Origin: Terrisporobacter mayombei
GTDB taxonomy: Bacteria > Bacillota > Clostridia > Peptostreptococcales > Peptostreptococcaceae
DNA: 64,000 nucleotides
Direction: 5' to 3'
Assembly: GCF_020748465.1 (NCBI RefSeq)
Contig: NZ_JAHZMP010000001.1
Span: 1,054,001-1,118,000 of the forward strand
Position 1 is the first letter of the stretch, and each line of letters opens with the position of its first letter. The notes beneath the pieces are model-generated. The model was not told the origin of the DNA, did not search any database, and saw only the letters and a list, made by a program, of their open reading frames with translations. A program made the position numbers and the translations under genes. Shown piece after piece: positions 1 through 64,000 of this stretch.

Positions 1-792
1 AACTCTACCTATGAATGACGCTCTTTGACTAACACCTATAGCTCCCCTAGCATCTAATGTATTAAAAGTATGAGAACATTTTAACACATAGTCATATGCT
101 GGCACTACAAGTCCTCTTTCTATTATTCTTAATGCTTCTTTTTCATATATATCAAATAAGTTAAATAACATATCTGCATCGCACTCATCAAATGAATATG
201 TACTATTTTCAAATTCAGCTTTTTTAAACACGTCACCATAAGTTATAGTATCGTTCCATTTTAAATCATAAACACTGTCCACATCTTGGATATACATTGC
301 AAGTCTTTCTAGACCGTATGTTATTTCTCCAGTTTCTAACTCACACTCTATTCCTCCAACTTGTTGGAAATATGTAAATTGAGTAACTTCCATACCATCT
401 AGCCAAACTTCCCATCCAAGTCCCCAAGCACCAACAGTAGTTGATTCCCAGTTGTCTTCAACAAATCTTATATCATGTTCTAATGGGTTGATTCCTATAG
501 TTTCTAAGCTCTTTAAGTATAGTTCTTGTATGTTTTCTGGAGATGGCTTTAGAATAACTTGGAATTGGTGATGTTGATATAATCTATTAGGATTTTCTCC
601 ATATCTACCATCTGCAGGTCTTCTTGATGGTTCTACATAACAAACACTCCATGGCTCTGGGCCTAATGATCTTAAGATAGTGTTTGGATTCATTGTTCCT
701 GCACCTTTTTCCACGTCATAAGGTTGCATCATGATACATCCTTGCTTAGACCAGTAACTTTGAAGTGCTAGTATCATATCTTGAAAATTCAT
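1..792 (-). CDS. glyQ: Glycyl-tRNA synthetase alpha subunit (3' end outside window)
   Basis: Charges tRNA-Gly with glycine as the alpha chain of the bacterial alpha2beta2 class II enzyme; the beta chain glyS should lie beyond the left edge. The 264 visible codons begin [19 protein letters not shown] and contain family-typical stretches such as [15 protein letters not shown] and [19 protein letters not shown], so roughly nine tenths of the usual ~295-residue chain is present. The ATG at 792 follows a strong AGGAGG site. A promoter (887-915) and a leader hairpin (836-863) lie upstream; no T-box sequence is present. Left-edge truncation is due only to the window. Confidence 0.97.
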
Positions 793-835
793 ATTAATAC
801 CTCCTAAATTTAATTTCTTAACTATTTATAGCAAT

Positions 836-863
836 AAGGCCTTTCGTATCCACGAAAGGCCTT
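836..863 (-). promoter_or_regulatory. Perfect 12-bp hairpin in glyQ leader
   Basis: Arms AAGGCCTTTCGT and ACGAAAGGCCTT (plus strand) flank a four-base loop. The hairpin lies downstream of the predicted glyQ promoter and 44 bases before the glyQ start. Neither side carries a real U tract, so it is a weak intrinsic terminator for the upstream DUF4342 gene at best. It may be a leader structure for glyQ. Confidence 0.6.
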
Positions 864-886
864 TTAATACTTCGTTTATATTTGTA

Positions 887-915
887 AGAATAACAAAACA
901 TAAAAAATTTGTCAA
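887..915 (-). promoter_or_regulatory. Predicted sigma-A promoter for glyQ
   Basis: On the minus strand TTGACA (915-910) and TATTCT (892-887) are separated by exactly 17 bases, directly after the stop of the DUF4342 gene and about 95 bases before the glyQ start. Confidence 0.6.
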
Positions 916-934
916 TAAACTAGCTCATTATTTG

Positions 935-1537
935 TTATTCTTCATCCTTTTTTTCTCTGTAGTCATCTTTATTAAGGTCAATTATAACTTCGTCATTATT
1001 ACATTCATTTTTATCTTCTGTATTTTTATTTTTCTTATCAACAGCTTGTTTTACATCTTTAGCAGCTGAACTTACCATATCTTTAATAATATTTAATTTT
1101 TCTTCGCTAAATTCACCTAAATCAACTATTGTGCCTTCATCTTCATTTTCAATTTTTATTCTATATTTTGCAAGTACTGATGCTGATAAACCTATTAATG
1201 ATAATATTGGTGCAAATACTACTCCAACAACTCCTACTGTAATAGGTATATTCATTATTATTTTTCCATTTTTTTCAATAACTATACGTATAACATTGCT
1301 TTTTCTTAAAAGTTCTGTAATTTCTTCTTTTATTTTATCTGAGTCTTTTCCAAATATATCTTCAAATGATTTTTTTTCTTTATTTTCTTGTGCACCTGTA
1401 GAATTGCCTTGTAGTAAAATTATAGCATCAACCACATCTCCATCACATTTTTCAAGAGCTTCTTTTACCTGAGCATAAGTTGCTCCTGGCACTCTTTCCA
1501 TCACCTGATCAATGGCTTCTATAGTTATTTTACTCAT
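935..1537 (-). CDS. UBA-like / DUF4342 domain protein
   Basis: Function unknown. The 200-residue protein has an N-terminal UBA-like three-helix segment (about residues 4-45, with PGATYAQVKEALEKCDGDV), a charged linker, then a DUF4342-type domain (about 60-145) that includes a hydrophobic stretch at about 96-123, and a very acidic and basic C-terminal tail. The UBA part resembles the N-terminus of elongation factor Ts and may bind protein, which is inference. The start at 1537 abuts the recO stop at 1538, so it is probably cotranscribed with recO. Confidence 0.8.
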   Translation of the reverse strand: MSKITIEAIDQVMERVPGATYAQVKEALEKCDGDVVDAIILLQGNSTGAQENKEKKSFEDIFGKDSDKIKEEITELLRKSNVIRIVIEKNGKIIMNIPITVGVVGVVFAPILSLIGLSASVLAKYRIKIENEDEGTIVDLGEFSEEKLNIIKDMVSSAAKDVKQAVDKKNKNTEDKNECNNDEVIIDLNKDDYREKKDEE

Positions 1538-2299
1538 TTATTCCACTCCCTTTTTATTTAGACTTTTTAAAACATTCAATGATTTTTCATTCATATTTCC
1601 TAAATATTCATTCATGTAAATTTTTAAAATCTTATTTAGCTCATTTATTAGATATTTAGATACCTTAGCTTTAGAACATAAAAGCATATCATTTTTTAAT
1701 ATATAATCCATAAGTTTTGCGGTAGTTATATTTATCCTTAAGTTATGTTGGAAATTATCACTACACTTTTCACATAATATTCCACCTTCATATATATTAA
1801 ATACAGGATTTTTAAAATTATTGTTATAACAGCTTACACATTTATTAACAATAGGTTTAAATCCTACATAATCTAAAAATTTGAGCTCAAAGCATAAACT
1901 CACATATTCCATGTCTATATTCTCTTCGCAAAATAAGTAAAGAGATTGAGCAAGTGATATAAATAGTCTGTTGTTAGATTGATTATCAATACTAAAATTG
2001 TCTATTAATTTTAGTATATGAGTTGCATAAGAAAAAGCCTCAAAATTATAAGATAAGTTATAAAAACTTTTTATAATTTCACTTTGGGTTACTCTATACA
2101 TATTTCCTTCTTTTTTTAATGTAAAGTCAGAATATGCAAATATTTGCGAAGAGGATAATAAAGAACTTTTACTTTTCTTTGCTCCTCTAGCTATTGCAGC
2201 TATTTTTCCCAGCTTTCTAGTGTATATAGTTAATATTAAATCGCTTTCTTTATAGGTAACTGATTTAAGTACTATACCCTGGGTGTTTAATATTACCAT
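1538..2299 (-). CDS. recO: DNA repair protein RecO
   Basis: RecFOR pathway mediator that loads RecA on SSB-coated single strands and anneals DNA. The 253-residue protein has the N-terminal OB-fold (about 1-80, opening with [13 protein letters not shown]) and a C-terminal helical domain with a zinc-ribbon Cys quartet at C154, C157, C176 and C179. Length is normal. It lies just after yqzL and before the DUF4342 gene, in the conserved era-yqzL-recO order of Firmicutes. Confidence 0.96.
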
Positions 2300-2313
2300 T
2301 ACTTATCTCCCTT

Positions 2314-2412
2314 TTATTCTTTCTTTTTAAGTAAGGCTTTGTGATTATTAATATACAAGTAAGCTTCTATACTTCCACTTTTTTTAAAAAATTGCCAACA
2401 TATATGGTGCAT
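2314..2412 (-). CDS. yqzL: YqzL-like small protein (32 aa)
   Basis: A short ORF encoding MHHICWQFFKKSGSIEAYLY and 12 further residues, with a strong GGGGG-type ribosome site 6-9 bases before the ATG. It matches the YqzL family in size and in the W-x-x-F-x-x-[ST]-G-x-[IV]-x-x-Y-L pattern, and holds the conserved place between era/mgtE and recO. Function of the family is unknown. The stop lies 14 bases before recO, whose ribosome site fills the gap. Confidence 0.85.
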   Translation of the reverse strand: MHHICWQFFKKSGSIEAYLYINNHKALLKKKE

Positions 2413-2493
2413 ATTATTACCCCCTTCTTACATTCTTTATAATATTTTTCGTAAGAATAGAGGAAATAATTCATATCTTTTAAAAACAATTTT

Positions 2494-3876
2494 TTACAGG
2501 AATATAGTTATTATTAAGAAAAATATGCATATTCCTATAAAATCAAGCATTACAGAAATTAGAGGCGCAGATACTATGGAAGTATCTATATCTAATCTCT
2601 TTAATAAAGCAGGGACAAATGCTCCAATAGTAGCCCCGAATATCATATTTATCAATATTGCCACTCCTACAAGTAAAGCAATACTTTGATTATTAATTAT
2701 AATATATGTTCCAATTCCTCCTATCATTCCACATAGTACACCTGTTATTATCCCGACTAAAACTTCTTTTAGTGTATTATTTAAAGATGTCATATCTTTA
2801 CTTGATAAGGTCATTATTGTTATAGATGAGGATTGCATACCTATGCTTCCCCCTAAACATAATATAACAGGTAAGAATAAAAGTATATTTACATAGGTTG
2901 AATCTGCTCCAATAAAATCTAACTTTGTTAAAAGTATTGTTGATAACAATCCCATTATTAGTATTATTATTAACCACGGCATTCTTGCTCTAACTGAAGA
3001 TGTTACTTGTTGAAGTGGTGTGGAATTTTGATCTTCTGCCACATCTCTTTCATGTTCTGAAGAACCAGCCAGTTTATATAAGTCTTCACTTGCTTCTTCT
3101 TCCATAACATCTATAATATCATCTACTGTTATTATTCCTTTTAATACTCCTTGTTTATCTATTACTGGTATGGCGATTAAATCATATTTTGATACTAACC
3201 TAACAGCTTCTTCTCTATCTTCATCTACATCTATTGAAATAATATTTTCACTCATTAAATCTTCTACAATAACTGAATCTCTTGCTGTTATCAATTCTCT
3301 AAGAGATAAAACACCAACTAGTTTTTCATCGTTATCTACCACGTAGATATAATATATTGTCTCTGCATCTAAAGCATTTTTTCTCATGTGATCTATTGCT
3401 TCTTTTGCAGTCATATTTTTATTTATTTCAATATAACCAGGAGTCATTATACCACCAGCCGAATCTTCATCATATACTAATAATTCTTTAACATCATCAG
3501 CATCCTCTTTGCTTAAAAGATTCATTATTTTATGTCTTTCCTCTTCTTCTATTTCACTCAAAATATCTGTTAAATCATCTAATGACATTTGTTCTAAAAT
3601 ACTTCTACCATGTTCTTGATCTATATTAGATAATATTGATTTAAAGAAATCTGGACCACTTTCTTCTAGAATAGAAGCAGACATATCTATTGGCAATACT
3701 TCAAATAATTTTATTTTCATATCTTCATCTAAGTTTTCCATTACATCAAAAATATCCATAATATGATATTCTTCTAGCAATTCTATTAGATCTAATAATT
3801 TATTATTTTCAAGTAGGGATATAACATCCCTTAACAAATCCCTGGAATCTTCTTGTTTCTTATCCATATAATCCAC
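2494..3876 (-). CDS. mgtE: Magnesium transporter MgtE
   Basis: Mg2+ channel/transporter of the inner membrane. The 460 residues show the MgtE N-terminal helical superhelix (about 1-135), two CBS domains (about 140-262) that sense cytosolic Mg2+, a connecting helix, and about five membrane helices (about 295-460). Length is typical. Its stop precedes yqzL and its start abuts the era stop (3879), so it is embedded in the era-recO operon. No M-box leader is possible because era is immediately upstream; control is presumably at the protein level through the CBS domains. Confidence 0.96.
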   Translation of the reverse strand: MDYMDKKQEDSRDLLRDVISLLENNKLLDLIELLEEYHIMDIFDVMENLDEDMKIKLFEVLPIDMSASILEESGPDFFKSILSNIDQEHGRSILEQMSLDDLTDILSEIEEEERHKIMNLLSKEDADDVKELLVYDEDSAGGIMTPGYIEINKNMTAKEAIDHMRKNALDAETIYYIYVVDNDEKLVGVLSLRELITARDSVIVEDLMSENIISIDVDEDREEAVRLVSKYDLIAIPVIDKQGVLKGIITVDDIIDVMEEEASEDLYKLAGSSEHERDVAEDQNSTPLQQVTSSVRARMPWLIIILIMGLLSTILLTKLDFIGADSTYVNILLFLPVILCLGGSIGMQSSSITIMTLSSKDMTSLNNTLKEVLVGIITGVLCGMIGGIGTYIIINNQSIALLVGVAILINMIFGATIGAFVPALLKRLDIDTSIVSAPLISVMLDFIGICIFFLIITIFL

Positions 3877-3878
3877 CT

Positions 3879-4769
3879 TTATTTATCATTGTAACCAAAA
3901 TCACTTATGTAATTTTGAGAGTTTCTCCAATTTTCTTTTACTTTTACCCATAATTGAAGATTAACTTTAGCTCCTAAAAGCAATTCCATGTCTTCTCTTG
4001 CTGACTTTCCTATTCCTTTTAGCTTTCTACCATTCTTTCCTATAATTATACCTTTATGTGAACTTCTTTCGCAACAGATAACCGCAGAAATATCTATGAT
4101 GTTTTTATCTTCTCTAAATTTCATTCTTTCTATTTCTACTGCCACACCATGAGGAACTTCATCATGGACAAAGTGTAATACTTTTTCCCTAATTAGTTCA
4201 GAAACTAAAACTCTTTCTGGCTGGTCAGTTATCATATAATCTGGGAAATACTTTGGTCCTTCTTCAAGGTAACCTTCTATTACTTTTAATAACTCTTTTA
4301 CATTTCTACCTTTTAATGCTGATACTGGTACTATTTCTTTGAATATACCTTCTTCATTATATAACTTCATTAAGTTAAATAAATCAACTTCTTCTATTAA
4401 ATCCATTTTATTTATTACTAAAACTACAGGAGTTTTTATATTTCTTAAATCTTCCATGATTTTTTTATCTCCTGGTCCTATTTTCTTTGATTCATCAACA
4501 ACAAATAATACTACATCTACATTTCTAAATGCATCTGTTGCTTGACTTACCATAAACTCACCTAACTTAGTTTTAGGTTTATGAATTCCTGGTGTATCTA
4601 AAAATACTATTTGGCAATCTTCATTTGTATAAACTGCCTGTATTGTATTTCTTGTTGTCTGAGGTTTATCGCTCATTATGGCGATTTTTTCTCCTATTAC
4701 ATTATTCATCAATGTAGATTTACCAACATTTGGTCTACCTACTATACTTACAAAGCCTGACTTAAACAT
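3879..4769 (-). CDS. era: GTPase Era
   Basis: Ribosome-assembly GTPase that binds the 3' end of 16S rRNA in the 30S subunit. In 296 residues it has the P-loop GRPNVGKST (11-19), DTPG (58-61), NKMD (119-122), and a C-terminal KH domain with GKNG at 243-246. Length and order are standard. It sits between dgkA and mgtE. Confidence 0.98.
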   Translation of the reverse strand: MFKSGFVSIVGRPNVGKSTLMNNVIGEKIAIMSDKPQTTRNTIQAVYTNEDCQIVFLDTPGIHKPKTKLGEFMVSQATDAFRNVDVVLFVVDESKKIGPGDKKIMEDLRNIKTPVVLVINKMDLIEEVDLFNLMKLYNEEGIFKEIVPVSALKGRNVKELLKVIEGYLEEGPKYFPDYMITDQPERVLVSELIREKVLHFVHDEVPHGVAVEIERMKFREDKNIIDISAVICCERSSHKGIIIGKNGRKLKGIGKSAREDMELLLGAKVNLQLWVKVKENWRNSQNYISDFGYNDK

Positions 4770-4897
4770 TTATGATTCTCCTAACTTTTCTTTTGATTGT
4801 TTATATTATTGTTCATTTTTTCCTAGGTTTATATATATATTCATTTCACTAATATTTTTTATAAAAATTAAATAAACATCTAATATTATAACACATT

Positions 4898-5620
4898 TTA
4901 GTAAAAGTTAATTATTTTTAATTGGAAAACTAACATAGCCACTAAAATACCTAACAATGCTCCTGCAACTGCCTCCCAAAATGTATGTATCTTTCCTTCT
5001 ATTCTACTTTGTGCTACTAGTAGCGCCATAACATAAGCTAAGGCTGATACTAAAGGTCTTTCAATTAACATTGTTATGGATGTAGCTACAGCAAAGGCAA
5101 GAGCTGAATGCCCACTTGGCATTCCCCCTTTTAGTGGTGTTCCTGTGGATGTTAATGCTTTTACTACTACTACAGATATTAATACCAATACAATACATAT
5201 TAATGTAACATGAGGGTCTGATTTTCTTATGGTAAATATTAATGATTTGGATAAATCTGCAAATTTATCATAAAATATAAGGTAGCCAACAGCTACTGCA
5301 TTTAATGCTGATATCAATACTCCTCCTGCTGCCACATCTTTTGCTATTTTAGCTAGCTTATGATATTTATCTGTAACCAAATCTACTGTATTTTCTATAG
5401 CAGTATTAAACATTTCAGCTATTATAACTAAAGAAATAGATAATATTAATATCATCATCTCCAATTTGCTTAAATCAAAACGCAAGCTTACAATTAATAC
5501 TGCTACTGCTATAAAGTAATGTATTTTCATATTTCGCTCATATTTAAATGTATATAAGATACCCTGAATAGCTGCATTAAATGCTTCTATAATACTAGGG
5601 CGAGTTTTTTTATCTTTCAT
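4898..5620 (-). CDS. dgkA: Diacylglycerol/undecaprenol kinase fused to PAP2 phosphatase
   Basis: Two-domain membrane protein of 240 residues. Residues 1-118 are a DgkA-type lipid kinase (EMFNTAIENTVDLVTDKYH at 69-87 is the family signature), which in Gram-positives phosphorylates undecaprenol. Residues about 140-235 are a PAP2 acid-phosphatase-like domain with PSGHS at 168-172 and SRIEGKIHTFWE at 205-216. The fusion joins a kinase with a potential lipid-phosphate phosphatase; it recurs in Clostridia and replaces the kinase-only dgkA of Bacillus. It is located between ybeY and era, as in other Firmicutes. Confidence 0.92.
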   Translation of the reverse strand: MKDKKTRPSIIEAFNAAIQGILYTFKYERNMKIHYFIAVAVLIVSLRFDLSKLEMMILILSISLVIIAEMFNTAIENTVDLVTDKYHKLAKIAKDVAAGGVLISALNAVAVGYLIFYDKFADLSKSLIFTIRKSDPHVTLICIVLVLISVVVVKALTSTGTPLKGGMPSGHSALAFAVATSITMLIERPLVSALAYVMALLVAQSRIEGKIHTFWEAVAGALLGILVAMLVFQLKIINFY

Positions 5621-5625
5621 AAAAA

Positions 5626-6087
5626 TTACTCCCTTGTTATACCAAGCTTATTTAAGATATGTTCTTCCTTTTCTCTCATTTCTTTGGTATTTTCATCTGT
5701 ATCATGGTCGTATCCTAATAGATGGAATACACTATGACATACTAAAAAGCACACTTCTCTTTCAAAACTATGGTTGTATTCTCTACTTTGTTCAAAAGCT
5801 CTTTCTAGAGAAATTACTATATCTCCTAAAGATTCTTCTCCAAAATCTACATCAAATTCTTCATCTACTAAAAGAGGAAATGATAATACATCTGTAGGTC
5901 TATTTACTCCTCTAAAGTCTCTATTTAATTGATGTATTTCTTTATTATCAACAAATGATAAACTTACTTCGTAGTCATCATCGTAACCTTCATAATCTAA
6001 ACACTCAGATATGATATCTTTTATTTTTTCTATTAACTCTTCTTTTACTTCTAATTTATCTTGTCTATTGTCTATTATTAATTCCAT
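5626..6087 (-). CDS. ybeY: Endoribonuclease YbeY
   Basis: Zinc-dependent single-strand endoribonuclease used in 16S rRNA 3'-end maturation and ribosome quality control. The 153 residues carry the H-x3-H-x5-H zinc motif at H118, H122 and H128 within HSVFHLLGYDHD. It is followed after five bases by dgkA and preceded by phoH, the usual order. Confidence 0.97.
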   Translation of the reverse strand: MELIIDNRQDKLEVKEELIEKIKDIISECLDYEGYDDDYEVSLSFVDNKEIHQLNRDFRGVNRPTDVLSFPLLVDEEFDVDFGEESLGDIVISLERAFEQSREYNHSFEREVCFLVCHSVFHLLGYDHDTDENTKEMREKEEHILNKLGITRE

Positions 6088-6109
6088 GCTTCCACCTTCT
6101 ATTATCGTC

Positions 6110-7123
6110 TTATTTTTTTGTACTTTTATCTTTTCTTTTCATCTCTTGTTTTTTATTTAAATTAAAATCTTCTTTTTTCTCAAATTTTTCATAAGCTCTA
6201 ATTATTCTTTGAACTAGCTCATGTCTTACAACATCTTTTTCGCTTAGTGCAATACTACCTATACCACTTACATTAGAAAGTATTTTTGTAGCTTGAACTA
6301 AACCACTTTTTTTATTGCTTGGAAGGTCCGTTTGAGTTATATCCCCAGTTACTACAGCCTTTGATCCAAAACCAAGTCTTGTTAAAAACATCTTCATTTG
6401 TTCTGGTGTAGTATTTTGAGCTTCATCTAATATGATAAATGCATTATCTAAAGTTCTACCTCTCATAAAAGCTAGTGGAGCAACTTCTATTGTTCCTCGT
6501 TCTAAGTATTTATTAAATCTATCAGGTCCTAGCATATCAAATAGAGCATCGTATAAAGGTCTTAAGTAAGGATCTACTTTGTCCTTCATATCTCCAGGTA
6601 AGAATCCCAAACTCTCTCCTGCTTCAACTGCAGGTCTAGTAAGAATTATTCTGCTTACTTCATCATTTTTAAAAGTTCTTACTGCCATAGCCACAGCTAA
6701 ATAAGTTTTTCCTGTTCCTGCTGGCCCAATTCCAAAAGTTATATCATTATTTCTAATTAAATTTACATATTCCTTTTGACCTAAAGTTTTAGGTTGTACA
6801 GGATTTCCTTTTTTAGTTAAAACTATTACATCCTCTAATTCTTTTATCTTTCTTTCGCTTCCTTCAAATAATAGTTCTAAAGAGTAAGTAATACTTTGTT
6901 TATCTAAAGACTTTCCTTTGGATACTGAATCATGCAATTCATTCATTAATCTAAGTGCCAAGTCTACATTTTTTTCTTCCCCCATTAATACTATATTGCC
7001 TTCTCTGAGTATCACATCTATGTTTAGAGCATTTTCTATTAATTTTATATTTTCATCAAAATTCCCAAACAGTTCTCTTTCAAACTTCTCTTCTGACACT
7101 ATAAATTTTTTTTGTATAATCAA
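6110..7123 (-). CDS. phoH: PhoH family ATPase
   Basis: Cytoplasmic P-loop ATPase of the YbeZ/PhoH family, often a partner of YbeY in RNA metabolism. The 337 residues have a small N-terminal KH-like region (about 1-100), Walker A GPAGTGKT (133-140) and Walker B ILDEAQ (231-236). The start is TTG at 7123, with AAGGAGG ten bases upstream; no closer ATG exists. It is followed by ybeY in the standard order, with yqfD upstream. Confidence 0.95.
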   Translation of the reverse strand: MIIQKKFIVSEEKFERELFGNFDENIKLIENALNIDVILREGNIVLMGEEKNVDLALRLMNELHDSVSKGKSLDKQSITYSLELLFEGSERKIKELEDVIVLTKKGNPVQPKTLGQKEYVNLIRNNDITFGIGPAGTGKTYLAVAMAVRTFKNDEVSRIILTRPAVEAGESLGFLPGDMKDKVDPYLRPLYDALFDMLGPDRFNKYLERGTIEVAPLAFMRGRTLDNAFIILDEAQNTTPEQMKMFLTRLGFGSKAVVTGDITQTDLPSNKKSGLVQATKILSNVSGIGSIALSEKDVVRHELVQRIIRAYEKFEKKEDFNLNKKQEMKRKDKSTKK

Positions 7124-7154
7124 TTGAAATATTCCTCCTTAAGTGATATAGGGT

Positions 7155-8450
7155 TTATTGGTTTTCTTCATCTTTATTATTAGTTTTTATATCTTCTTCT
7201 TTAAATTCATTTCTTATATCATTAATAGGTCTGTTTTGTGGATTAGAACTCTTTTGTTCTCCTTCTTCTTGCTTTTTCTTTTTTAAATTAGACTTAATTA
7301 TAGCTTCTGCCTCACTTTTACTTAATATATCAAGCTGAGCTATATCTTCACTTGTAGTTACCGTTACTGCATATTCTACCATACTTTTGTTTACATTATA
7401 TTTATCCTTTGAATCTACTATTCTTGCTGATACTGGAATTGTATAATCTAACTCTTTTAGTACTGCTGTAGATAATTCTTCTTTTATTTTTTCAACATCT
7501 ATTTTATTTTCAACCTTTTTTACTTCATAAAAAGTGCTTTCTATTATTTTCACAGGAAATGTATAATCTCCTATTTTAAGTTCATGTGTTTTATTTTCAA
7601 TTTCATAGTCCTTATATTTTATTTTTCTCAATATTTTATATTTTTTATCATAGAAACTTATGGTATAAACTTTTTTCTTATTGTCAGTTCTTTGATTTTT
7701 AATATCTATGTAATTTGAAGATTTTTTTGCTTCATAAAAAGTGGTTGCCCAAACTTCTGGTAACGCTGTAGTATTAGCTCCATTGACTAAAACATCTCCC
7801 TTTTTTACTATGTCGCCTTCTTCAACAAGCGCTTCACCACTTCTAGGTACTACTTTTTCTATTATACCATCTTTTGTTGCTATAATATTACAATAATTAG
7901 AGTTTTCCTGCGAATTTTGACTTTCATCTTTTTTAGTTATATTTACAAAAATATTAGTTCCTTTAACGTTTATTGATACATAGGCAATTTGATTAAATTT
8001 ACCCATTATATTGTCTCTTACAATTTTTCTATCTATGCTCTTTTTGTATACTCCTGGTTTAACTCCTTGTATGTAAAGCTCCTTCTTTAGAGCCGCTTTG
8101 TCTATTCCCTCTGGAGCTGTAATATACACATCTGTTACAAACTGTGATGTTGACATTAATATGATTAAGGAAATTATTGCACAAATAACCATTCCTCTAT
8201 AAGTATATATTCTTTTAGCAATAAAAGGAATGCCTGTCTGTTTTTTAACCTTAATATTAAACTTGTTACTTCTGTGAATTTTTTTTAACTTTTTAAAATT
8301 CTCTCTATTAATATTAAATTGAATTTTAGTTTTTTCTATCCTATTTACATTGTAAACATATATTTTATTTCTTATAAGGTAATTTAAAAAGCTTTCTGTA
8401 TCTAGTCCCTCTACAACAATTGTATAATATCCTCTTATGAAACCTATCAC
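7155..8450 (-). CDS. yqfD: Sporulation protein YqfD
   Basis: Sigma-E-type sporulation membrane protein; its exact role is not established. The 431 residues have a cytoplasmic N-terminal part, one membrane segment at about 88-112, and a large outside domain, ending in a charged low-complexity tail (about 395-431) richer in Lys, Glu and Asn than usual. The start is GTG at 8450, eight bases after AGGAGG. It lies directly after yqfC (12-base gap), the conserved sporulation pair. Confidence 0.93.
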   Translation of the reverse strand: MIGFIRGYYTIVVEGLDTESFLNYLIRNKIYVYNVNRIEKTKIQFNINRENFKKLKKIHRSNKFNIKVKKQTGIPFIAKRIYTYRGMVICAIISLIILMSTSQFVTDVYITAPEGIDKAALKKELYIQGVKPGVYKKSIDRKIVRDNIMGKFNQIAYVSINVKGTNIFVNITKKDESQNSQENSNYCNIIATKDGIIEKVVPRSGEALVEEGDIVKKGDVLVNGANTTALPEVWATTFYEAKKSSNYIDIKNQRTDNKKKVYTISFYDKKYKILRKIKYKDYEIENKTHELKIGDYTFPVKIIESTFYEVKKVENKIDVEKIKEELSTAVLKELDYTIPVSARIVDSKDKYNVNKSMVEYAVTVTTSEDIAQLDILSKSEAEAIIKSNLKKKKQEEGEQKSSNPQNRPINDIRNEFKEEDIKTNNKDEENQ

Positions 8451-8462
8451 TACTATCTCCTC

Positions 8463-8699
8463 CTAATCAACATACTCTAGGGAGTATATAAGTCCTTTTA
8501 TTCCAATTTCTTCTGTTTCTATATACTTTAATAAAAGCTTATCCCCAGTTATTTTTATTGTTTTAACCTTAGTCTTTATTTTAATTAAATTAGTGTCATA
8601 AGTTATAATTGATAAATAGTTTTCTATCTTAATAAATGTATTGCTTACTAAAGTAACTGTTGGTTGTGTTACTTTCAAATCTGGTGATATATCCATCAT
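8463..8699 (-). CDS. yqfC: Sporulation protein YqfC
   Basis: Small YqfC-family sporulation protein of 78 residues, slightly shorter than the ~93 residues of Bacillus homologues because the N-terminus begins at the MDISPDLK segment. Two ATGs are in tandem; the strong GGAGGAGGGG site fixes the start at 8699 or 8696. A second AAGGAGG lies further upstream without a usable start codon after it. The gene is paired with yqfD. Confidence 0.9.
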   Translation of the reverse strand: MMDISPDLKVTQPTVTLVSNTFIKIENYLSIITYDTNLIKIKTKVKTIKITGDKLLLKYIETEEIGIKGLIYSLEYVD

Positions 8700-8771
8700 G
8701 AAAATCCCCTCCTCCTTGTATATTCTATTAATGTACCTCCTTAAAATTTCATGATTTTTATATCTTCATAC

Positions 8772-8802
8772 AAAAAAAACTGAGAATACTCTCAGCATTT
8801 TT
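8772..8802 (-). terminator. Intrinsic terminator after tspO
   Basis: Minus-strand stem CTGAGA/TCTCAG with a four-base loop, followed by eight T. It separates tspO from yqfC. Confidence 0.85.
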
Positions 8803-8814
8803 TATTTCATTTCT

Positions 8815-9312
8815 CTACTTATTTATGAACCATATAAAATAATTGAGAACTATAGCGTAAATCAACCAAAGAATGTATGGTATGTTTAAATAAGCTGCAA
8901 TTGGTTTAATCTTATAAAACTTATAAACCATTATTAATACAAAAGCAAAAAGTAATATTAAATCTACTAATGCTGTTAATCTGAGTTGAAATCCAAAAAA
9001 CAAGATAGACCATAAGAAATTTAGTCCTAGTTGAGCCCAAAAATAAAACATGGCATCTTTTATTTTTGTTTCATTTCTCCTTTGTGATAATATTATGTAA
9101 GACGATGTTCCCATTAATATGTATAACACAGTCCAAACAACAGGAAATACTATACCTGGAGGTGCAAATCCCGGTTTGATAAGTTCATGATAATATGTTA
9201 TTGTATCTACTCCACTTATAGCTTGGGCTAAAATACTACTTAAGTATCCAACAAGCAATGGAATTAGCACACAGCATATATACTTTTTAACTTCTTTTAC
9301 TGATATAATCAA
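8815..9312 (-). CDS. tspO: TspO/MBR family tryptophan-rich sensory protein
   Basis: Five-helix membrane protein of the translocator protein family, which binds porphyrins and is linked to tetrapyrrole or stress signalling. The 165 residues contain the family motifs KPGFAPPGIVFPVVWTVLY (about 46-64) and LNFLWSILFFG, and end with NYFIWFINK. The start is TTG at 9312, with GAGGG six bases upstream. It is a single-gene unit between terminators and interrupts the usual yqeY to yqfC spacing. The ligand in this organism is unknown. Confidence 0.92.
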   Translation of the reverse strand: MIISVKEVKKYICCVLIPLLVGYLSSILAQAISGVDTITYYHELIKPGFAPPGIVFPVVWTVLYILMGTSSYIILSQRRNETKIKDAMFYFWAQLGLNFLWSILFFGFQLRLTALVDLILLFAFVLIMVYKFYKIKPIAAYLNIPYILWLIYAIVLNYFIWFINK

Positions 9313-9408
9313 CTTCTTCCCTCTCTTTCACTTATTATTCTTATGTATTTCTATTAAATAAATATGAACAACAATAAGTGATTATGATTATTTATTTATT
9401 ACAACACA

Positions 9409-9439
9409 AAAAAACCTAGAGATTACTCTCTAGGTTTTT
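9409..9439 (-). terminator. Intrinsic terminator after yqeY
   Basis: Perfect 8-bp stem (CCTAGAGA / TCTCTAGG) with a four-base loop and T runs on both sides, directly behind the yqeY stop. Confidence 0.9.
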
Positions 9440-9441
9440 AT

Positions 9442-9885
9442 CTATTGTAAATTTTTCTTTACTAACTCATTTATTAGTTTTCCATCAGCTCTGCCTTTCA
9501 CTTTAGGCATTATTGATGTCATAATTTTTTTCATATCTTTCATAGAAGTAGCTCCTACTTCAGATATAGTAGAAATTACAATTTCATTTAATTCTTCTTC
9601 GCTTAATTGTTGAGGTAGGTACTCTTTTAAAACTTCTATTTCTGCTTCTGCCTTGCTCACTAAATCTTCTCTCCCAGCTTTTGCAAACTCTTCATGAGAA
9701 TCTCTAGTCTGCTTCAATTGCTTTGCAATAAGATCTACTATTTCATCGTCTCCTAATTCAACTCTATTATCAACTTCATATTGTTTAATAGAAGCTCTAA
9801 TAAGAGTTATAACAGACTTCTTAATAGTATCTTTATTTTTCATAGAACATTTTAGATCTTCTTGTAACTTTTGTTTAAGGGACAT
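9442..9885 (-). CDS. yqeY: GatB/YqeY domain protein
   Basis: A 147-residue helical protein of the YqeY family, related to the tRNA-binding tail domain of GatB; thought to act near tRNA-dependent amidation but not proven. The ATG at 9885 (MSLKQKLQEDLK) is preferred over an in-frame GTG nine bases upstream, because that GTG is part of the ribosome site AGAGGTGA. It follows rpsU closely, as in Bacillus. Confidence 0.92.
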   Translation of the reverse strand: MSLKQKLQEDLKCSMKNKDTIKKSVITLIRASIKQYEVDNRVELGDDEIVDLIAKQLKQTRDSHEEFAKAGREDLVSKAEAEIEVLKEYLPQQLSEEELNEIVISTISEVGATSMKDMKKIMTSIMPKVKGRADGKLINELVKKNLQ

Positions 9886-9911
9886 TCCCCTCACCTCTTT
9901 ATTTCTATTTA

Positions 9912-10091
9912 CTATCTCTTAGCGTTTTTTCTTCTAGCTGCTTCAGCTTTTTTCTTACGTTTAACACTTGGCTTGTCATAGTGCTCTCTTTTTCTCACTT
10001 CTGACATTATGCCAGACATTGCACATTGACGTTTAAATCTTCTTAAAGCACTGTCCAATGATTCATTTTCTCTTATTCTTACTTCTGACAT
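9912..10091 (-). CDS. rpsU: 30S ribosomal protein S21
   Basis: 59-residue basic ribosomal protein starting [20 protein letters not shown] and ending in a Lys/Arg-rich tail ([16 protein letters not shown]). Read directly from the DNA; the start ATG at 10091 follows GGAGGGAGGG. A strong promoter and a leader of about 85 bases precede it; yqeY follows 26 bases later. Confidence 0.98.
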
Positions 10092-10181
10092 TCTTTTTCC
10101 CTCCCTCCGATTGCGCGAATTATGCTGGGACTGTAATCTGATTATATCTGCATCACTGCATTACAACCTCACACTTTGTTT

Positions 10182-10210
10182 ATTATAAACTAAAATTAAA
10201 CTTTTATCAA
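10182..10210 (-). promoter_or_regulatory. Sigma-A promoter of rpsU
   Basis: Minus strand TTGATA (10210-10205), 17-base spacer, TATAAT (10187-10182). The predicted leader of about 85 bases can form a weak stem (GTAAT ... ATTAC). Confidence 0.75.
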
Positions 10211-10250
10211 GTATTTAATTATTTATAATTTCAAATTATTTACTAAAAAA

Positions 10251-10601
10251 TTATTTCTTATCATCTTCATAATTAGGTAATTTTTTACCTGCTAATATAT
10301 GATAGTGAAGGTGTTTTACTTCTTGACCTCCGTCACTTCCACAGTTATTAATTATTCTAAACCCAGCATCACTAAAACCTTTATCTATAGCTATTTTATT
10401 TATAACAGAGTGAATGTGTGCAACAATTTCAATTTCTTTATCTGAAATATCTATTATACTATCGTAATGTTTTTTCGGAACAACTAATATATGATATGGT
10501 GCCACAGGATTTATGTCATTAAAAGCTAAAACTTTATCATCTTCATATACTTTGTCACAAGGTATATCTCCATCTATTATTTTGCAAAATAAACAATCCA
10601 T
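10251..10601 (-). CDS. HIT family nucleotide-binding protein (HinT-like)
   Basis: Purine nucleoside phosphoramidase/AMP-lysine hydrolase family. The 116 residues contain the histidine triad in VKHLHYHILAG near the C-terminus (H-x-H-x-H) and the N-terminal C-x-x-C pair (CLFCKI). It is in its usual Clostridia place between mtaB and rpsU. The substrate is not predictable from sequence. Confidence 0.95.
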   Translation of the reverse strand: MDCLFCKIIDGDIPCDKVYEDDKVLAFNDINPVAPYHILVVPKKHYDSIIDISDKEIEIVAHIHSVINKIAIDKGFSDAGFRIINNCGSDGGQEVKHLHYHILAGKKLPNYEDDKK

Positions 10602-10646
10602 TTTTCCACCTCCTCACTATTGATTATAACCCTAAAATTCTACATG

Positions 10647-11957
10647 TTATACTAAAATTCCTTCTACATATTCATCTTTTACTTCTGTAATTTTAACTTT
10701 CAGTATTTTTCCACAAATATCTTCATTACAATTCACAAAAGTTTTTAGGTAGTTAGGAGTTAATCCTTCATATTTATTTTCTTCAGTTTTTTGTTCAAAT
10801 AATACTTCAAATTCTTTGCCCACCATTCTTGATGCAAATTTTTCAAAGTTTTCTTTATTTAACTGCAGAAGTTTTTCACTTCTTTCATGTTTAATTTGTG
10901 GAGAAATTTGATCTTTCATGTCTGCCGCTTTAGTCCCTTTTCTTGGTGAATACTTGAATATATGCATTTGTGATAACTCAATATCTTTTAGGAAATTGTA
11001 AGTTTGTTCAAACTCTTTTTCTGTTTCACCAGGGAACCCAACTATTACATCAGTAGTTATTGTTACATTAGGAATTTCTCTTCTCAATTTATCAACTATT
11101 TCTTTATATTCCTCAGTTGTATATCTTCTGTTCATTCTTTCTAATGTCTCATCACATCCACTTTGTAGTGATAAATGATAATGAGGCATTACTTTTTCCA
11201 TTTTTGATACTTTATTTACAAATTCATCTGTGAATAGTATAGGTTCAACAGAACTTGTTCTTATTCTTCTTATTCCATCTATTTCATCTATTTTCTTAAT
11301 TACGTCTAAAAGGACCACTTGTTCTTCTTTTAAATCTTTTCCATAAGAAGCTACATGTATACCTGTAAGTACCACTTCTTCGTACCCATTTTCAGCTAAA
11401 GTTTTAGCTTCATTTACTATGCTTTCCATATCTCTACTTCTTACTTTTCCACCTCTAGCGTAAGGTATTATACAGTAAGTACAGAATCTATCACATCCAT
11501 CTTGTATTTTCATAAATGCTCTAGTTCTTCCGTTTGATTGGCTTATTTCTATATCTTCGAAAGCTCTAACCTTCATTATGTCATCAACTGTAGAAGCTTT
11601 TTTATCTCCTTCTACAACTTCTAGTTTTTTTATTTCATCAACTATAGTTCTTCTCTCATTAGTTCCCATTACAAGGTTTACTTCTTCTATTTCAAGTATT
11701 TCTTCTGGCGAAACTTGAGAATAACATCCAACAACAGCTATTATAGCATTTGGATTTTTCTTTTTCATTCTTCTTATATATTGACGCGATTTTCTATCAC
11801 TCATATGCGTTACCGTACATGTGTTTATAACATAAACATCTGCATAATCTTCGCTACCAACTTGCTCATATCCATCTTCTTTGAACATTTCAAGCATAGC
11901 TTCTGTTTCATATTGATTTACTTTACAACCTAAAGTATAAAAAGCTACTTTTTTCAT
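10647..11957 (-). CDS. mtaB: tRNA t6A37 methylthiotransferase MtaB
   Basis: Radical-SAM methylthiotransferase that converts t6A37 to ms2t6A37 in ANN-decoding tRNAs. The 436 residues have the N-terminal MTTase cluster ligands C11, C47 and C78, the radical-SAM C155-x3-C159-x2-C162 triad in CDRFCTYC, and a C-terminal TRAM domain (about 375-436). It is linked to rsmE, whose stop shares base 11957, so translation is coupled. Confidence 0.96.
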   Translation of the reverse strand: MKKVAFYTLGCKVNQYETEAMLEMFKEDGYEQVGSEDYADVYVINTCTVTHMSDRKSRQYIRRMKKKNPNAIIAVVGCYSQVSPEEILEIEEVNLVMGTNERRTIVDEIKKLEVVEGDKKASTVDDIMKVRAFEDIEISQSNGRTRAFMKIQDGCDRFCTYCIIPYARGGKVRSRDMESIVNEAKTLAENGYEEVVLTGIHVASYGKDLKEEQVVLLDVIKKIDEIDGIRRIRTSSVEPILFTDEFVNKVSKMEKVMPHYHLSLQSGCDETLERMNRRYTTEEYKEIVDKLRREIPNVTITTDVIVGFPGETEKEFEQTYNFLKDIELSQMHIFKYSPRKGTKAADMKDQISPQIKHERSEKLLQLNKENFEKFASRMVGKEFEVLFEQKTEENKYEGLTPNYLKTFVNCNEDICGKILKVKITEVKDEYVEGILV

Positions 11958-12709
11958 TATATATTTCCTCCTAAGTCACTTAGCTCATATAAAACTATGG
12001 ATGAAGCAACTACAGATGCAGTTTCTGTTCTAAGTATTCTAGGTCCTAGAGAAACTACTTTTCCATCTATATTTTGAATTTTTTCAATTTCTTCTTCTTC
12101 AAATCCACCTTCTGGTCCAACAAAAATTCCAATTGTATTTGCACTAGAGTCCTTTAAACCTTCTTTTATAGAAATTGTTCTTTCATTTTCATAAGGACAA
12201 AGATTTAAATCATTATTTTTCATATCTTCTAGGGCTTCCTTAAAGGTTAAAACTCCTGTAAGTTTTGGTATTTTACCTCTTTTACTTTGCTTAGCTGCTT
12301 CGTAGATGATTCTTTCCCATCTTTCAATCTTTTTATCTTCTTTTTTATTGTCAATTTTAGTTACACTTCTTTTGGTTTGTACTAAAACTATCTCATTTAC
12401 GCCTATTTCTGTTAGTTTTTGAAGTATTAACTCCATTTTGGTTCCTTTAGGCATACCTTGATATAACTTGACTTTTAAATCAGATTCGCGTTTTATATTT
12501 GCTTTTTCAATTATGTCTAATAATATACTGTCTTCATTTATTTCTTTTATTTCACAAATATACTCATTATTGTCCATATCACACACTTCTAATTTATCAC
12601 TTTCTTTACATCTAAGAACTCTAGAAATATGCTTAACGTCTTCACCTTCAATAATACAAGTATTTTGTTCTAAATTAATGTTATTTTTAGGTGTGAAAAA
12701 TCTATCCAT
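11957..12709 (-). CDS. rsmE: 16S rRNA m3U1498 methyltransferase RsmE
   Basis: SPOUT-class methyltransferase of the small-subunit rRNA. In 250 residues an N-terminal PUA-like domain is followed by the trefoil-knot domain, with IGIFVGPEGGFEEEEI and SLGPRILRTETASVVASS near the C-terminus. It overlaps mtaB by one base and follows prmA by eight bases, so it is part of the dnaJ-prmA-rsmE-mtaB run. Confidence 0.96.
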   Translation of the reverse strand: MDRFFTPKNNINLEQNTCIIEGEDVKHISRVLRCKESDKLEVCDMDNNEYICEIKEINEDSILLDIIEKANIKRESDLKVKLYQGMPKGTKMELILQKLTEIGVNEIVLVQTKRSVTKIDNKKEDKKIERWERIIYEAAKQSKRGKIPKLTGVLTFKEALEDMKNNDLNLCPYENERTISIKEGLKDSSANTIGIFVGPEGGFEEEEIEKIQNIDGKVVSLGPRILRTETASVVASSIVLYELSDLGGNI

Positions 12710-12717
12710 AATTTCAC

Positions 12718-13659
12718 CTACTTAAGTTTTGATACTATAGCTGACCATTCACCAAGTTTCACTATCTCAACTATTTCAAATCCATTTTTTTCTAAAGCTT
12801 CTACGACTTCATCTATCTTAGCATGAATTATTCCTGATGATATAAACACTCCATCCTCACTTAAGAATTTACTTACGTCATTAGCTAATATTTTTATTAT
12901 ATCGGCTATTATGTTAGCAACAATCACATCTGCTTTTCCTTCTACAACTTCAAATAAGCTACCATGTTTTACAACAACGTTGTCTGATACATTATTTAGT
13001 TCACAGTTTTCTTTAGAAACTCTCACTGCAACTTCATCTAAATCTCCTGCAACAACTTCTTTTGCACCAAGTTTAGCTGCAGCTATAGCAAGTATCCCAC
13101 TTCCACATCCTATATCAAATACTCTCTTAGTTTTATCCACATATTTTTCTAATTCTCTAATACACATTGAAGTCGTTTCATGAGTCCCCGTACCGAAGGC
13201 CATTCCTGGATCTAACTCTATTATTAAATCACCTTCTTGCTTATCATAATCTTCCCAAGTAGGTTTCACTACAATTTTTTGCCCAATCTTTGTTGGTTTA
13301 TAATATTTCTTCCATTCATTTGCCCAATCTGACTCATTAACATTACTTAAACATACAGTTCCTTCTCCTATGTCTAAACCGAAAGATGGTAGTAGGGATA
13401 TTTTAGCTTTTATAGTTTCAACAAGTTCTAATACATTTCTCTCTTCTGGTATATATGTTTTAATTAATACACCATCTTGATTACTTTTGTTAAATACTTC
13501 TTCTTCTACATAATCCCAATCTAATTCATTTTTCTTCTGGAATAAGAAATCTTTAGGGTCTTCTATCATTACCCCTCCACATCTTTCTTCTAATAATATA
13601 TTACTTATAGCTTCAACAGCTTCTGTCGTCGTTTTCACTGTTACTTCTGTCCAATTCAT
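12718..13659 (-). CDS. prmA: Ribosomal protein L11 methyltransferase
   Basis: Methylates ribosomal protein L11 using SAM. The 313 residues contain an N-terminal substrate-recognition domain and the class I methyltransferase motif VFDIGCGSGILAIAAAKLG at about 171-189. The ATG at 13659 (MNWTEVTVK) is chosen over an in-frame TTG 18 bases upstream, because AGAAGG lies eight bases before it. It follows the dnaJ terminator. Confidence 0.95.
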   Translation of the reverse strand: MNWTEVTVKTTTEAVEAISNILLEERCGGVMIEDPKDFLFQKKNELDWDYVEEEVFNKSNQDGVLIKTYIPEERNVLELVETIKAKISLLPSFGLDIGEGTVCLSNVNESDWANEWKKYYKPTKIGQKIVVKPTWEDYDKQEGDLIIELDPGMAFGTGTHETTSMCIRELEKYVDKTKRVFDIGCGSGILAIAAAKLGAKEVVAGDLDEVAVRVSKENCELNNVSDNVVVKHGSLFEVVEGKADVIVANIIADIIKILANDVSKFLSEDGVFISSGIIHAKIDEVVEALEKNGFEIVEIVKLGEWSAIVSKLK

Positions 13660-13770
13660 ATGTAAACCTTCTTTCAATAATTTAATACTTTTTCATGAAT
13701 TTTATTATATCATAATTATTCTCTTTTATAATATTGTTTTATACATATAATAATCATAATCACATAAAAA

Positions 13771-13806
13771 ATCCCTCCAATGCGATATAATTGGAAGGAT
13801 TTTTTA
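13771..13806 (-). terminator. Intrinsic terminator after dnaJ
   Basis: An 11-bp stem (arms 13771-13781 and 13790-13800, one G-U pair on the minus-strand RNA) with T runs on both sides. It separates dnaJ from prmA. Confidence 0.88.
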
Positions 13807-13813
13807 TATATTT

Positions 13814-14974
13814 TTACTTCTTTTTTAAATTCTTAAAGAAACTATCTATTTTATCACTTAAACCTTTTTGCCTTTCATGCACCTCTTCGCCACATTCTTT
13901 AGCAAACTGTCTTACTAATTCTTTTTGTTTATCATTTAGCTTTTTAGGTATCTCAACAGTTACTTTAACATATTGATCTCCTCTAACATTAGATCTTAAT
14001 TTTGGTATACCTTTACCTTTTAATCTAAATACTGTTCCTGTTTGAGTTCCCTCTGGAACTTGGTATTGTACTTTTCCATCTAATGTTGGGACTTGTATCT
14101 CATCTCCAAGAGTAGCTTGTGCAAATGTTATCGGCATTTCTAAATAAACATCATAACCTTCTCTTGTGAATAATTGATGAGCATTTACACTTACTTCAAT
14201 GTATAAGTCACCTCTCGGTCCACCTCTAGTTCCAAGCTCTCCTTGGCCAGAAAGCTTAATCATTTGACCTTCATCTATACCTGCCGGTATATCAACTTCT
14301 ATAGTCTTAGCTTTTCTTATACTTCCTTTTCCGTGGCATTTGCTACATGGCGAGTCTATAACTTCACCTTCACCGTTACATGTAGAACATGTTCTTGTAC
14401 TTGCTATATTACCAAAAGGAGTTCTTTGAACTGATTGTACTTGACCGCTACCATTACAAGTAGGACAAGTTTTCTTTAAAGTTCCTGGTTTTGCACCACT
14501 TCCATGACATTCATCACATTCTTCACTTCTATTAATTTTAACTTGAACTTTTTTACCAAAAGCAGCTTCTTCGAAAGATATATTTATCCTTTGTCTTATA
14601 TCAGCTCCACGTTCAGGCCCTCTTCTTCTTGGTCTTCCACCACCAAAGCCTCCACCAAACATATCGCCAAATATGTCTCCAAATATATCATCAAATCCAC
14701 CAAATCCTTGGCCACCGAAACCTCCAGCACCACCAAATCCTTGGCCATTTACACCTTCATGACCAAATTGGTCATAATTTTTTCTCTTAGTTTCATCTGA
14801 TAATACTTCATAAGCTTCATTTATCTCTTTAAATTTTTCTTCCGCTTCTTTGTCACCTGGGTTTTTATCTGGGTGATATTTCATTGCTAATTTTCTATAA
14901 GCCTTCTTTATCTCCGTTGCATCCGCACTTTTGCCCACGCCTAAGACATCATAGTAGTCTCTTTTAGTACTCAA
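13814..14974 (-). CDS. dnaJ: Chaperone DnaJ
   Basis: Hsp40 co-chaperone that delivers substrates to DnaK and stimulates its ATPase. The 386 residues have a J-domain (1-70) with HPD at 34-36, a Gly/Phe-rich linker (about 77-120), four CxxCxGxG zinc repeats (about 150-215) and the C-terminal substrate domains. The start is TTG at 14974, six bases after a GGTGGTGA site. It is the last gene of the hrcA-grpE-dnaK-dnaJ operon, set apart from dnaK by a strong stem-loop. Confidence 0.98.
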
Positions 14975-15003
14975 GTTTTGTCACCACCTTTATATTACAA
15001 AAC

Positions 15004-15036
15004 AATAGCTTGTAGAATATTAAACTACAAGCTATT
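15004..15036 (-). terminator. Stem-loop between dnaK and dnaJ (attenuator or processing site)
   Basis: Perfect 12-bp stem with a nine-base loop; on the minus strand it is followed by TGTTTTG, a broken U tract. Its place suggests partial termination or mRNA processing that lowers dnaJ relative to dnaK. Confidence 0.65.
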
Positions 15037-15106
15037 ATTAATTGTTTTAAACAGATTAATATCCTTAATTTATTATACACAATCTGTATGTTTTTGCAAT
15101 TAAATC

Positions 15107-16936
15107 TTATACTTCTTTAAAATCTGCATCTACTACATCATCATTTGATTGATTTTCTTGTGCTTGTTCTCCACCTTGAGCTTCTTGCTCAGCTTGAGCT
15201 TGTTGATACATTTGCTCAGAAACTTTGTGGAATTTGTTCATTACTTCATCTATTGCAGCTTTTATTTCTTCAGCTGTAGAAGCTTCTTTCTCTTTTACTT
15301 CTTTTAATGAAGCAATAGCTGCTTCTATCGCAGATTTATCATCAGCACTTACTTTATCACCAAGTTCATTTAAAGTTTTTTCTGTTTGATATATAGTTGA
15401 ATCTGCTTGGTTAAGAGCTTCTATTTTATCTTTTTTAGATTTATCAGCTTCAGCATTCATTTCAGCTTCTTTAACTTTCTTTTCTATTTCGTCTTCACTT
15501 AAGTTAGTTCCTGAAGTTATAGTAACTTTTTGCTCTTTTCCAGTTCCTAAATCTTTAGCAGTAACGTGAACTATACCGTTAGCATCTATATCGAAAGTAA
15601 CTTCTATTTGAGGTATTCCTCTTGGTGCTGGTGGTATTTCAGATAATTGGAATCTACCTAAAGTAGTATTGTCGTAAGACATACTTCTTTCACCTTGAAG
15701 AACGTGTATATCAACAGCAGTTTGGTTATCTGCAGCAGTTGAGAATACTTGTGATTTCTTAGTTGGTATAGTAGTATTTCTTTCTATTATTTTAGTCATT
15801 ACGTTACCCATAGTTTCTATTCCTAGAGATAATGGAGTTACGTCTAATAATAATAAGTCGTTAACTTCACCAGTTAATACACCAGCTTGTATAGCAGCAC
15901 CAGCAGCAACACATTCGTCTGGGTTTATACCTTTGTGAGGTTCTTTTCCTATGAATTTCTTAACAGCATCTTGAACTGCTGGTATTCTTGTAGATCCACC
16001 TACTAGTAATACATCATCTATTTCTGATACAGAAAGACCAGCATCAGATAAAGCTCTCTTAGTTGGTTCCATAGTTTTTTCTACTAAACCATGAGTTAAT
16101 TCATCAAATTTAGCTCTTGATAAATCTATATTCATATGTTTTGGCCCACTTGCTGTAGCAGTTATGAATGGCAAGTTTATATTTGTTGTCATTGTTGAAG
16201 ATAGTTCTTTTTTAGCTTTTTCAGCAGCTTCTTTTAATCTTTGAAGAGCCATATTGTCTTGTCTTAAGTCAACACCTTCAGCTTTTTTGAATTCTTCAGC
16301 TAAATAATCTATTACAACTTTATCGAAGTCATCTCCACCTAATCTATTGTTACCAGCAGTAGCTAAAACTTCGAAAGTACCATCACCTATTTCAAGTATA
16401 GATACGTCGAAAGTACCTCCACCTAAGTCAAATACTAATATTTTCTTATCTTGATCTAATTTGTCCATACCGTATGCAAGAGCTGCTGCAGTTGGCTCAT
16501 TTATTATTCTCTTAACTTCTAACCCTGCTATTCTACCAGCATCTTTAGTTGCTTGTCTTTGAGCATCTGTGAAGTAAGCTGGAACTGTTATAACAGCTTC
16601 TTTAACTGGTTGACCTAAGTAACTTTCAGCATCAGCTTTTAATTTTTGAAGTGTTATAGCTGATATTTCTTGTGGCGTATATGATTTTCCTTCTATATTA
16701 ACTTTATAATCTGTACCCATATGAGTTTTTATAGAGGTTACTGTATTGTCAGCATTTGTAACTGCTTGTCTTTTTGCAGGCTCCCCTACTATTCTTTCTC
16801 CATCTTTTGTGAATGCAACTACCGATGGAGTAGTTCTCATACCTTCATTATTTGCTATTATTTGTGGTTCTCCATTTTCTAAAACAGCAACACATGAGTT
16901 TGTTGTTCCTAAATCTATTCCTATTACTTTTGACAT
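15107..16936 (-). CDS. dnaK: Chaperone DnaK (Hsp70)
   Basis: ATP-dependent Hsp70 chaperone. The 609 residues have the nucleotide-binding domain with [13 protein letters not shown] at 5-17, [11 protein letters not shown] and [13 protein letters not shown], then the substrate-binding beta domain and helical lid, ending in [10 protein letters not shown]. This is the typical Gram-positive length. The start ATG at 16936 follows AAGGAGG. It is transcribed with hrcA-grpE under the CIRCE operator. Confidence 0.99.
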
Positions 16937-16993
16937 AATTCATTTCCTCCTTAATTCTTCATCTATTTAAATTTTAATAATTTGTTATTTTAA

Positions 16994-17593
16994 TTAACAA
17001 GAAACTTTAACCATTGTAGGTCTTATTACTTTTGTATTTAGCTTATAACCTTTTTGTAGTACCATTACGACTTTGTTTGCTTCTACTCCATCTACACTTT
17101 CTTGCATCACAGCTAAATGTAAATTGGGGTCAAAATCTTCATTTAATGCATTGATTTCTTCAACCTCAAATTTTTGTAAACAGTCAATTAACTGTTTATG
17201 TACAAGTTCAATACCTTTGTACATATCATCTTCTTTATCTGTACAAGCATCCATAGCTCTTTCCATGCTATCAATGACAGGTATTAATTCTGTAATTATT
17301 TTTTCATTGGCAAATATACCTACAGTTTGCTTCTCTTCTTGAGTTCTTCTCATATAGTTAGAATACTCAGCTTGGAGTCTTTTATATTTGTCCTCTTTTT
17401 CTTCTACTTGTTTTTCAAGTTCTTCTATTTTGTTATTTATTTTTTTTTCTTCTAATTTAGAGTTTATATCTGTTACATTTTCTTCACACCTAGCTTCTGT
17501 TTCTAAATTTCCTTCAGATGTTTGTGTTACTTCCTCTTCATTAGAAGTGCAATTTTCTTGTATTTTTTCATCCTGATTCATGTTATTTTCCAA
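16994..17593 (-). CDS. grpE: Nucleotide exchange factor GrpE
   Basis: Releases ADP from DnaK. The 199 residues begin with an acidic, disordered N-terminus (about 1-45), then a long coiled coil (about 45-95, KIEELEKQVEEKEDKYKRLQ), then the C-terminal beta domain. A TTG at 17593 has GAGGGGTG six bases upstream; an in-frame ATG 12 bases later has only a poor site, so TTG is preferred, though not with certainty. Confidence 0.95.
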   Translation of the reverse strand: MENNMNQDEKIQENCTSNEEEVTQTSEGNLETEARCEENVTDINSKLEEKKINNKIEELEKQVEEKEDKYKRLQAEYSNYMRRTQEEKQTVGIFANEKIITELIPVIDSMERAMDACTDKEDDMYKGIELVHKQLIDCLQKFEVEEINALNEDFDPNLHLAVMQESVDGVEANKVVMVLQKGYKLNTKVIRPTMVKVSC

Positions 17594-17610
17594 GATTTAC
17601 ACCCCTCAGC

Positions 17611-18642
17611 TTAAAATTTATTTGATTTATTATTTAATAATATATTCATATAATTTATTATAGAATATATTCTAGAATAATCCATTCTTGTTGGTCCTAT
17701 GAAACTTATACGCCCAATCAAATCCTCATCTACCTTATAGGTAGCTGTTACAACGCTACATTCTTGAGCTTGTTCACAATCATTGTCACTTCCAATAATA
17801 ATCGTAGCATTCTCCTTTAATATTCCCTTTGACTTAACTATTTGGGCAATTGTTTCCTTTGTACCTAACATGTCTAAAAAGGACCTAGCCTTTAACACGT
17901 CATTAAATTCTGGATAATTAAAAATGTTAGTAGCCCCATTTAAAGTCATTGAAAGCTCTTCCTCAGTAGGATTTGTATTTAACATATTAAGTAATTGGTC
18001 TATTATAGATGAATATTCTCCAATCTCATATTTTATATATGCTATTAATCTATCATCTATTTCTGTTATAGTTTTGCCAGAAAGCTTTCTAGTTAAATTA
18101 TCAGAAATTAAATTCAACTTAGCTTGATCTAAATCAATATTAGCACTTAAGCTGGATTTTTTTATATCGCCTTTTTCTGTAACTACTATTAACAAAATTT
18201 CACTTTCATGCATTCTAACCAATTGAATATGTTTAATTTCACTGAAAGTAGCCAAATGTTTTGTCATTGCAACAGTAGTATAATTAGTAAGTTGGGATAA
18301 CATTTTTGATGTTTCATGTATTAAATCTTGAATATGATTCATATTACCATCTACACATCTTTCAATTACCTCTTTATCACTATCACTAAGTTCTATAGTG
18401 TTCATAAGAGAATTTACGTATAGCTTATAACCCTTTTCTGTAGGAACTCTTCCTGCAGATGTATAAGGTTGAACTAAATATCCTAGTTCTTCTAAGTCGG
18501 CCATTTCATTTCTAATAGTTGCTGCACTAACACCAAGGTTATATTTTTTTGATATTGTTCTAGACCCTACAGCTTCAGCTGTTTCTATATAATCTTTAAC
18601 TATTGCTTTGAGGATATTCATTTTTCTTTCATTCAATTCCAT
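17611..18642 (-). CDS. hrcA: Heat-inducible transcription repressor HrcA
   Basis: Winged-helix repressor of the dnaK operon that binds CIRCE and is tuned by GroE. The 343 residues have the N-terminal DNA-binding domain (about 1-75, with SRTISKKYNLGVSAATIRNE) and the GAF-like dimer/inserted domain. Its own promoter carries a perfect CIRCE at 18664-18690, so the operon is autoregulated. Confidence 0.98.
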   Translation of the reverse strand: MELNERKMNILKAIVKDYIETAEAVGSRTISKKYNLGVSAATIRNEMADLEELGYLVQPYTSAGRVPTEKGYKLYVNSLMNTIELSDSDKEVIERCVDGNMNHIQDLIHETSKMLSQLTNYTTVAMTKHLATFSEIKHIQLVRMHESEILLIVVTEKGDIKKSSLSANIDLDQAKLNLISDNLTRKLSGKTITEIDDRLIAYIKYEIGEYSSIIDQLLNMLNTNPTEEELSMTLNGATNIFNYPEFNDVLKARSFLDMLGTKETIAQIVKSKGILKENATIIIGSDNDCEQAQECSVVTATYKVDEDLIGRISFIGPTRMDYSRIYSIINYMNILLNNKSNKF

Positions 18643-18663
18643 TTTTAAATACCTCCTTCGCTG

Positions 18664-18690
18664 TTAGCACTCACTAAATCCGAGTGCTAA
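18664..18690 (-). promoter_or_regulatory. CIRCE operator (perfect match)
   Basis: TTAGCACTC, nine bases, GAGTGCTAA: an exact match to the HrcA operator consensus, 22 bases before hrcA and just after the predicted transcription start. Confidence 0.98.
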
Positions 18691-18703
18691 AAAGATTATA
18701 TAT

Positions 18704-18734
18704 ATTATATACCACGTTAATTTTTTATTGTCAA
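18704..18734 (-). promoter_or_regulatory. Sigma-A promoter of hrcA-grpE-dnaK-dnaJ
   Basis: Minus strand TTGACA (18734-18729). With a 17-base spacer the -10 is TATATA; with 19 bases it is TATAAT (18709-18704). The CIRCE element lies immediately downstream, so HrcA would block initiation. Confidence 0.85.
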
Positions 18735-18757
18735 TAGGTTTTAAATAATTTGTTTTC

Positions 18758-19888
18758 TTATTTTATAAATTCTACAAAGACACTGTTCGATATTTCCCTA
18801 CCTTTTTGAGTTAATATCATGCCTTCATCACTAATTTTAATCAATTTCATTTTCTTCAATTTATTAATTTCTTTTTCATATACTTCTTTAAAATTAATAT
18901 TGTATTTTTCATTGAAATCCCTAAATTTTATGCCTTCATTCATTCTTAAGCCTAAAAATATACTTTCCTCTATTTTATCTTTAATACATAGTTTTTCTTC
19001 CCACTCTATAGGTTTTTTGAAACTATTTATTATATTTTCATATTTATTTAGTTCACTCAAGTTATTATATCTTGTTTCATTTAAAAATCCTGATGCTGAG
19101 GCACCTAATCCAAGGTAATTTTCACACTTCCAATATAAAATATTGTGCTTACATTCAAATCCTTCTTTTGAATAATTGGATATTTCATATTGATTATATC
19201 CATGTGATTTCAAGTAATTTATCGTATACTCATACATTTCAATATCTGTATCTTCATCTAATAATTTGAATTCTTTTCTTTCATACATCTTAAATAATTC
19301 TGTATCTTCTTCTAGTATTAAAGAATATGCAGAAATATGAGTAGGATTTAATTTTACAATTTTTTCTAGCGACTCCATCCAATCCTTTTTGCTTTGATTT
19401 GGAAGAGCATACATAAGATCAATATTTATATTTTTGAAACCAACTTCTTTTGCTTGATAGTAATTTTTTTCAAATTCTTCATATGTATGTATTCTTCCTA
19501 TATATTCTAAGTGATTATTTTGCACCGCTTGTAAACCAATACTTAACCTATTCACTCCACATTCTTTCATTGTTTTTAATTTATTTAAAGTTAATGTGCC
19601 AGGATTACATTCCATGGTTATTTCTGCATTATTTTTTATATTAAAATTATTTTTTATATTATCAAACAAAAACCTTATTTCTTCCTGATTTAATATACTC
19701 GGCGTCCCCCCTCCAATAAATATTGTATCAATCTCTTTTCCTCTTATTTCTTCTTCATAAAACTTCATTTCTCTTTGCAAAGCATTTAAATATTTTCTTT
19801 TTTCATCCAAGTTTAATTTGTATGAATTAAAATCACAATATTTGCACTTTGATATACAAAAAGGAATATGTACATATAATCCCAACAT
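18758..19888 (-). CDS. hemW: Heme chaperone HemW (radical SAM)
   Basis: HemN-like radical-SAM protein now viewed as a heme chaperone rather than a coproporphyrinogen oxidase. In 376 residues the cluster ligands are C11, C15 and C18 in FCISKCKYCDF; the following Phe replaces the fourth Cys of true HemN, which marks the HemW branch. GGGTPS lies at 60-65. In other Firmicutes it directly follows lepA; here the cap operon lies between the two. Confidence 0.94.
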   Translation of the reverse strand: MLGLYVHIPFCISKCKYCDFNSYKLNLDEKRKYLNALQREMKFYEEEIRGKEIDTIFIGGGTPSILNQEEIRFLFDNIKNNFNIKNNAEITMECNPGTLTLNKLKTMKECGVNRLSIGLQAVQNNHLEYIGRIHTYEEFEKNYYQAKEVGFKNINIDLMYALPNQSKKDWMESLEKIVKLNPTHISAYSLILEEDTELFKMYERKEFKLLDEDTDIEMYEYTINYLKSHGYNQYEISNYSKEGFECKHNILYWKCENYLGLGASASGFLNETRYNNLSELNKYENIINSFKKPIEWEEKLCIKDKIEESIFLGLRMNEGIKFRDFNEKYNINFKEVYEKEINKLKKMKLIKISDEGMILTQKGREISNSVFVEFIK

Positions 19889-19950
19889 TTCATCACCTCT
19901 TTTATTTTTAAGTATCTTTATATTATTACCATTACTTATTAAATTTAAAA

Positions 19951-19980
19951 AACCTCATTTATTTTCATAAATGAGGTTTA
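19951..19980 (-). terminator. Intrinsic terminator after capD
   Basis: Perfect 12-bp stem (AACCTCATTTAT / ATAAATGAGGTT) with a four-base loop and a T run on the minus strand, right behind the capD stop. Confidence 0.92.
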
Positions 19981-19984
19981 ATAT

Positions 19985-21592
19985 CTATTTATATTTAACT
20001 TGGTATTCTCCACGTCTTCTATAGTCTGCTCCACCAGTTATTCCTTTTGATTTATCTTTTATTATAGTTTGAATAGATCCATAAAAAACATTAGAATCAT
20101 AATAAGTTACTGAGTATCCTTTTGAGGCCATTTCATTAATAGTATTATCAGAAAGCTGTCTTTCTGTTAATATTTCCGTATTATTTCTAAATACAGTTCT
20201 AGGCTCATCTATAGATTCAGATATATTCTCACCAAACTTAAGGTGGTTTAATAACACTTCAGAAATAGCTTGAGGTATAACATTACCTCCTGGAGAAGCA
20301 ATCCCCATGATAAAATCTTTATCTTTTCTTATTATAGTTGGAGCTATAAATGTTCTCGATCTTTTTCCTGGTTTATAAGCATTTATAGAATTTGCATTTT
20401 TATTAAAGTGACCTACTGAATCATTTAAGAAAAATCCTCCTACCGTTACTTGAGAACCAAAAAAATCACCTAATGTATTTGTGCAAGAGACTACCATTCC
20501 ATCTTTATCAGTTACAACAAAAGCTGTAGTATCTTCACTTTCATCTTCAGTTATATCTTCAATATACTTTTTCTCATATAGTTTTTTTACATAATTATCA
20601 GTTACATATTTTTGAGAATCAACATTTTCAAAATTAGGATCTGCAATATGTGCCTTTCTATTAGTGTAAGCAATGTTTACTATTTGAGACATTTTTTCTA
20701 AATAATCCGCTTCATTGGTAGCAAATTTTTGAACATCAGCATATTCGGACATTTTCAATATTTGTAGTAACGTGGCACCACCAAATGGCGCTGGAGCTGT
20801 TACAACTTCATATCCATTAAATTTACCTGTTAACGGTTTTACAATTTCCGTTTTATAAGCAGATAGATCTTCTGATTTTAGTAAGCCACCTAGTGTTAAT
20901 TGTTGAGCAATCACTCCATTATAGAAAGCATTCGCTCCACCCTCTTGGATAGTTTTTAAAGTAGTTGCTAATTCCGGCTGAACTATGGTCGTTCCCTCAC
21001 TCTTTGGCTGACCATTTTCATCATAGAATGTAGTCAAACTATTCATATCTGAATATCCTTTAAAAATATCAAGTCTATTATATAGATTTGTATTCATTTC
21101 AAATCCATTTTCAGCATAATCAACAGATGGCTGTATAAGTTCTTTCATTTCTTTTGTACCATAAGTACTGTTTACTTCTTCCATACCCTTTACAAAACCA
21201 GGCACACCAATACCGCTAGTTTGAGTTGCAGAACTTATAGGAGCTGTTTCTCTGTAATTAAAGAATTTGAAATCATCATCTTTGGGTGAATAAACAAGCA
21301 TCGCTCCTCCTCCACCAATTCCTGAACCATAAGGTTCAACAACACCTAATACATATGATATTGCTACCGCTGCATCTGCAGCATTTCCTCCGTTTTTCAA
21401 AACGTCCATCCCAACCTTAACAGCTAAAGGATTAGACGAGCTTACTCCATACCCTTCTAGACCATCTCTTTTTAATACCTTATTCACACCTACAGTAAAC
21501 ATAGTCTGAATATTATCATAGAAAACTAAGCTTAAACCTAATGCAAGTGCTAACAGCACAGATGCAATTTGTTTCCATCTTGATTTTTTCAA
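19985..21592 (-). CDS. capD: CapD-type gamma-glutamyltranspeptidase
   Basis: Ntn-hydrolase of the gamma-glutamyltransferase superfamily. In Bacillus anthracis CapD cuts poly-gamma-glutamate and links it to peptidoglycan. The 535 residues have an N-terminal membrane anchor/signal (about 8-26), the domain opening YGVSSSNPLAVKVGMDVLKN, the predicted self-cleavage site with nucleophile T355 (EDTTAFVVTDKDG), and late motifs GKRSRTFIAPT and SPGGNVIPQ. These and the short C-terminus resemble CapD more than glutathione-degrading GGT, as judged from memory of the CapD sequence. The start is TTG at 21592, eight bases after AAGGAG. It follows capB, capC and a 44-aa ORF in one operon, which supports a polymer-release or anchoring role. 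Confidence 0.88.
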   Translation of the reverse strand: MKKSRWKQIASVLLALALGLSLVFYDNIQTMFTVGVNKVLKRDGLEGYGVSSSNPLAVKVGMDVLKNGGNAADAAVAISYVLGVVEPYGSGIGGGGAMLVYSPKDDDFKFFNYRETAPISSATQTSGIGVPGFVKGMEEVNSTYGTKEMKELIQPSVDYAENGFEMNTNLYNRLDIFKGYSDMNSLTTFYDENGQPKSEGTTIVQPELATTLKTIQEGGANAFYNGVIAQQLTLGGLLKSEDLSAYKTEIVKPLTGKFNGYEVVTAPAPFGGATLLQILKMSEYADVQKFATNEADYLEKMSQIVNIAYTNRKAHIADPNFENVDSQKYVTDNYVKKLYEKKYIEDITEDESEDTTAFVVTDKDGMVVSCTNTLGDFFGSQVTVGGFFLNDSVGHFNKNANSINAYKPGKRSRTFIAPTIIRKDKDFIMGIASPGGNVIPQAISEVLLNHLKFGENISESIDEPRTVFRNNTEILTERQLSDNTINEMASKGYSVTYYDSNVFYGSIQTIIKDKSKGITGGADYRRRGEYQVKYK

Positions 21593-21651
21593 TCCATTCT
21601 CTCCTTTTTGATATTAATTTTCGTTAGTGATAAAGATTAAATTATCCCCTT

Positions 21652-21786
21652 TTAGAATATAATATCCAAAAACATATAACTAAAGCATAAAATTAGTGAT
21701 AATATCAATAAATTAAAAAGTGTTATTTCTTTTCTATTTTTTATATAAATTTGGATTTTTTCCTTTAAAGTCAAACTTTTATCCAT
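21652..21786 (-). CDS. 44-aa single-pass membrane peptide, CapE/PgsE-like by position
   Basis: A short ORF starting MDKSLTLKEKIQIYIKNRKE, followed by a hydrophobic helix at about residues 21-44. The ATG at 21786 has AAGGAG eight bases upstream, inside the 12-base gap after capC. Size, a single membrane span and location between capC and capD match the small CapE/PgsE subunit (about 47-55 aa) of poly-gamma-glutamate synthases. Sequence likeness is too short to prove, so the role is inferred from context. Confidence 0.75.
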   Translation of the reverse strand: MDKSLTLKEKIQIYIKNRKEITLFNLLILSLILCFSYMFLDIIF

Positions 21787-21798
21787 ATTTCCATCTCC

Positions 21799-22248
21799 TT
21801 AAACTAATTGAGCTACATTTAAGATAACAAAAGCTGCAAAAGAAACACCTAAAGTACTTACCGTTGTAAGTTTTATGCCTTGCTTGTAGAAGCAGTTTGC
21901 GATTAAACCTGGTATAACTATTCCAACTCCCTCAAGCACTCCTAACGACATCCCCATAGACATATTTAGGCTGTCTAATGCAATTTTCAATAGCATACAT
22001 ACTAAAAGCATCGCTAAAAATCTTCTTCTTCCATACAATATAATAAATTTATTTAATCCAAATTCAACAATCATATAAGTTAATACACTTAACAGTAATA
22101 TAACTATCAAACTCTTAGGATTATTCATCGTAAGCGCTAAATATCCAGGAACCACAAGCCCTCCTGGGTTAATTCCGAATTTTTCTTGAAATAATAAGCT
22201 TAGAGTTAAACCTAAGATTATCGCTACATATAAATCTGTCAATACCAT
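21799..22248 (-). CDS. capC: Poly-gamma-glutamate synthase membrane subunit CapC/PgsC
   Basis: Integral membrane partner of the CapB/PgsB ligase in poly-gamma-glutamate synthesis and export. The 149 residues are almost entirely hydrophobic with four or five helices, and carry family-typical segments such as KFGINPGGLVVPGYLAL (about 23-39) and the late VVIPGLIANCFYKQGI-like turn. The ATG at 22248 follows AGGAGG. It starts 18 bases after the capB stop, so the two are cotranslated. Confidence 0.92.
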   Translation of the reverse strand: MVLTDLYVAIILGLTLSLLFQEKFGINPGGLVVPGYLALTMNNPKSLIVILLLSVLTYMIVEFGLNKFIILYGRRRFLAMLLVCMLLKIALDSLNMSMGMSLGVLEGVGIVIPGLIANCFYKQGIKLTTVSTLGVSFAAFVILNVAQLV

Positions 22249-22266
22249 TATAGCCTCCTAAATTTT

Positions 22267-23481
22267 CTAGATTACAGCTTTTTGCTTCTCACTATAATCA
22301 GTTATTGTTTCATCTTGACTCATACTTAAAAGTCTTTCTATAAATGGTTCACCCGTACCATGTATATTTCCTACACCATAAATTACTCTGTTTTTCATTA
22401 AAGGATTTATAACCTCTAATATTTCATCTGGTGTTGCATTTTCTAAATCAATATAATTTTTTACATTTGGCAACATTCCATTTTTAAATGCCGTAGCAAC
22501 AGGCTCAGTTACCTCCCCTATACCAACAAGTGTATGAGTTTTAATATTCGGAAACACATCTCTTACAAAAATTTCGGTTCTATCAACTCTATCTTGTCTA
22601 CAGTTCATAATAACTATTGGATCATCTGAATCATAGTCCATTTCACATATTTTTATCCAAATATTTAGTGTTGACTGTGGGTCATTTGCTGCAAATCCAT
22701 TTACAAAATGACAATTTAGAGATTCTTTTCCTATTTTAGTAACTCTCATTGCCCCTGGATCTGGATGAGCATTAAGCATCCCCCTCATACATACTTCTTT
22801 ATCTAAACCTAAAGCTTCTCCTACAGCTAGAGCTAAAGATGCATTATCAGGGAATACCATATAATCAAATTCAGATAAAAATTCACTACTTATTTTTGAA
22901 TTATCAGCTACTATTACCTTACTATTTCTCTCCTTAGCAACTTCTTTAAAGTAATCTAGATAAGGACTTGGTATAGTAATTAAGTATCCATTATATGGTA
23001 TAGTTGCTGCAAATGCTTGCGCTACTTCATTTAATGTTGGTCCTAATACATCCATATGATCTTCAAGTACATTAACTATTAAAACAATGTTAGCTTCCAA
23101 CATTCTAAATTGATATACCTTTTGATAGTCTGGGTTTACTGCCATACACTCACATACTAAAGCTTCTGCTCCTAAGTCTGCCGACTTCTGTAATACCTCT
23201 AATTGCTCACCTATGTTAGCACCTTGAGGTTTTCTTATTATAGGTTCTTCTTCATCTTTGAACCAGTAAATCATTCTAGCTTCTGTTCCAGTTGTTTTTC
23301 CTACTGTCTTATACCCTGCCTCAGTTAATATGCCAGTTATTAGCCTTGTGACAGTTGATTTTCCTCTTATCCCATTTATATTCACTCTTATTGGTATTTT
23401 TTTAACATTTCTCTTTTGAGCAAGTTGTTCTCTTATACCAAGTATAAGTAGAGTGACTATACACAATACTATAATAATAAT
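22267..23481 (-). CDS. capB: Poly-gamma-glutamate synthase catalytic subunit CapB/PgsB (probable ATT start)
   Basis: Mur-ligase-like amide ligase that polymerises glutamate through its gamma-carboxyl with ATP. It has an N-terminal membrane segment, P-loop NGIRGKSTVTRLITG, then PQGANIGEQ, ECMAVNPDYQ, NVLEDHMDVLGPT and MNCRQDRVDRTEIF, all as in PgsB. A TTG-led frame gives 399 residues from 23466, but the only ribosome site (GGGAGGG) sits 22 bases before that TTG. It is ideally spaced (about eight bases) before the first of three ATT codons at 23481, which restores the IIIVLC membrane start seen in PgsB. No ATG or GTG is available in frame. With the ATT start the product is 404 residues. Confidence 0.9.
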   Translation of the reverse strand: MIIIVLCIVTLLILGIREQLAQKRNVKKIPIRVNINGIRGKSTVTRLITGILTEAGYKTVGKTTGTEARMIYWFKDEEEPIIRKPQGANIGEQLEVLQKSADLGAEALVCECMAVNPDYQKVYQFRMLEANIVLIVNVLEDHMDVLGPTLNEVAQAFAATIPYNGYLITIPSPYLDYFKEVAKERNSKVIVADNSKISSEFLSEFDYMVFPDNASLALAVGEALGLDKEVCMRGMLNAHPDPGAMRVTKIGKESLNCHFVNGFAANDPQSTLNIWIKICEMDYDSDDPIVIMNCRQDRVDRTEIFVRDVFPNIKTHTLVGIGEVTEPVATAFKNGMLPNVKNYIDLENATPDEILEVINPLMKNRVIYGVGNIHGTGEPFIERLLSMSQDETITDYSEKQKAVI

Positions 23482-23486
23482 GGTTC

Positions 23487-23878
23487 ATCCCTCCCTAATT
23501 AATCGTCATTATATGATTGTTTTCATATACTAAGGTTTCATACAAAGTACATTTTTGTTTTACACAATAGTATAAAATTTAGATTATTATCATTTCTTGT
23601 CTAACAACTAGTCAATTATATCAAAAATTATCGAATTCTAAAAGTATTTATTTCAATTTCTTAATAATAAGTTTTATTCTTCAAATCGCCATTTACACAA
23701 TATTCCAAACTTTATACCCTAGTGTATAGTATTTTTAATTATATTTCAATAAATTACAAATATTAATTTGTTAAAATTTGTAAATTTCTACCATTCCATA
23801 GTCAAAATATAAAGTCAGTTAGTATATCCATTATATAAGATAGATAACTAACCACCTTTTCTTCTTTATTTATACAAT
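23487..23878 (-). other. Intergenic region between lepA and capB
   Basis: About 390 AT-rich bases without a credible ORF. It must hold the capB promoter; the best candidate is a weak TTGACT / GATAAT pair (23615-23586, 18-base spacer). A short dyad TATAC-N6-GTATA lies at 23713-23728. An imperfect hairpin just after lepA (about 23816-23855) has no U tract. No site here is convincing on its own. Confidence 0.5.
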
Positions 23879-25681
23879 TTATTCATCTAATTTAAGAACT
23901 GACATAAATGCCTTTTGTGGTACTTCCACGCTACCAATTTGTCTCATACGTTTCTTACCTTCTTTTTGTTTTTCAAGAAGTTTCTTCTTACGAGATATAT
24001 CTCCTCCGTAACATTTAGCAAGTACGTCTTTTCTAAGAGCACTTATTGTTTCTCTAGCTACTATTTTATTTCCAACAGCTGCTTGTATAGGAACAGCAAA
24101 TTGATGTCTTGGTATTTCATTTTTAAGTTTTTCACACATTGCCTTACCCCTCGAGTATGCTTTACTTTCATGAACGATAAAGCTAAGTGCATCAACTTGT
24201 TCTTTATTTATTAATATATCTAATTTTACAAGTTGAGAAGGAACATATCCCTTCATCTCATAATCTAGAGAGCCATATCCTCTGGTTCTAGATTTTAGTG
24301 CATCAAAGAAATCGTATACAACTTCATTTAGAGGTAAATCATAATGAAGCATAACTCTTTTCTCATCTATATATTCCATGTGTAACATTGTTCCACGTCT
24401 TTCTTGACATAGTTCCATAACTATACCAACAAAATCTTTTGGTGCTATGATATCAGCTTTTACTATTGGTTCTTCTATCATTCTTATTTCTGAAACCTCT
24501 GGTAAATTTGCAGGGTTTTGAACCATAACAACTTCTCCATCATTTTTAGTAACTCTATATATAACAGAAGGAGCTGTTGTAACTAAATTTAGATTAAATT
24601 CTCTTTCTAATCTCTCTTGTATTATTTCAAGATGTAATAATCCTAAGAATCCACATCTAAAACCAAATCCTAAGGCTGCAGAAGTTTCTGATTCAAACTC
24701 AAGCGCTGCATCATTAACTTGTAGTTTTTCTAAGCAATCTCTTACGTTTTCGTATTTTTCACCTTCGCCTGGATAAATACCACAATAAACCATTGGAGTT
24801 GCTTTTTTATATCCTTCTAAAGGTTCTTGTGTTTTATTGTTAGCATCAGTAATAGTGTCACCTACGTGACAACTTCTTATATCTTTTATACTTGCTGCAA
24901 TATATCCAACATCACCAGCAGATAAACTATCTAATTCTGTTGCACCTGGAGCCATAACTCCAACTTCTGTTACTTCGAATTTCTTCTTAGTATTCATCAT
25001 TTCTATAGTCATACCTTTTTTAACTTCACCTTCAAATACTCTAACATAGGCTACAACACCCTTATAAGCATCATAGTATGAATCAAATATTAAAGCTTTT
25101 AATGGTTTGTTTATATCTCCAGTAGGCGCTGGTACATTTGCAACTATATCTTCTAATACGTCTTGTATATTTAAACCACTTTTTGCTGATATTAATGGCG
25201 CTTCACTTGCATCAAGACCTATTATATCTTCAATTTCTTCTTTGACCTCGTCTGGTCTAGCACTTGGTAGGTCTATTTTATTTATTACTGGTAATATTTC
25301 TAAATCTTGATCTAGCGCTAAATATACATTCGCTAAAGTCTGTGCTTCCACTCCTTGAGCGGCATCTACTACAAGTAATGCCCCCTCACATGCTACTAAA
25401 CTTCTTGATACCTCATAGTTAAAGTCCACATGACCCGGAGTATCTATAAGATTTAAATAATATTCATTTCCGTCCTTAGCCTTATATATTAACCTTACAT
25501 TTTGCAGTTTGATAGTGATTCCTCTTTCTCTTTCTAAATCCATGTTATCTAATAACTGGCTTTTCATTTCTCTATCACTTACTAAACCTGTGTACTGTAT
25601 TAATCTATCAGCTAAGGTAGACTTACCATGATCTATATGCGCAATTATACTGAAATTTCTAGTTCTATTTTGTTTGTCCAC
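23879..25681 (-). CDS. lepA: Elongation factor 4 (LepA)
   Basis: Translational GTPase that binds ribosomes and aids assembly/back-translocation under stress. The 600 residues have the P-loop AHIDHGKST (14-22), DTPGH (80-84), NKID (134-137), EF-G-like domains, and the LepA-specific C-terminal domain ending [20 protein letters not shown]. It follows spoIIP and the 64-aa ORF, as in related genomes. Confidence 0.98.
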
Positions 25682-25765
25682 CTTTATTCCTCCTTAATAA
25701 GTTGTTATCATAGACTTTATTTTATAATATATCTGCTTTTATGTAAATAAGTAGTATATAACAAA

Positions 25766-25798
25766 AAAATAAGACTTATTTTTCAAGTCTTATTTTTT
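25766..25798 (-). terminator. Intrinsic terminator before lepA
   Basis: An 11-bp AAATAAGACTT / AAGTCTTATTT stem, with T runs in both directions. It ends the gpr-spoIIP-64-aa ORF transcript. Confidence 0.88.
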
Positions 25799-25864
25799 CT
25801 AATATTTTGGTTTATTTTCGAAATTTGTATTCTTTAATATCATATAAAAATTAAATGTTATAGT

Positions 25865-26059
25865 TTAAAATATATCCATTATATATTTTATAATATCATT
25901 TTTACTATCGTTGTCTAAGACCTCATTAATTCTATAATCTATTATTAGTATGCTACTAGTAGTAATTACTAGCATCATAAACATAAATATCATTCTACAA
26001 ATTGTTTTATATTTCTTTTTAGAATACTTTTCTTTTTTAGATTTTTCTAAACGGCTCAT
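25865..26059 (-). CDS. Small membrane protein, 64 aa, downstream of spoIIP
   Basis: Unrecognised. A basic N-terminus (MSRLEKSKKEKYSKKKYK) is followed by one membrane helix (about 20-41) and a short polar tail. It starts 14 bases after the spoIIP stop and ends before a terminator, so it is in the gpr-spoIIP transcript. A role in sporulation is plausible only from its place. Confidence 0.65.
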   Translation of the reverse strand: MSRLEKSKKEKYSKKKYKTICRMIFMFMMLVITTSSILIIDYRINEVLDNDSKNDIIKYIMDIF

Positions 26060-26073
26060 AATTTTTACCCTAA

Positions 26074-27045
26074 TTATTTTATATCAGAATAATACTCATC
26101 GAGTATTTCTGCTAAATATTTGCATGTAGCCTGAGCTTCTTTTGTACTTGTTGCATTATTACCTATTTCTATTAATAATCCATTGTCTGCCATATATTGA
26201 TTAAATCTACCATATTGTTTTGGAACTACTGGAGAAACTAATCCTGGATATTTCTTTTCAGCTAAAGCTGTAATTTCTTCTGCCTGTTTTTTTAATTCTC
26301 CCACATTTTGATTTCTTTGACCAACTACCAAGAAAAACTTTGCAACAGTTTCTCCATTTATTTTAGTTGTATATTTATCGTGTACTGCCTTTTTCGCCTG
26401 TGCAGTACTTACACTTTGCCCATCTCTATGTAAATCTATACTTACTTTAATAGAATTATACTTAGATAGAATAGACTTCATTGTCTTAGCACTCGTTGCA
26501 TAAGCATCGTTGTAAGACAAGTCATTATACTTAGTAGTATGAACTACACCCCATCCCTTTTCTGACAACTCTGTAGATAAAATACTTCCTACAGACATAA
26601 CTGAATGTTCTATATCTGTTGAATGATAGTTATTCTTTGGTGAATCAGAATAAGTTTCACTACTATGAGTATGATAGATAAGCATTTGTGGCTTGTCCTT
26701 TGTTACCCTTATATCATTAGTATAATTTGAATCAATAATATTACTAGTTTCTTTTGATTCTTTCGTCTCTTTTTGTTCTGGCTTATTTTCTTCACCAACG
26801 TAAACATTAACATATTCTTTGCCATCTATATTATTTGTATTGCTTTTTATATTATCTGTAGATTTTGAGTTATCCTCATCTTCTTTGTTATCCTTATCTT
26901 CTTTGTCTATAACTTTTACTTCAGGATAAGATGACTTCACCAAATATTTTAATATATCTTCTTTATCTAATGCTTGAGAAATAGTAGGCAAAATACAAAC
27001 TATTAAAAATCCAATTTTTATAGCTTTTATTTTATTTTTAATCAT
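26074..27045 (-). CDS. spoIIP: Stage II sporulation protein P
   Basis: Amidase/endopeptidase of the DMP engulfment machine, acting on peptidoglycan outside the membrane. The 323 residues have a signal anchor (about 8-25), a low-complexity acidic linker (about 45-110), and the SpoIIP catalytic domain with H125-x-H127 and E130 (YHTHSSETYS) and DLHRDG (204-209). Shorter than the Bacillus protein mainly in the N-terminal part. It follows gpr, the conserved pair. Confidence 0.95.
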   Translation of the reverse strand: MIKNKIKAIKIGFLIVCILPTISQALDKEDILKYLVKSSYPEVKVIDKEDKDNKEDEDNSKSTDNIKSNTNNIDGKEYVNVYVGEENKPEQKETKESKETSNIIDSNYTNDIRVTKDKPQMLIYHTHSSETYSDSPKNNYHSTDIEHSVMSVGSILSTELSEKGWGVVHTTKYNDLSYNDAYATSAKTMKSILSKYNSIKVSIDLHRDGQSVSTAQAKKAVHDKYTTKINGETVAKFFLVVGQRNQNVGELKKQAEEITALAEKKYPGLVSPVVPKQYGRFNQYMADNGLLIEIGNNATSTKEAQATCKYLAEILDEYYSDIK

Positions 27046-27060
27046 TAAAATTCCTCCTTA

Positions 27061-28014
27061 TTACGAAGTTCTCCCTGGATGAAGAGATCTATTTAATCCT
27101 TCACTAATTATTATTGATAAATTTTCTATAGTTTCATCTATATCCTTAGGAGTAACAATTAAATTTTTATCATAAGGATCTAGAGAGTCTTTAATTAGTT
27201 GATATTTTTCTTCTTCCTGTAATTTTTGAAGCATTTTATAAAATACTTCACCTTTGCTAGATTGTTCCATTAAATTATCGATTGCCACGTCTAGTACATC
27301 ACTAGTTAAAGTAGCTGCATCTACTACCGTTGGCACACCTATAGCTATAACATCTACTCCCAAATATTCTTTATTTAGAGCCTTTCTTTTATTACCAACT
27401 CCTCCACCTGGAGATATTCCAGCTGTAGATATTTGTATAGTAGAATTTACCCTATCCATTTTTCTTGAAGCAAGGGCATCTATGGCAACTACTCTATCTG
27501 GTTTAATAGTATCTACTATTGCTTTAACAGTTTCACTAGTTTCTATTCCAGTAATACCCATAACCCCTGGGCTCAATGCAGCAACCTCTGTAAAATCGTC
27601 ATCATAATCCTTATTGTAATTTTTAAATATATGACGTGTTACAAGAGTTTTTGATACTGATTTTGGGCCTAGTGCATCAGATGTTATATTCCAGTTACCA
27701 AGTCCAATTACTAAAGTCTTCTTTTGTTCATCTAAACCAAAAATATCTTTAAGTTCATCAGTTAAATAATTTATTATTTGTTCTCTAGATTCATCGTCAT
27801 CATATTTCATCAATTTACTTTCTAATGTTACGTATGTTCCAATTCCTTTATTCATTATTTGAGAACCTTGCTCATTTAATACTTCAACTTTTGTAACTAT
27901 ACAGTCATCAAGTTGTTTGTTTATTGTTTTAACTCCTGGTATTTCACTACTATTACCGCTTTCTTCTATTATCTCTCTTGCTTCTAGAGCTAGGTCAGTT
28001 CTAATTTTTATCAT
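27061..28014 (-). CDS. gpr: Spore germination protease GPR
   Basis: Atypical aspartic-type protease that degrades small acid-soluble spore proteins at germination; made as an inactive zymogen. In 317 residues the N-terminus MIKIRTDLALEAREI aligns with the Bacillus self-cleavage site RTD/LAVEA, which would leave a propeptide of only seven residues. The ATG at 28014 follows GGAGG. It is divergent from rpsT. Confidence 0.96.
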   Translation of the reverse strand: MIKIRTDLALEAREIIEESGNSSEIPGVKTINKQLDDCIVTKVEVLNEQGSQIMNKGIGTYVTLESKLMKYDDDESREQIINYLTDELKDIFGLDEQKKTLVIGLGNWNITSDALGPKSVSKTLVTRHIFKNYNKDYDDDFTEVAALSPGVMGITGIETSETVKAIVDTIKPDRVVAIDALASRKMDRVNSTIQISTAGISPGGGVGNKRKALNKEYLGVDVIAIGVPTVVDAATLTSDVLDVAIDNLMEQSSKGEVFYKMLQKLQEEEKYQLIKDSLDPYDKNLIVTPKDIDETIENLSIIISEGLNRSLHPGRTS

Positions 28015-28209
28015 AGTTTCCTCCAGTACTCAATAAAATGATATTATTGATTATTGACATGTGTTAACATTTTAAACATTATTTATCATTTTTTATTACT
28101 TTTATGAATAAATAAATCTATTATTGTGAAATATTTTTATATGTGATAAAGTAAGTCATGCACAAAAAAAACAGTTAGCAAATTATATTTAACTAATAAA
28201 TATTAACTC

Positions 28210-28238
28210 TTGATTTTTATATTTATTTCTGTTAAAAT
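28210..28238 (+). promoter_or_regulatory. Sigma-A promoter of rpsT
   Basis: TTGATT (28210-28215), 17 bases, TAAAAT (28233-28238), about 50 bases before the rpsT start. Confidence 0.65.
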
Positions 28239-28287
28239 CTAATATGTTGACGATGAGAATAATTATATTTACGAGGAGGTGTTTTTC

Positions 28288-28554
28288 GTGGCAAACATAA
28301 AATCAGCTAAAAAGAGAATAAAAGTTATCGATAAGAAAACTGCTTTAAACAAAGCTAGAAAATCTCAAGTAAAAACTGCTATAAGAAGATTCGATGAAGC
28401 TGTTACTGCAGGTAATGTTGAAGAAGCTACAGCTAGATTCCAATATGCTCAAAAGAGAATATACCAAGTAGCATCTAAAGGAACAATACACAAAAACGCT
28501 GCAGCTAGAAAAGTTGCTAAATTAGCTCAAAAATTAAACGCAATGAACGCATAA
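28288..28554 (+). CDS. rpsT: 30S ribosomal protein S20
   Basis: 88-residue basic ribosomal protein; the first residues (M)ANIKSAKKRIK are characteristic. GTG at 28288 is the start, six bases after GGAGGTG; the in-frame GTG nine bases upstream lies inside that ribosome site. It is monocistronic, with its own promoter and terminator, and is the only plus-strand gene of the left block. Confidence 0.98.
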   Translation: MANIKSAKKRIKVIDKKTALNKARKSQVKTAIRRFDEAVTAGNVEEATARFQYAQKRIYQVASKGTIHKNAAARKVAKLAQKLNAMNA

Positions 28555-28578
28555 TAACAGTTTAATTTTTATAAATTT

Positions 28579-28609
28579 AAACCCTTGATTTTATCAAGGG
28601 TTTTTTATT
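28579..28609 (+). terminator. Intrinsic terminator of rpsT
   Basis: AAACCCTTGAT / ATCAAGGGTTT stem with a three-base loop, followed by six T. Confidence 0.93.
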
Positions 28610-28649
28610 GCGTTTATTTTAACATTATTTTACTACTTCTGCCCACAAA

Positions 28650-28680
28650 TAAAAAAGTCTTAGCATTTTAACTAAGACTC
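28650..28680 (-). terminator. Intrinsic terminator of comEC-holA
   Basis: Stem AGTCTTAG / CTAAGACT directly after the holA stop, followed on the minus strand by six T. Confidence 0.88.
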
Positions 28681-29724
28681 TTAACTAATATTTCTTTGGC
28701 AGTATTTACTCACTAGTATTTCTATAGCCAAAGTATCTCTTATTAATCCATTTTTAATTTTAAAATCATTTTCTAATATAAAGTTTAACATATCTATTAT
28801 AATATCATCTGAGAAGTTACGACTTTGTTTTAAGGCTTTATTAACAACAAATTGTCTCAAACTTAATTTTTCACAAATTTCATTTACAGACGTTCCATCA
28901 ATTTGCAGACTTCTAACCTGTAGAACAATTTTAAATTGTCTGCTTATCATAGCAAATATTCCAAGAACAGATTCTCCTTCACTAATCATATCATTTAATA
29001 TTTTTATGGCAGATGAAGAATTCTTCTCGCCCATATAATCTATAAGCTTGAAAATATCATTTTCTATTTTCTTTTGAGATAATCTATCTATAATCTCATT
29101 ACTTACTTTATTTTCTTCACCTACAAAGGAGCTAATTTTAATTATTTCATTTTCCAAATCTGAGAGAGTCTTTTCACTATTTTTATCCCTATATCCTTGA
29201 GATTCAATAAAATACATAACTTGCGTGTTTTCTATTATTACCCCAAAACTTTCAAACTTTCTTTTTGTCCATTTAAATAAATCCATATCAGAAATTTTAT
29301 CACAGTTAAATACAACACCTTTTTCTTGTATTTTTTTTACTATCTTCTTTCTTTTGTCCACTTCTCCGTACACGACAAATACTAAAACTGTACTTTCTGA
29401 TATATTATCTAAATAATCTATAAAGAATTTTTCATCACTCTCAGAAAAATTCTTTCTTTTTCCTTTTAATAGTTCAAAATCCTTTACTATGGTAATTTTT
29501 TTATCATCCATAAAAGGTAGAGTCTCTATAGAACTTAACAATTGATCTGAAAAAACTTCTTTACCGTCTATTACATCTAAATTGAAATCAATCATAGACT
29601 CATTAAGACTTTCCTTAAAGTTTTTTATAGCATTATCAATTAAGTAATATTCTCTACCATATAAAAGATATATATTTTCAAAGTTTTTATTTTTAATATT
29701 CCTTATAATATCCTTGTAATCCAT
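28681..29724 (-). CDS. holA: DNA polymerase III delta subunit
   Basis: Clamp-loader subunit that opens the beta clamp. The 347 residues open MDYKDIIRNIKNKNFENIYL, with the LLYGREYYLIDNAI pattern of HolA, and have three domains of typical length. The start lies inside the 3' end of comEC (32-base overlap) with a GAAGGAG site inside comEC, so translation is probably coupled. Confidence 0.94.
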   Translation of the reverse strand: MDYKDIIRNIKNKNFENIYLLYGREYYLIDNAIKNFKESLNESMIDFNLDVIDGKEVFSDQLLSSIETLPFMDDKKITIVKDFELLKGKRKNFSESDEKFFIDYLDNISESTVLVFVVYGEVDKRKKIVKKIQEKGVVFNCDKISDMDLFKWTKRKFESFGVIIENTQVMYFIESQGYRDKNSEKTLSDLENEIIKISSFVGEENKVSNEIIDRLSQKKIENDIFKLIDYMGEKNSSSAIKILNDMISEGESVLGIFAMISRQFKIVLQVRSLQIDGTSVNEICEKLSLRQFVVNKALKQSRNFSDDIIIDMLNFILENDFKIKNGLIRDTLAIEILVSKYCQRNIS

Positions 29725-30958
29725 TTTCTTGCTCCTTCATAATTTTTAACTCTCTATATATCATATACGAAAAAATTAAAATGTAATAAAAAGTTACATA
29801 AAATAATTTAGGATTGTTAATTTCAATATATGCTAATTTATTCCCTGCGAGTTTGTCTAATAAATAATATACCATAATAATAATGCTTTTGCTTAAATAT
29901 GCTAAAATTTTTGATATTAAAATACTAAATCTAAATAAAATTACACTAATTATACTTAAATTCATTATTATACCAATTACAGGAACAACAATAATATTCC
30001 CAATAAGAAATAATACCGGTATTCCTTCGAACACATAATATATAATTGGCAAAGTTAATATATTAGCGCTTAAACTTATGGATATAATACTTATTTTTAA
30101 ATACTTATTTATTATTTTATAAAAATATATAATAGATAAAGTGGCTAAAAAAGATAATTGAAAAGATGTATTATAAATTATATAAGGATTATTTACAATC
30201 AAAAATACACCTATCAAAGATAGTGTGCATACTCCATCTCTTTTTTCTTCCAAGAATATAGCCAGATACATAATTACAACAAAAACTATGGATCTACTTA
30301 TAGATGGTGAAAATCCAATCATTATACTGTATAAGATCATTACAATAGTTAAAATTATAAGTTTATAAAATTTATTAATCCCTTTTATAATTATTGCTAT
30401 CATGGTACATAGTATGCCTGTATGAAGTCCAGATATAGCTATTACATGACTAGTACCAGTTTTTGAAAACATATCTTTTTCTTCTTTACTCAAGTTTTCC
30501 TTTTGACCTAAGATTAAAGAATTAATAAAATCAGATTTATCTTTATATAGATATCTAAATGTATCTCTCAAGTAAGCTTTTGTATTACCTATAAAAGTAT
30601 AGAATTTACTATCTCCTTGTATTTTATAATATCTTACAGTTATAATACCTTTAAATCCCATACTTTTTACATATCTGCCATAATTAAAATCATCAAAGTT
30701 CATTTCATCTAAACTTTTAATACTTCCATTTATTTCAACTATTTTACCTATTTTTATGTCTAGCTTTTTACTGTAATCATTTACTAAGTATTTTTCTATT
30801 TTATATTGATCATATTTATCTTTTTCAATTTTGTCCTTTATCACACCTTCTATAGTTATTTTTTCTTTATCCGCCATTTCATCTAAGGATTTGTTATTTG
30901 TATAAATAAAAGATATGAACAACAAAAATATAAATAATATTAATATTGGCCTTCTCAT
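29693..30958 (-). CDS. comEC: ComEC/Rec2 family DNA-uptake channel, lacking the C-terminal MBL domain
   Basis: Membrane channel for single-stranded DNA uptake. The 421 residues contain the N-terminal DUF4131/OB part (about 10-140) and the Competence domain (about 145-400, many helices; FSKTGTSHVIAISGLHTGIL is the signature), but stop before the metallo-beta-lactamase-like domain that full ComEC proteins (700 or more residues) carry. The ATG at 30958 follows GGAGG; 19 more in-frame codons upstream lack a site. It is followed by holA in the conserved order. A stand-alone ComEC-type MBL protein is at 33969. Confidence 0.88.
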   Translation of the reverse strand: MRRPILILFIFLLFISFIYTNNKSLDEMADKEKITIEGVIKDKIEKDKYDQYKIEKYLVNDYSKKLDIKIGKIVEINGSIKSLDEMNFDDFNYGRYVKSMGFKGIITVRYYKIQGDSKFYTFIGNTKAYLRDTFRYLYKDKSDFINSLILGQKENLSKEEKDMFSKTGTSHVIAISGLHTGILCTMIAIIIKGINKFYKLIILTIVMILYSIMIGFSPSISRSIVFVVIMYLAIFLEEKRDGVCTLSLIGVFLIVNNPYIIYNTSFQLSFLATLSIIYFYKIINKYLKISIISISLSANILTLPIIYYVFEGIPVLFLIGNIIVVPVIGIIMNLSIISVILFRFSILISKILAYLSKSIIIMVYYLLDKLAGNKLAYIEINNPKLFYVTFYYILIFSYMIYRELKIMKEQENGLQGYYKEY

Positions 30959-31114
30959 TTTTCCTCCATAATTCTTTTTATTTATTTTTATTATCATCAT
31001 CTTAAATTTTTTCAAACATATTATACTGCTCTCTTAAATAAAAAATTTGCTTAATTTAATCTATTGTATTGATGCCATGAAATTCCAAGCAACTACGTTG
31101 TTTAAATCAATCAA

Positions 31115-31162
31115 TTAGAAAAGAAGCATATCTTCTTCTGTGAAGATACGCTTCTTTTCTAA
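31115..31162 (-). terminator. Long hairpin at the end of the aminotransferase remnant
   Basis: 21-bp arms (31115-31135 and 31142-31162) with one mismatch and a six-base loop. It overlaps the stop codon of the aminotransferase stub and carries TTTTCTAATTG after the stem on the minus strand, so it is probably its original terminator. Confidence 0.7.
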
Positions 31163-31445
31163 ACTTCAACAGTTTCACTTACTGCTTCATTTAAAACTAT
31201 TCCTAGTCTTTTTATTCCTTCAATTATTTCATCCTCTTTACAGCTAGAATAATTTAATCTAAAGTAATTTTCCTTATTTCCACTTGGAAATAAAAACCCT
31301 CCCGGAACATAAGCAACATTATTTTCTACACATTTTTCCATAAGTTCTTGTGCATTTAATTTCTCCGGTAATTTAACCCATGTAAATAATCCTCCACTTG
31401 GATTAGTAAAGCTTACGCGCTTACCTCGATATTTTTCAGGATTTT
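31159..31445 (-). pseudogene. C-terminal remnant of a PLP-dependent aminotransferase (MocR or 2-aminoadipate type)
   Basis: About 95 codons in one frame: NPEKYRGKRVSFTNPSGGLF leads on to TWVKLPEKLNAQELMEKC, VAYVPGGFLFPSG and NYFRLNYSSC, all typical of the C-terminal domain of fold-type I aminotransferases related to MocR/GntR regulators and LysN. A TAA stands directly before this stretch, and the large N-terminal domain with the PLP lysine is absent; upstream DNA (31446-31598) is AT-rich and non-coding. No start or ribosome site belongs to it. It is a deletion remnant. Confidence 0.85.
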
Positions 31446-31573
31446 ATAAATATTCATAATAGTAGTCCTTTTTATTATTTTTTTCAACTGTTGTTTTATA
31501 TTCTATATACAAAATATAATTTTATAACACAAGTTCTTAATACTTTTTTTCAAAAGATTAAATTTTCACCTAA

Positions 31574-31600
31574 AAAAAGACAGCCTTTCGCTGTCTTTTT
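31574..31600 (-). terminator. Intrinsic terminator of the DUF2156-GNAT operon
   Basis: Perfect AAAAAGACAGC / GCTGTCTTTTT stem with a five-base loop, overlapping the stop codon of the GNAT gene. Confidence 0.9.
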
Positions 31601-32756
31601 ACACATATTCATTTATATAATTTTCTTTTTTAACAAAAATCAAATTTAAAAATTTTATAACTTCTTTATTTTCTTCTAAGTTATTTAATAAATAGGCTTC
31701 TTTTCCATTTATATAAGAAAACGCTAGTTGAGATATAGTGTTAATATCAAACTCTACATCATAATCAAAATTTCCATCTTCCAAAGTCAACTTGTTATTT
31801 TCTAAGCTAATTTTAAATATTTTATTATTTTCCTTTATATAATTATCCTTAATAGAAATAATTATACTTGATTTATCGTTGCCTTCTATATATAAGCTTT
31901 CTAAATATTTTTTTAAATTAATAACTCTTCCCATCATAAAAGGTTTTAATTTCATATTAACAGTTCTAGGATTTGATAAAGCAAATCTTATCTTATCATC
32001 TAAAGGCGATGTTATATTTACTTTTTTACATTGAGTATTGTGATTGTATATAAATCGCAACATTCCCTTAAGGGCATTCATATTTTTATAATATAACTCT
32101 CTAACAAAAATATCGTCTCCATTTATAAAATATATTATATATCCATCACTTTCCTCATTTTTATGAATATAAATATGTCCATCTTCACTTTCTATTTCTT
32201 TAAACAAATTTTCATAGTAATCTTCATCCCTTATTACTCTTCCATTTAAATTTTCTAAGAAAGATTTTTCTATATTTATCATTTCATTAATATGATCTGA
32301 ATTAGCCTTTATTAAACTGCCCGAAGATTTAAATCCACCTAAATCTTCTATATTAATTTCATACTCTATTTGATCATAACAATGCTCGTATCCATATTTT
32401 CTATACAATCTATAATCTATTGGCATCAATATTGATATAAGCTGTTCTTTTTTGTATAACTCATTTAAAGTAAAATCCATAATATGTTTCATATAGCCCC
32501 TACCCCTAGCTTCTGGCAAGGTGGATACTCCTACAACATAAGACGTCTCATATTCTTTATCATTCAATTTTATCTTATATTGATTTAATTGAAGAGAAGA
32601 GACTATATTTGTCTCTTCCTCAACTACTATTGTGTTATAATTTTTATATTTATTATTAAAATAATAATCTGTAAATTTAGGTCCATCATTAAAACAATAG
32701 TTCCAAATTTCCATTATATTATTTTGATCACATTCCCTAGCAAACCTAATCTTCAT
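31599..32756 (-). CDS. Eis-like GNAT family N-acetyltransferase
   Basis: A 385-residue protein with an N-terminal GNAT domain, including VVGVSTLPEARGRGYMKHIM (the acetyl-CoA loop RGRGYM) and MPIDYRLYRKYGYEH, a second GNAT-like part, and a C-terminal SCP2-like sterol-carrier fold (about 285-385). This domain order is that of the Eis family, whose members acetylate lysines, polyamines or aminoglycosides. The substrate here is unknown. It lies five bases after the DUF2156 gene, in one operon. Confidence 0.88.
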   Translation of the reverse strand: MKIRFARECDQNNIMEIWNYCFNDGPKFTDYYFNNKYKNYNTIVVEEETNIVSSLQLNQYKIKLNDKEYETSYVVGVSTLPEARGRGYMKHIMDFTLNELYKKEQLISILMPIDYRLYRKYGYEHCYDQIEYEINIEDLGGFKSSGSLIKANSDHINEMINIEKSFLENLNGRVIRDEDYYENLFKEIESEDGHIYIHKNEESDGYIIYFINGDDIFVRELYYKNMNALKGMLRFIYNHNTQCKKVNITSPLDDKIRFALSNPRTVNMKLKPFMMGRVINLKKYLESLYIEGNDKSSIIISIKDNYIKENNKIFKISLENNKLTLEDGNFDYDVEFDINTISQLAFSYINGKEAYLLNNLEENKEVIKFLNLIFVKKENYINEYV

Positions 32757-32761
32757 AAATC

Positions 32762-33667
32762 TTATACCTCTCTAACAGTATACTTTTCTACAAATCTAAC
32801 GGGGTGATAAGAAAGCTTAGCCTTTCTAAGTCCTTCTATTCCTAAATCTTCTTCTCTATTTATAAATTCTGCATCACTAAACTCATTAACTAAAAATTGT
32901 TGATTTATAAATGGATATAATCCTCTTATGATTGGATTAGCTTTTTCTATATGAATTAAGGCCATATTAGGATTAATATACTCTCCCATTGTAAAAGCTT
33001 CTAATTTCCCGTCTATAAATATTCCAGCTATTTTAAGTTTATCTTTTAAAATACTGTAGTTTTCAAATAGTTTCTTAATTCCAATAAGCTCTTCTTCCAT
33101 CTCTTCATCTACAGCATCATTTTCTTCTTTGTTGCTAGTCCATTCTTGTACTAGTTCTAAACAAGCATCAAAATCTTTTTCATCAAGTAATCTATATTCG
33201 TATCTTCCTTCATATTCTTTTTTGAAGTAATTTATATGATTTCTTTTTTTTACGTTCTTTCTACCCTTTAATTCTCTCATGCTTTCCCCATCATAAACAT
33301 AATCGAATAGATCTCTCTCTTCAATATAATTGAATTTTCCTGGGTAATTTTCCTTTAAGAAGTCTACTACTTCCTGTGTTATCCCTCTAAAATATATCTT
33401 CTTTTGCTCTTTTTCAAAGTAATCAACAACAAATTGTATAACTCTTGGCATATCTTCTTTTTTAGCTAACGGTAATATTGAAAATGTATTTCCTTCATAT
33501 TCTGCAACTATTACAGCAAATCCATCTCCTATATAGTAACCAGTTTTATATAAATGTTGCCACATATATAATGTATTGAAACAATATTCACATGCTTCAT
33601 AATCTACTAAATCGAAATATGGATTAAGCATTTCTCTACATTCCATATTTATATCTTTAAAAATCAT
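32762..33667 (-). CDS. DUF2156 (LPG-synthase C-terminal-like) protein
   Basis: A 301-residue cytoplasmic protein of the DUF2156 family, which has the double-GNAT fold of the catalytic domain of lysyl-phosphatidylglycerol synthase (MprF) but no membrane part. Recognisable segments are YMWQHLYKTGYYIGDGF, RDLFDYVYDGESMRELKGRK and NHINYFKKEYEG. It may transfer an aminoacyl or acyl group; the substrate is unknown. It is paired with the Eis-like acetyltransferase five bases downstream. Confidence 0.85.
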   Translation of the reverse strand: MIFKDINMECREMLNPYFDLVDYEACEYCFNTLYMWQHLYKTGYYIGDGFAVIVAEYEGNTFSILPLAKKEDMPRVIQFVVDYFEKEQKKIYFRGITQEVVDFLKENYPGKFNYIEERDLFDYVYDGESMRELKGRKNVKKRNHINYFKKEYEGRYEYRLLDEKDFDACLELVQEWTSNKEENDAVDEEMEEELIGIKKLFENYSILKDKLKIAGIFIDGKLEAFTMGEYINPNMALIHIEKANPIIRGLYPFINQQFLVNEFSDAEFINREEDLGIEGLRKAKLSYHPVRFVEKYTVREV

Positions 33668-33968
33668 AATTTCCTCCTAATTTATTGCTATAAATTCTAT
33701 GTTAAATAGTAATTTTACATTTGTATTTCATTATTAAATATTTTCGCTCAAAATTGAATTTAATATATATAATACCCTAACAATGCATATATAAACATTT
33801 TTATTTGAATTCAAATAATTTTTTAATTTTATTCATTGTATATAATATCACTTTTATCCAACGTAAACAAAAAATTTTATTTTTTTATTTTTTAAACGTA
33901 TAATAACTCCTATTTTAATTAATAATTGTGAATAAAATATGAAGAGTAATTATTTGGAGGATTTATTT
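33668..33968. other. Divergent intergenic region
   Basis: About 300 strongly AT-rich bases between the DUF2156 gene and the divergent MBL lipoprotein gene. It must hold promoters for both; no promoter pair stands out from the AT background, and no ORF or clear repeat was seen. Confidence 0.5.
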
Positions 33969-34802
33969 TTGATTAAGAAAATTAAATGTATGATTATAGT
34001 CTTACTTCTTATTTTATGTTGTGGTTGCGATAGATATAAAGAATTTCTATCTGTACATATTATAGACGTAGGACAAGGAGATTGTATTTTAATAAAAACT
34101 CCCGAAAATCAAAACATATTAGTCGATGGCGGAGATGATAATACTTATAAAATCATAAAAACTTATTTAAAATTGAATAAAATAAATAATTTAGACATAG
34201 TTATAGCCACTCACTTAGACAAGGACCACATTGGCAGCTTAGACGAAATTATTAATAATTTCGATGTAAAAAAAGTTTATACACCGAATCAAAAAGATGA
34301 TTCTTCTCATTATTATGATCTTGTAAAAGCTTGCCAAAATAAAAAACTTAATCTCAATCATTTAAGTAAAGGTGATTCCATAAAAATAAACAATACTACG
34401 ATTCTAAATGTACTTAGTCCTTCTTATATACAGGATAATAACAATCAAAATTCTATTGTATTTAATTTAGAATATAAGAACATGGATTTTTTATTTACAG
34501 GCGACTGCGAAGAAACTAACGAAATTGAAATGACTAATTCATTTGAACTTGAAGATGTTGATTTTTTAAAGGTTGCTCACCACGGAAGTAGTTCTTCTTC
34601 TACTGATAACTTTGTAAAGGAGGCCAGCCCTTCTATTGCAGCAATATCTTGCGGTTACAAAAACCAATATGGTCACCCTCATAAGTCAACCTTAGATACT
34701 TTAGAAAAATACGGCGCTAAAGCCATCCGTACTGACGTTAATGGTGATTTAATATTTTATAGCAATGGCTACAAGATTTTTAGCACTAAAAATTATAAAT
34801 AA
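33969..34802 (+). CDS. ComEC/Rec2-type metallo-beta-lactamase-fold lipoprotein
   Basis: A 277-residue protein with a lipoprotein-like signal (IVLLLILCCGCDR; Cys follows Gly) and then an MBL-fold domain of the ComEC kind: HIIDVGQGDCILIKTPENQN, NILVDGG, THLDKDHIGS (the HxDxDH metal motif), TGDCEE and KVAHHGSSSSST. It corresponds to the nuclease-like C-terminal domain missing from the comEC gene at 29693-30958, but here would act outside the membrane as a lipoprotein. The TTG at 33969 is chosen because TTTGGAGG lies eight bases upstream; an ATG 30 bases earlier precedes that site. The substrate (DNA, phosphodiester or other) is not shown. Confidence 0.85.
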   Translation: MIKKIKCMIIVLLLILCCGCDRYKEFLSVHIIDVGQGDCILIKTPENQNILVDGGDDNTYKIIKTYLKLNKINNLDIVIATHLDKDHIGSLDEIINNFDVKKVYTPNQKDDSSHYYDLVKACQNKKLNLNHLSKGDSIKINNTTILNVLSPSYIQDNNNQNSIVFNLEYKNMDFLFTGDCEETNEIEMTNSFELEDVDFLKVAHHGSSSSSTDNFVKEASPSIAAISCGYKNQYGHPHKSTLDTLEKYGAKAIRTDVNGDLIFYSNGYKIFSTKNYK

Positions 34803-34806
34803 TAAC

Positions 34807-34850
34807 AAAATAAAGAAGCTACATTTCAAAATGTAACTTCTTTATTTTAT
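34807..34850 (+). terminator. Intrinsic terminator of the MBL lipoprotein gene
   Basis: A 19-pair arm hairpin with one mismatch (34807-34826 against 34829-34848). A/T runs on both sides could serve both converging units. Confidence 0.85.
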
Positions 34851-34885
34851 ATGATAGAAAATTTTAAAGGAAGCTTAAACAAGTC

Positions 34886-35388
34886 TCATTGAATATAAAG
34901 TTCTACTTTTCCTCCTTGAATATTTACTAGACTTTTTATTATGCTCAAACCTAAGCCATGACCTTCTATATTTCTTGATTTATCTCCTTGAACAAATCTT
35001 TTCCCAATTGTATTAACATTGACATCTATATAATATTTACTAATATTTTTAAATATTATTTCAACATCTTCTTCATTTTTAAAGTTACCTAAATTTATAT
35101 ATCTTATAAGCTGAGATTTAACTCTAGCTATTAATTCCAATGGATAAAATGGTTTTGTGATATAATCATCTGCACCTATGTTTAAACCTAGAATTTTATC
35201 ACTGTATTTAGATTTGGCTGTTAACATTATTATTGGAATATTTTTTTCTTTTCTTATTTTCATAGTTGCTTCAATACCGTCCATATTAGGCATCATTATA
35301 TCTATTATTACTAAGTGTATTTCTTCACTATCTATAATCTTCAAAGCTTCTTTTCATCATCTACTACTAACACATTTTGCTTGCTCAT
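34886..35388 (-). pseudogene. Deleted and fused two-component system (response regulator receiver + histidine kinase tail)
   Basis: ATG at 35388 opens MSKQNVLVVDDEK, the start of an OmpR-type response regulator, but the frame breaks at once. The receiver resumes one frame over as EALKIIDSEE, with VIIDIMMPNMDG (phospho-Asp) and LTAK..DYITKPF intact. After about RVKSQLIRYINLG the protein joins without a stop to the end of a histidine kinase ATPase domain: EIIFKNISKYY, RFVQGDKSRN and GHGLGLSIIKSL (G2 box). So about 100 bp is missing inside the receiver, and the DNA-binding domain plus most of the kinase are gone. The resemblance is to VanR/VanS-like pairs. Non-functional as a two-component system. 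Confidence 0.88.
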
Positions 35389-35472
35389 TGCGCCAACGAG
35401 ATACCTTTGTCATTACTTCAGGCAACTCTCTTGCTTAAAATCCTCTTTCATCATAAAAAATATTATACATTA

Positions 35473-35496
35473 AAAAAAGCCCCTAAAAGGGCCTTT
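35473..35496 (-). terminator. Intrinsic terminator of tcdA
   Basis: GC-rich stem GCCC / GGGC with flanking A-T pairs, followed by seven T on the minus strand, seven bases after the stop. Confidence 0.8.
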
Positions 35497-35502
35497 AATA
35501 TA

Positions 35503-36207
35503 TTATTTATTAATTAAATCATTTACAACAACTGAAGCAATTATTAGTCCTCCTACAGACGGTACAAATGAAGTACTTCCTGGGGTAACCTTTCTTCCAT
35601 TCATTATTTTTTTCTTTAGCTCTTGTGGCTGTTCTTCAGAGTAAACCACTTTAAGTTTTTTAATTCTTCTATCTTTTAATTCTTTTCTCATTACTTTCGC
35701 AAGGGGACAAGTATGAGTTTTATGTATATCCGTAACTACTATTTTTGTTGGGTCTAATTTATTTCCCATTCCCATAGAAGATATTAGCTTTAATCCTTTT
35801 TTGTTACATTCTTCTACTAATAAAATTTTAGATGTAACCATATCTATTGCATCCACTACATAATCATAATTTTCTATTAGTATTTCATCTGTAGTTTCTT
35901 TATTATATTTTTTAGCTACAGCTCTTATATTTAAATCCGGATTAATATCTAGTAATCTTTCTTTCATTACATCTACTTTTAATTTTCCTACTGTTGAATG
36001 TAGAGCTGGTAGTTGCCTGTTTATATTTGTAACATCCACATCGTCAAAGTCTACTATAGTTATATTTCCAATTCCAGCACGAACTAAAGCCTCTGTAGCA
36101 AAGCTTCCTACTCCACCTACTCCAAATACTATAACATTTGATTTTTCTAATTTATCTATTCCTTCGTCTCCAACAATAAGACTTGTTCTCATGGCAAAAT
36201 CTTTCAT
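35503..36207 (-). CDS. tcdA: tRNA threonylcarbamoyladenosine dehydratase
   Basis: E1-like (ThiF/MoeB fold) enzyme that cyclises t6A37 of tRNA to ct6A using ATP. The 234 residues have the nucleotide motif FGVGGVGSFATEALVRAGI (about 28-46), NINRQLPAL, DAIDMVTSK, and the late TPGSTSFVPSVGG. Length matches TcdA rather than ThiF or MoeB. The ATG at 36207 follows AAGGAG. It is a single-gene unit next to metK. It is noteworthy that the window also has mtaB, another modifier of t6A37. Confidence 0.92.
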   Translation of the reverse strand: MKDFAMRTSLIVGDEGIDKLEKSNVIVFGVGGVGSFATEALVRAGIGNITIVDFDDVDVTNINRQLPALHSTVGKLKVDVMKERLLDINPDLNIRAVAKKYNKETTDEILIENYDYVVDAIDMVTSKILLVEECNKKGLKLISSMGMGNKLDPTKIVVTDIHKTHTCPLAKVMRKELKDRRIKKLKVVYSEEQPQELKKKIMNGRKVTPGSTSFVPSVGGLIIASVVVNDLINK

Positions 36208-36377
36208 ATGTACATTCTCCTTGATTTTTAAATAAATATTATTATAAATTATCTTTTATAATTTTAAAAGATAATTTATGTAATTAATTTTTAATATTAC
36301 ATAAATATCTCTTAATTATAATTTATTATACCTTATTTTCATATTTTGTATGAAGTCATATTAATAGAAATAAAAAG

Positions 36378-36413
36378 AACGAATTATCTATACAATAGTT
36401 AATTCGCTCCTTT
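36378..36413 (-). terminator. Intrinsic terminator of the speA-metK operon
   Basis: A long imperfect stem (about 14 bp, GAGCGAATTA / TAATTCGTTC core) followed by TTTTTAT on the minus strand, at the metK stop. Confidence 0.82.
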
Positions 36414-36417
36414 CTAT

Positions 36418-37611
36418 TTATCTATTTAAAGCTTCCAATCTAAGTATTTCTGCTTTATCAATTTTCTCCCAAGCAACACCTAGGTCAGTTCTTCCAAAAT
36501 GTCCGTATGCTGCTGTATTTTTAAATACAGGCTTTCTAAGTTCTAAATCTCTAATTATTGCACCTGGTCTTAAATCAAAATGCTTATTTATAAGTTCAAC
36601 TAAAACTTCATTGCTAACTTTACCAGTTCCAAAAGTATAAACAAATATAGATAGTGGTCTTGCCACACCTATAGCATAAGCTAGTTCTATTTCACATTTA
36701 TCAGCAAGTCCTGCTGCAACTATATTTTTCGCCACATATCTTGCAGCATAAGCAGCCGATCTATCAACTTTAGTTGCATCTTTTCCTGAGAATGCTCCTC
36801 CACCATGTCTTGAATATCCACCATAAGTATCTATTATTATTTTTCTTCCTGTAAGGCCTGTATCACCTTGAGGTCCACCTATAACAAATCTTCCCGTTGG
36901 ATTTATATATATTTTAGTTTCTTCATCTAATAAATTACATGGTATTACTTCTTTTATTACTTTTTCTATTAAATTTTCTCTTATTATTTCAGATTCCACA
37001 TCTTCGCTATGTTGAGTAGATATAAGTATAGTGTGAACTCTAAGAGGAGTATTTCCTTCATATTCTACAGTTACCTGAGTTTTACCATCAGGTCTTAAGA
37101 AATCTAAAATTTCGTTTTTTCTAACTTCTGTTAATTTTCTTGATAATTTATGAGCTAAAGATATAGGTAGTGGCATTAATTCTTCTGTTTCGTTACATGC
37201 AAAACCAAACATTATACCTTGATCCCCTGCTCCTATAGCTTCAATTTCATCTTCACCTTGTTCACTTGTTCTATTTTCTAAAGATTCATCTACTCCCATG
37301 GCAATATCTGATGATTGTTCATCTATGGCTGTTAACACACCGCAAGTATCACAATCAAATCCATATTTCGCTCTATCATATCCTATTTCTCTTATTGTTT
37401 CTCTTACAACTTTAGGTATATCAACATATGCATTTGTGCTTATTTCTCCTGCTACCAATACAAGGCCTGTCGTAACAGTAGTTTCACAAGCAACCCTTGA
37501 TAGAGGGTCCTGTTTTAAAAGTTCATCTAATATGGCATCTGATATTTGATCACATATTTTATCTGGATGTCCCTCTGTAACTGATTCTGATGTAAATAAA
37601 TGTCTCGTCAT
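36418..37611 (-). CDS. metK: S-adenosylmethionine synthetase
   Basis: Makes S-adenosylmethionine from methionine and ATP. The 397 residues start [20 protein letters not shown] and contain [16 protein letters not shown] and [19 protein letters not shown], the two family signatures. The ATG at 37611 follows AAGGAGAG; the 14 extra in-frame codons upstream run into the end of speB. Last gene of the polyamine operon, where it would supply SAM to SpeD. Confidence 0.97.
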
Positions 37612-37621
37612 TTTTCTCTCC

Positions 37622-38539
37622 TTATATAAGTTTATTTTTTTCTTTTTTTTCACGATTTTTTATTAAATTATGTGAGGCAACTAAAGATAATTCTCTTAGT
37701 ATTTTGCATGCTACAATCGTAGATACGTTACTTCTATCATAATCAGGACTAAGTTCTACTATGTCGCAACCCACTAAATTTATATTTGAATTTTTTAGTA
37801 TTTTAAATATTTGTTCAAACATTCTATATGTTATCCCTCCAGGTTCTGGTGTACCTGTTCCTGGGAATATGGATGGATCTAATACATCCAAATCTATTGT
37901 TAAATAAACATTTTTACCGCCTAATGTGGATACTATCTTCCAAAAAGTATCTATGGTATGAGTTTCCATATACGTGTGTCTTTCTCTTAAAGCAAAATCA
38001 AACTCTTCTCTTGTACCAGATCTTATTCCAAATTGAAATATTTTCCCATCACCTGTTATATCCCAAATTCTTTTTATTACTGTTGCATGAGAATTTTTGT
38101 TATTATTGTACTCTTCTCGTAAATCTGTATGAGCATCAAAATGAAGTACATATACATCATTATATTTTTCGCTAATTGCTTGAAATGCAGGAAGGATAAC
38201 TAAATGTTCTCCTCCTATCATAAATGGAAATTTTTCATCATTAAGTATTTCTTTTGTACCTTCATATATTTCATTTAACACTTTATCAGTGTCACCTATA
38301 CTTAACTCTAAATCACCCATATCACATATATTAAAGTCTTGTAAATCCAACCCCAATAGTGGACTATATGTTTCAAGTCCATAAAATTCCCCTCTCATGG
38401 CACTACTTGCAAATCTAGTTCCCGGTCTATTAGAAGTAGTTCCATCAAATCCAGCACCAAATACTATTACATCTGACTCTTCATAATCACATTCCATTTC
38501 CATAAACTGACCAATATTATAAAATCTATTATTTTTCAT
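37622..38539 (-). CDS. speB: Agmatinase
   Basis: Ureohydrolase that splits agmatine into putrescine and urea with two Mn2+. The 305 residues hold the metal ligands H112 (GGEH), D135, H137 and D139 (HFDAHTD) and D216 and D218 ([10 protein letters not shown]), then GTGTPEPGG. Arginase or formimidoglutamase are alternatives by fold, but the speA-speD-speE context favours agmatine. Its start overlaps the end of speE by 11 bases. Confidence 0.93.
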
Positions 38540-39380
38540 TTAGCATATCCTTTACATATTGAGGTAACATAAAAGCTCCCACATGAATATCGCTATTGTA
38601 ATACTTAGTTTTTAATTCTAAAGCTTCCCATTTATCTCTTTCTTGGTCTTTTATAGGATCATATTTTTTCGATGCAAATCCAAATAACCAATGTCCAGAT
38701 GGGTATGTTGGAATATGCGCTTGATAGACTTTAGCTATAGGGAATAAATTATTTATTTTTTCATAAGCTCTTTTCATTTCTCTTGCATTAAAGTCAAAAT
38801 AAGGACTTTCATTTTGATTTACAAGAATTCCTTCATCAGACAATATTCTATAACAATCATTATAAAAATCAACTGAGAATAATCCTTCTCCTGGCCCTAT
38901 TGGATCAGTCGAGTCAACTATTATTAAATCATAAGTTTGATCTTTAGAGTTTTTTACAAAAGCAACTCCATCTTCATAATATAAGTTAACTCTTTCATCG
39001 TCTAATTTACATGCACAAATATCTATAAACTCTCTAGATACATCTACTACCATTTTGTCTATTTCAACCATATCTATGTTTTCAATTTGAGGATATCTAG
39101 TAAGCTCTCTTACTGTTCCACCATCTCCACCACCTATAACTAATACATTTTTAATATTCATATTAGTTGCCATTGGAGTATGAACTATCATATCATGATA
39201 AATAAACTCATCTTTATAAGTTACCATCATTAATCCATCTAATGTTAAGAATTTCCCATATTCTTCACTTTCAAAAACATCTACCCTTTGAAAATTTGAC
39301 TGTCCACTGAAAAGTTGTTTATCAACTTTTATGGAGAAACGTACATTTTCTGTCCACTCTTCTGTATACCAAAATTCCAT
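38529..39380 (-). CDS. speE: Polyamine aminopropyltransferase (spermidine synthase)
   Basis: Transfers aminopropyl from decarboxylated SAM to putrescine to form spermidine. The 283 residues contain the SAM-binding VIGGGDGGTVREL, then DLIIVDSTDPIGPGEGLF and the closing SGHWLFGFASK. Length is standard. The ATG at 39380 follows GGAGG. It is flanked by speD and speB in one operon. Confidence 0.96.
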   Translation of the reverse strand: MEFWYTEEWTENVRFSIKVDKQLFSGQSNFQRVDVFESEEYGKFLTLDGLMMVTYKDEFIYHDMIVHTPMATNMNIKNVLVIGGGDGGTVRELTRYPQIENIDMVEIDKMVVDVSREFIDICACKLDDERVNLYYEDGVAFVKNSKDQTYDLIIVDSTDPIGPGEGLFSVDFYNDCYRILSDEGILVNQNESPYFDFNAREMKRAYEKINNLFPIAKVYQAHIPTYPSGHWLFGFASKKYDPIKDQERDKWEALELKTKYYNSDIHVGAFMLPQYVKDMLNEK

Positions 39381-39518
39381 AATTTCGCCTCCACTTTGTT
39401 ATTTTATAACTATCTATTTTATCTATATATCTGTATTTGTATAATTTTTATTTTTATGTTAAAATATTATTTCGATTTTTATTTTATATTTTTATTTTAT
39501 ATTTAGGTATTAATTTGC

Positions 39519-39932
39519 TTATATAGCCTCAGGCTTATGGCTAATTTTGCCTAAATCTTTTTTTGCAAATTTTTGTATTTTACTTGTTAACCCTCTTGGT
39601 ATTTCTGTTGATTCACTTCTTTCAGCTTCTAGTAATTCTTCTAATAATTCAAAACTTTTCCACGGATCTATATCTCCACATGTAAAGAAATCTGCTGCTG
39701 CATATCCATACTCTGGCCATGTATGTATTGTTAAGTGCGATTCAGCTATTATAACTGCACCTGATACACCCCATGGATTAAAATGGTGGAAAACTGAATC
39801 AACTATTGTTGCTTTTGCATTTAATGCCGAGTTGTTCATATACTCTTCTATAAGTTTTGGATTTGATAACATTTCCTCATTGCAGTTATAATATTCTACT
39901 AATATATGACGACCTAATGTTTCAAATTTCAT
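39519..39932 (-). CDS. speD: S-adenosylmethionine decarboxylase proenzyme
   Basis: Pyruvoyl enzyme of the short bacterial (class 1B) kind. The 137-residue proenzyme self-cleaves before S65 in [12 protein letters not shown], giving the pyruvoyl group; H70 and C85 are the other expected active-site residues. The ATG at 39932 is chosen over an in-frame GTG nine bases upstream, which lies too near the AAAGGAAG site. It follows speA by about 20 bases. Confidence 0.96.
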
Positions 39933-39951
39933 ATTGTTCACTTCCTTTGCT

Positions 39952-41430
39952 CTATTTTTCTTTTATTACCAAAATTGTATTTAGTTCTTTATCTAGCATA
40001 TCTGTTAAGTGAGCATTACTACTTTTAAGAACTTTTATATAGTCTATAATTTCTCTAGTTATTATTTCTCCTGGTGATATTATAGGAATACCTGGTGGAT
40101 ATGCCATAATATTTTCTCCACAAATTCTATTTGTAGAATTTGCAAGATCCAAGCTTTCCTTTTCGCTATAGTATGCATCTCGTGGATTCATCTTTACAAT
40201 AGGATTTATTTGCTTCATAGAAGCGCTCTTTAATATAGTTTCTTTTTTGTGCATCTTAGAAATTATATCTAAGGCCTTTATAAGTCTATCCACATCTCCC
40301 TTAGTAGTTCCTAAGGATATGAGAGCTAAAATATTATACAAATCTCCTAGCTCTAGCTGTATATCAAATTCTTGATACAAGATATCATATACTTTAAATC
40401 CAGTTATATTTAAATTTTTAACGTTTATGCAAAGTTTTGTTTCATCAAGAAGGTACATTCCTTCTCTGTTGCAACTTTTGTGGCTAATAACCTTTATTCC
40501 TGGTATTTTATTAATTTTATATTTAGCATATTGAGAAATATTCAAAGCTTTAGATAATTGCAACCTGCCCTTATTAACTAAATTATATCTAGCTCCATCA
40601 ATGCTTGACATTAATAAGTACGATGCAGATGTAGATTGTAACATATTTAAAGTTTGACTAACTTTCTCTCCATGGATATTTTCTTCATTCACTAATAACA
40701 CAGATGCTTGAGTTAATGCACCTCCTGTTTTATGCATACTAACTGCTGCCATATCTGCTTTTAACTTCATTGCTGAAGGTGGTAGATCATCATGAAATGG
40801 AAAATGTGCTCCATGAGCTTCATCTACTAATACTAGTACTGAATAGCTTTTACATAAGCTAATTATTTTTTCTAATTCACAACAAGCTCCATAATATGTT
40901 GGGTTTAATAAAAATATAGCTTTTATATCATTATTCTTTTCCAATTCATTTTTAACACTTAAATAACTTACATTTAAACTTATACCTAATTCTTCATCAA
41001 ATTCAGGTTGAATATATACAGGTTTACCTCCACTAAGTATCAACGCATTAATAACTGACTTATGTATATTCCTAGGTAAAAGTATTTTATCATTAGGATT
41101 TATTACACTTAAAATCATAGTTTGAATCGCTTGTGTAGTTCCGTTTGTTACAAAAAAGGCTTTATCACATTCATAGGCTTGTGCTAATAGATCTTGTGAT
41201 TTTTTTATAATTCCATTGGGTTTAGATACATTATCCATATATGGAGACGAATTTATATCCATTTTCATTACGTCGTCTCCTAAAAAATCATTTAATATCT
41301 TGACTCCTTTATTTTTAACATGACCAGGAACATCAAAGCACGCTATATGTCTGTTAGAATAATCTTTCAGTCCTTGTAACAAAGGTGTATTATCTTCACT
41401 CAATCTCACACTATTCTTTTCAATAATCAT
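39952..41430 (-). CDS. speA: Arginine decarboxylase, fold III (Orn/Lys/Arg decarboxylase family)
   Basis: PLP enzyme of the aspartate-aminotransferase fold group, 492 residues, as in Bacillus SpeA. The PLP lysine is K234 in [22 protein letters not shown] follows the usual pattern, and the C-terminal domain has [13 protein letters not shown]. The substrate could be lysine or ornithine, but agmatinase in the same operon argues for arginine. The ATG at 41430 has GGAGGGGAG five bases upstream. First gene of the operon. Confidence 0.92.
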
Positions 41431-41521
41431 ATTTTCTCCCCTCCTTTCAATGCAGATCACATTAACCAATTGATTATTATTTCTAATTTTATAATTTAGT
41501 TTTATTAAACTTACGAATCAA

Positions 41522-41550
41522 ATTATATAAATATTTTTATAAAATTGCAA
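41522..41550 (-). promoter_or_regulatory. Predicted sigma-A promoter of the spe operon
   Basis: Minus strand TTGCAA (41550-41545), 17 bases, TATAAT (41527-41522), about 90 bases before speA. Confidence 0.6.
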
Positions 41551-41707
41551 GAACTTTTTTTATTTTAAAACCCTCTATTTTTCAATAAATATTCAAATAT
41601 ATTTTAATTATGTTTATATTATTTTATTTAAAATTAAGTATAAGTAAACATACTTTTTTGAGTATCAATCCTGAAAACCTTTTAATCATTCAATTTAAGT
41701 CCTATAG

Positions 41708-41757
41708 TTAGTAATAGTATATTTAATATTTTTAATTATTAAATATACTATTACTAA
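41708..41757. repeat. Perfect 21-bp inverted repeat with eight-base loop
   Basis: Arms at 41708-41728 and 41737-41757 are exact reverse complements; each begins TTAGTAATAG from its outer end. There is no U tract on either side and no ORF inside. It lies about 190 bases upstream of the speA promoter. Function unknown. Confidence 0.85.
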
Positions 41758-41796
41758 ACTTATAACTTTAAATTTATGGCATAAAAAAATATAAAA

Positions 41797-41830
41797 AAAC
41801 CTTAAGATGGTTGTCCACCTTAAGGTTTTT
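41797..41830 (-). terminator. Intrinsic terminator of the 3D-domain gene
   Basis: AAACCTTAAG / CTTAAGGTTT stem with an inner TGG/CCA and four-base loop, then seven T on the minus strand. Confidence 0.92.
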
Positions 41831-41832
41831 AT

Positions 41833-42645
41833 CTATTGAACAATATATATATCTATTGTTCTTTTACCCCAGTTATTACACTGGGATTCACTATTCATAA
41901 ATATATCGATTTTATTACCTTTGATTCCTCCACCACAGTCTTCAGCTATAAAATACTTATCAAATTGAGGTATATATACCTTTGTTCCATATGGTATGAC
42001 AGTTGGATCTACTGCTATAGTTCCCCATTTAGGAACTGTACCTGTGGCTGTTATAGTATGTCCACTGTAAGCTGTTGCTGACACTGTTACCTTCTTCCCT
42101 AAACTACTTTTCGCACTACTTGCATTTTTGCTAGCACTTTTAGCTTCTTTCTTTTCTTTTGTACCCTTTTTAATTATCTTATCCTTAGATTTTTCTATTG
42201 TATTTTCTTCTACTAAGGTTTTACTTACTAATTTACCATTTTGGTGTATAACTTCGTATATAAGCTCTTTCGTACCTTCTTTCCCTTTTTGTGATACCTC
42301 TGTTTTACCTTTTAATAAAGAATTATCTTTTTTTATAACTGTATTATAAGGTATGTCTTCTGTTTCAGTAATAGTCTTTTTTTCAACCTGTTTAACTTCT
42401 ATCTTCATTCCATTCTTCAAAGAAGTATCCAAGTCTTGGCTAATTATATCGTTTTTGTCATAATCTATTTCATTTTCTTCTAGTACACCTTGTACATTTG
42501 GTTGAAATGAATTCACTTCAATTTCTTGTCCATCAACTACTAAAACAACCTCTTTATTAAAGGCAACATAATTTGCTGTTACAATCCCCATAGATAATAG
42601 TCCCGATAACATAATAGATTTTACTTTTCTATTTAGATAACTCAA
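41833..42645 (-). CDS. YabE-like cell-wall protein: DUF348, G5 and 3D domains
   Basis: Exported protein of 270 residues. A signal anchor (about 10-28) is followed by one DUF348 domain (about 32-75), a G5 domain (about 80-155), a Lys/Ser-rich linker and a C-terminal 3D domain with its three conserved Asp (AVDP, AEDCGG, NKIDIF). The family (YabE/Rpf2/Sps) is related to resuscitation-promoting factors and lytic transglycosylases; activity here is inferred. It has its own promoter. Confidence 0.9.
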   Translation of the reverse strand: MSYLNRKVKSIMLSGLLSMGIVTANYVAFNKEVVLVVDGQEIEVNSFQPNVQGVLEENEIDYDKNDIISQDLDTSLKNGMKIEVKQVEKKTITETEDIPYNTVIKKDNSLLKGKTEVSQKGKEGTKELIYEVIHQNGKLVSKTLVEENTIEKSKDKIIKKGTKEKKEAKSASKNASSAKSSLGKKVTVSATAYSGHTITATGTVPKWGTIAVDPTVIPYGTKVYIPQFDKYFIAEDCGGGIKGNKIDIFMNSESQCNNWGKRTIDIYIVQ

Positions 42646-42706
42646 ACTATCTCCTCCTAAGTTTTATTTAACTTTAAATCATTTTCCAAAGTCATTTTGT
42701 AACTAA

Positions 42707-42735
42707 ATTGTAAACTATTTTTCATCACCTGTCAA
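42707..42735 (-). promoter_or_regulatory. Sigma-A promoter of the 3D-domain gene
   Basis: Minus strand TTGACA (42735-42730), 17 bases, TACAAT (42712-42707): near consensus, about 60 bases before the start. Confidence 0.8.
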
Positions 42736-42751
42736 CTTGACAAAAAACTTA

Positions 42752-42794
42752 AAAAGTGCCTACCTAGTTTTTTCAACTATTTAAGCACTCTTTC
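42752..42794 (-). terminator. Intrinsic terminator after the rhodanese gene
   Basis: Imperfect stem AGTGC...TAGTT / AACTA...GCACT with a short A-rich loop, followed by five T on the minus strand. Confidence 0.75.
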
Positions 42795-42838
42795 ATCAAA
42801 GTTCAACAATTAACAAAAATGTTACCTTTTGTTTAAAA

Positions 42839-43153
42839 TTATTTATATAGTTTATATTTGTAATTTTTTATTCCATTAGCAAGACTATACACATTATTAA
42901 ACCCATCTAGTAGAAGAACTTTGCCCACTGTTATGCTTTGATTTCCATTAGCACAATATAGCAATATACCTTCATTTGTAATACTTCTAATATGTTCTAA
43001 GTTGTCATTTATTTCATCTGTAGAAATATTAACTGCCTCTGGTAAATGTCCTGCTAAGTAAAGTTCTTCTTCTCTTAAATCAATTATTAACTTAAACTCA
43101 TTATTTTTTACCATTTCACTAATTTTTTTACTATTTAATATATTAACCTTCAT
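42839..43153 (-). CDS. Single-domain rhodanese-like protein
   Basis: 104-residue rhodanese domain: LIIDLREEELYLAGHLPEAV is the CH2A-type lead, and LLYCANGNQSITVG holds the active-site Cys. Such proteins carry sulfane sulfur or act as sulfur relays; the partner is unknown. The ATG at 43153 (MKVNILN) is preferred over an in-frame GTG nine bases upstream, which is part of the AAGGTG site. It follows ung, and a hairpin can mask its ribosome site. Confidence 0.87.
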   Translation of the reverse strand: MKVNILNSKKISEMVKNNEFKLIIDLREEELYLAGHLPEAVNISTDEINDNLEHIRSITNEGILLYCANGNQSITVGKVLLLDGFNNVYSLANGIKNYKYKLYK

Positions 43154-43156
43154 AAT

Positions 43157-43204
43157 TAACACCTTACCTCAATATAAGATATTACTTTTTTGGATAAGGT
43201 GTTA
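43157..43204 (-). promoter_or_regulatory. Inverted repeat that can hide the rhodanese ribosome site
   Basis: Perfect 10-bp arms TAACACCTTA (43157-43166) and TAAGGTGTTA (43195-43204) with a 28-base loop. In the minus-strand RNA the arm next to the start contains the AAGGTG site, so folding would block translation. Confidence 0.55.
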
Positions 43205-43221
43205 CAAAAAAACATATTATT

Positions 43222-43896
43222 TTATATATTTGGTATTTGCCAATCGATAGGATTTTTCCCTAACCTTATAAGTATGTCATTTATTTTAGAAAAATGTTTA
43301 CAACCAAAGAATCCTCTATGAGCAGATAATGGACTTGGGTGAGGAGCTTCTAAAATATAGTGTCTATTACTGTCGATAAAAACTTTTTTCTTTCTAGCAT
43401 TTCCTCCCCATAATACAAAAATTACAGGCTCTTCTCTTTCATTCAATTTCTTTATTATTTCATCAGTAAATATTTCCCAACCTTTATTTTGATGAGAATT
43501 TGCCTCTCCAGCTCTAACTGTAAGAGCTGTATTTAATAATAAAACCCCTTGATCTGACCAAGGAATTAAATAACCATTGTTAGGTATAAAACATCCCAAA
43601 TCATCCTTCAATTCTTTGTACATATTTAATAAAGATGGTGGAGTCTTAACTCCTGGTTGTACAGAAAAAGCCAATCCATGAGCCTGATTTTCTCCATGGT
43701 ATGGATCCTGTCCTAAAATTAATACCTTTGTATCCTTATAAGATGTATGTTTTAATGCTTCGAATATATTGTACATATTTGGATATATAATCTTACTTTT
43801 ATATTCTTCAATTAAGAACTCTCTCAATTTTACGTAGTAATCTTTTTCAAACTCTTCTTTTAGTAAATTATCCCAATCATTTCCTAAGTTAACCAT
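43222..43896 (-). CDS. ung: Uracil-DNA glycosylase
   Basis: Family 1 UDG that removes uracil from DNA. The 224 residues have the catalytic GQDPYHG at 62-68 (D64 activates water) and the leucine-loop motif [11 protein letters not shown] starting at H186. The ATG at 43896 has GGAGG five bases upstream; the in-frame TTG 12 bases earlier overlaps that site. It is followed by the rhodanese gene and preceded after 15 bases by the NusG-II gene. Confidence 0.97.
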
Positions 43897-43911
43897 TTTA
43901 TCCTCCAATTC

Positions 43912-44289
43912 TTAATTTGATATAACATCTTCTTCATTTTTATCATTTTCCTTGTTCTGTGTTGTTATTTTTATATGAACCTTGTTTGGTAGACATACTA
44001 TACTTTCACTTGGTTTCGTAATAAATCCAGTGTGAACACATACTTTATCTGGACAAGATGCATCTGTAATTTCAACTCCATGATCATGAATTTTAATTAT
44101 GTTATATCCTTCTTCACTTTCTATCTTTATTTCTTCCTCATCATCAATACTATAAGTTTTGTATAACTTATTATCCACATATATTTCTATATTGTCTCCA
44201 CTTTTAGTATTTACAAAGTAGTTAATCCCAAAAGTAGAGGCTATAACTATTAAAATTACAATTATTAATATAAAGTCTTTCTTTTTCAA
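43912..44289 (-). CDS. NusG domain II-containing membrane-anchored protein
   Basis: 125 residues: an N-terminal signal anchor (about 6-26), then an extracytoplasmic NusG-II (DUF) domain with NIIKIHDHGVEITDASCPDKVCVHTGFI. Family members often sit beside ApbE and redox/electron-transfer genes; a role in flavin-linked redox chemistry is inferred. The Cys pair in SCPDKVC is conserved in the family. It is divergent from apbE across a perfect dyad and cotranscribed with ung. Confidence 0.88.
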   Translation of the reverse strand: MKKKDFILIIVILIVIASTFGINYFVNTKSGDNIEIYVDNKLYKTYSIDDEEEIKIESEEGYNIIKIHDHGVEITDASCPDKVCVHTGFITKPSESIVCLPNKVHIKITTQNKENDKNEEDVISN

Positions 44290-44303
44290 CCTTTTACCTC
44301 CTA

Positions 44304-44334
44304 ATCATAAATATTATTTGTAAATATTTATGAT
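44304..44334. promoter_or_regulatory. 12-bp dyad between the NusG-II gene and apbE (operator candidate)
   Basis: ATCATAAATATT, seven bases, AATATTTATGAT: a perfect inverted repeat in the 96-base divergent gap. A TATAAT at 44334-44339 for apbE touches its edge. The symmetry and location suit a repressor that controls both directions. Confidence 0.55.
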
Positions 44335-44385
44335 ATAATTATAAATATTAAATTAAATATAACACAAAAAATTGGAGGAATCATT

Positions 44386-45435
44386 ATGAATAAGAAAAAA
44401 CTCCCATCAATTTTAATTTTAGTTGTAGTTATAGTATTTTCTCTTTTTATGATAATTAAAAATAAAAAAGAAGATAAGTATTCAAATACCTACTATAATT
44501 TAGGAACTATAAATGAAATAACTTTATATGATATTACAAAAAAAGATGGGGATAGGATATTAAAGGAATGTGAAGCAATATTAAAAGATATAGACAATAA
44601 AATGAGTTGCCAAATAGCTTCTAGTGAAATATCTAAAATAAATAACAATGCCGGAAAAAACTATGTTAAAGTATCTGAGGATACTTACTATGTTATTAAA
44701 GAATCCATAAAATTCTCTAGTATGTCTAACGATACATTTGATATTAGTGTAGGTCCTATTATTGACTTATGGGGAATAGGTACAGAAAATGCGAGAATAC
44801 CTAGCGAAAAAGAAATTAAGGATAATCTAACTTTAGTTAATTACAAAGACATACTTTTAGATGACGAGAGTAATTCTGTAAAATTAGCAAAGAAAAATAT
44901 GAAAATAGATTTGGGCGGTATTGCTAAGGGTTATGCTGCAGATAAAATATACGAACATTTAAAAGAAGAAAAATTAGAGAGTGCTTTAATTAACTTAGGT
45001 GGTAATATATATGTTCTTGGCAATAAAGAAAATAATCAACCTTTTTCCATAGGAGTCCAAGACCCAACTAAACCTCGTGGCAATTCCATAGGAAATATTA
45101 AGGTTTCTAATAAATCTGTTGTTACTTCTGGAATTTATGAGAGATATTTTGAAAAAAACAATAAAATTTATCATCATATGCTAGATCCTCACACAGGATA
45201 TCCTTTTGATAATAATTTAAGCAGCGTTACTATCGTTTCTGATAAATCAATTATTTGCGATGCACTATCAACTACAACATTTGGTTTAGGAGTTAAAGAT
45301 GGTATAAAACTAGTAGAAAGCTTAGACGGCGTTGATGCTATTTTTATTACAAAAGATAAAAAAATATATTTAAGTAGCAATTTAAAGAATAAGTTCAACT
45401 TAACTGATAGTAGTTTCACTATTATTGATAATTAA
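44386..45435 (+). CDS. apbE: FAD:protein FMN transferase ApbE
   Basis: Mg2+-dependent flavin transferase that attaches FMN to Thr/Ser of target proteins such as Rnf/Nqr subunits or extracellular reductases. The 349 residues have an N-terminal anchor (about 6-24), then PIIDLWGIG, DLGGIAKGYAADKI, ALINLGGNIYVLG and HHMLDPHTGYPF, which together identify ApbE. No lipobox Cys is present, so it is a membrane-anchored rather than lipid form. No Rnf, Nqr or FMN-binding target lies in the window; the NusG-II gene is divergent. Confidence 0.95.
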   Translation: MNKKKLPSILILVVVIVFSLFMIIKNKKEDKYSNTYYNLGTINEITLYDITKKDGDRILKECEAILKDIDNKMSCQIASSEISKINNNAGKNYVKVSEDTYYVIKESIKFSSMSNDTFDISVGPIIDLWGIGTENARIPSEKEIKDNLTLVNYKDILLDDESNSVKLAKKNMKIDLGGIAKGYAADKIYEHLKEEKLESALINLGGNIYVLGNKENNQPFSIGVQDPTKPRGNSIGNIKVSNKSVVTSGIYERYFEKNNKIYHHMLDPHTGYPFDNNLSSVTIVSDKSIICDALSTTTFGLGVKDGIKLVESLDGVDAIFITKDKKIYLSSNLKNKFNLTDSSFTIIDN

Positions 45436-45448
45436 ACTTTTTATAAAA

Positions 45449-45488
45449 AAATTCTTCCTAGTTTTAGATTCCTAGGAAGAATTTTTTA
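45449..45488 (+). terminator. Intrinsic terminator of apbE (bidirectional with comEA)
   Basis: ATTCTTCCTAG / CTAGGAAGAAT stem followed by six T on the plus strand and an A run on the other side, between converging genes. Confidence 0.9.
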
Positions 45489-45508
45489 TTTACTAAAATA
45501 TTATAATC

Positions 45509-46138
45509 TCATTTTACACATATTAAATCTTTCATGTCTTCAAACTTTTTATCTCCTATACCATTAACATTCTTAATCTCTTCAATAGATTTAAAATCAC
45601 CATTTTCACTTCTGTGATTTACTATTTTATTAGCCGTAGCCTCTCCCACACCTGGCAAGGTGTCAAGCTCTTCTATTGTAGCAATATTTATGTTTATTTG
45701 AGATGCTTTCCACGATTTATTTTGATTAATATTATCATCACTTATAACCTGAGAAGTATTTTCTTTAACTACCTCTCCTATTTTAGGAATTATATAATGC
45801 ATTTCATCCTGTACTTTAATAGCCATATTTACACCACTTAAATCAGCTTTTTTAGTCGTTCCTCCAACCTTCTCTACAGCTGTTGCAAGTCTATCTCCCT
45901 CATTTAAAGTTACTATTCCTGGCTTACTTACTTCACCACTAATATATACAGTTATGTTTTTATTAGTAATATTTTCTTCTTTTTTTATTTCTTTCTCTTG
46001 TGTAGTTTCTTGAAATGGCTTTTCCTCCTCTGTCAAAACGTATATATCTTCTTTTGATTGAAGCTTATCTTTAATAACCAATCCAATTGGACACATTAAC
46101 AGTATAAATATAAAAACAATTATTTTCTTATTATTCAC
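45509..46138 (-). CDS. comEA: ComEA-like DNA-binding protein
   Basis: Membrane-anchored DNA receptor of competence systems. In 209 residues: one N-terminal membrane helix (about 5-22), a SLBB domain (about 60-125, TVYISGEVSKPGIVTLNEGD) and two helix-hairpin-helix motifs at the C-terminus (ININIATIEELDTLPGVGEA and FKSIEEIKNVNGIGDKK). It is separated by 14.5 kb from comEC, unlike Bacillus where comEA and comEC share an operon. Divergent from the carboxypeptidase gene. Confidence 0.93.
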   Translation of the reverse strand: MNNKKIIVFIFILLMCPIGLVIKDKLQSKEDIYVLTEEEKPFQETTQEKEIKKEENITNKNITVYISGEVSKPGIVTLNEGDRLATAVEKVGGTTKKADLSGVNMAIKVQDEMHYIIPKIGEVVKENTSQVISDDNINQNKSWKASQININIATIEELDTLPGVGEATANKIVNHRSENGDFKSIEEIKNVNGIGDKKFEDMKDLICVK

Positions 46139-46217
46139 TATTTTTATCCCTCCTTAATTTAATTATTAACAAAAATATGATATACTAAAAGACGAGACTA
46201 AAATTGGGAGGTTACCT

Positions 46218-47522
46218 ATGAAAAAGTTTTTATCTTTTTTGCTAGCATTTCTTCTTTCTATAACAACTTTTTCAGGTCCAATTTCTGTATTTGCTGATAG
46301 CAAAGATGTATCTATTTCTTCACCTAACTCTGTAGTATTAGACTACGAAACAGGTACGGTACTTTATGAGAAGAACGGAAATGGGAAAATATATCCAGCA
46401 TCAACAACAAAGATATGGACTGCTTATTTAGTTATAAAAAATGTAAAAGATTTAGATGATTCAATAGAGATTGATAATGATCTTTCTGTAGACGGTTCAT
46501 GTATGTATTTACAAAAAGGGGAAATATTCACTGTTAGAGAATTATTACAAGGATTGCTAGTACATTCTTCAAATGATGCCGCAGAAGTATTAGCTGAATA
46601 TGTATCTGGATCTAAAGAAGCTTTTGCAGACTTAATGAACAAAGAAGCAAAGGCAATTGGGGCAAAAAATACTCATTTTAATAATCCACATGGATTACCT
46701 GACAAAGAACATTATACAACTGCTTACGATATGGCTTTAATGGCAAGAGAAGCTATGAGTAATGACCTTATTAGGGAAATAGTTAGCACAAAATCACTAA
46801 CCTTTGAAAAGCGAGATACATCTACTAGCAGACGTTTTATAACAAGAACTTTCTTTAATACCAATAAGTTTTTAACTTCAACTGAAAAAATTAAATATAA
46901 AGGAAAGTCTGTAGATATAAAATACGATATAGTAGATGGAATAAAAACAGGGTATACTGATGATGCAGGAAGATGCTTATTATCAAGCGCCGTAAAAAAT
47001 GATATGAGAGTCATATCAGCAGTCTATAAAGATACCGGTACCGATGTATATGCAGATTCTAGAACTCTTATAGATTATGCCTTTAATAATTACTACACTC
47101 AAACAATAATTAACAAGGCTGATTATACTAAGAGCAAAAGAGTTCTATTTACTGAAGAAAAAGAATTACTTTACGAACCTGAATCCAACTATAAAATTGT
47201 TTTAGAAAAGGGAAGTAAAGCATCTGAAAATTATAGCGCAAAAGTCAATTTGGATTATAACTTGCCTATTAAAAAAGGTGGTAAAGTAGGTACTCTTGAC
47301 GTATATAACGATAAAACTTTAGAAAAAACTATAAATTTAGTAGCAAAAAATGATTTAAATAGTTTATTTGGATTTATTACAGAAAATACTACTGTAAAAT
47401 ATTCAATTAGACTGATTTTAGCTTTAATTTCTTTATTTATTATATTTATAATTTCTAGAATAATAAGTAAAAGAAAATCTAGAAGAAGAAGAAGAAAATC
47501 AAACAACTTTAAGAGAAAATAA
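46218..47522 (+). CDS. dacF: D-alanyl-D-alanine carboxypeptidase (DacF-type PBP)
   Basis: Serine D,D-carboxypeptidase that trims peptidoglycan stem peptides outside the membrane. The 434 residues have a signal peptide (1-26), S62-T-T-K65 (SxxK), S117-S-N119 (SxN), K243-T-G245 (KTG), the PBP5-type C-terminal domain (about 290-375), then a membrane helix (about 396-416) and a Lys/Arg tail. Compared with DacF the C-terminal anchor is a true membrane helix. It has its own transcript and terminator. Confidence 0.94.
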   Translation: MKKFLSFLLAFLLSITTFSGPISVFADSKDVSISSPNSVVLDYETGTVLYEKNGNGKIYPASTTKIWTAYLVIKNVKDLDDSIEIDNDLSVDGSCMYLQKGEIFTVRELLQGLLVHSSNDAAEVLAEYVSGSKEAFADLMNKEAKAIGAKNTHFNNPHGLPDKEHYTTAYDMALMAREAMSNDLIREIVSTKSLTFEKRDTSTSRRFITRTFFNTNKFLTSTEKIKYKGKSVDIKYDIVDGIKTGYTDDAGRCLLSSAVKNDMRVISAVYKDTGTDVYADSRTLIDYAFNNYYTQTIINKADYTKSKRVLFTEEKELLYEPESNYKIVLEKGSKASENYSAKVNLDYNLPIKKGGKVGTLDVYNDKTLEKTINLVAKNDLNSLFGFITENTTVKYSIRLILALISLFIIFIISRIISKRKSRRRRRKSNNFKRK

Positions 47523-47524
47523 AA

Positions 47525-47556
47525 AATAAGATGGATGATCCATCTTATTTTTTATT
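47525..47556 (+). terminator. Intrinsic terminator of the carboxypeptidase gene (bidirectional with argH)
   Basis: Near-perfect palindrome AATAAGATGGAT / ATCCATCTTATT followed by six T; it touches the argH stop codon. Confidence 0.92.
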
Positions 47557-48871
47557 TTTTTAAATTTTTCTTTATACCTTTATTTAAGATATTTTCATAA
47601 TCAATAAAATCATATATATCTTCATCAAAAACTGGAGAAAATCTCTGCAACTCATCTAGATACAAGTCCTCTATTGATTTATTATTATCTTCACAATAAA
47701 TTACAATTCTCCCCACAATACCATGAGCATCTCTAAAAGGCACACTTTTATTTACTAAATAGTCTGCTACCTCTGTAGCATTTAAAAATCCACCTTTAAC
47801 AGCTTTTTTCATATTATCTTTTCTAATTTTTAATGTAGCTATCATTCTCTCCATTATTTGAAGGCACATGGAAATAGTATTTACACTATCAAAAAAACCT
47901 TCTTTGTCTTCCTGCATGTCTTTATTATAAGCCAGTGGTAATCCCTTCATCACTGTTAATAGAGATACTAAATTACCATATACTCTTCCCGTTTTTCCTC
48001 TTATTAATTCTGCACCATCAGGATTTTTCTTCTGTGGCATTATAGAACTACCAGTTGAATATAAATCATCTAACTCAATAAATTTAAACTCTTGAGAACT
48101 CCATAGTATTAGTTCTTCACTAAGTCTACTTAGATGCATCATTATTATGGAAAAATCACTCATAAGTTCCAATAAATAATCTCTATCACTTACTCCATCC
48201 ATAAAATTATCTACTGGCTTTTTAAAACCCAATATCTCACAAGTAATATTTCTATCAATATTATGAGTAGTACCAGCCAAAGCTCCACACCCTAAAGGTG
48301 ATTCATCTAAAATTTCCAAAGCATTATTTAGTCTTTTACTATCTCTGTCTAGCATACTGTAATAAGCCATAAGGTGATGTTTAAAAGTAACTACTTGAGC
48401 TCTTTGTAAATGAGTATATCCAGGCATAATAATCGGATTATTGTCCGCTACTTCTTTAAGTGTATTTTTTAATTTATCTACATGCGAAATAATTTCTTTA
48501 CATTTTTCCTTTGCAAATAATCTCATATCTATAGCAACCTGATCATTTCTACTTCTTCCAGTATGAAGTTTTTTACCAACATCTCCAACTCGTTCAATTA
48601 AATTTATCTCAACAAAACTATGAATATCTTCATAATTTCCGCTAAGAGACAACTTGCCGTCTTCTATATCCTTCTCTATAGATTTTAGACATTCAATTAT
48701 TATTTTCCCTTCTTCTTCACTTAACAAATTAACTTTTACTTGCATATGAACATGAGCTAAACTTCCTTCAATATCCTTTTTATATAAAAGCGAGTCAAAA
48801 CAAAAGGATTTATTAAATTCCTCCATTAACTTATTTTCATCACTTCTAAAACGTCCTCCCCAAAGCTTCAT
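47552..48871 (-). CDS. argH: Argininosuccinate lyase
   Basis: Cleaves argininosuccinate to arginine and fumarate. The 439 residues start MKLWGGRFRSDENKLMEEFN and contain HTGRSRNDQVAIDMRLF, PGYTHLQRAQ and the catalytic-loop signature GSSIMPQKKNPDGAELIRGK. Length is about 20 residues under the usual 455-460, at the C-terminus. No argG or other arginine gene is near, so it is a solitary gene here; adenylosuccinate lyase is excluded by the N-terminal motif. Confidence 0.94.
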   Translation of the reverse strand: MKLWGGRFRSDENKLMEEFNKSFCFDSLLYKKDIEGSLAHVHMQVKVNLLSEEEGKIIIECLKSIEKDIEDGKLSLSGNYEDIHSFVEINLIERVGDVGKKLHTGRSRNDQVAIDMRLFAKEKCKEIISHVDKLKNTLKEVADNNPIIMPGYTHLQRAQVVTFKHHLMAYYSMLDRDSKRLNNALEILDESPLGCGALAGTTHNIDRNITCEILGFKKPVDNFMDGVSDRDYLLELMSDFSIIMMHLSRLSEELILWSSQEFKFIELDDLYSTGSSIMPQKKNPDGAELIRGKTGRVYGNLVSLLTVMKGLPLAYNKDMQEDKEGFFDSVNTISMCLQIMERMIATLKIRKDNMKKAVKGGFLNATEVADYLVNKSVPFRDAHGIVGRIVIYCEDNNKSIEDLYLDELQRFSPVFDEDIYDFIDYENILNKGIKKNLKK

Positions 48872-48943
48872 CTAAATTGCCCCCTTTAACACATAAATTG
48901 TCCTATTAATTTACATTTCTTATAATGGTAGCATAATTATTAA

Positions 48944-49783
48944 TTAAGCAGTAACAACTTTTTGTAAAATCAAATCATTTATAGCCTTTGCTACCCCACT
49001 ATTTCCATTTTTATCGGTTATATGATTAGCAATTTTTTTTACATCTTCTTCTGCATTTCCCATTGCCACACCTGTTCCTGCAAATTCAATCATAGATAAG
49101 TCATTATAATTGTCTCCAAAAGCCATAATTTGTTCTCTATCTATTTTTAATAGCTTTGATAGGTACTCTACAGCATTTCCTTTATGACTTCCTTCACTCA
49201 TAATTTCTAAGTTTCCTTTCCATGAAGATGTAATTTCTATATTATTTACAAATTGCAAATCAGCTCTAACTTCATCTAATAAATCTTGCTTTTCTATTTC
49301 CATAACATTAAACTTTAACACATTGCTATTTTTAACATCTTCTCTTAAATCTTTTTTAAATATTATTTCAGCCTTATCAGAGAAATTTTTTTGAATAAAT
49401 TCTTTCATAAATTTCTTTTCTTCTTCAGTTTCATACTTTTGAAGTATCTTTTCGTCTGTATAAACTTGATATCTAAGATTATATTCATCTATAATATCCA
49501 TTATTTTCAAACATATATCTTTATCTATAAATTTAGAATATAAAACTTCATTTGTTATTGGATGTTTAATTATAGATCCATTAGAAGATATTATTGGCAT
49601 TGTATCATCTAAAAAAGTCACATGTTCTTTAGCTGAATCATGAAATCTACCTGTAGCAAAGACTACTTTAATCCCCATTTTTTCTGCTTCTTTTAATGCA
49701 CTCTTATTTTCCTCTGTAATTTTATGGTCTTCACCTAAGACAGTTCCATCCATATCTGTAACTATCAATTTATAATTTTTCAT
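48944..49783 (-). CDS. Cof-type HAD-IIB family phosphatase
   Basis: HAD-superfamily sugar-phosphate or cofactor phosphatase, 279 residues. Motif I is D10-M-D12-G (VTDMDGTVL), motif II is FATGRF, motif III/IV is FGDNYNDLSMIEFAG, and a C2B cap lies between. The substrate cannot be told. The ATG at 49783 is preferred over the in-frame GTG six bases upstream, because AGAGG is better spaced for it. It lies upstream of argH, with no evident link. Confidence 0.9.
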   Translation of the reverse strand: MKNYKLIVTDMDGTVLGEDHKITEENKSALKEAEKMGIKVVFATGRFHDSAKEHVTFLDDTMPIISSNGSIIKHPITNEVLYSKFIDKDICLKIMDIIDEYNLRYQVYTDEKILQKYETEEEKKFMKEFIQKNFSDKAEIIFKKDLREDVKNSNVLKFNVMEIEKQDLLDEVRADLQFVNNIEITSSWKGNLEIMSEGSHKGNAVEYLSKLLKIDREQIMAFGDNYNDLSMIEFAGTGVAMGNAEEDVKKIANHITDKNGNSGVAKAINDLILQKVVTA

Positions 49784-49854
49784 ACTCACTCTACCTCTTT
49801 TTATTATTTAGTCACTTTATATTTTATCATATAAATAAATACCCTTAAAACAAA

Positions 49855-49893
49855 AAAAATATAGCATAAATATAAATAATTTATACTATATTT
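49855..49893 (-). terminator. Probable terminator after the antiporter gene
   Basis: AT-rich imperfect stem AATATAGcATAAAT / ATTTATaCTATATT followed by seven T on the minus strand. Confidence 0.65.
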
Positions 49894-49900
49894 TCTATTC

Positions 49901-51166
49901 TTAATTTACTGTTGCCTCTTCACGTTCTTCCTCTTCCATTTCTAGTAAACCAAGTTTTTTAGCTACAAGCTTAGTTGTACTTCCTTGCAGTATAAGTGTT
50001 ATTAATATTGTCATAAATACTATAGATGATATTATTTCACTTCCAGGCACCTTCATAGAAGTAATTATACCGCAAAGAGCTGCTGGTATAACTCCTGTTT
50101 CTCTTACCCACATCATAAATATAAGTTGATTTTTATTCCATTTTGCTTTTCTATCTACTAAAGTACATGCTAGTATACATAAAGGTCTTACTATAAAGAT
50201 TAAACCTAAAACAGATATTAATGAAGGTACAAAATATTTAAACAATACATCTAGTTGAACTTGACTACCTAATATTATAAATATACACATTCTACAAATT
50301 GTACCTAAAGTTTCTGCCACACTGCAATCTGCATCATAGTGTTTTTGGCTAAGCCACAATTTAAAGTTCTGTTTATTTCCTGTTACCAAACCAACTATAA
50401 AACATGACATATATCCACTACCACCTAAATAAGTAGAAAGCTCATATGCTATTATTACAGACAATATAGATATTATAGGAGTATAGTCTTTAAATATACC
50501 TTGTGGACTATCATTAACTAAGAATAATAAAACCAGTCCTGTTATTAATCCTACTATTATTCCCACTATAATCATAATACAAAGATTATATATATTTTCC
50601 TCTACAGAAAAATGACCTCCCATAATTATGGATAAAACTGCTACTGTTAATATAGCTCCAGTAGCATCATTTAATGCAGATTCACTAATTACTGTTTGTT
50701 TTACTTTTTCATCAATTTTTACTTGGTTAAATATTGGCACAATTGTTGCTGGGTCTGTAGATGCTATTATTGAGCCTGCTAAAAGACACGTCATGAAGCT
50801 AATTTGAAAATTCAATCCTATAATTTTTGCCATTAAAAATGATGTTATAATAACGCCAAGTGTAGATAAAAGAAATACACTAATTTTTACATCTTTCAGG
50901 ACTTTTAAACTAACCTCTTTCCCCCCCAAATACAAAATAAATGCTGATCCAAATGTTAATATTAATTGGTTTTCCAGTTGAAACTGAGTAATATCAATAA
51001 TTTTTAGAACGGATGGCCCTAAAAAGATACCAACAATCAAAAACAATACTACATCTGGTATATTTATTAATTCACTTCCTTTGCTGCATATTATTCCTGT
51101 AATAGCTATAGTTGCAAATAGAATTAATAACTTGTTACACGCTATTGCATGAATGGATGTTTCCAT
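49901..51166 (-). CDS. Cation:proton antiporter (NhaP/CPA1 type)
   Basis: 421-residue polytopic protein with about 12 membrane helices and an acidic C-terminal tail (EMEEEEREEATVN). The segment AGSIIASTDPATIVPIF holds the TDP-A motif of CPA1 antiporters, and SESALNDATGAILT holds the N-D ion-binding pair. It exports Na+ or K+ in exchange for H+; ion choice is not predictable. No regulatory TrkA-type domain is attached. Single-gene transcript. Confidence 0.9.
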   Translation of the reverse strand: METSIHAIACNKLLILFATIAITGIICSKGSELINIPDVVLFLIVGIFLGPSVLKIIDITQFQLENQLILTFGSAFILYLGGKEVSLKVLKDVKISVFLLSTLGVIITSFLMAKIIGLNFQISFMTCLLAGSIIASTDPATIVPIFNQVKIDEKVKQTVISESALNDATGAILTVAVLSIIMGGHFSVEENIYNLCIMIIVGIIVGLITGLVLLFLVNDSPQGIFKDYTPIISILSVIIAYELSTYLGGSGYMSCFIVGLVTGNKQNFKLWLSQKHYDADCSVAETLGTICRMCIFIILGSQVQLDVLFKYFVPSLISVLGLIFIVRPLCILACTLVDRKAKWNKNQLIFMMWVRETGVIPAALCGIITSMKVPGSEIISSIVFMTILITLILQGSTTKLVAKKLGLLEMEEEEREEATVN

Positions 51167-51224
51167 GTCCCCATCTCCTTTTTCATAAGTGTTATTTTAT
51201 ACCATAATATTAATTATAAATAAA

Positions 51225-51250
51225 AAATGACCATCTGTGATGGTCATTTA
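51225..51250 (-). terminator. Intrinsic terminator of ridA
   Basis: AAATGACCAT / ATGGTCATTT stem with a five-base loop and a six-base T-rich tail on the minus strand. Confidence 0.88.
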
Positions 51251-51275
51251 TGTTAAATTTATGTTATAAATTTTA

Positions 51276-51659
51276 CTATTCAACTACTGCTATTATTTCT
51301 ATTTCAACTTTAACGTCTTTTGGCAATCTAGCAACTTCAACACAAGCTCTAGCTGGTTTATTTTCTCCGAAATATTCAGCATAAACTTCATTTATTTGAG
51401 CAAACTCATTCATATCTTTTATGAATACTGTAGTTTTAACTACATGTGAGAAGTCAGCTCCTGCTTCTTTTAATATAGCTTGAAGATTTTTTAATGATTG
51501 AGCAGTTTGTGCTTTTACATCTCCTTCAACTATTTCCATTGTTTCTGGAACAAAAGGAACTTGTCCTGATATAAATAATAAGTTTCCAGCTTTAACAGCT
51601 TGAGAATATGGTCCTATTGCAGCTGGTGCATTATTAGTATGTATAACTTGATGTTTCAT
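51276..51659 (-). CDS. ridA: RidA family 2-iminobutanoate/2-iminopropanoate deaminase
   Basis: Trimeric enzyme that hydrolyses reactive enamine/imine products of PLP enzymes. The 127 residues include [27 protein letters not shown] and [20 protein letters not shown]; the Arg in PARACVE binds the substrate carboxylate, which supports real deaminase activity. The ATG at 51659 follows AGGAGG. Single gene between terminators. Confidence 0.94.
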
Positions 51660-51720
51660 GTTTTTTACCTCCTAAAAAAATATATTGATTAAAAACATTT
51701 TCCTCTCTATTATACTACTC

Positions 51721-51761
51721 ATAAAAAGAATTGTACATATGGTTTTTATAATTCTTTTTAT
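51721..51761 (-). terminator. Possible terminator of leuS
   Basis: A 12-bp A/T stem (51721-51732 with 51750-51761) and 17-base loop, 28 bases after the leuS stop. No G-C-rich core, so weak. Confidence 0.45.
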
Positions 51762-51788
51762 TTTCACTTTATATATTTAAAGCAGATT

Positions 51789-54209
51789 CTATTTAACAAC
51801 TATATTTACTAATTTTTTAAGAACAGCAATAACTTTTACTACATTTTTTCCTTCTATTGCAGTTTTAATTTTTTCACTTTCTAAAGCTACTTTTTCCATA
51901 TCTTCTCTAGCTATATTAGCATCCATAGATATTTTATCTCTTAATTTTCCATTAACTTGAACTATTACTTCAACTTCATCTTGAACTAAAGCTTTTTCAT
52001 CGAATTTAGGCCAGTTGATATCAAATACGCTACCTTCTTTACCTATCATAGTCCATAATTCTTCACCTACATGAGGTGTAAACGGTGCAAGTATAGTTAC
52101 TATTGTTTCGATACCTTCTCTTATTATTCCATCATTTCTAGTATCTAATTCTTTGTATTTGTACATTTCGTTTATTAATTCCATTAATGCTGCTATAGCA
52201 GTATTGAATCCGAATTTTTCACTTAAATCAGCAGTAACTTTCTTAAGTGTTGAATGTATTACAAGTCTCATAGCTTTATCTTCTTTAGTTACAGCTTTAG
52301 CTTCTGCATTTGATTTTGCTACTTCAGCTAATTCATCTACCAATCTATAAACTCTGTTTAAGAATCTAAAACATCCTTCAACACCTTGCTCTGACCAGTC
52401 TAAGTCTCTTTCTGGTGGAGCCGCGAATAATACGAATAATCTAGCTGTATCTGCACCGTATTTGTTTATTATTTCTATAGGTGATACAGTATTACCTTTA
52501 GATTTACTCATTTTACTTCCATCCATTAAAACCATGCCTTGAGTTAATAAGTTTTTGAATGGTTCATCAAAGTCTAACATTCCCATTGATTTGAATGCTT
52601 TAACAAAAAATCTAGCGTAAAGTAAGTGCATTATAGCATGCTCTACTCCGCCTATATATTGATCTACTGGCATCCATTTGTTTACTAATTCCTTACTGAA
52701 TGGTTCTTCAGTATTTTTGGGATCTATATATCTTAAGAAATACCAAGATGAATCAACAAATGTATCCATAGTATCAACTTCTCTTCTTGCTTCTTTCCCA
52801 CAGTGTGGACAAGGAGTTGTTTTAAATGCTTGAGAAGTAGTAAGTGGAGATTCTCCTTTTCCTGTGAATTCAACATCTGTAGGAAGTAATACTGGTAAAT
52901 CTTTTTTATCTACTGGCACTATTCCACAATCATCACAGTAAACAACTGGTATTGGGCATCCCCAGTATCTTTGTCTAGATAATAACCAGTCTCTAAGTCT
53001 GTAGTTAGTAGTTTTCTCTCCTCTATTGTCTTTAGCAAGTTTTTCAACTATACCTTCAAATGCATCTGAAGCATCCATTCCATTGAATTCTTCTGAGTTT
53101 ATCATTTTGTTATCTTCATCTATAACAGGTATTATATCTAAATTAAATTTCTCAGCGAAATCTCTATCTCTATCATCATGAGCTGGAACTGCCATTATAG
53201 CTCCAGTGCCGTAATCAGCTAATACATAGTTTGCTATCCAAACTGGTATTTTCTTATTGTTTACTGGGTTTATAACGTATTTTCCTATGAACATACCTTC
53301 TTTTTCTACATCAGAAGCAGTTCTTTCTATTTCTGTTTTAGTATGCATTTTTGCTATGAAAGCATTAACGTCAGCTTCATACTCAGTTCCTGTAACTAAT
53401 TCCCCAGCTAATTCACTTTCTGGAGCTAAAACCATGAAAGTAACACCATATGTAGTATCTGGTCTAGTAGTGTAAACTGTCATAGACTTGTCAGTTCCGT
53501 CTATATCAAATACTAATTCAGCACCATTAGATTTTCCAATCCAGTTTCTTTGCATTGTTTTAACTTTTTCTGGCCATCCATCTAAAGTATCTAAGTCATT
53601 TAATAATTCCTCAGCAAATGCAGTAGTTTTGAAATACCATTGTTCTAAGTCTTTTTTAACAACTACACTATCACATCTATCGCAAAGTCCTCCAACAACT
53701 TGCTCGTTAGCAAGAACTGTCTCACAAGATGGACACCAGTTAACGAAAGATTTTTTCTTATAAGCAAGACCTGATTCTAAGAATTTTAAAAATATTTCTT
53801 GTGTAAATCTATAATATTCTGGAGTAGAAGTGGCTACTTCTCTTTCCCAGTCGTAACTTAATCCTAATAATTTTAATTGACCTTTCATGTCCTCTATGTT
53901 TGCCATAGTCCATTTATGTGGATGTACTCCATGTTTTATAGCTGCATTTTCAGCTGGTAAACCAAATGAATCCCATCCCATTGGATGAAGTACATTGTAC
54001 CCTTCCATTTTCTTAAATCTAGCAACTACGTCACCTATAGAGTAGTTTCTAACATGTCCCATATGTATGTTTCCTGATGGGTAAGGGAACATCTCTAAAG
54101 CATAATAACTTGGCTTTGAAGAATCTGTTGTGTCAGTTTTATATTGATTATTTTCTGTCCATGTTTTTTGCCATTTGTCTTCAATCTTTTTAAAATTGTA
54201 AACGCTCAT
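51789..54209 (-). CDS. leuS: Leucyl-tRNA synthetase
   Basis: Class Ia synthetase charging tRNA-Leu. The 806 residues have HMGH at 49-52, a zinc-binding insertion ([20 protein letters not shown]), the CP1 editing domain ([12 protein letters not shown] and the late [15 protein letters not shown]), and KMSKSKGN at about 571-578. Length is typical. Expression is controlled by the T-box leader upstream. The ATG at 54209 follows AGGAGG. Confidence 0.98.
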
Positions 54210-54297
54210 GATTTACCTCCTAAGTATTTTCTGTAATAATTTCCATAAGTATTATTTTATCCAAGTTAAGAAATTCTAAAATTTCTTAATAATATTA

Positions 54298-54525
54298 AAA
54301 AAATCCCCGTCCTAAACTTTACGTTTAGGGACGAGGATATATTTTCGCGGTACCACCCTAATTAGTTTACAAAAGTAAACTCTCTTAGATAGTCTTTATG
54401 CCAACTACGGCCAAATAATTTTGTGTTAGCAAGTTCAAAAATAGTTTATGCTGATTCACACCAAATATCAGCTCTCTGAAATAAACAAAGTTTCCTACTA
54501 CTCTAACTTATTTGATTTCAATCTT
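54298..54525 (-). promoter_or_regulatory. T-box leader of leuS (Leu specifier CUU)
   Basis: Minus-strand leader with the T-box GGTGGTACCGCG (54357-54346) that pairs with the acceptor end of uncharged tRNA, followed by a strong terminator (arms 54303-54317 and 54323-54338, then seven T). In stem I the context GAACTTGC places a CTT leucine codon at 54433-54431 as the likely specifier. So leucine shortage should permit read-through into leuS. Confidence 0.95.
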
Positions 54526-54537
54526 TATTTTTCTATA

Positions 54538-54566
54538 ATATTAACATCTTTATGCTAAAGTGTCAA
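54538..54566 (-). promoter_or_regulatory. Sigma-A promoter of the leuS T-box transcript
   Basis: Minus strand TTGACA (54566-54561), 17 bases, TAATAT (54543-54538). The -35 box lies within the last codons of rsfS. Confidence 0.8.
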
Positions 54567-54909
54567 CATCCACGTATGGAGCATCTTTCCATAGTTTTTC
54601 TAAGTTATAGAACCCTCTATTTTCTTCATCAAATACGTGAACCATTACATCACCATAATCAAGTAATATCCAATTTTGAGTTTCATATCCTTCTTTTGAT
54701 CTTGGTTCTATTCCGTGCTCTGTTAAAGCATCTTGTACGTTATCTGCTATTGCTTTAACTTGTCTTGTAGAACCAGCAGTTGCTATAACAAAATAATCAC
54801 ATAGAGAAGATACTTTCCCTATATTTATTATTGATATATCTTGACCTAATTTATCATCAATTGCATCGTAAACAATCTTTGTCATTTGTTCAACAGTCAT
54901 GTTTGTCAT
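54550..54909 (-). CDS. rsfS: Ribosomal silencing factor RsfS
   Basis: Binds ribosomal protein L14 (uL14) and blocks subunit joining when nutrients are short. The 119 residues contain KLGQDISIINIGKVSSLCDY, FVIATAGSTRQVKAIADNVQ and YGDVMVHVFDEENRGFYNLE, characteristic of the family. The ATG at 54909 follows AAAGGAG. Located after nadD-yqeK, as in Bacillus. Its last codons overlap the leuS promoter. Confidence 0.96.
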   Translation of the reverse strand: MTNMTVEQMTKIVYDAIDDKLGQDISIINIGKVSSLCDYFVIATAGSTRQVKAIADNVQDALTEHGIEPRSKEGYETQNWILLDYGDVMVHVFDEENRGFYNLEKLWKDAPYVDVDTLA

Positions 54910-55040
54910 ATTCCGTCTCCTTTCAATTTTAAACCTACCTAGTTATTATATCATAAATATTTGTATTATTACTATTATATATACAAAATTAAATATTCGC
55001 GACTCTTATTACACTCCTCTTCATCTCACAAAGAATTATC

Positions 55041-55625
55041 CTAGTTAGAGCTACGCAAAGTTAACTTACCTAGAATATAGTTTCTAGCTTTTACAGTTCT
55101 TGGGTGTATTAACTGGTTGTTATCTATTACAAATTTTATAGTGTTATTGAAAGATAAAATTAATGCTTCATCTAGTTTACCACTATAAGTTAGTTCTCTT
55201 AATTCTTCTACTCTTGGAAAGTTTCTACCTTCTTCTATTAAGTCCGACATATATATTATTTTTTCTAAAAGAGACATATTTTCTTTGCCTGTAGTATGAT
55301 ACTTTATTGCATTTATAATTTCATCATCATTAATATTAAATACATATTGTGCCACATAAGAACCTATAACACTATGAGATAGCGCTATATTATTTACTTC
55401 TAAAGGATCTAGTTCTATATTAAATTTTTCTATACAATCTTCAATTTGTTCATCTGTAAAATATTTAGCACAATCATGAACAAGTCCAGCAATCTCAGCT
55501 TGTTCTTTGTCACACTTATATATTTCACTTAACTTTACTGCACATTTTGATACATTTAGAGAATGTTTTAATCTTATCTCAGGTAACATTTCTTTTAGTG
55601 TTTTTTGTATTTCTTTTAAATCCAT
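55041..55625 (-). CDS. yqeK: HD-domain nucleotide hydrolase YqeK
   Basis: Metal-dependent HD phosphohydrolase; Firmicutes YqeK proteins cleave diadenosine tetraphosphate symmetrically. In 194 residues: H21 and the H50-D51 pair (LVHDCAKY) and later HSVIGSY and YHTTG supply metal ligands. Its start abuts the nadD stop (55626), the conserved nadD-yqeK-rsfS order. Confidence 0.93.
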   Translation of the reverse strand: MDLKEIQKTLKEMLPEIRLKHSLNVSKCAVKLSEIYKCDKEQAEIAGLVHDCAKYFTDEQIEDCIEKFNIELDPLEVNNIALSHSVIGSYVAQYVFNINDDEIINAIKYHTTGKENMSLLEKIIYMSDLIEEGRNFPRVEELRELTYSGKLDEALILSFNNTIKFVIDNNQLIHPRTVKARNYILGKLTLRSSN

Positions 55626-56315
55626 TTACTCAACTCCAAAATTGTATAAACCCTTTTCCTTTATATATGATTCCACACTTTCAGGTATTAAGTACCTAAC
55701 TGACTTCCCTAAATTCAATTGGTCCCTAATATATGTGGATGATATATCTAAAGAAGGTACATATACATTTATAATTTTTGCATTATATTTGTTTTCTAAT
55801 TTTTCTATATAGTCTTGAGCTCTAAGCAGACTTATACCCGGTCTTGTCGCTGCTATAAATGTGGCTAATTTGAAATTTTCCGCCACATCTTTCCATGCTT
55901 CTATATCACATATGGCATCTGCCCCTGTAATAAAAAATAATTCGCAAGTTGGATAAGCCTTTTTTAACTCCCTCAAAGTATCTATAGTATAAGTCTTTCC
56001 AACTTTCTTAATTTCCATATCAGAAACTAAAAAATTTTCATTTTTCACAGTGGCAAGTACTACCATTTCATAACGATCTTTTTTATCAGTTATATTCCAA
56101 AATTTATGAGGAGGATTACCAGAAGGTATGAAAATAACTTTATCTAAATTATATTTGCCTCTTATAAACTCCACCGTTGCTAGATGAGCATAATGTATAG
56201 GGTCAAATGTTCCTCCTAATATTCCTATTCTTAAATTATGAGCACTGTCCCTAAACTTTGCCATCTTCTCATTATTTTTCAATATAGATTCAATAACTAT
56301 ATCTTCAATCCTCAT
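55626..56315 (-). CDS. nadD: Nicotinate-mononucleotide adenylyltransferase
   Basis: Makes nicotinate adenine dinucleotide in NAD synthesis. The 229 residues contain the nucleotidyltransferase motif GGTFDPIHYAHL (about 34-45) and the closing SSTYIRDQL (ISSTxxR type). About 28 residues precede the usual start region (NLRIGILGG); the ATG at 56315 has AAGGAG seven bases upstream, so the N-terminal extension appears to be translated. Divergent from recX. Confidence 0.94.
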   Translation of the reverse strand: MRIEDIVIESILKNNEKMAKFRDSAHNLRIGILGGTFDPIHYAHLATVEFIRGKYNLDKVIFIPSGNPPHKFWNITDKKDRYEMVVLATVKNENFLVSDMEIKKVGKTYTIDTLRELKKAYPTCELFFITGADAICDIEAWKDVAENFKLATFIAATRPGISLLRAQDYIEKLENKYNAKIINVYVPSLDISSTYIRDQLNLGKSVRYLIPESVESYIKEKGLYNFGVE

Positions 56316-56551
56316 TATTATTCTCCTTTTTACTCCCTTTTTTCTATAACAATTAAGTTTATAATATAAAAACCCTTTTTTTAGTATATAATCATAAATA
56401 TATATTTTTATTAACTAAATTATCTATATTTATACTTTAATTGCAAAAATTTGTTCACTATTAATATATATAATAATTTCAATTATATAACAAGTGATTT
56501 TTAACATTTCTTTAACTTTAAGCAATAAATTTAATTTAAAGGAGACAAAAT

Positions 56552-57193
56552 ATGTCTATAATAACAAAAATTGAGGTTCAAAAGAAAAACCAAGACAGAG
56601 TAAATATTTATGTTGATGAAGAATTTTTCATGGCTATTTATAAAGAGTTAGTATTTACTTTTAATTTAAAAAAAGGTGATAACATTGAGGAAGATCATCT
56701 TAGACAAATTTTAAAAGATGAAATGTTTTTAAAAGGGAAAAATAAAGCTTTAAATATTTTATCAAAAACTAGTCAATCTGAGAAAAAAATCAGAGAAAAA
56801 TTAGAAAATGATTTTGAAGAAGACGTTATAGATGAAGTTCTTGATTTTTTAAAAAAGTACAATTTTATCAACGATAACGAATTAGCTTCTAAAATTGTAA
56901 CTACCAACGTTAATCTAAATAAATATGGTAAAAATAAAATAAAACAAAATCTTTATAATAAAGGCATTGAAAAATCAGCCATTGATGAAGCCATTTCAGA
57001 AATTGATGTAGATGAAGAGTTTGAAAACGCTCTTTATTTGGCAGAGAAAAGATATGCACGAGTAAAAAATGAAGACCCCAAAAAAGCTTATGCTAAAGTT
57101 GCAAATCACCTTGCTTATAAGGGCTTTAATTATGATATAATTAAAAGCGTATTAAATAAGATCTTTAAAAGTGATTACAATGATGATTATTAA
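56552..57193 (+). CDS. recX: Regulatory protein RecX
   Basis: Modulates RecA filaments. The 213 residues consist of tandem three-helix RecX repeats, with ALNILSKTSQSEKKIREKL and VLDFLKKYNFINDNELASKI typical. The ATG at 56552 follows AAAGGAG. It leads a plus-strand run with the 25-codon ORF and rnz. No recA is near. Confidence 0.92.
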   Translation: MSIITKIEVQKKNQDRVNIYVDEEFFMAIYKELVFTFNLKKGDNIEEDHLRQILKDEMFLKGKNKALNILSKTSQSEKKIREKLENDFEEDVIDEVLDFLKKYNFINDNELASKIVTTNVNLNKYGKNKIKQNLYNKGIEKSAIDEAISEIDVDEEFENALYLAEKRYARVKNEDPKKAYAKVANHLAYKGFNYDIIKSVLNKIFKSDYNDDY

Positions 57194-57228
57194 GATATAA
57201 GTATATACATTATACTTTAGGAGGTAAT

Positions 57229-57306
57229 ATGAAAACTGTTATAGCCATACTTTGTGTACTATTATCAATTTACAATATTAAACAATTATACAAAGAAGAT
57301 AGATAA
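57229..57306 (+). CDS. 25-aa putative membrane peptide
   Basis: Short ORF MKTVIAILCVLLSIYNIKQL plus YKEDR. A near-perfect AGGAGGTAAT ribosome site precedes the ATG directly. It would form one short membrane helix (about 3-15). It lies between recX and rnz in the same direction. No family recognised; the strong site is the main support. Confidence 0.55.
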   Translation: MKTVIAILCVLLSIYNIKQLYKEDR

Positions 57307-57428
57307 AAGGAGATTATTTAATGATCTCTTTTTTAAATAAAATATATTTTATAATATATTTTGTTAAAACTATAATTATAATTAGTAATTATTATTTTAA
57401 AATAAAAATATACATAAGGAGAATTCGT

Positions 57429-58349
57429 ATGATAGATTTAGTTTTGCTAGGATGTGGTGGAAATGTTCCCATGCCTAATAGAAATCTTTCCTCTTTATTT
57501 ATTAATTATAAAGGGAAAAAAATTTTAATAGACTGTGGTGAAGGTACTCAGGTATCTATGAAAATGAAAAATTGTGGTTTTAAAGATGTAGATTTAATTT
57601 TAATAACTCATCTCCACGGTGATCATATAATAGGCCTTATTGGCCTTTTATCTACTATGGGCAATAGCGGTAAAACAGAAGACTTAACTATTGTTGGTCC
57701 TAATGGAATTATAGAAACTATGAAGGCTATAAAAGTCATAGTTGAGTATTTACCTTATAAGTTAATAATAATAGAGAATCCAGATAAAAACTTCACCTTA
57801 GAAGATCACCATATTTTTAAAGATTTAGAAATCTCTACACTAGAGCTAGATCACTCCACTGAATGCTTAGGCTATAGCTTGTATTTCAAAAGATTTCCTA
57901 AGTTTAACGCAAAAAATGCAAAATCAAATAATGTTCCTCAACATTTGTGGAGTAGGCTACAAAAATCTAATTCTGTTTTTTATGATGGAAAAATGTATAC
58001 TTCAGATATGGTTTTTGGAGATGATAGAAAAGGTATTAAAATTAGTTTTGTTACTGATACTAGATTCTTGCTTACTATACCTGACTTCATTAAAGATAGT
58101 GATTTATTTGTCTGCGAGGCCATGTATGGAGATGATATGGATATTTCTAAAGCTGTAAAAAACAAACACATGACTTTTACAGAAGCTGCTAACTTAGCAG
58201 CCTTAGGAAAAGTTAAACAACTACTTTTAACACATTTTAGCCCATCTTTAGAAAATCCTCATGAGTACTTGGAAAATGCCACAAGGATTTTTCCAAATAC
58301 TATAGTTGGAGAGGACAGATTATCCTTATCTTTAAATTACGAAGATTAA
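57429..58349 (+). CDS. rnz: Ribonuclease Z
   Basis: MBL-fold endonuclease that matures tRNA 3' ends. The 307 residues from MIDLVLLGCGGNVPMPNRNL have the metal motif H61-L-H63-G-D65-H66 (THLHGDHIIG), the flexible-arm region, and LLTHFSPS. An in-frame extension of 36 codons upstream is AT-rich and non-conserved; AAGGAG six bases before the ATG at 57429 sets the start. Confidence 0.93.
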   Translation: MIDLVLLGCGGNVPMPNRNLSSLFINYKGKKILIDCGEGTQVSMKMKNCGFKDVDLILITHLHGDHIIGLIGLLSTMGNSGKTEDLTIVGPNGIIETMKAIKVIVEYLPYKLIIIENPDKNFTLEDHHIFKDLEISTLELDHSTECLGYSLYFKRFPKFNAKNAKSNNVPQHLWSRLQKSNSVFYDGKMYTSDMVFGDDRKGIKISFVTDTRFLLTIPDFIKDSDLFVCEAMYGDDMDISKAVKNKHMTFTEAANLAALGKVKQLLLTHFSPSLENPHEYLENATRIFPNTIVGEDRLSLSLNYED

Positions 58350-58382
58350 AAATAGTGCTCAATATGATGAGCACTATTTTTA
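58349..58382 (+). terminator. Intrinsic terminator of rnz (bidirectional with the S41 gene)
   Basis: Perfect AAAATAGTGCTC / GAGCACTATTTT stem with an eight-base loop; it overlaps the stop codon of the converging S41 gene. Confidence 0.92.
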
Positions 58383-59552
58383 TTGAATATTTTCCAATTC
58401 TAATACCTTATTTACACAAGGGTCTATTTTACGTATACCATACCTTATAGTATTATTCACTTCTATATCTGGAGTAACTTTTTTCTCTTCGTCACATATA
58501 CCACTTTCTGTTAAATACATTGTAGATGACATTCTAACAATAATACCGCTATTATTTAGTTTAAAAAGCACGGGATCATATACATATCCATCCCCACCTG
58601 TTTGGGATCCTATTATAGTCGCAAATTTCTGTTCTTTACAAAATATAGCAAATGACTCTGCTCCAGAAAATACATCACCGTCTACTAGTAAATATATTTC
58701 CCCTTTAAAAGGCATTTTTGCTTTTCCTTTTACAACTTCTTCATTATATTCAAAATGTGTAAACATATTCGTAGCTTCTTTTGGTGCATTACTTAGCATA
58801 GGTAATTCCTTAATATCATTAAGTTTTGAGTTTCTCGCTTTTGTATAGTTTTTTATAATATTAGAAGAATTTCTAAATAAACGATATCCTCTACATTTAT
58901 AATTCTTATCAGAAATATTAGATACCAAGTCTACCCAGTATTGATCATTCCCTCCCATATTTCCTCTTATATCAATAATAAGGGATTGATAATCTTCTAT
59001 TTCCTTTATATAGGAACTAATTTTTTTCATATCATCGTCAATACTTCCACTTGCTGAGTTCATTTGAGGTATATACATATATCCCACTTTATCTTCAACT
59101 AAATCTTTTAGCTCTATATTTTTACCACTTCCCATTCCATATGCATTACTTTTTTCTTTATCATTATATAAGTGGTTTAAATCTTTATCATTAAAAAAAT
59201 CATACCATCCTAAAGGTTCATAAACATCTTTCAACATATTAAAGTATGAAGCATCAGTAATCACTTCTGTATGCCCATTATGCAATTTTCTCATTATGGA
59301 ATTTAATTCATTTGCAAAATCCTCATCTGATGATGTTTTTTCAATTCTCCTTCTAAAATCCTCTTTATTTGCTAGCCAATCATCTTTATATAGTCTTTTA
59401 TTAACTTCTAAATAAGGATAACCCTCTTTGACTTCATTGTATAATTGTTCAAAATCAGCCACTTTTTCTTCTAAAGTTAAAGTACTAGTATTAGAACATC
59501 CAACTGTAATCAAACATATTAATATAGATATTATTAATATCCTCCACTTCAT
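58380..59552 (-). CDS. S41 family peptidase lipoprotein
   Basis: 390-residue secreted protease-like protein. The signal ends in a lipobox with C19 (ITVGCS). The C-terminal domain has LIIDIRGNMGGNDQYW and DGDVFSGAESFA (predicted catalytic S296), then GSQTGGDGYVYDP, as in C-terminal-processing/tricorn-like S41 peptidases. No PDZ domain is evident, so it resembles the short Clostridia type. It lies 15 bases after an XRE regulator in one operon with a DUF2975 protein. Confidence 0.87.
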   Translation of the reverse strand: MKWRILIISILICLITVGCSNTSTLTLEEKVADFEQLYNEVKEGYPYLEVNKRLYKDDWLANKEDFRRRIEKTSSDEDFANELNSIMRKLHNGHTEVITDASYFNMLKDVYEPLGWYDFFNDKDLNHLYNDKEKSNAYGMGSGKNIELKDLVEDKVGYMYIPQMNSASGSIDDDMKKISSYIKEIEDYQSLIIDIRGNMGGNDQYWVDLVSNISDKNYKCRGYRLFRNSSNIIKNYTKARNSKLNDIKELPMLSNAPKEATNMFTHFEYNEEVVKGKAKMPFKGEIYLLVDGDVFSGAESFAIFCKEQKFATIIGSQTGGDGYVYDPVLFKLNNSGIIVRMSSTMYLTESGICDEEKKVTPDIEVNNTIRYGIRKIDPCVNKVLELENIQ

Positions 59553-59567
59553 AAATTTTCCCCCTAG

Positions 59568-59783
59568 TTATACTTCCTCGCCTTCTATATACTCAAGTAT
59601 ATCCCCTGGCTGACAATCTAAAACTTTGCATATCTCATTTAGAGTTGTAAACCTAACAGCCTTAGCTCTGTTATTTTTCAATATAGATAAATTGGCATTA
59701 GTAATATCTATTTTTTCTGCTAAATCTTTCAGTGACATTTTCCTTTTTGCCATCATCACGTCTAAGTTAACTATAATAGTCAT
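59568..59783 (-). CDS. XRE/YozG-type helix-turn-helix regulator
   Basis: 71-residue Cro/CI-type DNA-binding protein: KMSLKDLAEKIDITNANLSI, then LNEICKVLDCQPGDILEYIE. This short form regularly follows DUF2975 membrane proteins in Firmicutes. It probably controls its own operon, with the upstream membrane protein as partner; that is inference. The ATG at 59783 has AGGAG six bases upstream, and lies nine bases after the DUF2975 stop. Confidence 0.9.
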   Translation of the reverse strand: MTIIVNLDVMMAKRKMSLKDLAEKIDITNANLSILKNNRAKAVRFTTLNEICKVLDCQPGDILEYIEGEEV

Positions 59784-59792
59784 AATAATCTC

Positions 59793-60275
59793 CTATACAG
59801 TAAATTCATTTTCCTCTTTTATTGTGATAGCTTGATCAAAAGCATCAGCAATTACAAAGCATAAAAGGCCTGCTATAAAATATATAGCCATACCCGGCGT
59901 TATAAAAACACCTGGAGCTAAGTCCAAAAATCTAAGACCACTCACTCCATCTATTATTGTAAGAATATAGTCTAATATTAAATTTGCAAGTAATAAATAG
60001 CCTATATTTTTAAATTTTTTTACATTTGATTTTACAAATATATTTACTCTTGAAGTACTTACTATATCCAATAAAAAAACGATCATTATTAAATAAGTTA
60101 ATCCAATAATAAATACTCCAATATAAAATACTAATGTACCTGTGTCCTTACTATTATTAAAAATAAATGGAATTCCCATAAATACTGCCATTATCAATAT
60201 TAAACCCAATGCGAAGAATAACATTATTAATGAAGAACTTAATATACTTTTTGTTTTTGTTGTATTTTTTAACAT
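59793..60275 (-). CDS. DUF2975 membrane protein
   Basis: 160 residues with four membrane helices and a conserved SGLRFLDLAPGVFITPGMAI segment. Function unknown. Pairing with a small XRE regulator is characteristic. The ATG at 60275 is preferred over an in-frame GTG nine bases upstream, as AGGGGGAG is eight bases before it. First gene of the operon. Confidence 0.85.
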   Translation of the reverse strand: MLKNTTKTKSILSSSLIMLFFALGLILIMAVFMGIPFIFNNSKDTGTLVFYIGVFIIGLTYLIMIVFLLDIVSTSRVNIFVKSNVKKFKNIGYLLLANLILDYILTIIDGVSGLRFLDLAPGVFITPGMAIYFIAGLLCFVIADAFDQAITIKEENEFTV

Positions 60276-60308
60276 AATACACACTCCCCCTTTTGTTTTT
60301 ATAATATA

Positions 60309-60337
60309 ATGATAGCAGTTATAATATCGTTTTTCAA
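60309..60337 (-). promoter_or_regulatory. Predicted sigma-A promoter of the DUF2975-XRE-S41 operon
   Basis: Minus strand TTGAAA (60337-60332), 17 bases, TATCAT (60314-60309). Confidence 0.6.
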
Positions 60338-60404
60338 TAAATTAATATTGTATTTTAATATATTTTTATCATAAAAGATTAATATATCAAACTTTTGGTC
60401 ACAC

Positions 60405-60440
60405 AAAAATAGAGGTAGACTAATCTACCTCTATTTTTAT
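60405..60440 (-). terminator. Intrinsic terminator of potD
   Basis: Perfect 15-bp stem AAAAATAGAGGTAGA / TCTACCTCTATTTTT with a four-base loop, overlapping the potD stop. Confidence 0.93.
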
Positions 60441-61501
60441 TGTTCATCTGATTTTATTGCAATCCACGCTTTATCATACATTTTTTTAACATCCAGTGGG
60501 AAATCTTTGTAAATTTCGCATCTATTCATTATTTCTGTAGGCATATATGCATTCGGATTATTTTTTACACTTTCTGGTTGTTCTTCTCTTGCTTCTTTAT
60601 TAGGAGTCGTATATCCTATTTCATCAGCTATCCTAAAGGCACTTTTCTTATCACTTACAAAGTTTATAAACTTTTCAGCACCTTCCACATTTTTAGCATT
60701 TTTAGGTATACATAAACTATCAATCCAGAAGTTTGCCCCTTCTTCAGGCACTACATAAACTAGATTAGGATATTCATCCTGTAAGTTTAATCCTTCTCCA
60801 GACCATATCATGTTTATATCTGTCTCTCCTGCTGGAATCATTGTCGTTCCGTTATCTACACCATATAACGGTTTAACCAATTTTCTTTGTTCTAATAGTA
60901 ATTCTTTTGCTTCTTCTATTTCCTTTGGATTAGTTGAATTTAAAGAATACCCTAATTTCTTTAATGCTACACCTATTGTGTCTCTATATGTATCAAACAT
61001 AAATATTTTGTCTTTATATTTTTCATTCCATAATATGTCCCAACTTTTTACTTCTTCTTTTATTACATCTTTATTATAAATAAGTCCTACTGTTCCGAAC
61101 ATATAAGGTACTGAGTATTTGTTACCTGGATCTATTTCTAAATCTAAGTATTCTTTGTCCATTTGAGATATATTGGGTATATTATCCTTGTTTATTTTCT
61201 GTATAAGCTTTTGGTCTATCATTCTTGGCATTAAAGCATCTGACACTAAAATAACATCGTATTTTCCCGCTCCACTTTTAACCTTTGAATACATAGCTTC
61301 CATATCATCAAAAGTTTCAATATTAACTCTTATATCATATTTTCTCTCAAATTCTTTTACTGTTTCATCATCTATGTTTTCACCATAGTTAAAAAAGTTT
61401 ATTTCTTCAGGATAATTATCCTTTTTGCTACAACCTGTAAATAATATGCTTCCCGTTGTTAAGCATATTATTAAGGTTAATATTTTAGCTATTTTTTTCA
61501 T
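60437..61501 (-). CDS. potD: PotD-like spermidine/putrescine-binding lipoprotein (orphan)
   Basis: Extracytoplasmic binding protein of a polyamine ABC importer. The 354 residues have a signal with lipobox C24 (ILFTGCSKKD), then INFFNYGENIDDETVKEFER, GKYDVILVSDALMPRMI and VPYMFGTVGLIYNKDVI, as in PotD. Aligned acidic/aromatic pocket residues suit spermidine or putrescine. No potA, potB or potC is adjacent, so it is an orphan in this window. The ATG at 61501 follows GAAAGGAAAG. Confidence 0.9.
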   Translation of the reverse strand: MKKIAKILTLIICLTTGSILFTGCSKKDNYPEEINFFNYGENIDDETVKEFERKYDIRVNIETFDDMEAMYSKVKSGAGKYDVILVSDALMPRMIDQKLIQKINKDNIPNISQMDKEYLDLEIDPGNKYSVPYMFGTVGLIYNKDVIKEEVKSWDILWNEKYKDKIFMFDTYRDTIGVALKKLGYSLNSTNPKEIEEAKELLLEQRKLVKPLYGVDNGTTMIPAGETDINMIWSGEGLNLQDEYPNLVYVVPEEGANFWIDSLCIPKNAKNVEGAEKFINFVSDKKSAFRIADEIGYTTPNKEAREEQPESVKNNPNAYMPTEIMNRCEIYKDFPLDVKKMYDKAWIAIKSDEQ

Positions 61502-62009
61502 ATTTGACTTTCCTTTCATATTCTATTTTTAAGTTTATTTATGAGTTATAATACCATATTAAATATAACTTATTATAATTATATTTTAAACAATGAAGTA
61601 ATAACACAAATTCTAATTTTCTTTTATTATAAATTTATAATAGTCCAACCTTATAATCTTCTTTAATTCTATTAAAGAAAACTACTTTATAACCAGAATT
61701 TAATTATTTTAATCCATATTAAAGTTATTATCTTCTGCCTTGAATGTGGTGAATTTATCTATTGAATTAATATTTTTTCACAATTTATATTTCAAGTTAA
61801 AGTACCATTTTACAGTATAGCATATTTTATATAATAATTAAATTTTAACCATTATAATAATCTTTCTAAGAATAATTATAGGCAATATTTTAAATAAAAT
61901 AATAAAAAAAGCCATCATAAATGACTTTTTTAGTCAATTAGTAATAGCTTATTTTTATATACTTCTGAAATTTATTTCTTATAAGTTGTATTTCATTATA
62001 TTAAAACTA
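61502..62009 (-). other. Long intergenic region between yhbY and potD
   Basis: About 500 very AT-rich bases. Apart from the yhbY terminator (61906-61930) and a 9-bp dyad TTCTTTAAT / ATTAAAGAA at 61659-61679, no ORF, RNA signature or clear promoter was seen. The potD promoter should lie in the left part. Confidence 0.5.
61906..61932 (-). terminator. Probable terminator of obgE-yhbY
   Basis: AAGTCAT / ATGGCTT stem (one G-U pair) followed by seven T on the minus strand, about 80 bases after yhbY. Confidence 0.7.
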
Positions 62010-62381
62010 CTATCTTCTTTGAGATCTTTTAGTTGGTTTTCCTTTTTTAGTCATACCTTCTTCTGCTACTTTTTTAACTGAAGCTTTTTGACCTGGGAAT
62101 AATATTTTTGGTTCTTCTACATTTTTTCTGTATAATGTAAATTTAAAACCTATAGCTTGAACAAATTCAGCTCTTAATGCTTTACATATAGCATTAGCTG
62201 CTTCTTTCGTATCTATACCAGCAGTTTCTAATATAGTTACTTTAACTAATTCTTTTGAGTCTAGCATTACATCTAATTGTTCTAAGAAACCTTCAGTTAC
62301 ACCGTCTTTTCCTATTTGAGTTATAGGCTTAAGACTATTTGCTAAAGATCTTAAATACGCTCTTTGTCTTCCGTTTAACAT
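62010..62381 (-). CDS. yhbY: YhbY-type RNA-binding protein (CRM domain)
   Basis: Ribosome-assembly factor of the CRS1/YhbY family that binds the pre-50S subunit. The 123 residues have the CRM core RAYLRSLANSLKPITQIGKD and a GxxG-like loop, then a Lys/Arg-rich tail (TKKGKPTKRSQRR) longer than in Escherichia coli YhbY. It follows obgE by 25 bases, the usual Clostridia order. Confidence 0.94.
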   Translation of the reverse strand: MLNGRQRAYLRSLANSLKPITQIGKDGVTEGFLEQLDVMLDSKELVKVTILETAGIDTKEAANAICKALRAEFVQAIGFKFTLYRKNVEEPKILFPGQKASVKKVAEEGMTKKGKPTKRSQRR

Positions 62382-62406
62382 ATTGTCACCTCTTTTATAT
62401 TAAATT

Positions 62407-63684
62407 TTAATCATAGAATTCAAATTCTATTTCGTATATCTTAACTGTATCTCCATCTTCAATACCCATTTCTCTAAGTTTGTCAAATACACCTTGACTT
62501 TCCATAGATTTTTGGAAGAATTGAATAGATTCCATATCTTCAAAGTTAACAGAGTACATAATTCTTCTAAGTGCTTTACCTGTAACAACATATACTCCAT
62601 TTTCTATTTCTACTTGTAGACCTTCTTCTTCTTCAGAATCTAATTCAGGAACATACAGTTCTTCCTCAGATACAAGTTCTATATCTTCAGCATCTTTTAA
62701 TACTTGAGAAACATAAGTTATTACATCATCTATACCTTCTCTTGTTGCTGCAGACATTTTGAATACTTTATATCCTCTTTCTTCTAAAGTTGTCTTAAAC
62801 TCTTCATAAACTGATTCATCTTCAAGTATATCTATTTTATTAGCTACTACAACTTGAGATCTTGTAGCTAGTTTTTCATTGTATAATTTAAGTTCACCAT
62901 TTATACTATCAAAGTCTTCTAAAGCATTTCTACCTTCTAGCCCTGAAATATCAACTATATGTATTAATACTTTAGTTCTTTCAACGTGTCTTAAGAAATC
63001 ATGTCCAAGACCAACACCTTCAGCTGCACCTTCTATAAGCCCTGGTATGTCAGCTAAAACAAAACTATCTCCAAATTTTGTTTGTACCACACCAAGATTT
63101 GGTGTTAAAGTTGTGAAGTGATAGTTTGCTATCTTTGGTTTAGCTGCAGTAACAACTGATAAGAATGTAGATTTACCTACGTTAGGAAATCCTAATAGTC
63201 CCACATCAGCTATCATTTTAAGCTCTAATATAACCCATTTTTCTTCACCATCAGTTCCTGATTTTGCAAAGTTCGGAGCTTGTCTTACTGCGTTTGCAAA
63301 ATTGTGGTTTCCTTTTCCGCCTCTACCACCTCTTGCAACAACAGCTCTATCTCCTTCTTCTTTTAAGTCTGCTATTATTTTATTTGTAGCTTCATCTCTG
63401 ATTATTGTTCCAGCTGGTACCTTTAGCACTAAATCTTCACCATTTTTACCAGCTTGTCTTTTTTTACTTCCATCTCCACCTGTAGTGGCTACATATTTTC
63501 TTTGGTATTTAAAGTCCATTAGTGTTCTTAAGTCGTTATCAACTTCAAATATAACACTAGCGCCTCTTCCTCCGTCTCCACCATCTGGCCCACCTGCAGG
63601 AACATATTTTTCTCTTCTAAATGATACTGCACCGTTTCCACCATTTCCAGCTTTGACAAATATCCTTGCCTTATCTATAAACAA
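62407..63684 (-). CDS. obgE: GTPase Obg
   Basis: Ribosome-assembly and stress GTPase. The 425 residues have the glycine-rich Obg fold (1-158, KAGNGGNGAVSFRREKYVP), the G domain with GFPNVGKST at 165-173 and DIPGLIEGA, and a C-terminal OCT domain (about 345-425). The TTG at 63684 gives MFIDKARIF, matching the family start, and has GGAGGTG six bases upstream; the in-frame GTG nine bases earlier is inside that site. It follows rpmA, as usual. Confidence 0.97.
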   Translation of the reverse strand: MFIDKARIFVKAGNGGNGAVSFRREKYVPAGGPDGGDGGRGASVIFEVDNDLRTLMDFKYQRKYVATTGGDGSKKRQAGKNGEDLVLKVPAGTIIRDEATNKIIADLKEEGDRAVVARGGRGGKGNHNFANAVRQAPNFAKSGTDGEEKWVILELKMIADVGLLGFPNVGKSTFLSVVTAAKPKIANYHFTTLTPNLGVVQTKFGDSFVLADIPGLIEGAAEGVGLGHDFLRHVERTKVLIHIVDISGLEGRNALEDFDSINGELKLYNEKLATRSQVVVANKIDILEDESVYEEFKTTLEERGYKVFKMSAATREGIDDVITYVSQVLKDAEDIELVSEEELYVPELDSEEEEGLQVEIENGVYVVTGKALRRIMYSVNFEDMESIQFFQKSMESQGVFDKLREMGIEDGDTVKIYEIEFEFYD

Positions 63685-63743
63685 AAGTGGCACCTCCTAT
63701 TGGAATTTGCATTTTATTCAAATTCTCATTATTTAAAAAGAAA

Positions 63744-63763
63744 AGGAGTGTAAATACACTCCT
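63744..63763 (-). terminator. Stem-loop after rpmA
   Basis: GGAGTGTA / TACACTCC-type stem followed by TTTTCTTTTT on the minus strand: an intrinsic terminator or attenuator between rpmA and obgE. Confidence 0.8.
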
Positions 63764-63772
63764 CTCCCTTTA

Positions 63773-64000
63773 TTATTCAGCAACTTGTACTGGATATATA
63801 CTTACTTTTTTTCTTTTTTTGTCTTTTCTTTCGAATTTAACAGTACCGTCTATTAATGCGAATAAAGTGTCATCTCCACCTTTACCTACATTAGTTCCTG
63901 GATGTATTTTAGTACCTCTTTGTCTTACTATTATACTACCAGCAGTAACTATTTGTCCGTCATATCTTTTAACACCTAATCTTTTAGCTATAGAATCTCT
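63773..64000 (-). CDS. rpmA: 50S ribosomal protein L27 (5' end outside window)
   Basis: The last 75 residues of L27: [16 protein letters not shown], then [20 protein letters not shown] and [16 protein letters not shown]. The start, with the N-terminal part that is cleaved in Firmicutes, lies beyond the right edge. It precedes obgE, the conserved rplU-rpmA-obgE order. Confidence 0.97.

Follow-up and report, generated by a model that had tools for sequence, protein, structure and literature searches.

The 64,000-nt stretch of Terrisporobacter mayombei DNA analysed here (the window; contig NZ_JAHZMP010000001.1, positions 1,054,001 to 1,118,000) carries capB, capC and a capD-like gene, with a gene of only 44 codons where capA would be expected. 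The question that this locus raises is whether its operon does without CapA or retains a part of it, and what a synthase built in this way would produce. The window assembly consists of 325 contigs, with a reported contamination of 7.33%.

The operon between lepA and hemW

The capB and capC genes, the 44-aa ORF and a CapD-type transpeptidase gene are all located on the minus strand between lepA and hemW (Table 1). The initial annotation described them as one operon closed by a terminator, which was confirmed by the profile matches and the 13-pair hairpin. It had also named profile searches as a check on the likeness to CapB and CapC, and both proteins exceeded the equivalog cut-offs for poly-gamma-glutamate synthesis (TIGR04012 and TIGR04011, respectively), while no solved relative of either was found by sequence search. 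With a canonical start, the capB ORF covers 22267-23466 and begins with TTG; judged from the sequence, the true start is likely the AUU codon at 23481-23479, the context of which was kept in 7/7 genomes compared.

Table 1. Features of the window at the lepA-hemW site.
Feature	Position	Strand	Description
hemW	18758..19888	-	downstream flank of exchange site; TIGR00539, 337 bits
Terminator-like hairpin	19950..19979	both	closes the operon; 13 pairs, loop of 4, T-tract
CapD-type gamma-glutamyl transpeptidase	19985..21592	-	N-terminal membrane segment; PF01019, 367 bits
Putative headless CapA, 44 aa	21652..21786	-	basic cytoplasmic helix and one membrane segment; own ribosome-binding site; no PF09587
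capC/pgsC	21799..22248	-	polytopic membrane subunit; TIGR04011, 122.9 bits (cut-off 96.45); PF14102, 125.5 bits
capB/pgsB	22267..23481	-	ATP-dependent glutamate ligase; TIGR04012, 516.5 bits (cut-off 222.7); P-loop GIRGKS
Ribosome-binding site of capB	23489..23494	-	GGAGGG, 7 nt upstream of the AUU; conserved 7/7
Spacer lepA/capB	23495..23878		between genes; presumed promoter region
lepA	23879..25681	-	upstream flank of exchange site

The nearest solved relative of the transpeptidase is CapD 3g9k (289 bits for the large chain and 137 bits for the small chain), whereas the corresponding chains of other gamma-glutamyl transpeptidases (GGTs) reached no more than 250 and 78 bits. Autocleavage is predicted before Thr355, where the small chain begins. 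With its predicted GGT fold, a threonine at the start of the small chain and a closer relationship to CapD than to other GGTs, the enzyme can be classified as CapD by its sequence features. An Rfam scan of 19000-26500 gave no match, so no conserved RNA element was found upstream of capB, and promoter-like matches in 19600-24000 occurred at chance level (30, against 25.4 +/- 5.7 in shuffles).

A putative CapA anchor in the capA slot

The 44-aa ORF occupies the capA slot, between capC and capD, and corresponds to the first 40 or so residues of operonic CapA, which comprise the N-terminal helix and the membrane anchor. A profile built only from 10 operonic CapA N-termini was run against 5,729 ORFs (overlapping loci retained) and detected four distinct headless ORFs with E-values of 1.9e-11 (G069), 6e-11 (window), 7.1e-10 (G028), and 8.3e-7 (G070). 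The first ORF outside the operonic CapAs and headless ORFs was a non-operonic CapA-like gene at E 0.072. On the window alone, the 44-aa ORF reached E 3.2e-12 among 307 ORFs, and the next one 0.11. Loci L009, L010, L013, L016, and L019-L022 were excluded from the profile and all recovered as positives; L012, in which capA and capD are each split into two ORFs, was excluded from the profile and the trees, with its ORFs kept in the searched database. In local alignments, the 44-aa ORF and operonic CapA are paired from their first residue or close to it. Each of 18 comparisons was repeated with 1000 shuffles that preserved composition, of which between 0 and 2 attained the observed score.

In the four full operonic CapAs scanned, PF09587 begins at residues 61-67, beyond the end of the short ORFs. 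No PF09587 domain was found in any of the four operon genes, which thus include no full CapA. The 44-aa ORF had no Pfam or NCBIfam match even at E 10, and no remnant of the CapA outer domain was present, with 57-59 nt between the short gene and capD in four genomes. A longer CapA produced by readthrough or fusion was rejected, because in the window capD follows after only 59 nt, which leaves no room for it. The encoded protein therefore appears to possess the N-terminal helix and anchor of operonic CapA and to lack the metallophosphatase-fold outer domain. As it has only 44 aa and no Pfam match, we regard it as related to the CapA anchor and do not file it as a member of PF09587. This relationship makes the earlier description of the operon as CapA-less only half right: the outer domain is absent, but an ORF matching the CapA anchor (profile E = 6e-11) lies in the capA slot. 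The match and the position also contradict its treatment as a mere extra membrane ORF or CapE, while the proposed unusual subunit set of the CapB/CapC/CapD operon is supported.

The reported epimerase half of CapA and the predicted polymer

The CapA outer domain matched the peptide epimerase MslH with 68-70 bits (NF038314), far below the cut-off of 700, and the MslH structure PDB 8gq9 with 56 bits. MslH residues Asn87, His88, Asp91, His259, and His295 (our own numbering) align to identical CapA residues, and His261 is not conserved in CapA; the roles of these residues in MslH follow PMC10406935. According to PMC7168211, PgsA converts L-Glu of the growing chain to D-Glu by epimerisation. As reported in PMC6029982, B. 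subtilis carrying pgsBC without pgsA gave a D/L ratio of 5/95, compared with 75/25 with pgsA. The same paper credits Sawada et al. with polymer made by pgsBC alone in B. subtilis, and summarises conflicting reports on the need of PgsA/CapA for poly-gamma-glutamate synthesis.

We consider it probable that the 44-codon gene encodes a CapA anchor without its outer domain, and that it belongs, with CapB and CapC, to a synthase that lacks the epimerase half and makes an L-rich polymer for CapD to attach or trim. The anchor would be kept as a subunit of the poly-gamma-glutamate synthase, and loss of the outer domain would remove L-to-D epimerisation. The product is predicted to be L-rich, presumably poly-gamma-glutamate, because PgsA/CapA is a reported epimerase and pgsBC without pgsA gives L-rich polymer. 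The CapD-type enzyme, if it acts as in other species, would then attach the polymer to the wall or trim it. D-glutamate could enter as free monomer, and the polymer that Sawada et al. obtained from pgsBC alone implies that the anchor might be dispensable.

Alternative explanations

That last point leads to the idea that the 44-aa ORF has no function and remains from a deleted capA, in an operon which works as CapB-CapC alone or decays. This is unlikely in our judgement, although pgsBC was enough for polymer in B. subtilis (PMC6029982) and decay is seen nearby, as in I. bartlettii both capC and the anchor are gone from the lepA-hemW site and three of its congeners retain only about 210-230 aa of capB. 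The codon test on 44 codons is also weak, the synonymous excess being in the right direction with Fisher p of 0.034, 0.24 (not significant), and 0.017 in three pairs. However, the headless form was found in Terrisporobacter and one Paraclostridium-like genome with the same length of 43-44 aa, its own ribosome-binding site and a conserved head, despite only about 70% CapB identity between them. Among 26 distinct 44-mers, mean identity is 87% in the head (5-22) and 63% in the tail (23-44). Furthermore, none of capB, capC, and capD is disrupted, and their dN/dS is about 0.05-0.16 in three genomes, which also speaks against a remnant.

It is less probable still that the 44-aa protein belongs to the CapE/PgsE-type accessory peptides and that CapA comes from a distant gene, as in an ordinary system with a scattered capA. 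Its size is close to that of CapE (47 aa, as reported), and the genome does contain three full PF09587 CapA-like genes (two in tandem at a distance of about 400 kb and one on another contig), together with a fourth, weaker match (41 bits). However, a small ORF follows capD in 15/15 Bacillaceae/Paenibacillaceae loci (L008-L022), named CapE here by place and size, and has the opposite layout, with the membrane segment first and the charged tail after. Only one of these ORFs occurred among the best 70 anchor-profile matches, at E = 3.8. Compared with these presumed CapE ORFs, the 44-aa ORF does not show an N-terminal membrane segment with a charged tail, nor a place after capD or capA; its layout and place and the profile search led us to reject its identity as CapE, and the absence of any Pfam/NCBIfam match at E 10 also counts against it.

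As for a capA elsewhere, which the initial annotation had left to a whole-genome search, the three full CapA-like genes do exist, but the operonic CapA N-terminal motif is absent from all of them and all fall outside the group holding operonic CapAs. The CapA tree comprised 30 sequences, namely 27 of 63 family matches and three Bacillaceae/Paenibacillaceae rows, with L126 and L134 not included. The first of the three is common to a capB-free congener, and G070 carries only that type; on these grounds a dedicated distant capA was set aside. Strong CapA-like matches were found in 47/71 family genomes, 39 of the 47 without capB over the cut-off. The distant genes thus do not look like dedicated operon partners; they keep the residues aligned with the catalytic ones of MslH, and epimerisation in trans by them could occur.

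A product other than a poly-gamma-glutamate capsule, such as a short gamma-glutamyl compound that the GGT would trim, is very improbable: CapB is a member of the Mur ligase superfamily (PF08245, weak FolC/MurC matches) and GGTs can use small substrates, but CapB and CapC exceed the equivalog cut-offs for poly-gamma-glutamate synthesis and the GGT is nearest to CapD.

Operon exchange at the lepA-hemW site

Contrary to the earlier view that lepA and hemW are normally contiguous, their gap was below 250 bp in only 12 of the 66 family genomes where it was measurable (5 more of 71 gave no measurable gap). The site is empty in congener G068 (gap of 211 bp), and in the two close sister genomes G066 and G067 it is occupied by another operon, one that includes full CapA; gap contents were named from one representative per cluster. 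The HemW tree grouped the window with G066/G067 (100/100), as did LepA (95/97) and HrcA (93/89), whereas the CapB tree grouped it with G069/G070 (99/97). In the AU test, CapB was incompatible with the grouping seen in the flanks (p 2e-129), and HemW with the one seen in CapB (p 3e-4). In the concatenated CapB+C+D tree, the headless operons and the I. bartlettii capB-capD formed one clade (100/99), which the CapD tree supported at 91/92 only and the CapB tree alone left open. Depending on the tree, between 3 and 6 Bacillaceae/Paenibacillaceae loci out of 15 were used, and the flank trees were built without G016 and the remaining family genomes.

From this strong conflict between flank and operon trees it follows that headless and full-CapA operons were exchanged in place at one chromosomal site. 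The proposed insertion is therefore broadly right in view of the empty site in G068, but the conflict indicates that two types of operon have been exchanged there. In a class-wide survey, capB over the cut-off was found in 2/391 genomes, the window's own and G444; the latter was rejected as a headless operon, since capC there is followed by a TIGR04332 protein.

The capB and capC genes of Terrisporobacter are already in print; neither a headless CapA nor the operon exchange was found in the literature searched. An anchor-only CapA that occurs naturally, with its length unchanged across two genera, suggests two separable roles of CapA, and headless and full operons in near-identical chromosomal settings offer a ready comparison for them. 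Tentatively, and at somewhat less than even chances, CapA may be two machines, an anchor of 40 residues that is the actual subunit of the synthase and an outer epimerase that sets handedness, so that the headless operons of Terrisporobacter and Paraclostridium would make an all-L polymer and sister species would switch between all-L and D-containing capsules by operon exchange between lepA and hemW. If the polymer is L-rich, this anaerobe would be a natural producer of homochiral L-poly-gamma-glutamate, and the locus would exemplify capsule-type switching by fixed-site operon exchange in a non-polysaccharide capsule.

Comparison with known systems

The capBCAD/pgsBCA operons of Bacillaceae, full-CapA Terrisporobacter and Intestinibacter share with the window the same CapB, CapC and CapD families in the same order, and their CapA has the N-terminal helix and anchor seen in the 44-aa gene product; they differ in possessing the outer PF09587 domain. 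CapE/PgsE peptides resemble the 44-aa protein as small single-pass membrane proteins of poly-gamma-glutamate operons, but the presumed CapE ORFs have the opposite layout, another place in the operon and no significant similarity found. No small ORF was found after capD in the window, G069 or G028, and the one in G070 (35 aa) is not membrane-like.

The lasso-peptide tryptophan epimerase MslH, of the CapA family, is a homologue of the CapA part lost in the headless form; it acts on a ribosomal peptide, and the 44-aa gene has none of its domain. Engineered B. subtilis pgsBC without pgsA (PMC6029982) likewise represents a synthase without the PgsA outer domain, with an L-rich product; the whole pgsA is artificially absent there, whereas in the window the anchor is naturally kept. 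Finally, G444 resembles the window in having CapB-CapC without an adjoining CapA, but the protein after its capC has 365 aa (TIGR04332, 349 bits) and is not a short anchor.

Operon layout and gene identities

The initial annotation of capB, capC, a 44-aa ORF and a CapD-like transpeptidase between lepA and hemW, closed by a hairpin, is borne out by coordinates and family matches, and operons of this composition are here called headless. Both CapB and CapC of the window exceed the curated cut-offs of the poly-gamma-glutamate equivalogs, which upholds the likeness proposed for them. The best solved match of the transpeptidase is CapD (3g9k; 289 bits for its large chain and 137 for the small one), with other gamma-glutamyl transpeptidase chains reaching at best 250 and 78 bits, and its Thr355 lies opposite the start of the CapD small chain. 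Clear ribosome-binding sites are present for capC, the 44-aa gene and the transpeptidase gene. The contig carrying the window is 1.3 Mb long and comes from a 4.16 Mb assembly of 325 contigs with 7.33% reported contamination.

Features of the headless operon and its flanks (window coordinates) and capB fragments at the same site (locus coordinates)
Feature	Position	Strand	Assignment
capB	22267-23466 by canonical starts	-	CapB equivalog
capC	21799-22248	-	CapC equivalog
44-aa ORF	21652-21786	-	CapA-anchor match
gamma-glutamyl transpeptidase, CapD-type	19985-21592	-	nearest solved structure CapD 3g9k
13-pair hairpin at operon end	19950-19979		
lepA	23879-25681	-	flank of operon
hemW	18758-19888	-	flank of operon
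capB fragments of I. bartlettii congeners	L061 9649-10338; L062 2223-2921; L063 9206-9844		

In the headless lineage at this site, capB has no canonical start codon at the right place. Instead, an AUU lying 7 nt after GGAGGG is conserved in seven of seven genomes (window 23479-23494; L054, L055, L056, L061, L062, L063), with an in-frame stop two codons upstream; in the congener G069, the first ATG/GTG/TTG is a GTG immediately before the P-loop. AUU start codons are rare, as in infC.

The 44-aa ORF and the anchor of CapA

The gene after capC is capA in the congeners G066 and G067, the second operon of Intestinibacter bartlettii, G047 and 15 Bacillaceae/Paenibacillaceae loci (L008-L022). Intact operonic capA products measure 391-436 aa; capA is split in L012, a Peribacillus frigoritolerans record in which capA and capD are each broken into two ORFs (9634-12598). 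The first ~40 residues of operonic CapA comprise a basic cytoplasmic stretch and then a membrane segment, the four CapAs that were scanned have the start of their PF09587 outer domain at residues 61-67, and the 44-aa ORF aligns to the N-terminal segment from its first residues. A profile of ten operonic CapA N-termini, with no short ORF included, was searched against 5,729 ORFs of the loci, some of them overlapping. It ranked the full operonic CapAs first, followed by four short ORFs (E = 1.9e-11 in G069, 6e-11 in the window, 7.1e-10 in the Paraclostridium-like G028 and 8.3e-7 in the congener G070), and the next matches, non-operonic CapA-like genes among them, had E >= 0.07. The N-terminus of B. 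subtilis pgsA, M-K-K-E-L-S-F-H as translated from a primer sequence in PMC6029982, resembles the motif of the 44-aa ORF. Judged by sequence, the short ORF corresponds to CapA's membrane anchor.

Because only 57-59 nt separate the stop of the 44-aa ORF from the next gene in all four genomes read, no remnant of the outer domain is left. The earlier description of the operon as CapA-less therefore holds for the outer domain, but not for the anchor, which occupies the place of capA. A reading of the ORF as CapE was rejected: the small ORFs after capD in 15 of 15 loci (L008-L022), taken as CapE from place and size alone, have the membrane segment first and the charged tail second, whereas the window ORF lies before capD, shows the reverse layout and has no Pfam or NCBIfam family match up to E 10.

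The 44-aa product is 89% identical to a protein named from Terrisporobacter mayombei. Terrisporobacter and G028 both have it at 43-44 aa, the G028 product being identical to one from Paraclostridium ghonii, and 27 of 40 proteins found by two database searches share this length; in another six of those 40 (55-59% identity) the head is conserved and the tail diverges. Mean identity over 26 distinct 44-mers is 87% for the head and 63% for the tail, and the codon counts, a test of low power, point towards purifying selection (Fisher p 0.034, 0.24, 0.017). The ORF thus looks kept rather than left over. The metagenomic 44-aa proteins P0031-P0033 and P0035-P0037, 55-59% identical to that of the window with the same head and a different membrane tail, may represent a further headless lineage.

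In the CapB+CapC+CapD tree, the headless operons and the capB-capD pair of I. bartlettii form one clade (100/99), recovered with CapC (100/99) and CapD (91/92) singly, while the CapB tree leaves the fork open. Operons with full CapA stand on both sides of this clade in the midpoint-rooted drawing. This is most simply read as a full CapA having lost its outer domain once.

Exchange of the operon at the lepA-hemW site

CapB exceeds the cut-off in 8 of 71 Peptostreptococcaceae genomes. In the class sample of 391 genomes it does so in two, the window's own and G444, where the gene after capB-capC encodes a TIGR04332 'poly-gamma-glutamate system protein' (L144 6585-9262). In G047, a broken second capB piece (L058 9369-9518) lies just upstream of the intact operon, and an extra 313-aa ORF separates capA from capD.

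Among six genomes of the genus, the lepA-hemW site holds the headless operon in three (window, G069, G070), a capB-capC-capA-capD operon with CapB only 54% identical in G066 and G067, and a gap of 211 bp in G068. In I. bartlettii the site carries headless-lineage capB and capD, separated by 31 bp and lying on long branches, without capC or anchor (L056 7582-10405), with a complete capBCAD operon elsewhere in the genome (L057). Three congeners of I. bartlettii retain only ~210-230 aa of capB there.

The flanks group the window with G066/G067 (HemW 100/100, LepA 95/97, HrcA 93/89, not starred, HemW+HrcA 100/99), whereas CapB groups it with G069/G070 (99/97). AU tests rejected the flank grouping forced on CapB (p-AU 2e-129) and the CapB grouping forced on HemW (p-AU 3e-4). 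At the site, the window and G066 resemble each other in DNA only over ~20 bp spanning the lepA stop, ~39 bp spanning the hemW start and the weakly similar coding parts. The conflict between the trees shows that the poly-gamma-glutamate operon was exchanged in place. I. bartlettii has a headless-lineage capB at this site too, so the simplest direction would be a replacement in the line of G066/G067. The insertion proposed initially agrees with the empty site of G068, but the tree conflict points to exchange between operons.

Nor is lepA-hemW normally contiguous in this family, as had been assumed: the gap is below 250 bp in only 12 of 66 measurable genomes. Many of the other gaps are occupied by an amino-acid permease (27 ORFs in its cluster), a tRNA nucleotidyltransferase-like gene (26 ORFs) or a nitroreductase (12 ORFs), clusters named by Pfam from one representative each; a GHKL-domain gene is also among the variable contents (L067-L114). 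Nearby, a 64-aa ORF between spoIIP and lepA (window 25865-26059, minus strand; no NCBIfam match) has counterparts in the same place in G066, G067, G068 and G070, and longer ones in Intestinibacter.

CapA-like genes elsewhere

As to the suggestion that capA might lie elsewhere, the window's genome contains three additional full genes with PF09587 and a weaker fourth match. The three full genes branch outside the group holding the operonic CapAs (group branch 99; operonic rows alone 72, not starred). At E <= 1e-30, CapA-like genes were present in 47 of the 71 genomes of the family, and 39 of these 47 had no capB above the cut-off; counterparts of one of the window genome's three, C111:657611, are found in G068 (no capB over the cut-off), G069 and G070. 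Because the three distant genes conserve the residues aligned with the catalytic ones of the peptide epimerase MslH, they could possibly act in trans.

Proposed mechanism and comparison with known systems

CapB would ligate glutamate with ATP and CapC would be its membrane partner, as in the literature. The CapA outer domain matches MslH: Asn87, His88, Asp91, His259 and His295 align to identical CapA residues, whereas His261 is not conserved, and Asp11 and Glu44 fall outside the printed alignment. According to PMC10406935, mutation of these five shared residues abolished or diminished MslH activity. PMC7168211, citing another paper, states that PgsA converts L-Glu of the growing chain into D-Glu by epimerisation, and PMC6029982 gives a D/L ratio of 5/95 without pgsA versus 75/25 with it; for these reasons a synthase whose CapA lacks the outer domain should make an L-rich polymer. 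The anchor may be retained to help CapB-CapC assemble or work, and chains would be attached or trimmed by the CapD-type enzyme.

In the open-licence literature searched, as far as its text was available, no naturally headless CapA was found among work on PgsA anchors, truncated CapA, PgsE, pgsA-less synthesis and epimerisation by PgsA, nor any case of poly-gamma-glutamate operons replacing one another at a single site, which is not proof of absence. The one source found there on Terrisporobacter and polyglutamate was PMC10564238, whose virulence-factor table already includes capB and capC for the type strains of T. mayombei, T. petrolearius and T. glycolicus. The class of system is known; its subunit set here and the exchange in place appear to be new variations.
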